Shown here one piece after another: positions 1 through 43,954 of a stretch of DNA of 43,954 nt; position 1 is the stretch's first letter, and each line of letters opens with the position of its first letter. The DNA is from Paludibacteraceae bacterium. Lineage in GTDB: Bacteria; Bacteroidota; Bacteroidia; Bacteroidales; Paludibacteraceae. The stretch spans positions 1 to 43,954 of the forward strand of contig JAKSNK010000013.1 in the NCBI GenBank assembly GCA_024399835.1, in the 5' to 3' direction. The notes under the pieces were generated by a model. It saw only the letters and a program-made list of their open reading frames with translations. It did not search any database and had not been told where the DNA came from. The translations under genes and the position numbers were made by a program.

Positions 1-1
1 T

Positions 2-139
2 GTTGTACTGCTTGAAGAACCGGTTACTGCTTTGGACAAAGTTCAAGCTACTATGAGTGTAAAGAAAGTGATGAAGAATGGCAGGATGATTATCTATCGT
101 GATGGTATCCGTCATAATGTCTTGGGAACTCGTTTATAA
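2..139 (+). CDS. C-terminal end of a secreted/surface protein (5' end outside window)
   Basis: An open frame enters from the window edge and stops at TAA 137-139, giving 45 residues. The tail reads KKVMKNGRMIIYRDGIRHNV then LGTRL. This matches the terminal pattern K-x-(I/V)-x-N-G-x-(L/M)-x-I-x-R-D-G-x-x-Y/H-N-x-L-G seen at the end of many secreted Bacteroidales proteins, and it resembles the tails of the 1577-residue protein and the pectate lyase in this window. By analogy the tail is probably a sorting or anchoring signal recognised after export. Nothing can be said of the N-terminal domains. A hairpin terminator follows 11 bases after the stop. Confidence 0.6.
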   Translation, partial: VVLLEEPVTALDKVQATMSVKKVMKNGRMIIYRDGIRHNVLGTRL

Positions 140-150
140 GTTTTATTAGT

Positions 151-180
151 CTAAGGCGGCTGATTACCGCCTTAGGTTTC
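151..180 (+). terminator. Hairpin terminator after the first gene
   Basis: A perfect 9-bp inverted repeat, CTAAGGCGG (151-159) and CCGCCTTAG (167-175), has a 7-base loop. The T tract after it is short (GTTTC), so efficiency is uncertain. Confidence 0.6.
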
Positions 181-193
181 AAAATATACAAAC

Positions 194-546
194 ATGATAA
201 TTATGCTCTATTCAAACTATCTTTATTGTTGGCTTGCAGTTTTTTGATGGTAGCATGCAAGGTGTCGTATCGTCCTGCTTATCATCATACCCCCGAACAG
301 AATTGGATGAATGACCCGAATGGCTTGATTTTGTGTAGTGAAGGCAATACTGAGCATATCCAATATCTAATGATGGATGAAAAGAGCGATATCCGTGTGG
401 CGCAATACTTTACGCAGTTGCCTGACCAAAAATTATTGGCTGATAAATTGCAACGCGCCATTGCCATTGCTCGCGAGAAGCAACAAGAAAATAAGCAGTT
501 AGGAAAAAACGAGAATCTACCAAGTGACACCAAAATGACACTTTGA
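194..546 (+). pseudogene. Chimeric remnant: GH32 lipoprotein start fused to a DUF1016 nuclease end
   Basis: The first part encodes a lipoprotein signal (LLLACSFLMVAC) and then RPAYHHTPEQNWMNDPNGLI, the N-terminal catalytic motif of GH32 fructan hydrolases (the Asp in WMNDPNG is the family nucleophile). Right after GLI the sequence becomes LILCSEGNTEHIQ...VAQYFTQLP...LQRAIAIAR, which matches the C-terminal end of DUF1016/YhcG-type PDDEXK nucleases, where a GL(I/L)LC stretch also occurs. A GH32 enzyme is normally some 500 residues, so the rest is gone. In addition, the ATG at 194 is out of frame with the signal peptide: one missing base near 199 would restore MI-NYALFKLSLLLACS. The only in-frame start is TTG 226. 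The gene is almost certainly dead. An assembly chimera cannot be excluded. Confidence 0.7.
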
Positions 547-589
547 AGCAGTAATTTCCTCCGTAAATTCCATTAGTTTAAGTCTCTTC

Positions 590-610
590 AAAATGTGCAC
601 TGTACATTTT
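590..610 (+). terminator. Weak AT-rich hairpin upstream of the tRNA
   Basis: AAAATGT (590-596) and ACATTTT (604-610) form a 7-bp stem with a 7-base loop, followed by TCC. It could end transcription from the pseudogene, but the stem is nearly all A/T. Confidence 0.25.
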
Positions 611-644
611 TCCATATTAAAATAGCAAATCAATGTAAACATTC

Positions 645-676
645 TTTGCTTATTCCAAAAATTTTTAGTAATTTTG
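645..676 (+). promoter_or_regulatory. Bacteroidota-type promoter for tRNA-Ala
   Basis: TTTG (645-648) and TAATTTTG (669-676) are separated by 20 bases, which fits the -33/-7 consensus of the Bacteroidota primary sigma factor. Transcription would start about 10 bases before the tRNA. Confidence 0.7.
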
Positions 677-694
677 CAGGCGAAATTGAGAAGA

Positions 695-767
695 GGGGTA
701 TTAGCTCATCTGGTAGAGCGTGACGTTCGCAATGTCAAGGTAAGGGGTTCGAGTCCCCTATGCTCCA
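695..767 (+). tRNA. tRNA-Ala (anticodon CGC)
   Basis: The 73-base cloverleaf folds completely. The acceptor stem is GGGGTAT/ATGCTCC, the D stem GCTC/GAGC, the anticodon stem TGACG/TGTCA with loop TTCGCAA (anticodon CGC), and the T arm AGGGG-TTCGAGT-CCCCT. Position 3:70 is a G-T pair, the classic identity element for alanine, and the discriminator base is A. The 3' CCA is not encoded. It reads GCG codons. The tRNA is followed only 28 bases later by the start of the nuclease operon. Confidence 0.93.
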
Positions 768-795
768 CAAAACAAAAAACATCTTTTAATACTTT

Positions 796-1254
796 ATGGC
801 TATGACTGTAGAAAACGAAAAAGCTATCCGTGCCGTTGTAAGAAGTGCCGTACAAGCGTGTACGCCTCAATATTTGACAATGCACGATGACGAGACTCCT
901 TTTGATTGTATTCGTTATTGCGACTTGGGGGCAAATCGTTTTGTCAGGCAACGATATATTCCACAGACAAAGGAATTTTTATGTTTGCACCAAGAAACAA
1001 TGGGGGAAGAAATCAACGATATGCTCACCTTTTTAGAGTCATGTAAATGGGTGTCAATTACATATTCCAATGGTAAAACCAACCAAATCCCCCTCTCCGA
1101 CTTTACACAATATAATGGATTGGAGTTAGAGCATAATTCTCAAAATATAATAATAAATCTTTCCGCACAAAAATGTTGTTCATACACCTATACAACAGAT
1201 ACGCGAGGTGAGATAGTAGAGAAATATCCATTTGACGATATAATAATTTTCTAA
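796..1254 (+). CDS. Hypothetical protein, first gene of the nuclease operon
   Basis: This 152-residue protein is not recognised as any known family. It is soluble-looking, without signal peptide or membrane segment. Residues 1-75 are mixed charged and hydrophobic, and residues 80-152 (SITYSNGKTNQIPLSDFTQY and the segment IIINLS) look rich in beta strand. An alternative start is ATG 802. The stop codon (1252-1254) directly abuts the ATG of the winged-helix/nuclease gene, so the two are surely co-transcribed and probably translationally coupled. No promoter of the usual type sits between the tRNA and this gene, so expression may depend on read-through from the tRNA promoter. Its tight linkage to three predicted nucleases suggests an accessory or sensor role, but this is inference. 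Confidence 0.7.
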   Translation: MAMTVENEKAIRAVVRSAVQACTPQYLTMHDDETPFDCIRYCDLGANRFVRQRYIPQTKEFLCLHQETMGEEINDMLTFLESCKWVSITYSNGKTNQIPLSDFTQYNGLELEHNSQNIIINLSAQKCCSYTYTTDTRGEIVEKYPFDDIIIF

Positions 1255-1968
1255 ATGACAAAAATTGAAGCTATAGAACAAGTGTTAAAAGCCAATGGGG
1301 GGAGTGCATCTCTTCAGATAATTTATGATAGGATAGAGCAATTTTATCCGTCTGCAAAGTCATCGAACGAATGGGAAGCAGGCATACGCGGTGTTTTATA
1401 TCGTGAACTAAAAGAGGGTTCTCGTTTTAAGAAAATAGGACTGAGTATTTATGCCTTGACAGATTATCAACAAGAAGTTGTTCCACAACAAGATAATATT
1501 CGCATTCATTCTTTGATGGAAGGAATGTGTTTGGAACTCGGAAACACATACAAATATAATACTTATACAGCAGACCCATCGGCACTTTATAGGGACAACA
1601 CCTATTTGCGTAATATTTCATCAATGCAAGAGATACCTCCATTTACTTACAATGAATTGGTCCATTATGCAAAATTGGTAGATGTGCTTTGGTTTTCTAA
1701 AACAAAATTGTCTTTTCCTAAGTATGCTTTTGAAATAGTTGATAGTATTGGTACCTTAAATGGTGCCATAAATCGTTGCTTACAATTACAACATTTTCGA
1801 ACTAAGTTCTATATAGTGGCACCTGCGTGTCATAAAACTAAATATGAGCAAACTATGGATTTAGAGGTCTATCAACCATTCAAAGAGATGTTTGCATTTA
1901 AGGACTACGAAGAAATTCAAGATAAATATAATCGATTAGTTCAAGGAAATCAATTAGAATGGCTATGA
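1255..1968 (+). CDS. Winged-helix plus restriction-endonuclease-like protein
   Basis: The 237-residue protein has two parts. Residues 1-72 (IEAIEQVLKANGGSASLQII...FKKIGLSIYALTDY) resemble a HARE/HTH-type winged helix, often fused to restriction enzymes. Residues about 88-230 resemble a restriction-endonuclease-like fold: LMEGMCLELG, TYTAD, IPPFTYNE, then LVDVLWF (Asp143) and KYAFEIVDS (Glu160), followed by FYIVAP and FKDYEEI. Related proteins as I recall them usually show FEVEHST where this one has FEIVDSI, so the second acidic position is altered and catalysis is uncertain. The gene begins on the base after the previous stop and overlaps the next gene by 10 bases. It is probably a DNA-binding nuclease of a defence or mobile-element system; the family assignment comes from motif reading alone. 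Confidence 0.6.
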   Translation: MTKIEAIEQVLKANGGSASLQIIYDRIEQFYPSAKSSNEWEAGIRGVLYRELKEGSRFKKIGLSIYALTDYQQEVVPQQDNIRIHSLMEGMCLELGNTYKYNTYTADPSALYRDNTYLRNISSMQEIPPFTYNELVHYAKLVDVLWFSKTKLSFPKYAFEIVDSIGTLNGAINRCLQLQHFRTKFYIVAPACHKTKYEQTMDLEVYQPFKEMFAFKDYEEIQDKYNRLVQGNQLEWL

Positions 1969-3041
1969 AAACGGATATTACCATCCTAAAAGCAAACGAG
2001 CAATATACACATTTGCTGAATGATGTATTGAGCCGAATTAAGCAAACGCATCTCAGTACAGCCATAGGCATTAATAAGCAACTCATTACTCTTTATTGGT
2101 CAATAGGAAAAGATATTGAAACACTCCAAGCAGATACCAATTGGGGAGATGGTTTTTATCACCAATTAAGTCATGATTTGCAGCAAGCATGTCCTGATAA
2201 CAAAGGATTTTCTGTGCGCAACCTGCAATATATGGCACAGATGTATCGTACTTTTAATCAAGTAGATGCAATTACGCCACAACCTGTGGCGCAAATAGAA
2301 ATGCCAAATGTGCCACAACCTGTGGCACAAATAGAAAAACCAATTACGCCACAACCTGTGGCGCAAAATGTATTGGACTATGTTTCTCTTATTCCGTGGG
2401 GACATATTCGTTACTTGTTAGACAAAAAACTACCCCCACAAGAAGCATTCTTTTATGTGCTGCAAACTATTGAGCACGGCTGGAGTAGAAATATGTTGCT
2501 CAATATGTTGGATACTCAATTATACCAACGCAAAGGGCAAGCCACCAATAATTTTACATTGACATTACCCAAACAAGATAGCGATTATGCAGCAGAGATA
2601 CTGAAAGACCCGTATCATTTGGATTTTCTCAATTTGACGGAAGACTATAAAGAAAAAGAATTACAACGAGGATTAGAAGAAAACATATCTCGTTTCTTGA
2701 TTGAGTTAGGTGACGGTTGGGCGTATGCCGGTAGGCAAGTGCGATTGGAAATAAATGGTGATGAATACTTTTGCGATTTGTTGTTTTATCATTTGCGTTT
2801 GCATCGGTATATTGTAGTGGAGTTGAAAACTGGCAAATTTGAACCGGAATTTGTGAGCAAACTTAATTTGTATTGCTCTGCGGTTGACCATCTTTTCAAA
2901 ACGGAATTGGATGGAGAAACCATCGGATTGTTGATTTGTAAAGAGAAGAACGATTTGGTAGCAGAATGGACAGTGGAAAAAAGTCAGCAACCTATCGCTA
3001 TCAGCAGATATACTTTGGAAAAGATGTTGGGAGAAGAATAG
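1959..3041 (+). CDS. DUF1016/YhcG-type PDDEXK nuclease
   Basis: This 360-residue protein has the two-part layout of the DUF1016 family. The N-terminal domain (about 15-100) contains INKQLITLYWSIGKDI and GFSVRNLQYMAQMYRTF. The C-terminal nuclease domain (about 225-355) contains YFCDLLFYH (Asp273), YIVVELK (Glu288, Lys290), FEPEFVSKLNLY and TIGLLICK. The D...ExK pattern is the PD-(D/E)XK active site. Between the domains, the short PVAQ-type linker normally present is expanded into three PQPVAQ units. Family members are thought to act on branched DNA or in defence islands, but the biochemical role is poorly known. The start overlaps the preceding gene by 10 bases (ATG 1959, or ATG 1965). The gene is followed by an HNH gene in the same direction. 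Confidence 0.85.
   Translation: MAMKTDITILKANEQYTHLLNDVLSRIKQTHLSTAIGINKQLITLYWSIGKDIETLQADTNWGDGFYHQLSHDLQQACPDNKGFSVRNLQYMAQMYRTFNQVDAITPQPVAQIEMPNVPQPVAQIEKPITPQPVAQNVLDYVSLIPWGHIRYLLDKKLPPQEAFFYVLQTIEHGWSRNMLLNMLDTQLYQRKGQATNNFTLTLPKQDSDYAAEILKDPYHLDFLNLTEDYKEKELQRGLEENISRFLIELGDGWAYAGRQVRLEINGDEYFCDLLFYHLRLHRYIVVELKTGKFEPEFVSKLNLYCSAVDHLFKTELDGETIGLLICKEKNDLVAEWTVEKSQQPIAISRYTLEKMLGEE
2275..2363 (+). repeat. Three 36-base repeats, each with a 17-base hairpin, inside the nuclease gene
   Basis: CGCCACAaccTGTGGCG occurs at 2275-2291 and 2347-2363, and TGCCACAaccTGTGGCA at 2311-2327, spaced exactly 36 bases apart. The outermost base pair changes from C:G to T:A on both sides in the middle copy, so the palindrome is preserved. 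The encoded repeat is PQPVAQIE(M/K)P in the linker between the two domains. Confidence 0.9.
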
Positions 3042-3108
3042 GTGAGCGCATGTATCAGAAGGAACAAAACATGTCCAAACACAAAGAATTGTATATGAAC
3101 GTTCTAAA

Positions 3109-3405
3109 ATGTTACGGGATGCAGCCATAGAACACTTCACTCACAATAATTCAATAATGTGTGATTGTTGTGGTTTTGAATTTTCCTCTTTTTATCCTTC
3201 GCCATATAATAACTCTTGCATAGAAATTCACCATATGAAACCTTTATTTCAATATGAAGATGAGGATATTGTAAAAACAATCGAAGATGCTTTACATAAT
3301 CTAATACCCGTATGTCCGAATTGTCATAGAGTGATACACCATAATCACATAGGAATTAATAGCATACCACAATTTAAACAACAATTACAACTCCATAGAA
3401 GGTAG
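3109..3405 (+). CDS. HNH endonuclease, possibly 5'-truncated
   Basis: From ATG 3109 the product is 98 residues with a clear HNH signature: C18-x2-C21 (CDCCGFEF), the IEIHHMKPL core with His41/His42, and VCPNCHRVIHHNH with Cys69/Cys72. These are the zinc-binding and catalytic elements of McrA-like HNH nucleases. The reading frame is open upstream to 3046, and the extra residues (VYERSKMLRDAAIEHF across the ATG) look like genuine HNH-family sequence, although no ATG, GTG or TTG lies there. Either translation starts at ATG 3109, or the gene has lost its true start. It begins shortly after the DUF1016 nuclease stop (3041), so it is probably the last gene of that operon. Confidence 0.75.
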   Translation: MLRDAAIEHFTHNNSIMCDCCGFEFSSFYPSPYNNSCIEIHHMKPLFQYEDEDIVKTIEDALHNLIPVCPNCHRVIHHNHIGINSIPQFKQQLQLHRR

Positions 3406-3730
3406 GTAATAATATTCCTAACAAGGTATATTGAAGTACGATAAGTATTTATTGAATCCATAATGAAGCCGATGTAATCAGCACATTTTTTCGTGCAACA
3501 ATGCAACAAATAGGGAGGCGATGAAATCGCCTGAAAAAGGACATAACATTTAGGGAAGAGGACGCGCCGAAGGCGCTACAGATTAGAGGACGCTACGCTA
3601 CAGTTTAGAGGGTGGAGAGAAAAAGAGATAATAAGTAAATCATTAAGCCGATGTAAAATATAATAGTTATGGCACGATTTGCAATTTTTTCAAAATCATT
3701 ATGTAACCCCCCAAAATAACCATCTTGACT
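3406..3730. other. Non-coding spacer with a cluster of short GAA-loop hairpins
   Basis: No convincing gene is seen here. The notable part is 3511-3611: hairpin AGGCGAT-gaa-ATCGCCT (3516-3532), hairpin GCGCC-gaa-GGCGC (3564-3576), and two near-identical 15-base direct repeats GCTACAG(A/T)TTAGAGG at 3575-3589 and 3597-3611, 22 bases apart. It resembles a small REP-like repeat tract and separates the nuclease operon from the replication module. Confidence 0.6.
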
Positions 3731-3985
3731 ATGGCATACCCACAACATATACAAACACTCATTGACCAAGGTCTCGCTTACGAGGACATGGACGGCAATG
3801 TGTGTCTCTATCCCGCTTACTGCGGCGCAGGAGGTATGCCAACTGTCAACATCGTGATTCAAACCAATTGCGGAAATACCTACAACACCTACAACACCTA
3901 CAACACTTACAATACTTACAATGTATATGGCGAACAATCGTCCGTAAACGATATACACGACAATACCAACCCCAAAATACACTAA
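3731..3985 (+). CDS. Small hypothetical protein with an Asn-Thr-Tyr repeat
   Basis: This 84-residue protein starts at ATG 3731; the in-frame TTG 3725 is less likely. It begins MAYPQHIQTLIDQGLAYEDM, has three cysteines, and carries five NTY repeats in its second half, ending in NVYGEQSSVNDIHDNTNPKI. The segment NDIHDNTN also occurs in the next gene, both in protein and in DNA, which points to a local duplication. Its stop is 2 bases before the next ATG. It is not recognised as a named family. Position at the head of the VapE module suggests a mobile-element accessory gene. Confidence 0.6.
   Translation: MAYPQHIQTLIDQGLAYEDMDGNVCLYPAYCGAGGMPTVNIVIQTNCGNTYNTYNTYNTYNTYNVYGEQSSVNDIHDNTNPKIH
3875..3919 (+). 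repeat. 9-base microsatellite, five units (AAYACYTAC)
   Basis: Five 9-base units AA(C/T)AC(C/T)TAC run in the reading frame and encode Asn-Thr-Tyr five times. Being a multiple of three, unit gain or loss would change length without breaking the frame. Confidence 0.9.
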
Positions 3986-3987
3986 CT

Positions 3988-4284
3988 ATGAGCGATCGAA
4001 CTTTCCACTTCAACGAGGGCTGTCATGTCACCTTCAACGACATACACGACAACACCAACTGCACCATCTACACTTCCCGCCAGCCACACGGCGATGCCGT
4101 CTCCCTTCCCCATGAGAAGGACTACAAAGCCGTAATAGAATGGCTACAATCCGAAAAAGAAGCAGGACGGGACTGGTACGCCATGAACAATAACAACCGA
4201 TCTGCCATGTGCCGGCACATATCCACCGTGTTGGGATGGCTCGTAGATGCCAATTCATTAGGACGCGCCATCAATAGAAAATAG
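3988..4284 (+). CDS. Small hypothetical protein of the replication module
   Basis: From ATG 3988 the product is 98 residues. The N-terminal part (FHFNEGCHVTFNDIHDNTN) shares NDIHDNTN with the upstream protein. The C-terminal part (DYKAVIEWLQSEKEAGRDWY, then NNNRSAMCRHISTVLGW and ANSLGRAINR) is helical and basic and looks like a small DNA- or replication-associated domain, although I cannot name it. The frame is open upstream to 3802, but ATG 3988 sits right behind the previous stop and is the natural start. The stop codon lies inside a direct repeat that precedes the promoter of the VapE operon. Confidence 0.65.
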   Translation: MSDRTFHFNEGCHVTFNDIHDNTNCTIYTSRQPHGDAVSLPHEKDYKAVIEWLQSEKEAGRDWYAMNNNNRSAMCRHISTVLGWLVDANSLGRAINRK

Positions 4285-4320
4285 GGACAAAATAGGGACA
4301 ACTGTCCTCTTTCGTCCCCA
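4280..4320 (+). promoter_or_regulatory. GGGACA repeat cluster upstream of the VapE operon
   Basis: AATAGGGACAA is repeated exactly at 4280-4290 and 4291-4301 (11-base period), followed by the inverted motifs TGTCC (4303-4307) and CGTCCCC (4313-4319). The core GGGACA also occurs in the putative origin repeats at 5880-5888 and 5957-5965. This may be an operator bound by an element protein, perhaps the VapE-like protein itself; that is inference. Confidence 0.4.
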
Positions 4321-4330
4321 AAAAAAGCGG

Positions 4331-4338
4331 TACCTTTG
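4331..4338 (+). promoter_or_regulatory. Putative -7 box TACCTTTG of the VapE operon
   Basis: TACCTTTG matches the Bacteroidota -7 element. The -33 region is poor: TTTC at 4310-4313, 17 bases upstream. The predicted start would fall inside the hairpin that follows. Confidence 0.4.
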
Positions 4339-4376
4339 CACCGTCATTCAACAACGAATGGCGGTGTATTTTTTTT
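4339..4376 (+). terminator. Strong hairpin with T tract between the small gene and the VapE operon
   Basis: CACCGTCATTC (4339-4349) pairs with GAATGGCGGTG (4356-4366), an 11-bp stem with one T-G pair and a 6-base loop, followed by TATTTTTTTT. It is the best rho-independent terminator of the left part. It begins on the base after the putative -7 box, so it may act as a terminator for upstream genes or as an attenuator in the new transcript. Confidence 0.7.
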
Positions 4377-4399
4377 GTATCACTTAAATGCTTTCTATT

Positions 4400-4633
4400 A
4401 TGGCAAAGAGTAAAAATTTTTCCAAGTTTCAACAGGCACTGTTTACGAGAAGTGCCAAGATGATGAGTTACGAACTGCGCACCCGTCGCGACGATTGGGA
4501 GATGGAACATGAGTATGTAACACGCAAAGCCAAACACCAGCACCGAAAAATCTATCGGCGCACCTGCAACTACTGCATGCACAGCTGCTATCAGGAACTG
4601 TTGGTCGAACTGCAAGCATACCTGCGCTCATGA
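4400..4633 (+). CDS. Small basic protein preceding the VapE-like gene
   Basis: The product is 77 residues from ATG 4400 (MAKSKNFSKF...); ATG 4388 would add four residues. It is strongly basic (RTRRDDWE, TRKAKHQHRKIYRRT) with a CNYCMHSCY cysteine group (C-x2-C-x3-C) that might bind metal. No family is recognised. Its stop overlaps the ATG of the VapE-like gene (4630-4633), so the two are translationally coupled. A role as a DNA-binding partner of the replication ATPase is plausible but unproven. Confidence 0.6.
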   Translation: MAKSKNFSKFQQALFTRSAKMMSYELRTRRDDWEMEHEYVTRKAKHQHRKIYRRTCNYCMHSCYQELLVELQAYLRS

Positions 4634-5730
4634 ACAAGATTGAGTTCATTCAGCACTACTTGGAGGAGAACTATGCGTACTGCTTGCGGTACGACATAGT
4701 TTCCGACAAGCTGGAAGTGAAAATCGAAGGCGGCAAATTGAATGTTACCGATGGCGGCGTATGGCGCGAGATGACCAAGCGCGACATCAACAGCATCGTC
4801 TGCGCGTGCTGCGAGGAGAGCGGCATGAACATATCCGACCGCGAAGTGCGATGCGTATTGCAGTCCGACTACATCCCCACCGTTCATCCACCTCGCGCTT
4901 ACCTCGACCACCTGCCCGCCTACAAGCCCGTACAAGGGCAGACACCGTTGGACTACCTCGCTTCGCAAGTAATTGTAGAAGGTGGGGACGAGGAGCAAAA
5001 ACTCTGGCACGACACTTTTATCCGCTGGTTTGTGGCAATGGTAGCGAGTTGGCGCAGCGACGAGGTGGTTAACCAGCATGTCCTCGTGCTCATAGGTCCG
5101 CAGGGTATCTACAAGACGACTTGGTTGGAACGGTTGATTCCTCCGTGCTTGCGTCCCTACAGCATGAAGATGGCGAATGTGCGCGACCTGAACAAGGACG
5201 AACGCTTGCGCATAGCCGAGAGCGTGCTCATTAACATGGACGAGATAGACAGCATGAGCGACCGCGAACTCAACCAGATGAAGTCCCTCATCACCTCCGC
5301 CGATGTGAACGAAAGGGCTGCTTACGGCTACAACAAAGAGCGCCGCACCCGTCTGGCATCGTTCTGCGCCAGCGGCAACAAAGACCAGTTCCTGACCGAC
5401 ACGACGGGCAACAGACGCTGGTTGCCGTTTCGTGTGAAGAGCATACAGAACCCCTATCGTAATCCCTTGCAGCCCTACGAGATGTACTACGCGCAGGCGG
5501 TATGGATGATAGAGCACGGCTTTGAGTACTGGTTTGACCAAGAGCAGATACAAGAGTTGGCACCTCATGTGGAGAGTTTTCACAAGGAGACGAGCGAGGA
5601 ACAGTTGCTGCCTGTTTATTATGCGCCGGCGAGTAAAGACACACCCGATGCGGTGTTCCGTACCGCTGCCGAAATCAGCGCACGATTGTCCTACTTGGGC
5701 AATATCCGTCAGCCGATGGCACTCAGCTAA
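4630..5730 (+). CDS. VapE-like (virulence-associated E) P-loop ATPase, frameshifted near the 3' end
   Basis: The 366-residue frame carries the core of the VapE family, superfamily-3-like helicase/ATPases that act in replication of phages and genomic islands. Visible motifs: YLDHLPAY and DYLASQV upstream of the core, Walker A IGPQGIYKTTW (about 156-166), the acidic Walker B-like INMDEIDSM, the sensor-like SLITSADV, and CASGNKDQFLTDTTGNRRWL (about 250-270). After RLSYLGNIRQPMAL the frame ends at TAA 5728-5730, but the adjacent frame continues with NLGKLLQREGYLQKRC...VRKYVV, the small C-terminal domain typical of Bacteroidales homologues, up to TGA 5864-5866. A single-base change near 5715-5725 therefore seems to have cut off about 45 residues. 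The gene overlaps the upstream small gene by 4 bases. Confidence 0.85.
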   Translation: MNKIEFIQHYLEENYAYCLRYDIVSDKLEVKIEGGKLNVTDGGVWREMTKRDINSIVCACCEESGMNISDREVRCVLQSDYIPTVHPPRAYLDHLPAYKPVQGQTPLDYLASQVIVEGGDEEQKLWHDTFIRWFVAMVASWRSDEVVNQHVLVLIGPQGIYKTTWLERLIPPCLRPYSMKMANVRDLNKDERLRIAESVLINMDEIDSMSDRELNQMKSLITSADVNERAAYGYNKERRTRLASFCASGNKDQFLTDTTGNRRWLPFRVKSIQNPYRNPLQPYEMYYAQAVWMIEHGFEYWFDQEQIQELAPHVESFHKETSEEQLLPVYYAPASKDTPDAVFRTAAEISARLSYLGNIRQPMALS

Positions 5731-5866
5731 TTTAGGCAAGTTGTTACAAAGAGAAGGATATTTACAAAAACGCTGTACAGGTGGCGTTCGTAAATATGTT
5801 GTTCGCGAATTACAGAATACCGCTGCCGAGAAAGAATATGAAATACAACAACTACGAACAGAGTGA
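5723..5866 (+). other. Out-of-frame C-terminal domain of the VapE-like protein
   Basis: In the +2 frame this stretch encodes SANLGKLLQREGYLQKRC, then TGGVRKYVVREL and a charged helix ending QQLRTE. The winged-helix-like pattern LGKLLxxxGYxxKR...YVV fits the end of VapE-family proteins. It has no start of its own and makes sense only as the displaced tail of the preceding frame. Its stop codon overlaps the first iteron of the putative origin. Confidence 0.65.
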
Positions 5867-5971
5867 CAGGAGTGACAGAGGGACAGCAAGTTCTTATAAT
5901 ATATATAATCCTCGTGCGTAGGGGTATATATACAAATTATATAAAACTGCTGTCACTGCTGTCCCTGTCAC
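5863..5971. other. Putative replication origin: inverted iteron sets flanking an AT-rich tract
   Basis: The left set has GTGACAG (5863-5869), GTGACAG (5872-5878) and GGGACAGCA (5880-5888). The right set is the same in reverse: TGCTGTCAC (5948-5956), TGCTGTCCC (5957-5965) and CTGTCAC (5965-5971). Between them lie 59 bases (5889-5947), about 75 percent A/T, with ATATATAAT and GTATATATAC. Iteron sets on both sides of an AT-rich tract just behind a helicase/initiator gene is the layout known from SaPI-type islands. Confidence 0.55.
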
Positions 5972-6006
5972 TATACATTTATTCCAAATTAAACAAGATT
6001 TTAACC

Positions 6007-6576
6007 ATGACGATAGACAATCAATTTATCAAAGAACATGCGTATATTGTGCGCACGATAGCGCGACAGTACGGCAAAGTAAACAATCAACGAGAAGACT
6101 TGCTGCAGGAGGGCTATATAGGGCTCATCGAAGCAGCCAAGCGGTACGACCCGACGACAGGGGTACAGTTTGCCTCCTACGCCTCATGGTGGGTACGCAA
6201 GTACATACGAGAATACATGCTAAATAACAGCCAGATTGTCCGGCTGCCTGCCAAGACGAAGGACTACTACAAACCCCTGACTGAAGACATCGAAACACCT
6301 TTGTATGAAGAAGAAGGCGATGTGATTCGCTATGCGGACATACTGACAGATGGCACAACAGCCGAAACAGACCTCATCCGGCAGGAGGAACACCAACGGC
6401 TAATGGATATGATAGAGAAACTATCCCCCAGAGAGCAGCAGATAATCCAGCAGATATACGGTATTGACTGCGAAGCCGTGCCGATGAAAGAGGTTGCAAA
6501 GAGAATGGGGCTGTCGTATGACCGAGTGAAGAAAATCCACGCGAAATGTCTCAGGAAGTTGAGCAAAGGTTGTTAG
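6007..6576 (+). CDS. Element-borne sigma-70 family RNA polymerase sigma factor
   Basis: From ATG 6007 the product is 189 residues. Region 2 is clear at about 32-85: EDLLQEGYIGLIEAAKRYDP, FASYASWWVRKYIREYM, and then the RpoD-like VRLPAKTKDYYKPL. Region 4 follows at about 135-187: LSPREQQIIQQIYGID and the helix-turn-helix VAKRMGLSYDRVKKIHAKCLRKL. Region 1 is absent and region 3 is short, so it is a minimal primary-like factor, not an ECF type. It lies 35 bases after the putative origin and has no Bacteroidota promoter of its own that I can see. It may direct transcription of the element's genes. The frame is open upstream to 5863, but the upstream residues (IYIILVRRG...) do not look like sigma sequence. 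Confidence 0.88.
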   Translation: MTIDNQFIKEHAYIVRTIARQYGKVNNQREDLLQEGYIGLIEAAKRYDPTTGVQFASYASWWVRKYIREYMLNNSQIVRLPAKTKDYYKPLTEDIETPLYEEEGDVIRYADILTDGTTAETDLIRQEEHQRLMDMIEKLSPREQQIIQQIYGIDCEAVPMKEVAKRMGLSYDRVKKIHAKCLRKLSKGC

Positions 6577-6589
6577 GTACTGATGCTCT

Positions 6590-6634
6590 AAAAAAAGACT
6601 GCCCACCAAAACATTATAATTGTTGTGGGCAGTC
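6590..6634. terminator. Bidirectional terminator between the sigma gene and the minus-strand gene
   Basis: GACTGCCCAC (6597-6606) pairs with GTGGGCAGTC (6625-6634), a perfect 10-bp stem. A-rich sequence on the left (6590-6596) and ATTTTGTG on the right allow use from both convergent genes. Confidence 0.75.
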
Positions 6635-6658
6635 ATTTTGTGTAAAAGAGATTGGTAT

Positions 6659-7492
6659 TTATTTCTTTACATATCTAACATGGTAACTCCCACCTGACGA
6701 GGAAGAACGAACTTCCGGTTCGGTGTTGTAATTTTCACGCTGATTGAATCCGTACATATGGAAAGTGCTTTTGAAATATATAATTTGTTCGCCCTCAATC
6801 CAATACTCACCAATCTGACTGATATATGTATCGTATGATCCGTCATGAGTATGATCTCGAGTGAACGGAAAATATAATAACTTTCCGGAGGTAATGTCCC
6901 CAAAACGTGCGTCACCACTATATATTAGAGCCATTGCTTCTTCTTTAGTGGGCAACCTGCAACCTTCCGGTGCATGATTTACCGCTTCCTCGTACGTAAA
7001 AGGACGACCTTTTTCTGCGCCATTGGTTGTGCCGTAATTGGTTTTAGACCAATAAACATCTCCTATTCGAACAAAACCGGCATAATCGCCTTTGGTTGCG
7101 ACTAAACGAAGAACGCCGTTTGCATGTGCCGTACACATATAAATATCATCTCCAAGACCTATTGTACCCGCATTGTCCTCCATCGTCATCAGTTCTTCGG
7201 ATGTCGGGATGCGCCAGTTGTCTTTTCCGTATTTGTTTTGCCGATTTATATTTGCAATTACATCATCGGGATGAGTATTGAAATATCCCAAATCTACGGG
7301 ATACACCCATAAATACCCATTGACACAAACAGGACTTGACAGACTTTTTGCTGTCCTTTTCGGTAATGGTTTGGTTAAAAAAGCCCCTTTTATTCGATAC
7401 TTATTGACATAGGTGGGTCGGTCTATTGTTTGTGCAGACAATAAACAATGGGTAACAATCCCAATAACACATAAAAGAAGTAATCGTTTCAT
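6659..7492 (-). CDS. Secreted FISUMP/DUF1566-like protein
   Basis: The 277-residue protein has a signal peptide (MKRLLLLCVIGIVTHCLLSA). The mature part has two segments of the type found in Bacteroidota 'major paralogous' or DUF1566-like proteins: DNWRIPTSEELMTMEDNAG with VYWSKTNYG, and GCRLPTKEEAMALIYSG with IGEYWI. It ends SSGGSYHVRYVKK, the usual tail of such domains. The function of this lectin-like fold family is not known; the proteins are exported and often repeated in a genome. The start overlaps the stop of the upstream gene by 4 bases (ATGA), so both are in one transcript. Confidence 0.7.
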   Translation of the reverse strand: MKRLLLLCVIGIVTHCLLSAQTIDRPTYVNKYRIKGAFLTKPLPKRTAKSLSSPVCVNGYLWVYPVDLGYFNTHPDDVIANINRQNKYGKDNWRIPTSEELMTMEDNAGTIGLGDDIYMCTAHANGVLRLVATKGDYAGFVRIGDVYWSKTNYGTTNGAEKGRPFTYEEAVNHAPEGCRLPTKEEAMALIYSGDARFGDITSGKLLYFPFTRDHTHDGSYDTYISQIGEYWIEGEQIIYFKSTFHMYGFNQRENYNTEPEVRSSSSGGSYHVRYVKK

Positions 7493-7911
7493 TTTTCGTC
7501 ATTTTGTGTTAATTTACGTACTATTAATCCTTCCAACGAGGAGTCATAAAAATCCGAACCCCAAATATAATAATTAATTACCTTTTGACCATCAACTCCT
7601 AACATGTTGCTGCCCGTTTTAATCTTTCCTCCATGGAAACTTATTTTCCACAGAACATTGACAGGAAAACTATTATAATTGGTCAAAGTTAAATAATAAT
7701 TTACAACGTAATTATTGTACTGCCCGCTGGCTTTTCTAGAGAACTCAACATCAACACCACCAATGTCATCTGTTGAACAAATACCGTTGATGCGGTATGG
7801 ACATTCGTCTTTGACTGTAGCATTTTCATTATTAATGTTGACTTTAACTTCTTGGCTGTAACCAAAGATAGTGATGCCTAAAAAAGCGAACAATAAAATA
7901 GTTTTTTTCAT
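7489..7911 (-). CDS. Small secreted protein of unknown function
   Basis: The 140-residue protein has a clear signal peptide (MKKTILLFAFLGITIFGYS, cleavage likely before QEV). The mature part contains two cysteines (DECPYRINGICSTDD) and a beta-rich segment (VVNYYLTLTNYNSFPVNVLW) suggesting an immunoglobulin-like sandwich. No family is recognised. It overlaps the following FISUMP-like gene by 4 bases. Its 5' leader contains a 41-base sequence that is repeated in front of the next gene to the right, so the two transcripts probably share regulation. Confidence 0.65.
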   Translation of the reverse strand: MKKTILLFAFLGITIFGYSQEVKVNINNENATVKDECPYRINGICSTDDIGGVDVEFSRKASGQYNNYVVNYYLTLTNYNSFPVNVLWKISFHGGKIKTGSNMLGVDGQKVINYYIWGSDFYDSSLEGLIVRKLTQNDEK

Positions 7912-7921
7912 TTTGATAGTT

Positions 7922-7962
7922 GGCAGTTATATCCCATCGCCCCATCGGTTTTTAAGAGTTAT
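7922..7962 (-). repeat. Leader repeat, copy A
   Basis: A 41-base sequence with core TATATCCCATCGCCCCATCG lies 11 bases upstream of the ATG at 7911. Copy B at 8555-8595 is nearly identical and stands at exactly the same distance from the ATG at 8543. Confidence 0.85.
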
Positions 7963-8039
7963 TATTTATTTTCCAATGTTCTGGTGTATGTCTTTAGTAA
8001 TAAATTAACAATAATATATTCATCCAATTTTATTACTTA

Positions 8040-8543
8040 CTATTTTGAGTGGTTTTTCACTAAACGTATTGAGTGCCCTGCACTACAGCCATTATCTTCT
8101 AATACTACATTTTTTGAATAAAAGCGGAAACACCAAGCTGAACTAGAATAATTTTTAGTTTGAGACCAATAGAAGCCCGCACTATTGATATCCGTAATAT
8201 TAGTAGTTAGTCGATATCCACTTGCAGGCAGTACAATATAATTATTATTTTTTCCAACCACTTTATATCCATTTCCTATCCATATCCATTTACAATGATC
8301 TTTCAATTCTTGCATTTGTTCTTTAGTAGGCAACTTATTCCCAAATTTTTCCATTGCTGAGGTATAATCATAAAAACCTTTTTCGTTTTTTGATTTCCAT
8401 AATGTACCGCTGGGTAATCCAAGATTAACATATTTACCCCCAAATATGTTATATTTACCCCAAAATGTACTCTCGTTTTTTGCAAATACCAAGTATGGTT
8501 GTGCTAACAACAATACTAAAAAGATAGAACATATTTTTTTCAT
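8040..8543 (-). CDS. Secreted FISUMP/DUF1566-like protein
   Basis: The 167-residue protein has a signal peptide (MKKICSIFLVLLLAQPYLVFA). It then shows the family hallmarks in order: YVNLGLPSGTLWKS, KLPTKEQMQELKDHCKW, IVLPASGYRLTT, GFYWSQTKNYSSSAWCFRF and GHSIRLVKN. A complete single domain is present, so the gene looks intact. Its leader carries copy B of the 41-base repeat. It is separated from the small secreted gene downstream by 128 bases of AT-rich DNA (7912-8039) with no clear promoter. It is probably a cargo or surface protein of the accessory region; ligand unknown. Confidence 0.75.
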   Translation of the reverse strand: MKKICSIFLVLLLAQPYLVFAKNESTFWGKYNIFGGKYVNLGLPSGTLWKSKNEKGFYDYTSAMEKFGNKLPTKEQMQELKDHCKWIWIGNGYKVVGKNNNYIVLPASGYRLTTNITDINSAGFYWSQTKNYSSSAWCFRFYSKNVVLEDNGCSAGHSIRLVKNHSK

Positions 8544-8554
8544 TGTAATTTATT

Positions 8555-8595
8555 GGCGGTTATATCCCATCGCCCCATCGGTTTAAAGAGTTATT
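8555..8595 (-). repeat. Leader repeat, copy B
   Basis: This 41-base sequence matches copy A (7922-7962) over most positions and lies 11 bases upstream of the ATG at 8543. It is probably a shared 5'-UTR element or a trace of gene duplication. Confidence 0.85.
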
Positions 8596-8603
8596 TGTTT
8601 TTT

Positions 8604-8763
8604 ATGTCCTGTTGTATGCACAACAAAAATATATGGACATTTCTTATCCTTTCCGAGGCTGTAGGAATTGCCCATAAAGTCGATAAGTCACGTCCATATA
8701 CATCATGGACGTTTGCTGACCTATTCTTTGACTTTATTCTGAAACTTCCTACATTCCGGAAAG
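8604..8763. repeat. Nested inverted repeats (large imperfect palindrome) in a non-coding gap
   Basis: The gap 8544-8842 holds no gene. It contains a hairpin ATGTCC/GGACAT (8604-8609, 8635-8640) enclosing GTTGT-atgc-ACAAC, then a 115-base nested structure: CTTTCCG plus TGTAGGAA (8649-8667) pair with TTCCTACA plus CGGAAAG (8746-8763); ATAAAGTC (8674-8681) pairs with GACTTTAT (8730-8737); ACGTCCAT (8690-8697) pairs with ATGGACGT (8705-8712). It could be a structured RNA or a MITE-like relic. Confidence 0.75.
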
Positions 8764-8842
8764 TCAAATAAATCGCAAACGCGAGTTATTACAATCTGTC
8801 TGCTGTTTTTACGAAACAGCCAAAACGCTCTATATTATTGTT

Positions 8843-9418
8843 TTATTTTTTTACCATGCTTGCTAAATCAAAAAACATAGGGATAGTGGCTTCTTTATCT
8901 TCAATTTTCTCTGCTATCATGCGGATAAACCCATTCTTCTCATAAAAACGCAATGTTTGGTCGCAATTCATAGCATCTACTGTCAATAATCGACAACCAA
9001 AGGTAGGATTTACTGCATACTGATATTTTAATCCTGAAATAATCAATTCCCCAAGATGAATATCACAATTATTGGCATTCTGATAATCCTTATCCACAGC
9101 AAGACGACCAATTTTCATCGCAGGCATACTGGTATATTGATAATCTATTTTGCGTTTTAATCTATCCCGCAACGAACGTTTAATAGGGTCAACCTTGGTA
9201 TCTACACGGTCTGTTAATATACTGTAATAGGCAATTACTCGTTGGGCATGAAGCAGAACATAAGTGACACTCATCTTGTTTTTGTAGTCATTCAGGGCAT
9301 TCTCTTTCAAATATCCATTCAAGTCATCTACACCACAATCAAAAGTGGACACATCTATCTTATCATCCAACTGACGAAGGACGATTTCGGAACTCTTTAT
9401 AGGCACTATCATACTCAT
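8843..9418 (-). CDS. GNAT-family acetyltransferase, putative toxin of a TA pair
   Basis: The 191-residue protein matches the TacT/AtaT-like GNAT layout: FDCGVDDLNGYL near the start, VIAYYSILTD, MKIGRLAVDKDYQ (beta 4 and the acetyl-CoA region), and TLRFYEKNGFIRM with Tyr159, the usual catalytic tyrosine. Such toxins acetylate charged aminoacyl-tRNA. Oddly, the expected glycine-rich acetyl-CoA loop after DYQ (Q/R-x-x-G-x-G/A) reads NANNCDIHLGE, so cofactor binding may be weakened. The gene overlaps the upstream antitoxin-like gene by 4 bases. Confidence 0.75.
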   Translation of the reverse strand: MSMIVPIKSSEIVLRQLDDKIDVSTFDCGVDDLNGYLKENALNDYKNKMSVTYVLLHAQRVIAYYSILTDRVDTKVDPIKRSLRDRLKRKIDYQYTSMPAMKIGRLAVDKDYQNANNCDIHLGELIISGLKYQYAVNPTFGCRLLTVDAMNCDQTLRFYEKNGFIRMIAEKIEDKEATIPMFFDLASMVKK

Positions 9419-9567
9419 TGAGCCATCGTCTGCATCATGTGATAGGCAGACTCACATGCTTGATAAGACTCTTGAGAAATAGGTTGGGCAGGGGTGTGCA
9501 TCTTGGTTAGGAATGCTTCCGCATTCTTCCCTGTTAGAGTTGGTGTTACAGAGATAGGTTTTGCCAT
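9415..9567 (-). CDS. Putative antitoxin partner of the GNAT protein
   Basis: The product is 50 residues from the internal ATG at 9567 (MAKPISVTPTLTGKNAEAFL...); the longer frame from 9597 has an unlikely N-terminus. MAKPI-x-x-TP-x-L-x-GKxAEAFLxKM is a pattern I associate with small Bacteroidota proteins encoded just before GNAT toxins, and the C-terminal part (ESYQACESAYHMMQTMAQ) would form a helix able to wrap a partner. The stop overlaps the toxin start (ATGA). A good promoter stands 41 bases upstream. Confidence 0.65.
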   Translation of the reverse strand: MAKPISVTPTLTGKNAEAFLTKMHTPAQPISQESYQACESAYHMMQTMAQ

Positions 9568-9607
9568 AATTGTACTTGTTTTTAGTTCACTTTGCAACTT
9601 CGAGCTG

Positions 9608-9639
9608 CAAAGGTACGGATTTTTTTTGATAAATGCAAA
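9608..9639 (-). promoter_or_regulatory. Promoter of the GNAT toxin-antitoxin operon
   Basis: On the minus strand TTTG (9639-9636) and TACCTTTG (9615-9608) are 20 bases apart, an ideal Bacteroidota promoter. Confidence 0.75.
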
Positions 9640-9709
9640 CTTTTTTCACTTTTTTGGGGTGCTCTAAGCACTTTTTGCAAAAAAATGTAACCCCTTTTTG
9701 AAAAAAGTT
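9638..9709. repeat. AT-rich imperfect palindrome upstream of the TA promoter
   Basis: AACTTTTTTCA (9638-9648) is the exact reverse complement of TGAAAAAAGTT (9699-9709); inside are GGGGT (9656-9660)/ACCCC (9690-9694) and GTGCT-cta-AGCAC. It touches the -33 box of the TA operon and could serve as a terminator or an operator. Confidence 0.65.
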
Positions 9710-9745
9710 CGTAATCAGAATAATAGAGGGGGCATGCAAAAGGAG

Positions 9746-9789
9746 CCGACCTTTGACCGACCTTTGACCGACACTTGACCGACCCTTGT
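9746..9789. repeat. 11-base tandem repeat, four units (CCGACCTTTGA type)
   Basis: Units are CCGACCTTTGA, CCGACCTTTGA, CCGACACTTGA and CCGACCCTTGT, with exact 11-base period. On the other strand the pattern is TCAAAGGTCGG, related to the TCGACCGTCGG repeat at 19082-19114. Confidence 0.9.
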
Positions 9790-9805
9790 TCTGCCCGAAA
9801 AACAT

Positions 9806-9817
9806 ATTAGCGCTAAT
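9806..9817. promoter_or_regulatory. Perfect 12-base palindrome ATTAGCGCTAAT
   Basis: A perfect palindrome lies 58 bases upstream of the gene at 9876. It could be an operator for a dimeric regulator. No further support is visible. Confidence 0.25.
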
Positions 9818-9875
9818 CTCTAAACTCTAAATTCTTTTCTCTTAATTCAAAATTCAAAATTAACCTTTAACTTTT

Positions 9876-10220
9876 ATGTCCAAACATTTCAGTAAGACCG
9901 AATTTGAGTATCCGGTTCACCGCATCTGCGGAAAAATCAGCCGCAAGAGCAAAGTGGTGCACCGATGTACCCCAAGCGGCAAGTTCATCACTTATCTGCA
10001 AGGCGAACGCAACTTGGTAGCCCATCCCGTCACGCAAGCCGAGTTGGACCGCCGAACCGCCTTCAAGACGCGTCAGGCATTGGTTGCCGCCCGACTGGAG
10101 AAAACCGCCACTACCTACGCTACCGACATGGCTGCCTACCGTGCGCAGTACGCCACCGGCTACAAATCCTTCACCAAGTACCTTTGGGCACAGGTGATGG
10201 CAGACGAGACAGCCGACTAA
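9876..10220 (+). CDS. Small basic hypothetical protein, paralogue of the next gene
   Basis: The 114-residue protein begins MSKHFSKTEFEYPVHRICGK and is strongly basic in its first half (SRKSKVVHRCTPSGK). It shares the framework GERN-x-V-x-HP-x-T, (R)TAF-x-TRQALVAAR, a helical D-x-AAYRAQ segment and Y-x-KYLW with the neighbour at 10526, so the two are tandem paralogues. The family is not recognised. No signal peptide or membrane segment. A stretch of AT-rich leader precedes it, including the 11-base tandem repeats. The first bases after the stop (GCGGAAG) are also shared with the paralogue. Confidence 0.65.
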   Translation: MSKHFSKTEFEYPVHRICGKISRKSKVVHRCTPSGKFITYLQGERNLVAHPVTQAELDRRTAFKTRQALVAARLEKTATTYATDMAAYRAQYATGYKSFTKYLWAQVMADETAD

Positions 10221-10525
10221 GCGGAAGCGCGGTGAGCCGGTAACAGATTTTTCAATAAAGATTTTTTTCGGATTTCTGAGCGCATGGTGTTCCCGTTAAA
10301 CGGGAAAACCGTATCTAGGGAAAGGGCAAGTGCCTTATCGTCAATCCGATTTGAGGCAAAGATTTTTAGTAAGATTTTAAAATTCGATTGAAAATCTCAG
10401 CCAAAAATATTAGGACGAAATATCAACTTCATTTCGGGGGCAAGCCCCCTCAGAAATCGGGTGAAAATCTGAAAGAAAATCTCTTAATTCACCAATTAAC
10501 TAATTAACAAATCGAACACGACATT
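10221..10525 (+). other. Structured non-coding spacer between paralogues
   Basis: No gene is visible in these 305 bases. They contain a perfect 10-bp long-range inverted repeat GATTTCTGAG (10271-10280)/CTCAGAAATC (10449-10458) enclosing two tight hairpins: TTCCCGTT-a-AACGGGAA (10290-10306) and GGGGGC-aa-GCCCCC (10436-10449). Several GATTTT/AAAATC blocks add complementarity. This may be a long structured leader of the second paralogue or a small RNA. Confidence 0.45.
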
Positions 10526-10873
10526 ATGGCATCAATCAAATGGAAGTACCCCATCGAGAGCGTTCATGGGGCGTTAAAAAAGAAAGTATTCGGCGCAGCA
10601 ATGCGCAAGTCAAAAAACGCAAAGGGTGAGCAGCCCAACTTCTCCGTACAATACGGCGAACGCGACATGGTCAACCACCCGCTAACCGCCGGCGAAACCG
10701 CTGCACGCGAGCGCTTTGCTGCTATCCGCGCTTTGGTTGCCGACCGCAAGGACGACTCCACCAAGCGCGCACAAGACCAAGCCGCCTTCAAGGCACAATC
10801 GACCTACTCAACCCTCAACGCGTACCTGTGGCATGTGTGCGGAGAGGAGTACGACAGCGCACAGGACGATTAA
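10526..10873 (+). CDS. Small basic hypothetical protein, paralogue of the previous gene
   Basis: The 115-residue protein (MASIKWKYPIESVHGALKKK...) aligns by eye with the 9876-10220 product: V-x-GERDMVNHPLT, ERFAAIRALVADR, DQAAFKAQ and Y-x-LNAYLW. The N-terminal half is basic, which would suit nucleic-acid binding, but this is a guess. It starts at the ATG that follows an AATTAACTAATTAAC-type spacer common in Bacteroidales. The 37-residue peptide gene follows 55 bases later in the same direction, before a terminator. Confidence 0.65.
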   Translation: MASIKWKYPIESVHGALKKKVFGAAMRKSKNAKGEQPNFSVQYGERDMVNHPLTAGETAARERFAAIRALVADRKDDSTKRAQDQAAFKAQSTYSTLNAYLWHVCGEEYDSAQDD

Positions 10874-10928
10874 GCGGAAGACTAAACGCGAAGCGCGAAT
10901 AGTATTAACCAATTAAAACCAAACGATT

Positions 10929-11042
10929 ATGAAGGAAGAAAATAAACAGACATTGTGGACATTCCTGTTGGAAATATTGCGGATAGTATTCACCATAGGC
11001 AGCAAGCATGTGGAGAAAGACCGCAACGACAAGGAAGAGTAA
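10929..11042 (+). CDS. 37-residue peptide with one hydrophobic helix
   Basis: ATG 10929 to TAA 11040-11042 encodes MKEENKQTLWTFLLEILRIV, then FTIGSKHVEKDRNDKEE. A charged start, a hydrophobic helix of about 16 residues and a charged tail resemble the tiny membrane-associated 'smalltalk'-type peptides found in Bacteroidales accessory regions, but the match is only in shape. A strong terminator begins 8 bases after the stop, so it is the last gene of the transcript. Confidence 0.55.
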   Translation: MKEENKQTLWTFLLEILRIVFTIGSKHVEKDRNDKEE

Positions 11043-11049
11043 AAAAACG

Positions 11050-11073
11050 GCGCACCCCCCAAACAGGGTGCGC
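11050..11073 (+). terminator. Terminator of the paralogue operon
   Basis: GCGCACCC (11050-11057) and GGGTGCGC (11066-11073) form a perfect 8-bp stem; then TTGTCCGTTTATTGC. The same downstream words follow the terminator at 16576-16601. Confidence 0.7.
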
Positions 11074-11179
11074 TTGTCCGTTTATTGCCTCCCCGCTTCC
11101 CCCTCCTTTGTGTCGCTTGTGATTAATTTTCCCCCAATTGCAAACTCCACTTTACAAAACAAAAAAAATAGCCCATTCT

Positions 11180-11211
11180 CTTGCATAAGTCAGATTTTTT
11201 TTGTAACTTTG
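11180..11211 (+). promoter_or_regulatory. Promoter of the giant surface-protein operon
   Basis: TAACTTTG (11204-11211) is a good -7 box; CTTG (11180-11183), 20 bases upstream, matches TTTG at three of four positions. The leader is about 190 bases long. Confidence 0.6.
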
Positions 11212-11243
11212 CAAAATTTTATTTGGGAAAATGTATTTGAACA

Positions 11244-11378
11244 AAATAAATAGTGCCGTTTTAGCCACCTCCACGATTTCGGGGGGGGGTACTATTTATT
11301 TGATAATCAATCCTTTAGTTGTATGTCGCCTTGCAGTAGTGTAGGGCGAGAAGAATATACGCCATTATGAATGGTGTA
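11244..11378 (+). promoter_or_regulatory. Structured leader with a run of nine G
   Basis: AAATAAATAGT (11244-11254) and ACTATTTATTT (11291-11301) form a perfect 11-bp inverted repeat around a 36-base segment that ends in G9 (11281-11289). A second hairpin follows: TACGCCATT-atg-AATGGTGTA (11358-11378). Homopolymeric G runs of this length are prone to slippage, so the leader could act as a length-dependent switch. Confidence 0.5.
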
Positions 11379-11410
11379 TGTTTGTGTGTTGTTGTTTTAA
11401 AAAATAGGGT

Positions 11411-11572
11411 ATGAAAAAGAATTATGTATCACCAATAAGTGAAGTTTTTGATTGGGCAATCGATGGCGATTGCTGTCAGACCTTTATTTTCGATGTGTCG
11501 CCGGCGGGTGTGGATCAAGCGCAGTTCCAAACCAGTGCTCGTGTTATTGCGCCGCGTAGTTTTTGGAAATAA
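11411..11572 (+). CDS. Small MKK-type protein upstream of the giant surface protein
   Basis: ATG 11411 to TAA 11570-11572 encodes 53 residues: MKKNYVSPISEVFDWAIDGD, a CC pair, and an end VIAPRSFWK. Short proteins starting MKK-x-Y-x-x-P and ending in an aromatic or basic tail are common next to surface-protein genes in Bacteroidales; their role is unknown. A second one (16368-16517) lies on the other side of the giant gene. It is 33 bases upstream of that gene and behind the same promoter, so the three probably form one operon. Confidence 0.6.
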   Translation: MKKNYVSPISEVFDWAIDGDCCQTFIFDVSPAGVDQAQFQTSARVIAPRSFWK

Positions 11573-11605
11573 TCAGTTTGTAAACGAATTAAATTATATA
11601 TCATT

Positions 11606-14600
11606 ATGAAAAAGAATTTATTTTTAGTTTTGTTTGCTTTCCTCTTTGCAGGAATAGCAACAGTGCAAGGTACTGTGTATAATATCACAGCGCGTGATGA
11701 TCGTTCTGCCGAAGATTATTCGTATGCATCTATTGAGCTTGCTTTAGTGGATTATAATTTTTACAGTGGCGATAGTTTGCTTGTGGATAGTGATGAAGAT
11801 ATTTATTTTGATTTTACAATAAATAAAGTGGCGCGTATTAACTTTGATGGTCACCAATGTGCTGGGGCTATTGAATTGGCAGCAGAGAAATCTTACGATT
11901 ATCCTCTTGCTTTGTATAATCTTAAGATGTTGTACGCTGGAATTACTACTACTTCCGATATGACAGCATCGCTCATATTGAATAATGTAGAAACAGATTA
12001 TGATGTTACACTCAATAATATGGGTGATTCTTGTGTGATTGTTGGCGGAGAATATACTACAATTAATTCAAGTATTGATAATCTGATTCTTTCCGGTTCG
12101 CTGAATATTGGTACATTGCAGTATTCCAAGCCGTTTACGATGCGAAATGTTGAGGTTGAACAAGATGAAATAAAACTCAAACCGGATTTCTCCACCGGCG
12201 ACACAGTGCAGGTAACCAAAGAAGGCGGAGCAGAGTGGTATGATTTGTGGCGGGTTAAGGGAACTAATATGTTGATTGTATATGATGATGGGTCGAATTT
12301 GTATAAGACTACTGGACCGGATCCCGATAGGGACTACGAAGAAGCTGGTCCTTCTTTAGGCAAACCATACACCCTGTTTGCAATTGCGCAATATGATGCC
12401 ATTAATGAGACAACAGGGAAGAAATATATGGATGTTCAGGAAGCCATTAATGATGCGAATGAGGGTGAAACGGTAAAAATGCTGGCGGATTATAATAGTC
12501 ATTTATCCATAGGTAAACCCATGACTCTGGATATGAACACTTATTCCTTGTCAAATTATCAAGATAATACATTGTTGTTCCCGAGTTTTGACGGTAGCGT
12601 ATATGTTAAGAACGGAATTGTCGGTAATATAGATGGAGCGCAAGGTGATCAGAATTTCAGCGGAACCATTTATCTGGATAATATGAAAGTTACCAATGAT
12701 ACATATACAGACGGACATACTTTGTATATATCGGGCGGTAAGTTTAGCAAATTGCGTCAGACAGGCGCAACATCTGCGGCAAAGGGACATATTTACTTGT
12801 CCGGCACGGTGGAAATGGCAACAACATTTTCATATGGTATTTATTTGTACGACTATGCCGACCTCGGTTGCGCACTCACAATGAATGTACCTTCGGCATT
12901 GCTACCTGCTGAGAGAAAATATTATTTCAATCAAACTGCTGATAAACCTACTGACAGCAAGGATATTATTGCAGCACATAACGGAACATTTGCTGAACTT
13001 ACTTATATGAGTTTCTCTCAAAGCGAGGACAAAACTAATTTTGTGTTTGTTTACGATGACGGCAGCGTGCTGAAAGACAAGGACGGCAATACCTACTATC
13101 CCAGCGCCAACAATACGCGCGAGCCGAAAGCCATTTGGGCGGTTAAGAAAACCCATATTGCCAATGTCTATAATGTAAACAAAAATGCATATTACAGCAC
13201 ATGGACGGATGCCTATACTGCCGCTTCTGACAACGATACGCTTCGCCTGCTGAACGCACTCACTTCGGCTACTACGATTGACAAAGCCATTACGGTGGAT
13301 CTGAACGGCTTGACCAATGCCATCACCTTTACTATAAATTGCGCGAGCGCGTGCGAGGTGGGCTTCAAGAACGGTACTGCCAACAGCATCGTGGCTGACA
13401 ACGCCAATCAAGCCACCGTGCGTCTGGAGGGGGCTATCGTTACCAACCTTGCTACCAACAACCAATTCTTTGCGGTACACGACCTAAAGGATGGTGCAAA
13501 TGTTACTCTGACCGGCTCGTTTGATAATCTGCAACAACTGACTACTGCCACTGCTTTGATCAGCGACTTGAAGTATATCTCCGTGGACGGATATATGGTG
13601 GCTTGGGCAAATGGCACGGGATTGCTGGTGGATGTGGATTCCGACCCCATTGTAGAGGGTGATGAATATACAGCCAATACACTTTGGACACTTACCGACT
13701 TTGTGGCATACAATATAGAACAAAAAAAGACATACGGGACCTTTGCAGAAGCCGTTGACGATGTTGCTGCAGGGCAAACCGTTCGTCTGAAAAAGAATAT
13801 TACGGGCGAACAGGCAGTCAATACCGATGCATTCATATTGGATTTGAACAACAAGAGCATGGACAACTTGAACGCAACCAATGTGACTATCAAGAACGGT
13901 ACCGTCGGCACACTCGCTGCCAACGATGGCGTTACCCTTTCCGGCAAACTGACCGTTAACGCCTTGACGGTAAATAATCCTGTTGCCATAAATGCTTTGG
14001 CAGAGGGTTCGGCTATTACCTTGGCGGACATCAACGGCGATAAGCAAATCACTACCGCCACCGCTAACGAAGCCGATTTGCAATACTTCTTCTCCGGCGC
14101 ATCGTATGCCGTAGTATATGACAACGGTACCGATTGCGTAGATAAGGACGGCAATAGTTACGGTAGGTTGGAGCATGACCCTGTGGCACATACCATTTGG
14201 GCTACGAGCCGCCGTGTGGCACTCAATGTTACTACCAATACATCCTACGCTACATTGGCAGATGCCATTGCTGATGCTACCGCAAATGACGAGATTCGTT
14301 TGATTTATGATGTAGAAGAAACCGCCGCTTTGGATAAAGTTCTCACGCTGGATTTGGCAGGCAATACGCTGAATGCCGCTACCGTGAGTGCAGACGGTGT
14401 CACCTTGACCAACGGCACGGTTTCTGCCGTTACTGCTGCCAACGCAGTGGCATTGTCGGGTGCTTTCGTTTGCCCGGCTTTCACTACAAGCGTGCCTGTT
14501 GACCTGACCGACCACCTTAGCGAAGGGGCTGCGGTTAATATGATTCTTACCGGTTCCGGCGATCTCAAGTTGGCAGCCAATGCCAATGCGGACGATGTGC

Positions 14601-16339
14601 AATATGTTACATTCAACGGTCCTTTATATACTGTCGTTTACGACAACGGTACGGCTTTGATGGATAAGGATGGTAAGTTCCACGCGGGTAATCATACCTA
14701 CGAGGCATCTACATTGTGGGCTGTTCGGGACGATGCTACCTACAAGGCGATGAATGTAACCACAGGTGTAAAATATACAGATTTGCAAGCAGCCATTACT
14801 GCCGCTCACGCAAAAGACGAAATCGCTCTGTTGGTTGATATAGCGAATGGTACCGCTACAATTGACAAACCGTTAACTTTCAATATGAACGGTCACTCTA
14901 TCACGGGTAAAGGCGTTACCAGCAACGGTGTACTGTATGTCCAAAATATGGAGGATACGGTTATTGTGAAGAATGGTACTATTCCTACCATTGACGGTAC
15001 GGATGCAGACCCGAAGGCATATACCGGCTATCTGATTACGGAGAATATGAATGTTACGGACGGTATTTGGGTGGATGGTCACCATCTGACCATGAATGGT
15101 ACTTATTACGAACAAATACACAATCACCGTTGTGGTAATGGATCCGAAAATCCTTATTTGTATGGTGATGTCTATGTAAAGGGCTACGAAACCTATGTGA
15201 AAAATGGTGTGGCTACGGATGGCAGTTGGACATACGGCGGCGGATTCATTCGCTTGCAGGGAGGTTTCTTTGGCGTAGATCCGACGGATCAGAATATTGT
15301 ACCGGTATATGTGGATAAGGGTTATCGCAAAGAATCTTTGGTTCCGGTAGTCATACGTGACGGCAAGACATACAAATACATCGTTCGTCCGCTGTTGGCA
15401 TTTGATGCACAGAACGGTACTACACCCGATTCGGTTTCTATCAAGAATCCGTACGACGCTATCGGTACTATGGGTATTGAATTGCCTGTTCCCGAAAATG
15501 GAGCAAATCAGTTCTTGGGTTGGTTCACGGCTCCTGAGGGTGGCGAACAGGTGACCGCCGAGACCGTACTGGAATACGAACCGCAAACCATCTACGCACA
15601 ATGGACCGACAAATATGTAGTGGCAGATACTACATTGGCTGAAAGAATGATACCTCTGTTCGAAAGTCTGTACGGCAAAACCGTCAAACTGCAAATGATT
15701 CGTACTTTGGCTGCCAATAGTTACAATACCTTCTGCGCTCCGTTCGCAATGACTGCTACAGAGATTGCCAATAGCCCGTTAGCCGGTGCTCAATTATACG
15801 AGTTCGCAGGGGCTAATGTAACCGAAAAGGGCACTACACGCCAATTGGTAATCTCGATTAGGTCTATTAACGAGTTTGAAGCTGGACAACCGATGTTGAT
15901 TGTTCCTTCCGCCGAAATTAGTGATCCTGTCTTCGAAAATGTGAAGATTCAGTGGAAAGAAGCATGGGGACAGACTGTCGTGGGTGACAATGTAGATTAT
16001 GCAGCCGTTATGGCTCCGCGTGACATAGCAGAGGAGTTTAGCAGTTCACCCGACTATTTGGGTCTGCTGGCAAACGGACGGTTGGGATGGGCTGACGCTA
16101 CCAAATCTACCGGATTGATGCGTGGCTTCCGTGCTATCTTCCATGTGAAGAATGTATCCGGACAAGCAGGCGCTCCTACACGAGGCATGGCTGCTACTTT
16201 GCGCATGGTTAGCAATACCACTACCGACAACGAAACGATTGAACTGCCCGTCAATGTACAGAAAATAAGACATTTCGACCGCATCGTGATTATTAAGGAT
16301 GGCGTTCGCTATGACTTGCTCGGACATACAATCAGATAA
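11606..16339 (+). CDS. Giant modular secreted surface protein with InlB-like repeat and C-terminal tail
   Basis: The 1577-residue protein has a signal peptide (MKKNLFLVLFAFLFAGIATV). At about residues 262, 518, 699, 870 and 1045 the same module starts: a G/T-x-x-Y-x-(T/D)-x-(Q/A)-(E/D)A segment, A-x-x-(D/G)-(D/E/Q)-x-(V/I)-x-L, and DLN-type strands (for example SYATLADAIADATANDEIRL and KYTDLQAAITAAHAKDEIAL), separated by VVYDNGT-x-x-x-DKDG linkers. Residues about 1264-1345 (LLAFDAQNGTTPDS, FLGWFTAPEGG, TIYAQWTDKYV) form a Listeria-Bacteroides/InlB-like repeat. The C-terminus (VQKIRHFDRIVIIKDGVRYD, LLGHTIR) is the tail shared with two other proteins here. Probably an exported, beta-rich adhesin or coat protein; no catalytic motif is visible. 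Rich codon variation between modules suggests old duplications. Confidence 0.85.
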   Translation: MKKNLFLVLFAFLFAGIATVQGTVYNITARDDRSAEDYSYASIELALVDYNFYSGDSLLVDSDEDIYFDFTINKVARINFDGHQCAGAIELAAEKSYDYPLALYNLKMLYAGITTTSDMTASLILNNVETDYDVTLNNMGDSCVIVGGEYTTINSSIDNLILSGSLNIGTLQYSKPFTMRNVEVEQDEIKLKPDFSTGDTVQVTKEGGAEWYDLWRVKGTNMLIVYDDGSNLYKTTGPDPDRDYEEAGPSLGKPYTLFAIAQYDAINETTGKKYMDVQEAINDANEGETVKMLADYNSHLSIGKPMTLDMNTYSLSNYQDNTLLFPSFDGSVYVKNGIVGNIDGAQGDQNFSGTIYLDNMKVTNDTYTDGHTLYISGGKFSKLRQTGATSAAKGHIYLSGTVEMATTFSYGIYLYDYADLGCALTMNVPSALLPAERKYYFNQTADKPTDSKDIIAAHNGTFAELTYMSFSQSEDKTNFVFVYDDGSVLKDKDGNTYYPSANNTREPKAIWAVKKTHIANVYNVNKNAYYSTWTDAYTAASDNDTLRLLNALTSATTIDKAITVDLNGLTNAITFTINCASACEVGFKNGTANSIVADNANQATVRLEGAIVTNLATNNQFFAVHDLKDGANVTLTGSFDNLQQLTTATALISDLKYISVDGYMVAWANGTGLLVDVDSDPIVEGDEYTANTLWTLTDFVAYNIEQKKTYGTFAEAVDDVAAGQTVRLKKNITGEQAVNTDAFILDLNNKSMDNLNATNVTIKNGTVGTLAANDGVTLSGKLTVNALTVNNPVAINALAEGSAITLADINGDKQITTATANEADLQYFFSGASYAVVYDNGTDCVDKDGNSYGRLEHDPVAHTIWATSRRVALNVTTNTSYATLADAIADATANDEIRLIYDVEETAALDKVLTLDLAGNTLNAATVSADGVTLTNGTVSAVTAANAVALSGAFVCPAFTTSVPVDLTDHLSEGAAVNMILTGSGDLKLAANANADDVQYVTFNGPLYTVVYDNGTALMDKDGKFHAGNHTYEASTLWAVRDDATYKAMNVTTGVKYTDLQAAITAAHAKDEIALLVDIANGTATIDKPLTFNMNGHSITGKGVTSNGVLYVQNMEDTVIVKNGTIPTIDGTDADPKAYTGYLITENMNVTDGIWVDGHHLTMNGTYYEQIHNHRCGNGSENPYLYGDVYVKGYETYVKNGVATDGSWTYGGGFIRLQGGFFGVDPTDQNIVPVYVDKGYRKESLVPVVIRDGKTYKYIVRPLLAFDAQNGTTPDSVSIKNPYDAIGTMGIELPVPENGANQFLGWFTAPEGGEQVTAETVLEYEPQTIYAQWTDKYVVADTTLAERMIPLFESLYGKTVKLQMIRTLAANSYNTFCAPFAMTATEIANSPLAGAQLYEFAGANVTEKGTTRQLVISIRSINEFEAGQPMLIVPSAEISDPVFENVKIQWKEAWGQTVVGDNVDYAAVMAPRDIAEEFSSSPDYLGLLANGRLGWADATKSTGLMRGFRAIFHVKNVSGQAGAPTRGMAATLRMVSNTTTDNETIELPVNVQKIRHFDRIVIIKDGVRYDLLGHTIR

Positions 16340-16367
16340 ATCAATGATATTTAGAAAGGAATAAAGT

Positions 16368-16517
16368 ATGAAAAAGATATATAATCAACCGCAAACAGGT
16401 ATCATTGATTTCGCTGCTACGCAATCTATTTGCATTGGAGCATTGATCTCTACTTCGCAAACAGGCGAGGACCAACACCTCTTCTATGCTCCTTCCAGAG
16501 TTGCTCCTAAAGCATAG
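16368..16517 (+). CDS. Small MKK-type protein downstream of the giant surface protein
   Basis: ATG 16368 to TAG 16515-16517 encodes 49 residues: MKKIYNQPQTGIIDFAATQS, then ICIGALISTSQTGEDQH and the end YAPSRVAPKA. It resembles the 53-residue protein at 11411 in its MKK-x-Y start and in the (S)RV-AP ending. It lies 28 bases behind the giant gene with GAAAGGA as likely ribosome-binding region, so it is probably co-transcribed. Function unknown. Confidence 0.6.
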   Translation: MKKIYNQPQTGIIDFAATQSICIGALISTSQTGEDQHLFYAPSRVAPKA

Positions 16518-16575
16518 TCTTTAGGCAAAGTTCCAAAGTATAGTCTTAACAAAACTATAGTATTTTCCAAGACGA

Positions 16576-16601
16576 GCGCGCCCACACCTAACCGGGCGCG
16601 C
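16576..16601 (+). terminator. Terminator of the giant surface-protein operon
   Basis: GCGCGCCC (16576-16583) and GGGCGCGC (16594-16601) form a perfect 8-bp stem, followed by TTGTCCGTTTATTGC, the same words as after the terminator at 11050. Confidence 0.75.
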
Positions 16602-16667
16602 TTGTCCGTTTATTGCTCCTGCGCTTCCCCGCTTCCCCACCTAATTTATTATTTTTGTTCAAAAAAA

Positions 16668-16699
16668 TTTGCGTATGTCAAAAAAAAATTGTATCTTTG
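16668..16699 (+). promoter_or_regulatory. Promoter of the ribosomal protein operon
   Basis: TTTG (16668-16671) and TATCTTTG (16692-16699), exactly 20 bases apart: an ideal Bacteroidota promoter. Confidence 0.8.
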
Positions 16700-16720
16700 C
16701 ACACTTTTTCGCAATGAAGA

Positions 16721-16756
16721 ATCCGGAATATCCGATTTGTACGGAAAATCCGGTAT
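16721..16756 (+). promoter_or_regulatory. Candidate S6:S18 autoregulatory leader
   Basis: Between promoter and rpsF, ATCCGG (16721-16726) can pair with CCGGTAT (16750-16756, one bulge), with an internal loop, then TCCG (16731-16734) with CGGA (16742-16745). rpsF leaders in many bacteria carry a CCG-containing stem bound by the S6:S18 complex. The match to that consensus was not tested. Confidence 0.35.
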
Positions 16757-16787
16757 ATATATTAACTAATTAAAAACAAAAAACTTT

Positions 16788-17150
16788 ATGTTAAACCATT
16801 ATGAAACTGCTTTCGTTTTGACTCCCGTTTTGTCTGAGGCACAGATGAAGGAAGCAGTCGACAAATTCGAGAAACTTCTCACGGACAACGGATCTGCCAT
16901 CCTGAACCGGGAGGAGTGGGGTTTGAGAAAATTAGCTTACCCCATCCAAGGCAAAACTACCGGATTCTACGCCATCCTGCAATTTGACGCTGAACCCGCT
17001 ATCATCGCAACGCTCGAAACTGAGTTCCGCCGTGACGAAAGAATCATCCGATTCCTGACTACCCGTCTCGACAAGTACGCATTTGAGTATGCCGAAAAAC
17101 GCAGACATGCACACAAAGATGTTAAACCCGCTAACTTAGAGGAGATTTAA
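16788..17150 (+). CDS. rpsF: Small ribosomal subunit protein S6
   Basis: The 120-residue protein starts [20 protein letters not shown] and contains [17 protein letters not shown] and F[16 protein letters not shown], the conserved pattern of bacterial S6. S6 forms a heterodimer with S18 on the platform of the 30S subunit. Length is normal. It is the first gene of the rpsF-rpsR-rplI-rpmE2 run; rpsR starts 2 bases after its stop. The leader has a strong promoter and a possible autoregulatory stem. Confidence 0.96.
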
Positions 17151-17152
17151 TT

Positions 17153-17416
17153 ATGGCACAAGAAGAAGTTCGTTATCTTACTCCGCAACAAAGCGTCGAG
17201 AAAAAGAAAAAGTATTGCCGTTTCCTCAAAAGCGGTATCAAGTACATTGATTACAAAGACCCTGAGTTCCTTAAGAAATTCCTTAACGAACAGGGCAAAA
17301 TCCTTCCTCGTCGTATCACAGGCACCAGCTTGAAGTATCAACGCAAAGTCGCTCAAGCTGTCAAAAAAGCAAGACATCTCGCTTTACTGCCCTATGTAAC
17401 CGATATGATGAAATAA
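17153..17416 (+). CDS. rpsR: Small ribosomal subunit protein S18
   Basis: The 87-residue protein has the S18 core [39 protein letters not shown] and [19 protein letters not shown]. It binds S6 and 16S rRNA in the 30S platform. Length is typical. It lies directly between rpsF and rplI, as in most bacteria, with 29 bases before rplI. Confidence 0.96.
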
Positions 17417-17445
17417 TTGTTTAACCCAATTTATCCTTTTGAATC

Positions 17446-17886
17446 ATGGAAGTTATATTGATACAAGATGTAATCAATCTCGGTTACAAAAACGACATCG
17501 TTAAGGTTAAAGACGGTTATGGCCGTAATTACCTCATACCTAACAAGATGGCTGTCATCGCCAACGATAGCAACCGCAAACAGTTGGCTGAGAACCTCAA
17601 GCAGCAAGCCAAGAAACTGGCTCAACAGTTAGCAGACGCCAAGGCACTTGCCGATAAACTCGCCGGTATGACCATCCAATTGGCTGCCAAAGCCAACGAA
17701 GACGGCAAAATATTCGGTACTATCACTACCGCACAAGTTAGCGAAGCTCTCGCTGCCGCAGGCATCGAAATCGACAAACGCGTCATCTCTATCGAACCCG
17801 TTAGAGAACTCGGCGAAGCTGTCGCTTCCGCTAAACTGCACCGTGAGGTTAAAGCAGAAATTAAACTCAATATCGTTGCTGAATAA
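17446..17886 (+). CDS. rplI: Large ribosomal subunit protein L9
   Basis: The 146-residue protein begins MEVILIQDVINLGYKNDIVK, then VKDGYGRNYLIPNKMA, the N-terminal RNA-binding domain, followed by the long connecting helix (NRKQLAENLKQQAKKLAQQL) and a C-terminal domain with DGKIFGTITTAQVSEALAA and IDKRVISIEPVRELGE. All parts are complete. L9 spans from the L1 stalk region of the 50S subunit and helps keep the reading frame. rpmE2 follows 18 bases later. Confidence 0.96.
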   Translation: MEVILIQDVINLGYKNDIVKVKDGYGRNYLIPNKMAVIANDSNRKQLAENLKQQAKKLAQQLADAKALADKLAGMTIQLAAKANEDGKIFGTITTAQVSEALAAAGIEIDKRVISIEPVRELGEAVASAKLHREVKAEIKLNIVAE

Positions 17887-17904
17887 TTTTAAGGAGACAT
17901 TGTT

Positions 17905-18159
17905 ATGAAAAATGGAATTCATCCCGATAACTACCGCGTCGTAGTTTTCAAAGATATGTCTGATGGTTCTCAGTTCTTCAGCCGCTCTACCGCCGCTACC
18001 AAGGACACCATCGAAATCGAAGGCACTACTTATCCTTTGATCAAACTTGAGATTTCCAATACTTCTCACCCCTTCTACACCGGTAAATCCAAACTCGTGG
18101 ATACCGCCGGTCGCGTAGATAAGTTCATGAGCCGTTACGGAGACCGCAAACGCAAATAA
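17905..18159 (+). CDS. rpmE2: Large ribosomal subunit protein L31, type B (zinc-free)
   Basis: The 84-residue protein begins [20 protein letters not shown] and contains [20 protein letters not shown], then VDKFMSRYG. It has no cysteine, so the zinc-binding CxxC of type A L31 is absent, which makes this the type B form used independently of zinc. L31 bridges the 50S central protuberance and the 30S head. It is the last gene of the operon, followed by a strong terminator. Confidence 0.95.
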
Positions 18160-18181
18160 TCTTTGCGCATTAGATACCATT

Positions 18182-18217
18182 ACGGGGCTGCCTAACATCG
18201 TTAGACCGCCCCGTTTT
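18182..18217 (+). terminator. Terminator of the ribosomal protein operon
   Basis: ACGGGGC (18182-18188) pairs with GCCCCGT (18208-18214), with an inner stem CTAAC-atc-GTTAG (18192-18204) and a TTTTG tail. Confidence 0.85.
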
Positions 18218-18226
18218 GTCTCTTTC

Positions 18227-18301
18227 TCACCGGTTCACCGATTCACCAACTCACCGATTCACCGATTCACCGATTCCCCGATTCACCGGTTCATCGGTTC
18301 C
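18227..18301. repeat. 8-base tandem array (TCACCGAT type) overlapping a gene end
   Basis: Nine 8-base units, mostly TCACCGAT with variants TCACCGGT, TCACCAAC, TCCCCGAT and TCATCGGT. The last two units (18283-18298) lie inside the minus-strand cysteine desulfidase gene and supply its stop codon and last residues (PMNR). Confidence 0.9.
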
Positions 18302-19587
18302 TTCCCCCGCATAATACTCAGTATCAACTCGTCCGTCTGCCGCATACCGTCATGTCCTATGCGCGTCAGGTTGTGTATCGTCCGGTCAATATCCGCGTCA
18401 ATGATGCCCTCGGTGGCATCGGGATAACTGTGCTCCATCGCCAGCGATGCGGAAATAACCGCCGTCGCTACGCCGCTGGTTACCTTCAGCGCACAGCCCG
18501 GCTTCGCTCCGTCACATATCATGCCGGATATATTCGCAATCATGTTCTTAATCGCATAGGTTATCTCGTCATAGCATCCGCCTTTCAGATAGGTTATACC
18601 TGTTGCCGACCCCGTTGCCGCCACCACGCAACCGCATAATGCCGACAACCGTCCTAACGACTGCTTGATATAGATAGCCGTCAGATTGCTCAATGTCAGG
18701 GCACGGATAGTCTGCTCTTCGGTGGCACGGATATGCTCTGCGTACAGCAATACGGGCACGGAGCAACTGATACCCTGGTTGCCCGACCCCGAGTTGGACA
18801 TCACTTCTACCATCGCACCCGACATGCGCGCATCGCACGCGCCGCTGGTATATGCCAATATGCGCTCGAAAATACCGTTCTCCTGCTTGGCTAATATCTG
18901 CCCTAAGCAGTGACCGCACTTGTGCTCAAAGGCATATTCGGCAGCGCGGATATTCATTTTAGCGCCGTCCAGCAGAAAGCGCACCTCGTCTATATCTACG
19001 CTCATCGCAAAATCATACACTTGCCGTAATGTCAGTTCGGCAGTGGTCTGTTGTTCGCCCAACGGCTCGGTAACGGTGCATTCGACCGTCGGTCGACCGT
19101 CGGTCGACTGTCGGCAAACACCCTGCTCACATTCAGCAGGCAACAGGTTGGTATGCTCACCCTGAATAGTGGCGGTAGCGGTTGCTTTTTGTCCGCCGTT
19201 CTCTTTTTCCGCAATAGCGTGAATATACAGCATATCCGGCGCGTTGTCTTCTATCCCGATACGGATAGGCACACGCTGCATATACGCCTTGGCATACGCT
19301 ACGGAATCTGCATTCGTATTGCGCAGCACTTCCAATCCCCACTTGCTGTTGCCGATAGTGGCACCCAGAGCAATGGCAATCGGCAGTCCCGTCATACCTG
19401 TATTGGGTATGCCTACCGCCATGGCGTTCTTGTAGATATTCTTGCTCAGTCGCACGGTTATACTATCGGGCTCCATGCCCAAACGCTCTTTGGCACACGC
19501 TACACACAGTGCCACCGCAATCGGCTCGGTACAGCCAATCGCGGGTAGAACTTCGCGGTGTAATAAGGCAATTAACGAATCTTGCAT
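18283..19587 (-). CDS. L-cysteine desulfidase-like protein (UPF0597/CyuA family)
   Basis: The 434-residue protein contains the family marks AIGCTEPIAVALCVA (about 16-30), NIYKNAMAVGIPNTG, VEVMSNSGSGNQGI, YLKGGCYDEI and ISGMICDGAKPGCALKVTSG, whose cysteines suggest a 4Fe-4S cluster. Family members (CyuA, YhaM) degrade L-cysteine to pyruvate, ammonia and sulfide; the serine dehydratase alpha domain is related. Length is normal. An 11-base tandem repeat (19082-19114) adds about a dozen residues near 158-169 (CRQSTDGRPTVEC), and an 8-base array provides the stop codon. It is the last gene of the long minus-strand run, 5 bases behind the pectate lyase. Cytoplasmic. Confidence 0.85.
   Translation of the reverse strand: MQDSLIALLHREVLPAIGCTEPIAVALCVACAKERLGMEPDSITVRLSKNIYKNAMAVGIPNTGMTGLPIAIALGATIGNSKWGLEVLRNTNADSVAYAKAYMQRVPIRIGIEDNAPDMLYIHAIAEKENGGQKATATATIQGEHTNLLPAECEQGVCRQSTDGRPTVECTVTEPLGEQQTTAELTLRQVYDFAMSVDIDEVRFLLDGAKMNIRAAEYAFEHKCGHCLGQILAKQENGIFERILAYTSGACDARMSGAMVEVMSNSGSGNQGISCSVPVLLYAEHIRATEEQTIRALTLSNLTAIYIKQSLGRLSALCGCVVAATGSATGITYLKGGCYDEITYAIKNMIANISGMICDGAKPGCALKVTSGVATAVISASLAMEHSYPDATEGIIDADIDRTIHNLTRIGHDGMRQTDELILSIMRGKEPMNR
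19082..19114. repeat. 11-base tandem repeat, three units (TCGACCGTCGG), inside the cysteine desulfidase gene
   Basis: TCGACCGTCGG, TCGACCGTCGG and TCGACTGTCGG follow each other exactly. The total of 33 bases keeps the frame and encodes an insert-like stretch in the protein. The minus-strand form of the repeat at 9746-9789 is similar. Confidence 0.9.
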
Positions 19588-19592
19588 ACGAA

Positions 19593-21653
19593 TCAGTTAT
19601 AAGGTTGTCCTAATACGGAATGACGGCGATGATTACAGTCAATCACCAGCCGGTGATTGCGGATATACTTGGTAGGAACGGACGGCTGCTTCGTTGTCGG
19701 CAGGGCTGTCGGCTCGATATGCAGCATGTAATAGAGCGCATTGCGCACGATATTCAGTCCGTCCGTAGATATGTCACTCATACTATATTCGGAAAAACCC
19801 ATTATCAGCATATTGGCGTGCTCCACGATAGCGTCCGCGTTGTTGCAGGTCGCCAGGGTTGTCACATCGTCTATCAGCCAGCCGGACATGACTGCCACCC
19901 CGTTGGTGGACACTTTGCTATAGAGCGGCAAAGTGGTCTGCCCAAACGCGTACGGCGTCGTAAAAATAGGGTGAGCGGGATTAGTCACCTCGATAGCGGC
20001 AGATGCCGTATTGGCAGGCGAGCACCAGTTCCAAACGGTGTTCTTGCCCATAAACGGCTTGAGGCAAATAAAGGGCAGGGTGGTGTTTTGCAACGATTGT
20101 GCCCCTACGGCAGTACTCTTGGGAACAGGACTCAATATGACTGCCTGACATCCGTTCAGATCCAATATATCCGAAGCGTCCAATACCTTGATGTAAAAAT
20201 TCGTATCTGCCTTGAGAAACGAGATGAGTGCGTTATCTATCGACGAACCCGGAACAGACACATACGCAATCTTGATACCCGTTGTATCTTCGGGGTCGGG
20301 CGTCGGTCCCGGATCGGGAATAACCGGTTCGCCCACGATATACTCATAGCACCCCATTTCAGGCGCTTGACCGTAATAGACATAAGTCAGCGGTGTGCCT
20401 GCATCAATCAGTGGCGAGTTGGACAGAGGGTGCAACAGACCCCATTCGGACAGCGAACCGTCTGCCATACGCGCCGAAGTAATGACCGTTGTATCCATGT
20501 CGGCAAATGTATTGGCAGCAGGGTGAATGGCGTCGTTCCACGAGTTGTACTCGTTGCGCAAGACCGTTTGCGCACGGTAACTCTCCGACCCGCGACTGTT
20601 ATACGACAGGTTATTGACCAAGATGTTCTTGCCGTAATTGGTGGTAAAGCCGAAATTGGAACCGTTGTCGTACCCTGTGCAGTTGTAGAATTCCATTTGT
20701 CCGTCGTCGTTGTTCTGGTCAAACCCTTTGACCCTGTTGGCAATCGCCAGGCAGTGGTGTACGGTAACATCGTGTTTGGAGTAATTGCCGCCTACCTTGA
20801 AGCCGTTGCCGTTGCCGTGGTTATAGTATTGCTCCAGCGAGCAAGTCTTCTTTTCGCCCGTTTTGGTCGTGACGGTAACAGGTGTCTTGAATTGGTCAAA
20901 CCACGCTTTGTCCGTCTCGTAGCGCGCGTGATTGCGCATGTCGTAGTACTGAGGACCGTTCTGATAGCAAATGCAGTTCTCTATGATTGTGCCGGTACAT
21001 ACGCGGTCGAAGAAATCCCACCCGTCATCCGAATTGCGCCACGAACGGCAACCGATGTAGTGATTGGGCGCTCCACTATGCTGCTTATCCGCAAAACCAT
21101 CGGCATTACCGCCGAAGTCACACGCTGTGGTGCCACCCAACTCGTAGTCGAAATTGTCGTGGCTGTCGCAGTTGATAATCAGGTTATTGCCGCCATTCTT
21201 CATCTGACAGCCGGAATCGGCAGATCCGTAGATGTCCAAGTTCTCGAATCGGCAATAACTGCCCTCGCAATACAGGTTGTTCTTGCCCGAATAGCGCAAA
21301 GTCAAGTCCTTGATGTGTACATAGGTACTATTGCTGCCCACTTTCAATCCCCGTTTGCCATAAGGAACGGTGCGAAAGTCCAAGATGGCTTTCTCTCCCG
21401 GGTAGCCGGAAATGACAATCATACGCGACTTGGCACCGTTGCGGGTAAAAGAAGTCTCTTGCAGGTCGTATTGTCCTCCCAACAGATACAAGGTATCGCC
21501 GGGCTGAGAGATACGGCTCAACCCCTTGCTGAAAGAGCACGGAGTGGCGTACGAATTGCCGTCCCCGTTGCCTGTGGGGGAGCAATAATATACCGCTGCC
21601 CAAGCAGGCATGGTAATACTGATTATAAACGAAATAAGTGCGATTCTTTTCAT
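19593..21653 (-). CDS. Secreted pectate lyase-like protein, polysaccharide lyase family 9
   Basis: The 686-residue protein has a signal peptide (MKRIALISFIISITMPAWAA). A right-handed beta-helix follows (about 20-440), starting VYYCSPTGNGDGNSYATPCS. Family 9 marks are DGFADKQHSG (185-194), WRNSDDGWDFFD (205-216), NGNGFKVGGNYS (281-292, with Lys286 as the likely catalytic base) and GFDQNNDDGQ. Members cleave polygalacturonate by beta-elimination with calcium. After a Pro-rich linker (PVIPDPGPTPDPEDTT) a second domain of about 190 residues (IAYVSVPGSSIDNALISFL...) of unknown role follows, then the tail KYIRNHRLVIDC, NHRRHSVLGQPYN, related to two other tails here. The start overlaps the upstream glycosyltransferase stop by 4 bases. 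Confidence 0.85.
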   Translation of the reverse strand: MKRIALISFIISITMPAWAAVYYCSPTGNGDGNSYATPCSFSKGLSRISQPGDTLYLLGGQYDLQETSFTRNGAKSRMIVISGYPGEKAILDFRTVPYGKRGLKVGSNSTYVHIKDLTLRYSGKNNLYCEGSYCRFENLDIYGSADSGCQMKNGGNNLIINCDSHDNFDYELGGTTACDFGGNADGFADKQHSGAPNHYIGCRSWRNSDDGWDFFDRVCTGTIIENCICYQNGPQYYDMRNHARYETDKAWFDQFKTPVTVTTKTGEKKTCSLEQYYNHGNGNGFKVGGNYSKHDVTVHHCLAIANRVKGFDQNNDDGQMEFYNCTGYDNGSNFGFTTNYGKNILVNNLSYNSRGSESYRAQTVLRNEYNSWNDAIHPAANTFADMDTTVITSARMADGSLSEWGLLHPLSNSPLIDAGTPLTYVYYGQAPEMGCYEYIVGEPVIPDPGPTPDPEDTTGIKIAYVSVPGSSIDNALISFLKADTNFYIKVLDASDILDLNGCQAVILSPVPKSTAVGAQSLQNTTLPFICLKPFMGKNTVWNWCSPANTASAAIEVTNPAHPIFTTPYAFGQTTLPLYSKVSTNGVAVMSGWLIDDVTTLATCNNADAIVEHANMLIMGFSEYSMSDISTDGLNIVRNALYYMLHIEPTALPTTKQPSVPTKYIRNHRLVIDCNHRRHSVLGQPYN

Positions 21654-22786
21654 TGCTTAAAAATGATTGATTGAATATGTTGAGATAGGTGTTGCGTGTC
21701 AAACAGTTGCTTCAATACATACTGCCTGTACTGCTTTTCTTCCGCAGTAAACGGTCGTTCCATCCACTTGTCGCATTGCTTTTGCATTTCCTGCTCGGTA
21801 TGTACGGTGTGACACAGTTGTTTGAGTTCCGTGCCGGTTGCCATTTCCGAATTGACTATCACATGCCTTCCTGAATAGAGTACATGCAATAATTTGAGTT
21901 TCAGCCCGGTGGCTTGGAATGTAACCAATACATGCAATTGCGCATCGCGTATCAACGCTTCCATTTCGCTCTCGGCAGGGTTGGCAACAATGCGGATGTT
22001 CGTGTATCGTTGGCACACGCGGTACAACCGTTCTGACGGATTCTTGCCTGCAATTATCATCTGCCACTTGCCTTGCTTGCCAAAGCATTGTGCCAGATAT
22101 GTCGCGGCGCGCTCGTTCTCCGCTACGGTCAGATTGCCGTGATACAGAATGTATGTTCCTTTTCCCTCGATTGCTTCTACCTGGATATTCCCCTGAAAAC
22201 ACGGCACATAATAAGTAGTCACTTGCGGAAACGCATTCTTAAAATGCACTTTGTCCTGATGTGCCAATGCGAATATGCCGTTGGCATGACGCAGCACACG
22301 CTCAAACCGCTGCAACTTGACTGCCTCTATGTAAAAATAGAGTTTCTTCCACCAACTGTGTTCCGCTATCGCCAGTCCGCGGTAATAATCGTGCTCTACA
22401 TTGCATTCACGGAAGAACTTGCGACGGTTAGCCAAAGCCGGGTGGGACATATACAGGCAGCACACCAGCCCCTCAAACAGGATGGGTGCATCGTTGATTT
22501 GCAGATTGCGCAACAACTCGTCATTGCGCCTGCTGAATACGGTAAAAGGCATGATATGCAGCATACCCGTCCAATGCATGTTGCGCGGATAGTAAAAGAC
22601 CTGCTCACACAACGACTCCAACGGCGCATGATGTACCAATTCACCCTTGTAGGTGCAATGCAGATAGATCTTTACACCGCTCTCCGACAATGCCTTAATG
22701 CGGTAGAAAACATCTATTGCGCCTCCGTAGTCTGCCGGATAGGGGATATCAAAACATACAATATGTAATACGGGCGGATTGCTCAT
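21650..22786 (-). CDS. Glycosyltransferase (GT4-like)
   Basis: The 378-residue protein begins VLHIVCFDIPYPADYGGAID, a typical GT-B nucleotide-sugar transferase start with a glycine-rich loop. It continues with FRECNVEHDYYRGLA, TYILYHGNLTVAENERAATY (start of the C-terminal Rossmann domain), KWQMIIAGKNPSERL and FQATGLKLKLLHVLYSGRHV, the donor-site helix; the usual E-x7-E motif is not obvious. It overlaps both neighbours by 4 bases, so it is part of a coupled surface-glycan gene set. Acceptor and sugar cannot be told. Confidence 0.75.
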   Translation of the reverse strand: MSNPPVLHIVCFDIPYPADYGGAIDVFYRIKALSESGVKIYLHCTYKGELVHHAPLESLCEQVFYYPRNMHWTGMLHIMPFTVFSRRNDELLRNLQINDAPILFEGLVCCLYMSHPALANRRKFFRECNVEHDYYRGLAIAEHSWWKKLYFYIEAVKLQRFERVLRHANGIFALAHQDKVHFKNAFPQVTTYYVPCFQGNIQVEAIEGKGTYILYHGNLTVAENERAATYLAQCFGKQGKWQMIIAGKNPSERLYRVCQRYTNIRIVANPAESEMEALIRDAQLHVLVTFQATGLKLKLLHVLYSGRHVIVNSEMATGTELKQLCHTVHTEQEMQKQCDKWMERPFTAEEKQYRQYVLKQLFDTQHLSQHIQSIIFKQ

Positions 22787-23946
22787 AGTAGTGATTCTAT
22801 AACGGATTGCATTTGACGCGTTTCGTATTGCCGGTTAAACAGTTCCTTGTTTGCAATGGCTTGATGTGTATAGCCGTTTTGCTGCCAATCGTGATACCGG
22901 CTGATGATAAAGTCCTTGATTTCATCGACATTTCTTGCGGCTATTCCTATGCCTGTTTCGGTGATTAGTCGTGCCAAACTGTCTTCGTCGCTGGGAACAA
23001 GCAGCATAGGTTTTTCCGTGCCAATCGCTTCAAATACCTTCGTACCCAAAATGCCGTGTTGCTTGTATTGGGGCGGGCATGCCAATGCTACCAATATACC
23101 GCTTTGTGCCATAATGCCGTTCAGCTGGTCGCGTTTTACATATTCGTGCCAATGCAGATATTCGGCTGCGCCATAATTGAGCGCCATTTGCCGTACGCTA
23201 TCCTGCAAGTGCGGCTCGGCATAGAAATCTACTTGTACCTGCTCGGGCGAAATAGTACCTGCCTTATGCAACTCCCCTATGGCTTGCAACAGCAGTTGCG
23301 GCTGGCGCAGTTGCAAATCGATAATGCGCCCGATATAACTGATATGAAAAGTGTCGGAAGGTTGGATTTGGAAATACAGTTCCTCGGCGTCGTATCCGTT
23401 GTAAATCAGGTGTACGGGCGTGTCGGTCTGCGTGCGCAACCACTCGCAATGCCACGGCGATATGCTGACAACGGCTTTGGCATGTTGCAGTACACGGTTG
23501 CGAAAGCGGATATTGTGCGTCTCATACAACTTGGCAATCCATTTCTCGATTCCTAACAAGTGTGGCAACGGCGTCGTGAAATAGGACGCATTTCCCCATT
23601 GCTCCACAATATCCCGCAAATCTACTATATACGGAATATGCCATTTCTTGCTCAAAAAACGGGCAGTCCACAGCGGAAAATAGTAATACGACGAACAGAG
23701 TATGACATCGAATTTTACCGATGAATACTGGCGATATAGTCTCTTGCCAAATTGCCTGTCTGACAGGCGAAACAGTTTGTCCGAGAGAAAATGGCAAATC
23801 TGTTGGCGTTTGGAGGAGTAGGTGGCTATTGTGCCCGATTCCAATACGCAATCGTGTCCCTCCGCTACCAGATAGCGGTAAGTCGCCGTTACGCGCGGAG
23901 CGTAACCGGGAGGAGCAATGGGGTCACTGATGATTAGAATGCGCAT
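22783..23946 (-). CDS. Glycosyltransferase (GT4-like)
   Basis: Start taken at ATG 23946 (MRILIISDPIAPPGYAPRVT), giving 387 residues; the open frame runs further upstream but inside wecB. N-terminal GT-B domain with MRILIISD and VDLRDIVEQWG, then ISPWHCEWLRTQTDTPVHLI and YNGYDAEE at the domain junction, FHISYIGRI, and GILGTKVFEAIGTEKPMLLV in the donor-binding part, with the conserved Glu of the GT4 family. It overlaps wecB by 13 bases and the next glycosyltransferase by 4. It probably adds a sugar to a surface polysaccharide or lipid-linked precursor. Confidence 0.8.
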   Translation of the reverse strand: MRILIISDPIAPPGYAPRVTATYRYLVAEGHDCVLESGTIATYSSKRQQICHFLSDKLFRLSDRQFGKRLYRQYSSVKFDVILCSSYYYFPLWTARFLSKKWHIPYIVDLRDIVEQWGNASYFTTPLPHLLGIEKWIAKLYETHNIRFRNRVLQHAKAVVSISPWHCEWLRTQTDTPVHLIYNGYDAEELYFQIQPSDTFHISYIGRIIDLQLRQPQLLLQAIGELHKAGTISPEQVQVDFYAEPHLQDSVRQMALNYGAAEYLHWHEYVKRDQLNGIMAQSGILVALACPPQYKQHGILGTKVFEAIGTEKPMLLVPSDEDSLARLITETGIGIAARNVDEIKDFIISRYHDWQQNGYTHQAIANKELFNRQYETRQMQSVIESLL

Positions 23947-24992
23947 AGTATATCTACGATTTGTCGGGCAGTCGTACCACTGCCGTATTCCGTTATTTCT
24001 TGTTGGGGACGCCGCACATTGTTTACTGCCGAAAGGATGCGGTGTATATCTGTTCCGACCAATGTGTTCCAACCCGTTTGCACTGTTTCCACCCACTCCG
24101 TCTCTTCCCGCAAGGTAATACAGGGTGTACGGTGGAAATATGCCTCTTTTTGTATGCCCCCGCTATCCGTCAGGATGCAGTACGCGTTTTTCTCCAAAGT
24201 TGCTATGTCGGCATATCCTACACTGTCGATTACCCGGATATTGGCGGCTTGTTGAAGCAGTTGCTGCAACTCGGGATGTGCGGATATGACTTTTCTGGTA
24301 CGAGGGTGCAGGGGCAAAATGATAAGCCGGTTCAATCGGGCAAATGCCGTCAGTATATGCGCCAATCGCTCCGTCCTGTCGGTGTTTTCGGCACGATGGA
24401 CTGTAGCAAGCAAGTAAGGCGCAGAAATGTCTAACCGGTCTAAAATGGAGGAAGGCATCAAACCTACCTGTATCGCCGCGTCGTACATGATGTCTCCTAC
24501 CTGATATACGCGTTGTGTAATGCCCTCTTTGTGCAGATTGTCCACTGCGGTACTCGTCGGGCAGAACAGCCAATGTGCCAATCGGTCGGTTGCTACGCGG
24601 TTATGCTCTTCTGCCATATCGGTATAACTTCTCAAGCCGGCTTCGATATGGGCAATAGGTATATTGCAATGGCTTGCTGCCAATGCGCCGGCTAAAGTGG
24701 AATTGGTATCCCCATAAACGACCACCATGTCGGGGCGCTCCTCTTGCAGAATGGGTATGATGTTTTGCACCATTTCATCGACAGAAGTACTGCACCCCAG
24801 ATGCCATGCGGGAGCCGGTATGCCCAATTCGGTGAAGAAGATGTCGCTCATCTCGTAATCATAGTGTTGCCCGGTATGCAAGATTTTCTCTTGAATAGGG
24901 CAATCTTCTGCCTGCCGTTGCCTAATCGCCTGACTAAGCATGGCTGCCTTGATAAACTGCGGGCGCGCTCCTATGATAGTGATGATTCTCAT
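23934..24992 (-). CDS. wecB: UDP-N-acetylglucosamine 2-epimerase (non-hydrolysing)
   Basis: The 352-residue protein shows the family landmarks: MRIITIIGARPQFIKAAMLS, ILHTGQHYDYEMSD, VVVYGDTNSTLAGALAASH, HIEAGLRSYTDMAEEHNR (usually PEEINR), LLATVHRAENTD, and YCILTDSGGIQKEAYFHRTP. It converts UDP-GlcNAc to UDP-ManNAc, a precursor for capsule and O-antigen-like glycans. Length is normal. It overlaps the deacetylase-like gene by 4 bases and the downstream glycosyltransferase by 13, so all four belong to one glycan-synthesis block. Confidence 0.93.
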   Translation of the reverse strand: MRIITIIGARPQFIKAAMLSQAIRQRQAEDCPIQEKILHTGQHYDYEMSDIFFTELGIPAPAWHLGCSTSVDEMVQNIIPILQEERPDMVVVYGDTNSTLAGALAASHCNIPIAHIEAGLRSYTDMAEEHNRVATDRLAHWLFCPTSTAVDNLHKEGITQRVYQVGDIMYDAAIQVGLMPSSILDRLDISAPYLLATVHRAENTDRTERLAHILTAFARLNRLIILPLHPRTRKVISAHPELQQLLQQAANIRVIDSVGYADIATLEKNAYCILTDSGGIQKEAYFHRTPCITLREETEWVETVQTGWNTLVGTDIHRILSAVNNVRRPQQEITEYGSGTTARQIVDILCAF

Positions 24993-26122
24993 TGTAGCAG
25001 TTGCAATATCTTCGGATACAATTGACGATGGTAACTGTTATCGGCAAAGACCGTATTATGCCATAGCAAGTTCACTTCGCCGTTGTGCTGGCGAATCTTC
25101 TGAATCAGTCCGGTAGCATAGAAATATGCTTCGTCTTCGTTCAAACGCATGTATTCATCGTTGCTCAGCGTGCAATCCATAAGCGTAAGAGGATGCAATG
25201 TGAGGTCGGTCAATTGTCGTGTATGGGGGTTAATCCACCGCACGGGGCGCGTCGTTTGCAGACGAAAACCTGCCATGTCGGCAAACCCCATCGAATAGTC
25301 GTCCGTATAACCGGCTTCCGCCAATTGCTGCATACGATCAACAGGGCAGTTCAAGTAGTGCGAACGGTGTATTTTTCCGGCGGGTAGCGGACAGGTGGCA
25401 TACGCACCGGAGTGAATGCCTATTTGGGCACCGCTATGACCTACCATCCGCTCAAGGGAAAGATAGTCCTTCCCGTGTAGATTGTATTGCGGATAATCGA
25501 TGCCTTTTCCCGATGTATGCTTGGCAAAATAGATAACTTGCGCCTGCTTGACCGCTGCATCTTGCTCTATCATCCACGGGAATGTATATGCAGGGTCGTT
25601 GTGGATGTCCCGGATAGATGCTGCCACTTCTCGCCAATGTCCTCGTTTCAATCCCCCTAACATTCCGCGCAAGTGACGGTAATAGGCAATCGTATCAATA
25701 TCGTGTGTCAGATGAACGGCAGCAAATCCCGGCTGAGGCAATTCCAGTTGCAACAGTTTCATGAGCATACGGCTGTACTCGTCAATCAGAGGTATCGTCA
25801 AGCGATTATTCCCGTTCAATAGGGAATATTTTGCCAAGAACCGTCCATATTTGTCGCGCCGGGCATTGAGTACCTCTTCGGCACGGGAAATGAAGAAAAA
25901 AGTGGTATAAACGATATCCGTATGCACTACGAAATGTCCGTCGGGCAATTGCTCTATTTGCAAGTCCGACAGATCCGGATAGTGCAGTTCCCCGTCAATG
26001 CCGTTCCCTACAATCGTCACCATTGCCTCCGGCTGCACGGCAGGAGCATACGCCACTTTGCGTGCCGCTTCCGTATTGCCGTATAGCAGAAATCGGATAA
26101 TGTATTGTACTACTTCGTTCAT
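24989..26122 (-). CDS. Polysaccharide deacetylase-like protein (DUF7033-type N-terminus)
   Basis: Start taken at ATG 26122 (MNEVVQYIIRFLLYGNTEAA), 377 residues; the longer frame reaches into spacer and the previous gene. The N-terminal part (about 1-130) resembles the DUF7033 region: YTTFFFISRAEE, RDKYGRFLAKYSL, IPLIDEYSRML. The C-terminal part resembles a NodB/carbohydrate esterase 4 domain: VHLTHDIDTI (the metal-binding DD/HD motif region), IGIHSGAYATCPL, DYSMGFADMAGFR and NLLWHNTVFA. It may trim acetyl groups from, or otherwise modify, a surface glycan. It lies 16 bases after the ABC-F gene and overlaps wecB by 4. Confidence 0.75.
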   Translation of the reverse strand: MNEVVQYIIRFLLYGNTEAARKVAYAPAVQPEAMVTIVGNGIDGELHYPDLSDLQIEQLPDGHFVVHTDIVYTTFFFISRAEEVLNARRDKYGRFLAKYSLLNGNNRLTIPLIDEYSRMLMKLLQLELPQPGFAAVHLTHDIDTIAYYRHLRGMLGGLKRGHWREVAASIRDIHNDPAYTFPWMIEQDAAVKQAQVIYFAKHTSGKGIDYPQYNLHGKDYLSLERMVGHSGAQIGIHSGAYATCPLPAGKIHRSHYLNCPVDRMQQLAEAGYTDDYSMGFADMAGFRLQTTRPVRWINPHTRQLTDLTLHPLTLMDCTLSNDEYMRLNEDEAYFYATGLIQKIRQHNGEVNLLWHNTVFADNSYHRQLYPKILQLLQ

Positions 26123-26138
26123 CGGTAAAACTATTTGG

Positions 26139-27944
26139 TTACTCCTCTTCGGACAAAATCTCCCACTCGTACATCTTTTGCTCAATCAGGCGCTTGATAT
26201 GTTCGTATTGTTGAAAATTCTCTTGCGTTTGGTTGGCAGGTTCAGCCAATCGCGTTTCCATCTCTTTCTGTTCGTTCTCCAATTGTGCGATAGCGGCTTC
26301 CGTCTCGGCAATCTGTTTTTCCTTCTTTCTTTTAGCCGATGCCATCCGTTTCATCTCTTCATAAGAGTCCTTTGATGTCCCGTTGTGTTCCGTCGGTGCT
26401 CCGTTAGTGCTCCGGAGGTGCTCCGTTTTAGACCGCTGTTCCAACTCCTGTAGAGAAGACATGTTCTTCGCCCGCAGAAAGTCGTAAATACCACCGATAT
26501 GTTCACGCACCTGTCCTCCGCCAAATTCATATACTTTATCCACCAATCCATCGAGAAAATCGCGGTCGTGACTGACACAAATAACTGTTCCGTCAAAGTC
26601 CTTCAGGGCGTTCTTTAGCACATCTTTGGACTGCATGTCAAGGTGGTTGGTAGGTTCGTCCAATATAAGCAGATTACACGGCGACAGGAGCAGCCGAATC
26701 ATTGCCAACCGGCTGCGTTCGCCACCGGATAGCACTTTGACTTTCTTTTCGGACGCTTCGCCTCCAAACATGAAAGCACCCAATATGTCGCGTATTTTGG
26801 TACGAATATCTCCCACAGCCACATAGTCAACGGTTTCAAATACCGTGCGCTCCTCGTCCAACAAACTTGCTTCGTTCTGGGCGAAATATCCGATTTTGAC
26901 ATTATGTCCGATTTTGAGCGTTCCGAAATAGTCCAGTTGGTCCATTATACAGCGCACCAATGTTGTTTTTCCTTCTCCGTTTCTTCCTACAAAAGCAACC
27001 TTTTCACCGCGCTTAATTGTCAAATGTACATGGGATAGAATCGGCTGCGGCGCGCCCGGGTATATTTTCTCAAAATCTTCAATAATAATCGGGAAATCTC
27101 CACTACGCGGAGCAGGCGGAAAACGCAAATTGAGACGGCTGGTATCTTCCAGATCAACTTCTAACCGCTCCAATTTGTCGAGTTGCTTAATACGGCTTTG
27201 CACCTGTACCGCCTTGGTGGCTTTATACCGGAAACGCTCGATGAATGCTTCTGTTTCTTCAATCATCTTCTGCTGATTCATATACGCGCGCACCTGCTGG
27301 TCGTGTCTCTCCTGTCGCAGGGTTACGAATTGGTCGTAAGGCACATTGTAGTCGTATATACGCCCTAAAGTGATTTCGATGGTTCGCGTGGTGGCATGAT
27401 TGAGGAAAGCACGGTCGTGGCTAACCAATAAAACGGCACTGCCGGATTGCGCCAAAAACTGCTCCAGCCACTGAATAGACTCGATATCCAGATGGTTGGT
27501 AGGTTCGTCCAGCAGCAGTAAATCCGGGTGGCGCAATAGAATCTTAGCCAACTCAATACGCATACGCCAGCCGCCGGAGAACTCGTTGCACGGACGGTCA
27601 AAGTCTTTGCGCTCAAAGCCAAGTCCGATAATCGTCTTGTCCATTTCTGCTACAAAGCGCGCTTCATCTTCCCCTACAAAGACGGTCATTACTTCCTCCT
27701 TGAGCGTGCGGTTGTCCTGAAACAACATCACTTGCGGCAAATAGCCGATTGTCAAATCGCTATCTTTGGAAATATGTCCGGCAGTCGGTTCGTATTCCCC
27801 TGCCAATAACCGAAGCATCGTGGTCTTGCCTGCACCGTTCTTGCCGACCAAAGCAATGCGGTCCTTCTTGTTAATCAAGAAAGTGATGTCGTTCAAAATC
27901 GGCTTAGAGGCAAATTCGATGCTTATATGTTCAACGCTAATCAT
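26139..27944 (-). CDS. ABC-F family ATPase (translation-associated type)
   Basis: Start at ATG 27944 ([19 protein letters not shown]), 601 residues, overlapping uvrA by 8 bases. It has two nucleotide-binding domains and no membrane segment: Walker A GKNGAGKTT and GRNGEGKTT, signatures FSGGWRMRIELA and LSGGERSRLAM, and Walker B LLLLDEPTNHLD and LLILDEPTNHLD. A basic linker of the P-site tRNA-interaction type lies between the domains, and a coiled coil (about 525-600, KRKKEKQIAETEAAIAQLEN) ends the protein, as in Uup/YkpA-like ABC-F proteins that act on the ribosome. An 11-base tandem repeat at 26385-26428 encodes part of the flexible stretch before the coiled coil. Confidence 0.9.
   Translation of the reverse strand: MISVEHISIEFASKPILNDITFLINKKDRIALVGKNGAGKTTMLRLLAGEYEPTAGHISKDSDLTIGYLPQVMLFQDNRTLKEEVMTVFVGEDEARFVAEMDKTIIGLGFERKDFDRPCNEFSGGWRMRIELAKILLRHPDLLLLDEPTNHLDIESIQWLEQFLAQSGSAVLLVSHDRAFLNHATTRTIEITLGRIYDYNVPYDQFVTLRQERHDQQVRAYMNQQKMIEETEAFIERFRYKATKAVQVQSRIKQLDKLERLEVDLEDTSRLNLRFPPAPRSGDFPIIIEDFEKIYPGAPQPILSHVHLTIKRGEKVAFVGRNGEGKTTLVRCIMDQLDYFGTLKIGHNVKIGYFAQNEASLLDEERTVFETVDYVAVGDIRTKIRDILGAFMFGGEASEKKVKVLSGGERSRLAMIRLLLSPCNLLILDEPTNHLDMQSKDVLKNALKDFDGTVICVSHDRDFLDGLVDKVYEFGGGQVREHIGGIYDFLRAKNMSSLQELEQRSKTEHLRSTNGAPTEHNGTSKDSYEEMKRMASAKRKKEKQIAETEAAIAQLENEQKEMETRLAEPANQTQENFQQYEHIKRLIEQKMYEWEILSEEE
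26385..26428. repeat. 11-base tandem repeat, four units (GTGCTCCGTTA type), inside the ABC-F gene
   Basis: Units GTGTTCCGTCG, GTGCTCCGTTA, GTGCTCCGGAG and GTGCTCCGTTT follow exactly. They encode TEHLRSTNGAPTEHNG in the linker before the coiled coil. Period matches the arrays at 9746 and 19082, but the unit differs. Confidence 0.9.
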
Positions 27945-30675
27945 TGTTCTTAAGATATTTCCCCGTATAAGACTGCGGACATTGCATGATTTGTTCGGGC
28001 GTGCCTTCTGCCACGATATATCCTCCATTCTCGCCCCCCTCGGGACCTAAGTCGATAACATGGTCGGCAGCCAAAATAACGGCAGGGTTATGCTCGATAA
28101 CCAATATGGAGTGCCCCTTGGAAATCAACCTGTTCATCGCAATAAGCAGCACATTGATATCCGTCATACTCAGTCCTGTGGTGGGTTCGTCGAAGATGAA
28201 CAGAGTGGGCAGTCCGCTGTCTTCGCTTAGGAACGATGCCAACTTGACTCGCTGGCTCTCACCGCCGGACAGCGTAGAGGACGATTGCCCCAACTTGATA
28301 TAACCTAATCCGACCTCTTGCAGAGGGCGTAGCCGTTTGACTATTTTGGCGCAGCGTTTGTCTGCAGAGAAGAACTCTATCGCTTCGTCCACCGTCAATT
28401 CCAAAATATCGTAGATGGATTTGCCATTGTACAGCACATCCAGTATATCCCGTTGAAAACGCTTGCCGTGGCAGCACTCGCAGGGTAATACCAAGTCTGC
28501 CATAAACTGCATTTCGATAGTAACCGTTCCTTCGCCCTTGCACACTTCGCACCGTCCGCCGGGGGTGTTGAACGAGAAATGTGCCGGGGTGAATCGCAAT
28601 TGCTGCGACAGTTGCTGCTCGGCATATAATTGGCGTATCTCATCGTACGCCTTGAGGTAAGTGACAGGATTGGAACGCGAGGAACGGCTGAGAGGGTTTT
28701 GGTCAACAAACTCGACATTCCTGAGTGTTGCCAACGCACCGCCCAACGAACCGAATTCACCGGTGTAATCGGCTACTCCGCCATAATATCTCTTGAGGGC
28801 AGGGTAGAGTACTTTGCTCACCAAACTGGACTTGCCCGAACCGCTGACACCCGTGATGACTGTCATTACATTGAGCGGGAAACGAACGGTCAGATTCTTC
28901 AGGTTATTCTCCGACGCGCCACGCAATTCAATATAATTATTCCATATTCGGCGAGAAGCAGGAACCGTATAGTGCACATTCTCTAAATGCGGAATGCCTT
29001 CGCGCACTATTTCTCCTCCCCATTGCCCGGCTTTAGGTCCTATTTCAATCAGGTAGTCGGCAGCACGCTGGATGTCCAAATCGTGCTCTACCACTACGAT
29101 AGTGTTCTTCAAATCCCTTAACTCGTGCAGCGCATGAATCAGCATTTCGGTGTCTCGTGGATGCAAACCGATGGACGGTTCGTCCAATACATACAGCGAA
29201 CCAATCAAACTGCTTCCCAACGACTTGCTCAAATTGATACGCTGACTCTCGCCGCCGGACAGTGTGTTAGCGCCCCTGTTCAGTGTCAGGTAGTTTAATC
29301 CCACTTCCTGCAAAAAACGCAGCCGGGCATTGATTTCCTTAATAAGGGGCATAGCCACCAATTGTTCGCTTTTGGGCAGGGTAAGCCGGTTAAACCATTG
29401 TGCCAAGTCGCTAATCGGCATTTGTATCAAGTCTTGTACGGTTTTTCCGCCTACCGTCACATAATTTGTCTCTTTGCGAAGTCTCAGACCTGCACACTCG
29501 GGACAGACAGCTTTGCCCTTGTAGCGATTCAGTAAGATACGATATTGCATCTTGCTGTATTGTTTGGATTCTAATTCCAAAAAGAAGTCATTCAATCCGC
29601 GGAAATACTCATTCCCTATCCACAACAATCTCTTTTGTGCAGGTGTCAAGGCATAATAGGGCGTATGAATGGGAAAATCGAACTTGTCGGCAGAATAAAC
29701 CAAAGCATCGTTCCATTTGTGCATCGTTTCACCGTGCCAACAGGCAATAGCGCCCTCGTAAATAGATTTACTCTTGTCAGGAATTACCAAGTCTGCGTCA
29801 ATACCGGTTGTGTTGCCAAATCCGTTGCACCGGGGGCATGCTCCCAGCGGATTGTTGAAGTCAAACAGGTGCTCGGTCGGTTCGATAAAAGTGATACCGT
29901 CGGCTTCAAACCGTGTGGAGAAAGTGGCAGATGTGTAGGATGTATTGTCAGTAGTCCACCACAGACAGCATGTGCCGTGTCCCTCGAAAAAAGCCGTCTG
30001 CACAGAGTCCGCAAAACGATTGGAAGTGGGGGGCTGCCCGTCTGTGACTATACGATCTACCAGCAGATAAGTGTGTGCGTTATGTTGCTCCTCACGAGCA
30101 TCCGACAGGTAGATGGTCTGCTGACTTTCCGTGTCATACAACCGCGAGAAACCTTGCGCCTGCCATACTTGCATTTGCTCATGAAACGAGCGGTCTGCTC
30201 CCAATTGTATAGGAGCCAATAACCATAGTCGCGTTTGTATGGGCAGTTGCTCCATCGCTTTAACCACATCGGCTATGCTGTGGCGTTTGACTTCGGTATG
30301 ACTGACGGGCGAAATGGTATGTCCCGCGCGCGCGTACAATAATTTTATATAGTCGTATATTTCCGTGACGGTCCCCACAGTGGAGCGGGGATTACGCGAG
30401 ATAGTTTTTTGCTGAATGGCAATAGCAGGAGGAATACCTTCAATCTTGTCCACATCGGGCTTCTGCATACGCCCCAAGAATTGCCGTGCATACGCTGATA
30501 AACTCTCTACATATCTGCGTTGCCCTTCGGCATATAGTGTGTCAAACGCCAACGAAGATTTGCCCGAACCGCTGACGCCCGTAATGACTGTCAATTTGTT
30601 TCGGGGAATATCTACAGACACATTCTTGAGGTTATGCGTCCGTGCACCATGAATATGTATGAACGAATCTTTCAA
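27937..30675 (-). CDS. uvrA: Excinuclease ABC subunit A
   Basis: The 912-residue protein has the UvrA layout: [20 protein letters not shown] (Walker A near residue 40), [14 protein letters not shown], then [42 protein letters not shown], a second [20 protein letters not shown], the zinc finger [13 protein letters not shown]...[26 protein letters not shown] and DEPTTGLS. UvrA finds bulky DNA lesions and loads UvrB. The first zinc finger lacks its leading CxxC pair ([12 protein letters not shown]), while CPRC is kept. The start is TTG 30675, two bases after the stop of the HU-LysM gene; no in-frame ATG fits. It overlaps the ABC-F gene by 8 bases. Confidence 0.93.
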
Positions 30676-30677
30676 AT

Positions 30678-31772
30678 TTATTTGTTCAGAAATTCATCTG
30701 CCATTCGTTTCACTTTCTCTTGAATCTCAGGCGTGGCGAGTGCGATGGTTGCCTGGTCCAATTTAGGAATCTTGATTTTAGTTCCGACAGGAATCGAATT
30801 GGGGTTGCTGATATGCTCCTTGTTGGCATCGTAAATGAACACCCATAAGTCTTTTTTGCCATAATAACGATATGCCATCCATGCCAAGCGACTATCCTGG
30901 TGCATCTCTTCCTCTCCAATGAATTCGATGTATTCTACTTCTTCTATGGGTTCTTCCTGCACAGCCGTTGCCACATCGGTTGAATCCGTTAGCGTTGTAT
31001 CCATTACGGCAATGCTGTCTGTCGGGGTGGCAGAATCGCTATTCGTCCAACCGGCAGGCAGTTCGTCCACCATTTCTGCGCGTTCCTGCAAATCGTTCAG
31101 CCATTGCTCTATCTTGTGCTGAAAGAAGAAAACCAACCCTACTATCAACAGCAAAAAGACCAACATGGTGATACCTGCCGTCATCCACAGATGTTTCTTT
31201 TCGTGATTGTTTTCGTCTTTGGATGTATCGACCGTCTTTGGCTCTTCCTTGGGCGTATCTTCCTTTTTGACGGGAATGACATAGTCCGGGATAACAGGGC
31301 GTTCCGGTTGTTGGGGCTCTATTGGTTTTGTTTCAGTTTCGTCAGGCATGTTGTTTTCGTCGGATTCATCGGCAGATGTGTGCTTAGGACCTTGCCCCAA
31401 TTCACCTAAAATATCCACAATTTCATCCGCTTGGTCGCTCAGTTTTTGAATAGGGTTGATACCAACTTCCAAATGCGGCGTTTCCGTCTCGTTGATGATT
31501 TCATCCATGCTGGAAGCCATCGTGTAGGTCAAACGCTGTGTTTCCGGCAAAATAATTGTTTCGCCGGTAGTCACATTTACGCTCTTGCGGGGCTTCATTG
31601 TCTTCATCTTGAAGGTGCCCAAGCCGTTGACATGCACATCTTTCCCCTGCTGCAAAGCACGAGCCATTTCGTCAATCCATCCGGTCAATATGGTATTAAC
31701 CTCTTTTTCCGATAATCCTGTTTGTTGGGCAACGATTTTTTTAATGGCTACCCAAGTTAATTTGTTTTCCAT
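30678..31772 (-). CDS. HU-like DNA-binding domain, membrane segment and LysM-like domain
   Basis: Start at ATG 31772 (MENKLTWVAIKKIVAQQTGL), 364 residues; ATG 31793 would add seven. Residues 1-90 are an HU/IHF-type fold with the conserved VHVNGLGTFKMKTMKPRKSV (the GxGxF/R motif). A long acidic, Pro-rich linker follows (to about 190), then one membrane helix (LWMTAGITMLVFLLLIVGLV). The rest is acidic and Thr/Ser-rich and ends in a LysM-like stretch (YRYYGKKDLWVFIYDANKEH, ISNPNSIPVGTKIKIP). The topology would put the DNA-binding part in the cytoplasm and the LysM part in the periplasm, linking DNA to the envelope. It overlaps rimO by 32 bases. Confidence 0.85.
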   Translation of the reverse strand: MENKLTWVAIKKIVAQQTGLSEKEVNTILTGWIDEMARALQQGKDVHVNGLGTFKMKTMKPRKSVNVTTGETIILPETQRLTYTMASSMDEIINETETPHLEVGINPIQKLSDQADEIVDILGELGQGPKHTSADESDENNMPDETETKPIEPQQPERPVIPDYVIPVKKEDTPKEEPKTVDTSKDENNHEKKHLWMTAGITMLVFLLLIVGLVFFFQHKIEQWLNDLQERAEMVDELPAGWTNSDSATPTDSIAVMDTTLTDSTDVATAVQEEPIEEVEYIEFIGEEEMHQDSRLAWMAYRYYGKKDLWVFIYDANKEHISNPNSIPVGTKIKIPKLDQATIALATPEIQEKVKRMADEFLNK

Positions 31773-33072
31773 ATAAATCAAAATCTTCGGCATTCTCGAT
31801 GATTACATCGATGAAATCGCCTATTTTTAAAGGTTGATATGTATCTTTTTTATGAATCAATATTTCGCAATCTACTTCGGGCGAATCGTATTCGCTGCGG
31901 CCAACCCAATAATCTCCTTCTTGACGATCAATCAGCACGGATAATTGCTGCCCGACTTTGCTTTGCTGCAGTTCTTCGGAAATCTGCTGCTGAATAGCCA
32001 TCAGTCGGTTCAATCGTTTTTGCTTGATTTCATCGGGAATGTCATCTTTGTAATGTTGGGCGGCATAGGTACCTTCTTCTTCGCTATACGCAAACGCTCC
32101 CATTCGCTCAAATCGCATTTGTCTGACCCATTCGCACAATGCCTGAAAATCTTCTTCGGTCTCTCCTGGATGACCTACCATCAGTGTGGTGCGTAGGTGA
32201 ATACAGGGCACTTTAGCGCGTATATGGGCGATTAACTCATCCTGTTGTTCCCGTGTGATATGCCGGCGCATTTGTGTCAGCATGTGTGTGGTGCAATGCT
32301 GCAGGGCGATGTCCAAATACTTGCATACATTGGGGTGCTTTGCCATAACTTCCAAGAGTTCATCGGGAAAATCAGTGGGATAAGCATAGTGCAATCGAAT
32401 CCAATGAATACCGTCAATCTGTGCTAATGTATCAATCAGTTCGGGCAATGCGTGCCGACCGTACAAATCCGTTCCGTAACTGCTCAAGTCTTGTGCAATC
32501 ACATTGATTTCTTTGACTCCCTGCTGCTGCAACCATCGGGCTTCTGCCACAATGTCCTCTTTGGGGCGTGAGGTATGTTTCCCCGTGATTAGCGGAATGG
32601 CGCAATAAGAACACATACGGTTGCATCCCTCGCTGATTTTGAGATAAGCGGTATGCGAAGGCGTTGTCAGATGTCTCGGTACAACAACCGATGACGGGTC
32701 AATCGTATCGTGTGCCTCGCCTATTTCCTGCACGAGGTCTAAATAGTCAAACTTGCCAAACCATTTGTCCACTTCAGGAATCTCTGTTTCCAAGTCATGC
32801 AAATATCGCTGACTCAAGCACCCCATTACATAGAGTTTATTTACCTTTCCATCGGTCTTTCGGGCGGCGAACTGCAAAATAGTTTGAATGCTTTCCTCTT
32901 TGGCATCGCCGATAAATCCGCAGGTGTTGATAACCACAATCTTACCGGTCGGGCGTTTGGCATCGTGGTAACAACGATAGCCGGCAGATTCCAACCTTGC
33001 CATCAGTCGCTCGGAATCTACAAGGTTCTTCGAGCAACCCAGAGTCAATATGTCAATGCGCGGGCGTGTCAA
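31741..33072 (-). CDS. rimO: Ribosomal protein S12 methylthiotransferase
   Basis: The 443-residue protein has the three-domain methylthiotransferase structure: an N-terminal domain with ILTLGCSKNLVDSE, VINTCGFIGDAKEESI and VMGCLSQRY (three cluster cysteines), a radical SAM core with SEGCNRMCSYCAIPLITGKH (CxxxCxxC), and a C-terminal TRAM domain (VLIDRQEGDYWVGRSEYDSP, FIDVIIE). It modifies an aspartate of ribosomal protein S12. It starts with TTG (33072) ten bases behind recQ; no in-frame ATG lies nearby. Its end overlaps the HU-LysM start by 32 bases. Confidence 0.95.
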   Translation of the reverse strand: MTRPRIDILTLGCSKNLVDSERLMARLESAGYRCYHDAKRPTGKIVVINTCGFIGDAKEESIQTILQFAARKTDGKVNKLYVMGCLSQRYLHDLETEIPEVDKWFGKFDYLDLVQEIGEAHDTIDPSSVVVPRHLTTPSHTAYLKISEGCNRMCSYCAIPLITGKHTSRPKEDIVAEARWLQQQGVKEINVIAQDLSSYGTDLYGRHALPELIDTLAQIDGIHWIRLHYAYPTDFPDELLEVMAKHPNVCKYLDIALQHCTTHMLTQMRRHITREQQDELIAHIRAKVPCIHLRTTLMVGHPGETEEDFQALCEWVRQMRFERMGAFAYSEEEGTYAAQHYKDDIPDEIKQKRLNRLMAIQQQISEELQQSKVGQQLSVLIDRQEGDYWVGRSEYDSPEVDCEILIHKKDTYQPLKIGDFIDVIIENAEDFDLYGKQINLGSH

Positions 33073-33082
33073 AACGCTATTG

Positions 33083-35263
33083 TTAATTGCCTAAGTCGGA
33101 GTGGAACTTGATACGCACCAAACGGACATGCAACTCGTCATAATCGTCTTCCCCTAATTCCTGCATGGCTAATTTGATGCTGTCATTTTCTGCGTTCTTA
33201 AAGTAATCGATGATTTCTTCCTTTTCATCGGGATCTACCACCTCGTCAATGAAATAATTGATATTGAGTTTAGTGCCGCTATAGACGATGGCTTCTATCT
33301 CCTCCAACATTTCTTCCATTGACATACCTTTACTTTCTGCCAAGTCGTCCAACGCTACACGACGGTCGATGGCTTGAATAATGCTGATTTTTCCCGATGA
33401 ATCTTTGGCTTTTGTATGGAAGCGCAAATCTTCGGGACGGATAATCTCGTTTTCATCAACATATTCTTTGATTACCTTCAGAAATTCTTCTCCGTAGCGT
33501 TTGGCTTTACCTGCACCGACTCCCGGAATGTTCTGTATTTCTTCGAAAGTAATCGGGTACGAAGTCGCCATTGCTTCCAGTGAGGGGTCTTGGAATATAA
33601 CGAATGGAGGAACATCCAGTTTCTTGCTCAGTTTTTTGCGTATATCCTTCAATATGGCAAATAGTACCTCGTCTGCGGCAGCGCTGCCGATCATGGCTGC
33701 TTCCATTTCCTCCTCTTCTTCATCGTGCACTTCAATAGGCACTTCAAATCGGGATGAGCGTTTTAGCCATTTATGTCCTTCCGGCGTGATTTTTAGGTCT
33801 CCGTATGACTCGATGTCTTTTTTGATATATCCGGCTAACATGGCTTGCCGGATTATGGCATGTAGCACATTCTCGTCCTCGTCTTCACCGCTTCCGAAAG
33901 TCTCCAGGTCGTTGTGATTATAAGTGCGGACATCCGCTGTCATATTGCCGTGAATAATATCCACAATATGGTCCGCGTGGAAATGCTCGCTCAATTGCAG
34001 AATGGTCTCCATAACGATGCCGAGCAGTTCACTTTCGTCCACCATGCGATATTGCTTTTTGCAGTTATCGCAATTGCCGCAGTTGTCATTGTTGTAGTCT
34101 TCACCGAAATAGTGCAAGAGCAATCGGCGACGGCAAATGGTTGATTCGGCATATCCTTGTGTCTCCAATAGCAGTTGGTTGCCAATCTCCAATTCGTTGC
34201 CTAATTTGCTTTGTTGGAACTTGCGCAGACGGTCGATGTCTTTCGGTGAATAGAAGCAAATACATTGTCCTTCGCCTCCGTCGCGCCCTGCACGCCCGGT
34301 CTCCTGATAATATCCTTCCAGCGATTTGGGAATGTCGTAGTGTACTACAAACCGTACATCGGGTTTGTCTATCCCCATTCCGAAGGCAATCGTGGCAACG
34401 ATGACCTGGCATTGTTCCATCAGGAAAGCGTCTTGATTGGCGGTCCTTGTTGCTGCTTCCATGCCGGCATGGTAGGGCAGGGCAGAGATGCCGTTCACGC
34501 GAAGAGTCTCCGATAAATCTTCCACTTCTTTCCGTGCAAGACAATATACAATGCCGGATTTGCCGTTCATTGAACGGATGTATCGAATCAGGTCTTTATC
34601 CACATCGTCTGTTTTTGGACGAACTTCGTAATACAAATTAGGACGGTTAAAACTGGATTTGAATACTTTGGCGTCCAACATCCCCAAGTTCTTTTGTATG
34701 TCGTGCTGCACTTTTGGGGTGGCAGTAGCAGTAAGTGCCACAATCGGCGCTTTGCCAATTCGCTCGGTCATATCCTGGATATTCCGGTATTCAGGACGAA
34801 AATCGTGTCCCCATTCAGAGATACAATGCGCTTCGTCCACTGCATAAAAACTGACATGGATACCTCGTAAGAAGTCGATGTTTTCGGTCTTGTTCAGCGA
34901 CTCCGGTGCCAAATAGAGCAGTTTGGTCTTTCCCGACAGGATATCTTCTTTCACGGCTGCTATTTCCGGACGGGAGAGGGATGAATTGATAAAATGCGCC
35001 ACTCCGTCTTCTTCCGAGTAGTTGCGCATGGCATCTACTTGGTTCTTCATCAGCGCAATCAATGGGCTCACCACAACTGCAACTCCGTCCATTAGCAAGG
35101 ATGGAAGTTGATAGCACAAACTTTTTCCTCCACCGGTCGGCATTAGTACAAAGGTGTTGTTCCCGGACAATATATTCATAATAATGTCCTCTTGATTGCC
35201 CTTGAACTTGTCAAAACCGAAATGGTATTGCAATGCTGTAATTAGTTCTTCGTGTGTAATCAT
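33083..35263 (-). CDS. recQ: ATP-dependent DNA helicase RecQ
   Basis: Start at ATG 35263 (MITHEELITALQYHFGFDKF), 726 residues; a longer open frame upstream covers the promoter. Motifs in order: FKGNQEDII (Q motif), VLMPTGGGKSLCYQLP (Walker A), YAVDEAHCISEWGHDFRPEY, ALTATATPKV, YHAGMEA, VATIAFGMGIDKPDVRFVVH, YYQETGRAGRDG; then the zinc site CRRRLLLHYFGE...CGNCDNC, the RQC winged helix, and an HRDC domain (VPPFVIFQDPSLEAMAT, NIPGVGAGKAKRYGEEFL). An extra C-terminal part of about 100 residues (KGMSMEEMLEEIEAIV) is usual in Bacteroidota. RecQ unwinds DNA in recombination and fork repair. It is the first gene of the minus-strand run. Confidence 0.95.
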   Translation of the reverse strand: MITHEELITALQYHFGFDKFKGNQEDIIMNILSGNNTFVLMPTGGGKSLCYQLPSLLMDGVAVVVSPLIALMKNQVDAMRNYSEEDGVAHFINSSLSRPEIAAVKEDILSGKTKLLYLAPESLNKTENIDFLRGIHVSFYAVDEAHCISEWGHDFRPEYRNIQDMTERIGKAPIVALTATATPKVQHDIQKNLGMLDAKVFKSSFNRPNLYYEVRPKTDDVDKDLIRYIRSMNGKSGIVYCLARKEVEDLSETLRVNGISALPYHAGMEAATRTANQDAFLMEQCQVIVATIAFGMGIDKPDVRFVVHYDIPKSLEGYYQETGRAGRDGGEGQCICFYSPKDIDRLRKFQQSKLGNELEIGNQLLLETQGYAESTICRRRLLLHYFGEDYNNDNCGNCDNCKKQYRMVDESELLGIVMETILQLSEHFHADHIVDIIHGNMTADVRTYNHNDLETFGSGEDEDENVLHAIIRQAMLAGYIKKDIESYGDLKITPEGHKWLKRSSRFEVPIEVHDEEEEEMEAAMIGSAAADEVLFAILKDIRKKLSKKLDVPPFVIFQDPSLEAMATSYPITFEEIQNIPGVGAGKAKRYGEEFLKVIKEYVDENEIIRPEDLRFHTKAKDSSGKISIIQAIDRRVALDDLAESKGMSMEEMLEEIEAIVYSGTKLNINYFIDEVVDPDEKEEIIDYFKNAENDSIKLAMQELGEDDYDELHVRLVRIKFHSDLGN

Positions 35264-35286
35264 TCCGCAGAATTTCAAATTTAGTG

Positions 35287-35318
35287 CAAAATTAAGTAAA
35301 AATATTGATACATCCAAA
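35287..35318 (-). promoter_or_regulatory. Promoter of recQ and the minus-strand run
   Basis: On the minus strand TTTG (35318-35315) and TAATTTTG (35294-35287), 20 bases apart. The first bases of the transcript lie about 20 bases before the recQ ATG. Confidence 0.75.
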
Positions 35319-35344
35319 TTTTTTTGCGAAAAAATGGCAAAAAA

Positions 35345-35376
35345 GTTGGGATATTCAAAAAAAAATTGTAACTTTG
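35345..35376 (+). promoter_or_regulatory. Promoter of galK
   Basis: TAACTTTG (35369-35376) is a good -7 box; TTGG (35346-35349), 19 bases upstream, is a weak -33 box. Confidence 0.65.
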
Positions 35377-35417
35377 CGACTAAATTTTGATTCTTTAACC
35401 TTTTAAACGGCAATATT

Positions 35418-36584
35418 ATGGAACTAAATGAACTAAAACAGGCCTTTGAGAAGACCTATGGTAAAAAAGCGAGTGCGATTTATTTTGCACCCGGTCGTGT
35501 TAATTTGATTGGCGAACATACCGACTATAACGGCGGTTATGTTTTTCCGTGTGCCCTCAGTTTCGGTACTTATCTGCTGATGGCGGAAAACGATGACCAG
35601 GTGATGCGTTTTCAATCGCTCAATGTTCCCGAGAAGATTGTGCTCAATCTCAATCAGTTGGAAAAACCTTTGGCAAACAACTGCTGGGCAAATTATCCGT
35701 TAGGTTGTATTGCTCAATATATCAAGCGCGGTTTTGCTATACGCAGGGGGTATGATATGCTCTTCTGGGGCAATGTCCCTGCCGGTGCAGGTTTGAGTAG
35801 CTCGGCTGCCATTGAGGTCGCTACCGCTTTTGCGTTTGCTGACTTGCTGAATGCTGAATACGACCGTACCGAATTGGCAAAAATCGGACAACAGAGTGAG
35901 CACGAATTTGCAGGCGTAAACTGCGGTATTATGGACCAGTTCGCTTCTGCACAAGGCAAAAAAGACCACGCTATCTTCTTGAATTGCGACACGATGGAGT
36001 TCCAACTTGTTCCTGTCAAACTCGAGGGTGTCAAGGTGGTTGTTGCCAATACACACTCTCCGCATAAACTTGATTCCGGAGCATACAATGCCCGCGTTGA
36101 GCAGTGCCAGTTGGCAGTTCGCCAGTTGCAGTCCAAACGCCCGGACTTAAAGAACCTCGCTCAATTGACAGAAACTGATTTCAAAGCCATTGAGAGTGCT
36201 CTCACGGACGAAACGGCTCATCGCCGTGCGCGCCATGTGGTAGGCGAAGTACAACGCACTACGGATGCCGTGGCTGCTTTGAAAAAAGGTGACATTGCTA
36301 AGTTTGGACAGTTGATGAACCAGAGCCATGTTTCTCTTCGTGACGACTATGAGGTGACCGGTCCCGAACTGGACGCAATGGCTGAAGCGGCTTGGAAGAT
36401 TGACGGCGTTATCGGTAGCCGTATGACAGGTGGCGGCTTCGGTGGCTGCACCGTTTCTCTTGTCAAAGATGAAGCCATACCCGCTTTCATTGAGAAAGTA
36501 GGCAAAGAATATGCTGCCAAAACAGGACTCACAGCTGAGTTCTATGTGGCTGAAATTGGTGATGGTGCCAAGAGAATAGAGTGA
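35418..36584 (+). CDS. galK: Galactokinase
   Basis: The 388-residue protein is a GHMP kinase with the galactokinase signature APGRVNLIGEHTDYNGGYVF near residue 25, the ATP-binding loop VPAGAGLSSSAAIEVA (near 117), CGIMDQFASAQGK, and the C-terminal MTGGGFGGCTVSLV. It phosphorylates galactose to galactose 1-phosphate, the first step of the Leloir pathway. Length is normal. galM begins one base after its stop, so both are in one operon with a promoter in the divergent region to recQ. Confidence 0.96.
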   Translation: MELNELKQAFEKTYGKKASAIYFAPGRVNLIGEHTDYNGGYVFPCALSFGTYLLMAENDDQVMRFQSLNVPEKIVLNLNQLEKPLANNCWANYPLGCIAQYIKRGFAIRRGYDMLFWGNVPAGAGLSSSAAIEVATAFAFADLLNAEYDRTELAKIGQQSEHEFAGVNCGIMDQFASAQGKKDHAIFLNCDTMEFQLVPVKLEGVKVVVANTHSPHKLDSGAYNARVEQCQLAVRQLQSKRPDLKNLAQLTETDFKAIESALTDETAHRRARHVVGEVQRTTDAVAALKKGDIAKFGQLMNQSHVSLRDDYEVTGPELDAMAEAAWKIDGVIGSRMTGGGFGGCTVSLVKDEAIPAFIEKVGKEYAAKTGLTAEFYVAEIGDGAKRIE

Positions 36585-36585
36585 T

Positions 36586-37584
36586 ATGAAACCGATTCGC
36601 ACAATCGCTATCAGGGGCGGACATGGACTGTCTGCTGAAATTAGCACTTATGGGGCTAAAATCCTTAAACTCATAGTGCCGAATAATCAGGGCGAGGCAA
36701 AAGATATCGTCTTGGGTTTTGGTACCATGGACGAGTGGCTGCAAAAGGAAACCTATTTCAATGCCATTATTGGGCGTTATGCCAACCGTATCAAGGACGG
36801 GCGTTTCAGTTTGGATGGCAAGGATTATCAATTGCCTGTCAATAATGGCACCAACTCGCTGCATGGCGGTGTGCACGGATTTAATGAGAAAGTTTGGGAA
36901 GTTGTCGGGCAGAGTTTGCATAGTGTCAGTTTGCATTATCGTGCTGCTGACGGCGAGGAAGGGTATCCGGGTAATTTGGACATCTATGTCACCTATACGC
37001 TCACTCGCGAAAACGCTTTGTCTATCCGGTACGAAGCCAAAACAGATGCTCCCACGATTGTCGGTTTAACCAATCACGCGTACTTTAATTTAGAGGGCGA
37101 AGGCAGTGGCACGGTGCATAATCATACCTTGCAGGTTTTTGCCGATGCTTATACGCCTTTTGACGATACGGCATGTCCTACGGGCGAAATCTTGCCTGTG
37201 GAACATACGCCGATGGACTTCCGCCAGCCGGTGAGGGTGGGCGACCGCATCGACGATCCTTTCTTCGCTCCCGGACGGGGCATAGATAACAACTGGGTGC
37301 TGCGTAAGGAACATCCCGATAGCCAAGCACCCGAATTGGCGGCTGTCGTCGAGGCGGATGGCAGACGGATGGAAGTGTGGACTTCTATGCCGGGTTTGCA
37401 GGTCTATACGGGCAACTGGGTAGAGCGCAATGTGGGCAAGAGCGGACGGACTTATGATGTGCAACATGCTATTTGCCTGGAGGCACAGAGTTTCCCCGAT
37501 AGCCCCAATCATGATAATTTCCCGAATGTCGTTTTGCGGCAGGGAGAAGTGTATTATGCCCGGACGGATTATAAGTTTGTGTGA
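36586..37584 (+). CDS. galM: Aldose 1-epimerase (mutarotase)
   Basis: The 332-residue protein has the family motifs FNAIIGRYANRIKDGRF, NNGTNSLHGGVHGFNEKVWE (catalytic His region), GLTNHAYFNLEGEGSGTVHN (second His) and VYTGNWVE with a C-terminal ICLEAQSFPDSPNH containing the catalytic glutamate. It interconverts the alpha and beta anomers of galactose ahead of galactokinase. It is probably cytoplasmic because no signal peptide is seen. It is coupled to galK and followed 2 bases later by the divIC/ftsB-like gene. Confidence 0.95.
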   Translation: MKPIRTIAIRGGHGLSAEISTYGAKILKLIVPNNQGEAKDIVLGFGTMDEWLQKETYFNAIIGRYANRIKDGRFSLDGKDYQLPVNNGTNSLHGGVHGFNEKVWEVVGQSLHSVSLHYRAADGEEGYPGNLDIYVTYTLTRENALSIRYEAKTDAPTIVGLTNHAYFNLEGEGSGTVHNHTLQVFADAYTPFDDTACPTGEILPVEHTPMDFRQPVRVGDRIDDPFFAPGRGIDNNWVLRKEHPDSQAPELAAVVEADGRRMEVWTSMPGLQVYTGNWVERNVGKSGRTYDVQHAICLEAQSFPDSPNHDNFPNVVLRQGEVYYARTDYKFV

Positions 37585-37586
37585 GT

Positions 37587-37898
37587 ATGAATCCTGTGAA
37601 TTGGCAACATGTATGGTTTTTTGTTCGCACTTATGTGTTGAACAAATATGTCATTGCGGTGCTCCTTTTTGTGGGCGTTTATATCTTTGTCGGCGAGCAG
37701 AGTATTCTTAAATCCATCAGTCGGGCGCGGCAGATTCGTGAGACCGAGCAGGAACTTGAAATCACCGAACAGCGCATTGACGAGGCGACGCGCATGCTCA
37801 ACAGTTTGGAGCAAACCGACACATTAGAGAAATATGCGCGCGAGCACTATCTGATGCACCGGGACGATGAAGATGTGTTTTTGGTGGACGAACAATGA
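37587..37898 (+). CDS. DivIC/FtsB-like septum formation protein
   Basis: The 103-residue protein starts MNPVNWQHVWFFVRTYVLNK, has one membrane helix (YVIAVLLFVGVYIFVG, about 20-36), then a coiled coil (SRARQIRETEQELEITEQRI) and the conserved end LEKYAREHYLMHRDDEDVFL. This is the topology of FtsB/DivIC, small bitopic cell-division proteins that bind FtsL and FtsQ. It overlaps the ruvC start by 4 bases (ATGA), so it is in one transcript with galK, galM and ruvC. Confidence 0.85.
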   Translation: MNPVNWQHVWFFVRTYVLNKYVIAVLLFVGVYIFVGEQSILKSISRARQIRETEQELEITEQRIDEATRMLNSLEQTDTLEKYAREHYLMHRDDEDVFLVDEQ

Positions 37899-38515
37899 TT
37901 GATAAATTAGTCAACGAACATCTGATTTTAGGAATTGACCCGGGCACTCTCTTTATGGGATATGCTTTGCTGAAAACGACCGGTTCGCAAGTGGAAGTGG
38001 TCGATTTCGGTGTGTTGGATGTGCATAAATTGGAGGACCAGTATGCACGATTGCAGCAGGAGTTCTTCTTTTTGCAGAATCTGATAGATCAACACCATCC
38101 TACCGAGTTGGCTATCGAAACACAGTTTGTGGACAAAAACCCTCAAACGATGATTAAGATTGTGCATGCACAGGGGGTGGCAATTGCGGCTGCTCTCAGC
38201 AGGGACTTGCCTATTAACGAGTATTCCCCGATGAAAATCAAAATGGCTATTACCGGCAATGGACATTCGTCCAAAGAGCAGGTGGCGGGCATGCTTCAGC
38301 GGTTCTTGCATATCCCTGACGAACAAATGCCCAAGAAACTCGACGCTACCGATGCACTCGGCATCGCTTATTGCCATTTCTTGCAATTGGGCTTGCCGGT
38401 CGCTGAAAAAGGTGCTAAAAATTGGACAACTTTTGCCAAACAAAAGGGACTGACTGATAGCAATTTAACTACACCGAATCAAAGATTACTTGCTGCTTTG
38501 GGCAGAAAAAAATAG
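37895..38515 (+). CDS. ruvC: Crossover junction endodeoxyribonuclease RuvC
   Basis: The 206-residue protein begins with LILGIDPGTLFMGYALL (first catalytic Asp), then TELAIETQFVDKNPQTMIKI (catalytic Glu), LPINEYSPMKIKMAITGNGH, and DATDALGIAYCHFLQLG (catalytic Asp pair). RuvC resolves Holliday junctions with RuvA and RuvB. It is slightly longer than usual at the C-terminus (TTPNQRLLAALGRKK). It overlaps the divIC/ftsB-like gene by 4 bases. Confidence 0.95.
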   Translation: MIDKLVNEHLILGIDPGTLFMGYALLKTTGSQVEVVDFGVLDVHKLEDQYARLQQEFFFLQNLIDQHHPTELAIETQFVDKNPQTMIKIVHAQGVAIAAALSRDLPINEYSPMKIKMAITGNGHSSKEQVAGMLQRFLHIPDEQMPKKLDATDALGIAYCHFLQLGLPVAEKGAKNWTTFAKQKGLTDSNLTTPNQRLLAALGRKK

Positions 38516-38523
38516 CAAAAATA

Positions 38524-38555
38524 TTTGCATATGTCATTTTTTTGTAGTACCTTTG
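38524..38555 (+). promoter_or_regulatory. Promoter of the ferredoxin gene
   Basis: TTTG (38524-38527) and TACCTTTG (38548-38555), exactly 20 bases apart. A 64-base repeat array lies between it and the gene. Confidence 0.8.
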
Positions 38556-38572
38556 CACCTACAAATCGAAAA

Positions 38573-38636
38573 ACCGATTCACCGGCTCACCGATTAACCG
38601 ATTAACCAATTAACCGATTAACCAATTAACCAATTA
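38573..38636. repeat. 8-base tandem array in the ferredoxin leader
   Basis: Eight units without a gap: ACCGATTC, ACCGGCTC, ACCGATTA (twice), ACCAATTA, ACCGATTA, ACCAATTA (twice). Rotated by two bases, the first unit equals the TCACCGAT unit at 18227-18301. The array lies in the 5' UTR. Confidence 0.9.
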
Positions 38637-38649
38637 AACTTTATATATT

Positions 38650-38814
38650 ATGGCTTATAAAATTTCTAATGATTGTATCGCTTGTGGCACATGCAAGGAC
38701 GAGTGCCCGTTAGGAGCTATCTCTGAAGGCGAACACTACAGTATTGACCCTGAGATTTGCGTGGAGTGTGGCACTTGCGCAGATGTATGTCCCAGCGGCG
38801 CAATTTCTTTGTAA
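38650..38814 (+). CDS. Small 2[4Fe-4S] ferredoxin
   Basis: ATG 38650 to TAA 38812-38814 encodes 54 residues. MAYKISNDCIACGTCKDECP and ICVECGTCADVCP give two CxxCxxCxxxCP motifs, so two 4Fe-4S clusters, the classic clostridial type. It is likely an electron acceptor for the pyruvate:ferredoxin oxidoreductase encoded 1.4 kb downstream. It has its own strong promoter, a leader with an 8-base repeat array, and a strong terminator, so it is a single-gene unit. Confidence 0.95.
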   Translation: MAYKISNDCIACGTCKDECPLGAISEGEHYSIDPEICVECGTCADVCPSGAISL

Positions 38815-38834
38815 AATTGCTTACAATAACTGCT

Positions 38835-38863
38835 AAAGACCGACTTTTGTCGGTCTTTTTTTT
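38835..38863 (+). terminator. Terminator of the ferredoxin gene
   Basis: AAAGACCGAC (38835-38844) pairs with GTCGGTCTTT (38849-38858) with a TTTT loop, then more T. Confidence 0.9.
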
Positions 38864-38918
38864 ATTTGATTGATTATAAATATGTTATGCACTTTTTTTG
38901 AAAAAATGTAAAGTCGAG

Positions 38919-38950
38919 TTTGCAATTTTCATTTTTTTTTTGTAATTTTG
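38919..38950 (+). promoter_or_regulatory. Promoter of the AAA ATPase gene
   Basis: TTTG (38919-38922) and TAATTTTG (38943-38950), exactly 20 bases apart. Confidence 0.75.
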
Positions 38951-38984
38951 CAGTCAAATTAGTGAAAACACCAATTGTTAGGGT

Positions 38985-40169
38985 ATGTTAGAGACCTTTT
39001 ATAAAACGCATGATTATTTGGTAGAACATGTGCATGCGCCTATTCGCCGCCAATTGATGGACGAAATCAATTGGAAGGATCGCCTTATCGCTATTAAGGG
39101 TGGGCGAGGAGTTGGAAAAACCGATTTCCTGTTGAGTTACGCTAAGGAGCTGTGGGAGAAGGAGCCGGATAAGCGTAAGGAGACTTTGTATGTCAATTTC
39201 AATAACTTCTATTTCACGGAACATTCTCTGTACGAGTTTGCAGGTGAGTTTGTGAAGGAGGGTGGCAAAACACTCCTCGTGGATCAGGTCTTCAAGTATC
39301 CGAATTGGTCTAAAGAATTGCGCGACTGCTTTTTCCATTATACGGGGTTGCGCATTGTTTTTTCTGCATCGCCTGTGATGCGCCTGATTGAGGGGAACTC
39401 CGATATTGGACATATTGTTAAGATGTATAATCTTCGTGGATATAGTTTCCGCGAGTATTTGAATTTGCAGACGGGGTGTGATTTGCCGGTATATACATTG
39501 GATGATTTGTTGCACAATCATGAGCAGATTGCTGCACAGATTTGTTCCAAGGTTAAGCCGTTGTGGTTCTTCCGCGAGTATTTGGAGCACGGCTATTACC
39601 CGCACGACCCGGGTGAGTGGAATTATACCGACAAGGTGCTCAAACTCATGAATATGATGATTGAGGTGGATGTCCTGTTGGTCAACAAGATTGAGGTGGC
39701 TTATCTCAATCGCATCAAGAACCTCTTGTTCAAACTCATGGAGGAAGTTCCCTGCGGGTTGAATATCAGCAAACTGGCTGAATCGACGGCTACCAGTCGT
39801 TCGACTATCATCAATTATATCAAGTATCTCAAGGACGCGCGCTTGCTCAATTTGCTTTATGTGGAGGGCAAGCAGTTCCCTATGAAGCCGGCGCGTATTT
39901 ATTTGCAAAACCCCAATTTGTGTTATATGTTGCCTACGCGTCAAGCCGACGAGCAGGCAGTGGCTGAGACTTTCTTCTATAGCGCGCTGCACGGTGTGCA
40001 TAAACTCAACGCGTGCGAGACGGCTTCTTTCCTGGTGGATAGGAAGATTCGCTTTGATGTCTTGGCAAACAGACCCAAAATGCCCGGCTTCCGTTTCGCT
40101 GCCATCTCTGATTTGGAGATTGGCAAGGCAAAAGAAATCCCTCTGTGGCTCTTTGGGTTCTTATACTAA
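38985..40169 (+). CDS. AAA family ATPase (AAA_14/DUF4143 type)
   Basis: The 394-residue protein has Walker A IKGGRGVGKTDFLLSYAKEL (near 38-57), Walker B-like KTLLVDQVFKYPNW, the sensor stretch LRIVFSASPVMRLIEGNS, and YNLRGYSFREYLNLQTG, the usual RG-x-SFREY(L/I) motif of the family. The C-terminal half has a winged helix (LNISKLAESTATSRSTIINYIKYLKDARLL cut here across residues 260-290) and a degraded nuclease-like end. Function is unknown; some relatives are accessory genes. It sits between the ferredoxin and nifJ, 65 bases before nifJ, where I see no promoter, so nifJ may share its transcript. Confidence 0.85.
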   Translation: MLETFYKTHDYLVEHVHAPIRRQLMDEINWKDRLIAIKGGRGVGKTDFLLSYAKELWEKEPDKRKETLYVNFNNFYFTEHSLYEFAGEFVKEGGKTLLVDQVFKYPNWSKELRDCFFHYTGLRIVFSASPVMRLIEGNSDIGHIVKMYNLRGYSFREYLNLQTGCDLPVYTLDDLLHNHEQIAAQICSKVKPLWFFREYLEHGYYPHDPGEWNYTDKVLKLMNMMIEVDVLLVNKIEVAYLNRIKNLLFKLMEEVPCGLNISKLAESTATSRSTIINYIKYLKDARLLNLLYVEGKQFPMKPARIYLQNPNLCYMLPTRQADEQAVAETFFYSALHGVHKLNACETASFLVDRKIRFDVLANRPKMPGFRFAAISDLEIGKAKEIPLWLFGFLY

Positions 40170-40234
40170 TCTCGGCAAACTACTCAACTAGTTAATACAA
40201 AAATAACAAACAACCAAAAAAAGTACAAAACAAG

Positions 40235-43771
<3,537 letters not shown>

Positions 43772-43777
43772 TTCCTT

Positions 43778-43820
43778 AAAAAAGTCGTCTGATTCCTCCA
43801 CAAATCAGGCGACTTTTTTT
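43778..43820 (+). terminator. Terminator of nifJ
   Basis: AAAAAAGTCGTCTGATT (43778-43794) pairs with AATCAGGCGACTTTTTT (43803-43819), one T-G pair, with an 8-base loop and a T tract. Confidence 0.9.
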
Positions 43821-43823
43821 TAC

Positions 43824-43903
43824 CAACCAACTCCCCGATTCCCCAGTTCCCCAACTCCCCGATTCCCCAGTTCCCCAACTCCCCGATTCCCCAGTTCCCC
43901 AAA
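43824..43903. repeat. 8-base tandem array with 24-base super-period
   Basis: Units TCCCCGAT, TCCCCAGT and TCCCCAAC repeat in this order three times (43832-43903), preceded by a partial unit. TCCCCGAT also occurs as a variant in the array at 18227-18301. The remaining 51 bases of the window hold nothing I can identify. Confidence 0.9.
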
Positions 43904-43954
43904 CTCCGTTCGTACCACAGAACTCTTATATTCCCTCAGCGTTAGTGCGAGCTT

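Follow-up and report, generated by a model that had tools for sequence, protein, structure and literature searches.

Do the mirrored repeats behind a VapE-type helicase gene in a Bacteroidales draft genome represent the replication origin of the element that carries the gene? The window, meaning the whole stretch of 43,954 bases analysed here, is contig C5 of genome G000, a 1.76 Mb draft that is 85% complete. An earlier note on this DNA had pointed to three GTGACAG-type words on each side of an A/T tract, in opposite orientation, and had likened the arrangement to that of SaPI-type islands. We put at roughly 0.85 the probability that positions 5863-5971 are the origin of the VapE-type helicase encoded upstream; in the sequences compared, the repeat letters and the residues thought to read them change together.

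Mirrored Arrays behind a VapE Gene

4630-5730, + strand: VapE helicase frame, 366 aa, ending before the winged helix is complete
5728-5866, + strand: DNA-reading winged helix of VapE, out of frame with the helicase
5863-5886, + strand: left iteron array (GTGACAG at 5863-5869 and 5872-5878, GGGACAG(C) at 5880-5886)
5889-5949, no strand: spacer between the arrays, 61 bases, 74% A+T; AT block, G+C core, AT block
5950-5971, - strand: right iteron array (GTGACAG at 5950-5956, GGGACAG at 5959-5965, GTGACAG at 5965-5971)

The three words per side in opposite orientation are confirmed by site counts and by shuffling. All six have the form G[TG]GACAG, three on the plus and three on the minus strand, with base 5965 common to the last two minus-strand repeats, and these 109 bases hold 6 of the 11 such sites in the window. 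Among 300 dinucleotide-shuffled windows the maximum per 110 bases was two (one in 270 shuffles, two in 30); the cluster is real and far above chance. An unbiased scan for mirrored 7-mer arrays also ranked 5863-5971 first in the window with a score of 38, narrowly ahead of AT-rich words near 35236 and 9571, which scored 36. The intervening tract, previously given as 59 bases of 75% A/T, is indeed A+T-rich, only 2.7% of 61-base windows being equally so, but it measures 61 bases at 74% and is split by a G+C-rich core, CCTCGTGCGTAGGGG, in mid-spacer at 5910-5924.

The frame at 4630-5730 carries a VapE domain (PF05272, E 2e-31, 109 bits against a Pfam gathering cut-off of 25) and matches the DNA helicases of phrog_1313 (E 4e-41). 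It ends at 5730, and the stop of the winged-helix frame, at 5864-5866, overlaps the first repeat. In intact relatives VapE extends some 40-60 residues beyond the stop of the window frame, completing the winged helix. The same genome holds a second, internally deleted VapE copy (L002, contig C16), in which the winged-helix stretch is one open frame. Window positions 5725-5878 are identical to L002 1617-1770 over 154 bases, which take in the winged helix as well as repeats one and two, and the 39 residues ahead of this tract are 67% identical. The window VapE is thus a recombinant whose frame is broken, or else the product of an assembly join, and the shared tract reflects either recent gene conversion or such a join. 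Because helicase and winged helix lie in different frames, the window copy may be inactive; it may also be served by another VapE, or be mis-assembled. Its relatives L032 and L033 (VapE 80% and 53% identical, respectively) come from Paludibacteraceae MAGs of horse faeces. Five further loci (L078, L079, L082, L083 and L085) match over the VapE C-terminus only, as judged by hit length, and continue into repeats. Together with L002, for which this is shown, they look like internally deleted derivatives.

An AlphaFold model of the L032 protein, built on a 12-sequence alignment, reached a pLDDT of 83 (33 for a single-sequence structure prediction). In this model the second helix of the winged helix is the predicted recognition helix (364-373), with the wing made up of strands 377-381 and 386-393. 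Its best fold match is PriRep1 with double-stranded DNA. That VapE shares its predicted fold with the replication helicase of phage-inducible chromosomal islands (PICIs) is well supported, and the modelled relative shows a Rep-type helicase with a C-terminal DNA-binding domain, as PICIs do.

The excerpts of PMC6092414 and PMC7581432 place the PICI origin directly behind the initiator gene, as two sets of iterons flanking an AT-rich region. Two such sets around an AT-rich region were found behind the presumptive initiator gene of the window, and tandem direct repeats with an AT-rich region beside an initiator gene are likewise what iteron-type origins contain. The repeats might instead be an operator, bound by VapE or a co-encoded regulator that controls the downstream genes without any role in replication. 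A sigma-factor gene begins 35 bases downstream (6007), small genes lie behind the arrays of relatives, and initiators often double as regulators through their iterons. Repression, however, needs no VapE helicase with a self-loading relative, and AT blocks enclosed by mirrored arrays make up the layout known for PICI origins (PMC6092414). We thus regard an operator as unlikely, although it is the strongest of the alternatives to an origin.

Recurrence of the Layout

VapE 3' ends were gathered from genomes of the genus, with a few from the order; 57 of the 178 genomes of the genus had a VapE match. Ends lacking a stop or with fewer than 110 bases behind it were set aside, which left 72 with at least 110 bases, or 62, the window included, after removal of near duplicates. 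The mean score for mirrored 7-mer arrays was 30.3 at these 62 ends. Shuffles averaged 6.1, and 313 control ends of other genes from 22 long loci averaged 6.8, with 6 of the 313 reaching the VapE-end median of 31. The 99th percentile of the shuffles (24) was exceeded by 48 VapE ends and missed by 14; the corresponding percentile is higher, at 38, for the ends of the other genes used as controls. L015 is among the 48 by virtue of a different nearby repeat, and at least one of the 14, L080, has a broken frame and hence a misplaced scanned region. According to the earlier note, absence of the repeats behind close relatives would have spoken against its SaPI-like layout; 48 of 62 ends carry arrays, and the layout thus recurs behind related VapE genes.

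In the relatives each side has two or three units, with a usual spacing of 8-9 bases. The final vapE codons of several elements contain the left array, as in ...IADSADSIF (L003) and ...GVDGVGGVDIF (L036). Beyond the genus, with the score unchanged and a slightly longer region scanned, 7 of 27 order-level VapE ends and 5 of 13 from IMG/VR exceeded their 99th percentile, as did none of the eight phage or plasmid records with VapE. Clear mirrored arrays outside the genus include those of L126, L117, L178, L180, L194 and L213. The mirrored layout is therefore not universal for VapE, or is looser outside the genus. The IMG/VR relatives were obtained with an alignment as query (200 matches, 80 kept, the best 10 of the 80 at 27-33% identity), a scan of that collection with a single protein having returned no relative; a single scan of genome contigs gave two loci. 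Two of the distant viral contigs, L194 and L213, have a CGCGCG-type core in the spacer between the arrays behind VapE.

The spacer pattern is AT block, G+C core, AT block, not simply AT-rich. Over 47 loci the mean is 63% A+T, the G+C fraction by tenths of the spacer runs.33,.18,.20,.54,.67,.57,.40,.20,.20 and.39, and CGCG or GCGC occurs in 30 of the 47.

Diversity of the Iteron Words

The words themselves vary widely: GTGACAG, GGGTGAC, GGCTGAC, GGCGGAC, GGACAGC, TGAACAG, TGACCAG, TGCACAG, GTTACAG, GTGTAAC, ATCCAGC, TAGACAG, GTGGCAG, TGGTGTA, AATGACG, GATGCGT and GCCATCA. Intact relatives illustrate the differences (L011, GGGACAGCA; L005, GGTGACGG; L014, GTGTGGCA). Single linkage over 47 loci yields 2, 6, 9 and 14 groups at scores of 7, 8, 9 and 10, the count depending on the cut and 14 belonging to the strictest one tried. 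The longest exact inverted match between the two arms of one element averages 12.03 bases, against a mean of 6.72 (sd 0.22, maximum 7.73) in 20,000 deals of arms among elements. On this comparison of letters, the words covary between the two arms.

Being complementary and lying at the 3' end of a gene, the arms could also pair in RNA, so that vapE would be followed by a 3' hairpin, a terminator or an attenuator. Nevertheless, each arm is a tandem array of a G[TG]GACAG-type unit, needless for pairing, and a hairpin is disfavoured because the number or spacing of units is unequal between the sides in 27 of the 38 loci that have two or more units on each. The window has no long T run at 5972-5980, and the repeat letters track the DNA-reading residues of VapE, so that an RNA structure appears quite improbable, slightly more so than an operator.

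Among 18 genomes with at least two listed loci, the words differ by eye in 17, the exception being G000 itself; in G165 they differ by one base, and two further genomes have loci with shared words (G034, L019/L087; G148, L039/L064). Pairs matched for helicase identity share words in 0 of 4 cases within a genome and in 40 of 183 between genomes. An avoidance of shared repeats by co-resident elements is suggestive only, four matched pairs being too few.

Covariation with the Predicted Reading Segment of VapE

The earlier note had proposed that the repeats be compared with their VapE proteins across related elements. The 48 clear arrays provided 46 loci with a usable C-terminus, 40 with a usable helicase and 39 with both; L015, L062 and L063, whose top word lies outside the tandem array, were excluded by hand, and the window was left out of this test, its winged helix lying outside the helicase frame. 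Over the 39 loci, iteron similarity follows the C-terminal domain after correction for the helicase (0.29, p 0.0005); after correction for the C-terminus it does not follow the helicase (-0.01, p 0.61). A column scan gave its strongest values at columns 46 (0.40) and 59 (0.32). Of 16 columns with p <= 0.002, eight (46, 51, 53, 54, 57, 59, 60 and 62) map to the last part of the second helix or to the strand and turn that come next, and eight elsewhere in the domain (2, 3, 21, 24, 25, 37, 39 and 71).

The reading segment comprises 22 alignment columns. In a regression it carries 0.52, the rest of the winged helix -0.03 and the helicase 0.07. Segment and loci enter these figures with a caveat: the p values are lenient, since the boundaries of the segment were set once the column scan was done, with the 39 loci used in both, and these loci are moreover related. 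Nearest-neighbour prediction of the repeats succeeds for 25 of 39 loci from the segment, 21 from the helicase and 20 from the rest of the winged helix, a modest advantage for the segment. In 23 pairs with helicases at least 90% identical and differing segments, the word score is 4.7, against 5.8 for average pairs; in eight pairs with similar segments it is 18.5. Some correspondences are visible by eye: QSKR-IGKxG-TRGW accompanies GGCTGAC (L049, L058), QSKR-IGKxR-TRGW accompanies GGCGGAC (L037, L045) and QSKR-INHGK-RGW accompanies GGGTGAC (L005, L010).

Exchange of neighbouring DNA as one tract would also correlate the VapE C-terminus with the repeats. Such exchange occurs, as the 154-base identity of window and L002 beside residues of only 67% identity indicates, and with spacer and tail added to the regression (33 loci) spacer similarity retains weight (0.25, p 0.008). 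In that same regression, however, the segment stands at 0.55, and apart from the spacer no other term contributes, neither the tail residues, which are nearest the repeats, nor the remainder of the winged helix. Repeats also differ in 9 of the 15 pairs whose spacers are at least 85% identical. Linkage as the source of the correlation is accordingly very improbable. The covariation sought is thus found and located to the reading segment: as far as alignments can tell, the words track residues at the end of the predicted recognition helix and in the wing, beyond mere linkage. Within one genus, this is a stronger result than the origin-like structure itself.

Surrounding Genes and Mobility

3725-3985, + strand: leader ORF, 86 aa, with NTYNTYN repeats; start common to the L002 copy
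4388-4633, + strand: small basic ORF of family F10, 81 aa; ahead of VapE also in L109 and L110
6007-6576, + strand: sigma-70-family factor, family F6, 189 aa; downstream of VapE also in L102, L109 and L110
9876-10220, + strand: small protein; DNA at about 9861-10207 is 80-81% identical to L109/L110
10526-10873, + strand: second small protein of similar look (by eye)

The leader ORF has no Pfam or PHROG match. The L109/L110 counterpart of about 9861-10207 overlaps genes of family F1, and from this similarity the gene at 9876-10220 probably belongs to the same element; the last short matches of the window to L109 end at 10,930 and 11,212. A direct repeat tract of GACCGACCTTT-like units at 9750-9790 precedes this gene, and the stretch before the tract (9672-9742) is conserved in L109 and L110. 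A GNAT-type acetyltransferase gene on the minus strand (8843-9597, phrog_1758), with a small ORF upstream, resembles a toxin-antitoxin pair; it separates the putative origin from the two small genes that begin at 9876 and 10526. In 22 loci with long flanks, the window among them, the small families seen repeatedly behind VapE are F1 (17), F2 (11), F3, a DUF5675 protein (8), F4 (7), F5 (6), the F6 sigma factor (4), the lipoprotein-like F9 (4) and the membrane protein F14 (3), with variable cargo between them. PICIs of the Gram-positive type have a divergent pair of master regulators; ahead of VapE, three relatives have an HTH gene (F12) where the window has F10.

The elements L091 and L095 have cores 86-96% identical beside different chromosomal genes, and L095 and L103 are different elements beside the same chromosomal genes, which suggests that the elements were mobile in the past. 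No tyrosine integrase (PF00589) was found on the window contig; the two matches in the genome, as far as it is complete (85%), are on C16 and C11, and resolvase (PF00239) and relaxase (PF03432) gave none in it. The 12 other genomes searched do have matches to mobility families, none of them noted within 5 kb of a listed VapE when coordinates were compared, the nearest noted being a resolvase about 6 kb from the L042 gene (G115). The searches for these three families thus revealed no integrase and attachment site of the element's own, as PICIs have, and we therefore do not claim PICI membership. The autonomously replicating island of the earlier note finds no support either: PF00589, PF00239 and PF03432 are absent from the contig and the VapE frame is interrupted.

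A tRNA-Ala gene lies at 695-768, and among 21 long relative loci scanned four contain tRNA genes and one a tmRNA gene. The left flank (1-323) matches a gene start in G101 (L143), where the reading continues, and comparison of the two gave no clean empty site. The truncated gene start itself spans 226-546, its reading going on at the matching place in G101; we take this gene to be GH32-like by its motif. Partial copies of the nqrF 3' end (78 to 377 bases), some inverted, occur within VapE-element regions or close to them in several genomes (L279 4585-4925 and 5168-5412 on G014:C8; L280 2543-2916; L282 4059-4435; L284 5775-5852; L290; L291), and this is suggestive of the nqrF gene end as a repeatedly used insertion site.

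It is very unlikely that the mirrored repeats form a transposable element's end or its attachment site: five contigs (L019, L064, L087, L037, L065) stop some 92-140 bases behind the VapE stop, suggesting a shared sequence that ends there, and the internally deleted copy keeps the repeats, but shared element genes run kilobases beyond them and a change of letters along with a helicase domain is unexpected of transposon ends.

Comparison with Known Replication Modules

The SaPI/PICI module resembles the window family in its VapE-type helicase with a C-terminal winged helix and in an origin directly behind the gene. It differs in that here a G+C core splits the AT region, the host is a Paludibacteraceae-like Bacteroidales bacterium and the contig has no match to the three mobility families. 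PICIs also have a primase homologue (pri), fused or as a gene of its own. None of the window ORFs scanned against Pfam, a subset of the total, has a primase domain, and PHROG matches named primase fall within the helicase part.

Covariation of initiator and iterons is also described for the Vibrio PLE. In the excerpts of PMC8263062 the initiator DNA-binding domain and the origin iterons covary and work only as cognate pairs, and modules have been swapped. The initiator there is RepA_N, without predicted helicase activity (PMC7145576). The PLE iterons are about 30 bp long and semi-palindromic, and they form two specificity groups, against 14 word groups in 47 loci here. The SCCmec helicase Cch2, as excerpted from PMC7581432, is self-loading and binds with its C-terminal domain short repeats just behind its own gene, a likeness to the present arrangement; the difference is that it binds three 5-base direct repeats.

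Closer in host are the Bacteroides cassettes of BT4734/BF3469 type, DUF4248 followed by VapE with HU and amidase genes adjoining. Like the window family, they are Bacteroidales VapE genes that have small genes and a gene of lysis type in the vicinity (L167); they differ in a VapE 31% identical to that of L011; no mirrored array passed the test in L167, the single example. Among the open-licence papers listed in literature searches, judged by title and opening abstract lines, none deals with iterons that follow VapE genes in Bacteroidales.

A Possible Mechanism and Its Meaning

We propose that the order of iterons, AT block, G+C core, AT block and inverted iterons would serve a hexameric, self-loading VapE whose C-terminal winged helix reads the repeat units. 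As the arrays face each other, two helicase rings might be loaded head to head; once loaded, they would melt the AT blocks and start bidirectional replication of the element. Since repeat letters and reading residues change together, each element would have its own initiator-origin pair. The origin proposed in the earlier note thus holds up in layout, recurrence, covariation and predicted fold; replication and mobility of the island are hypothetical.

A broader scenario, which we hold at somewhat less than even odds, joins these observations. The genus might maintain a large library of initiator-origin pairs (14 word groups over 47 loci), each matched by a few residues at the recognition-helix end and wing. 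Their evolution would be so rapid that near-identical helicases (at least 90%) and spacers come with unrelated words, and two or three co-resident elements would mostly differ, as if plasmid-like incompatibility or a PLE-like origin-directed nuclease had driven the change, with spread proceeding without an integrase encoded by the elements.

If true, the PICI-type origin would extend to apparently integrase-less elements of gut Bacteroidales, and origin letters and reading residues would turn over together inside a single genus. The family would then offer natural material from which to work out a recognition code for winged helices, and the driver of origin diversification, incompatibility between co-residents or origin-directed attack, would become directly testable.
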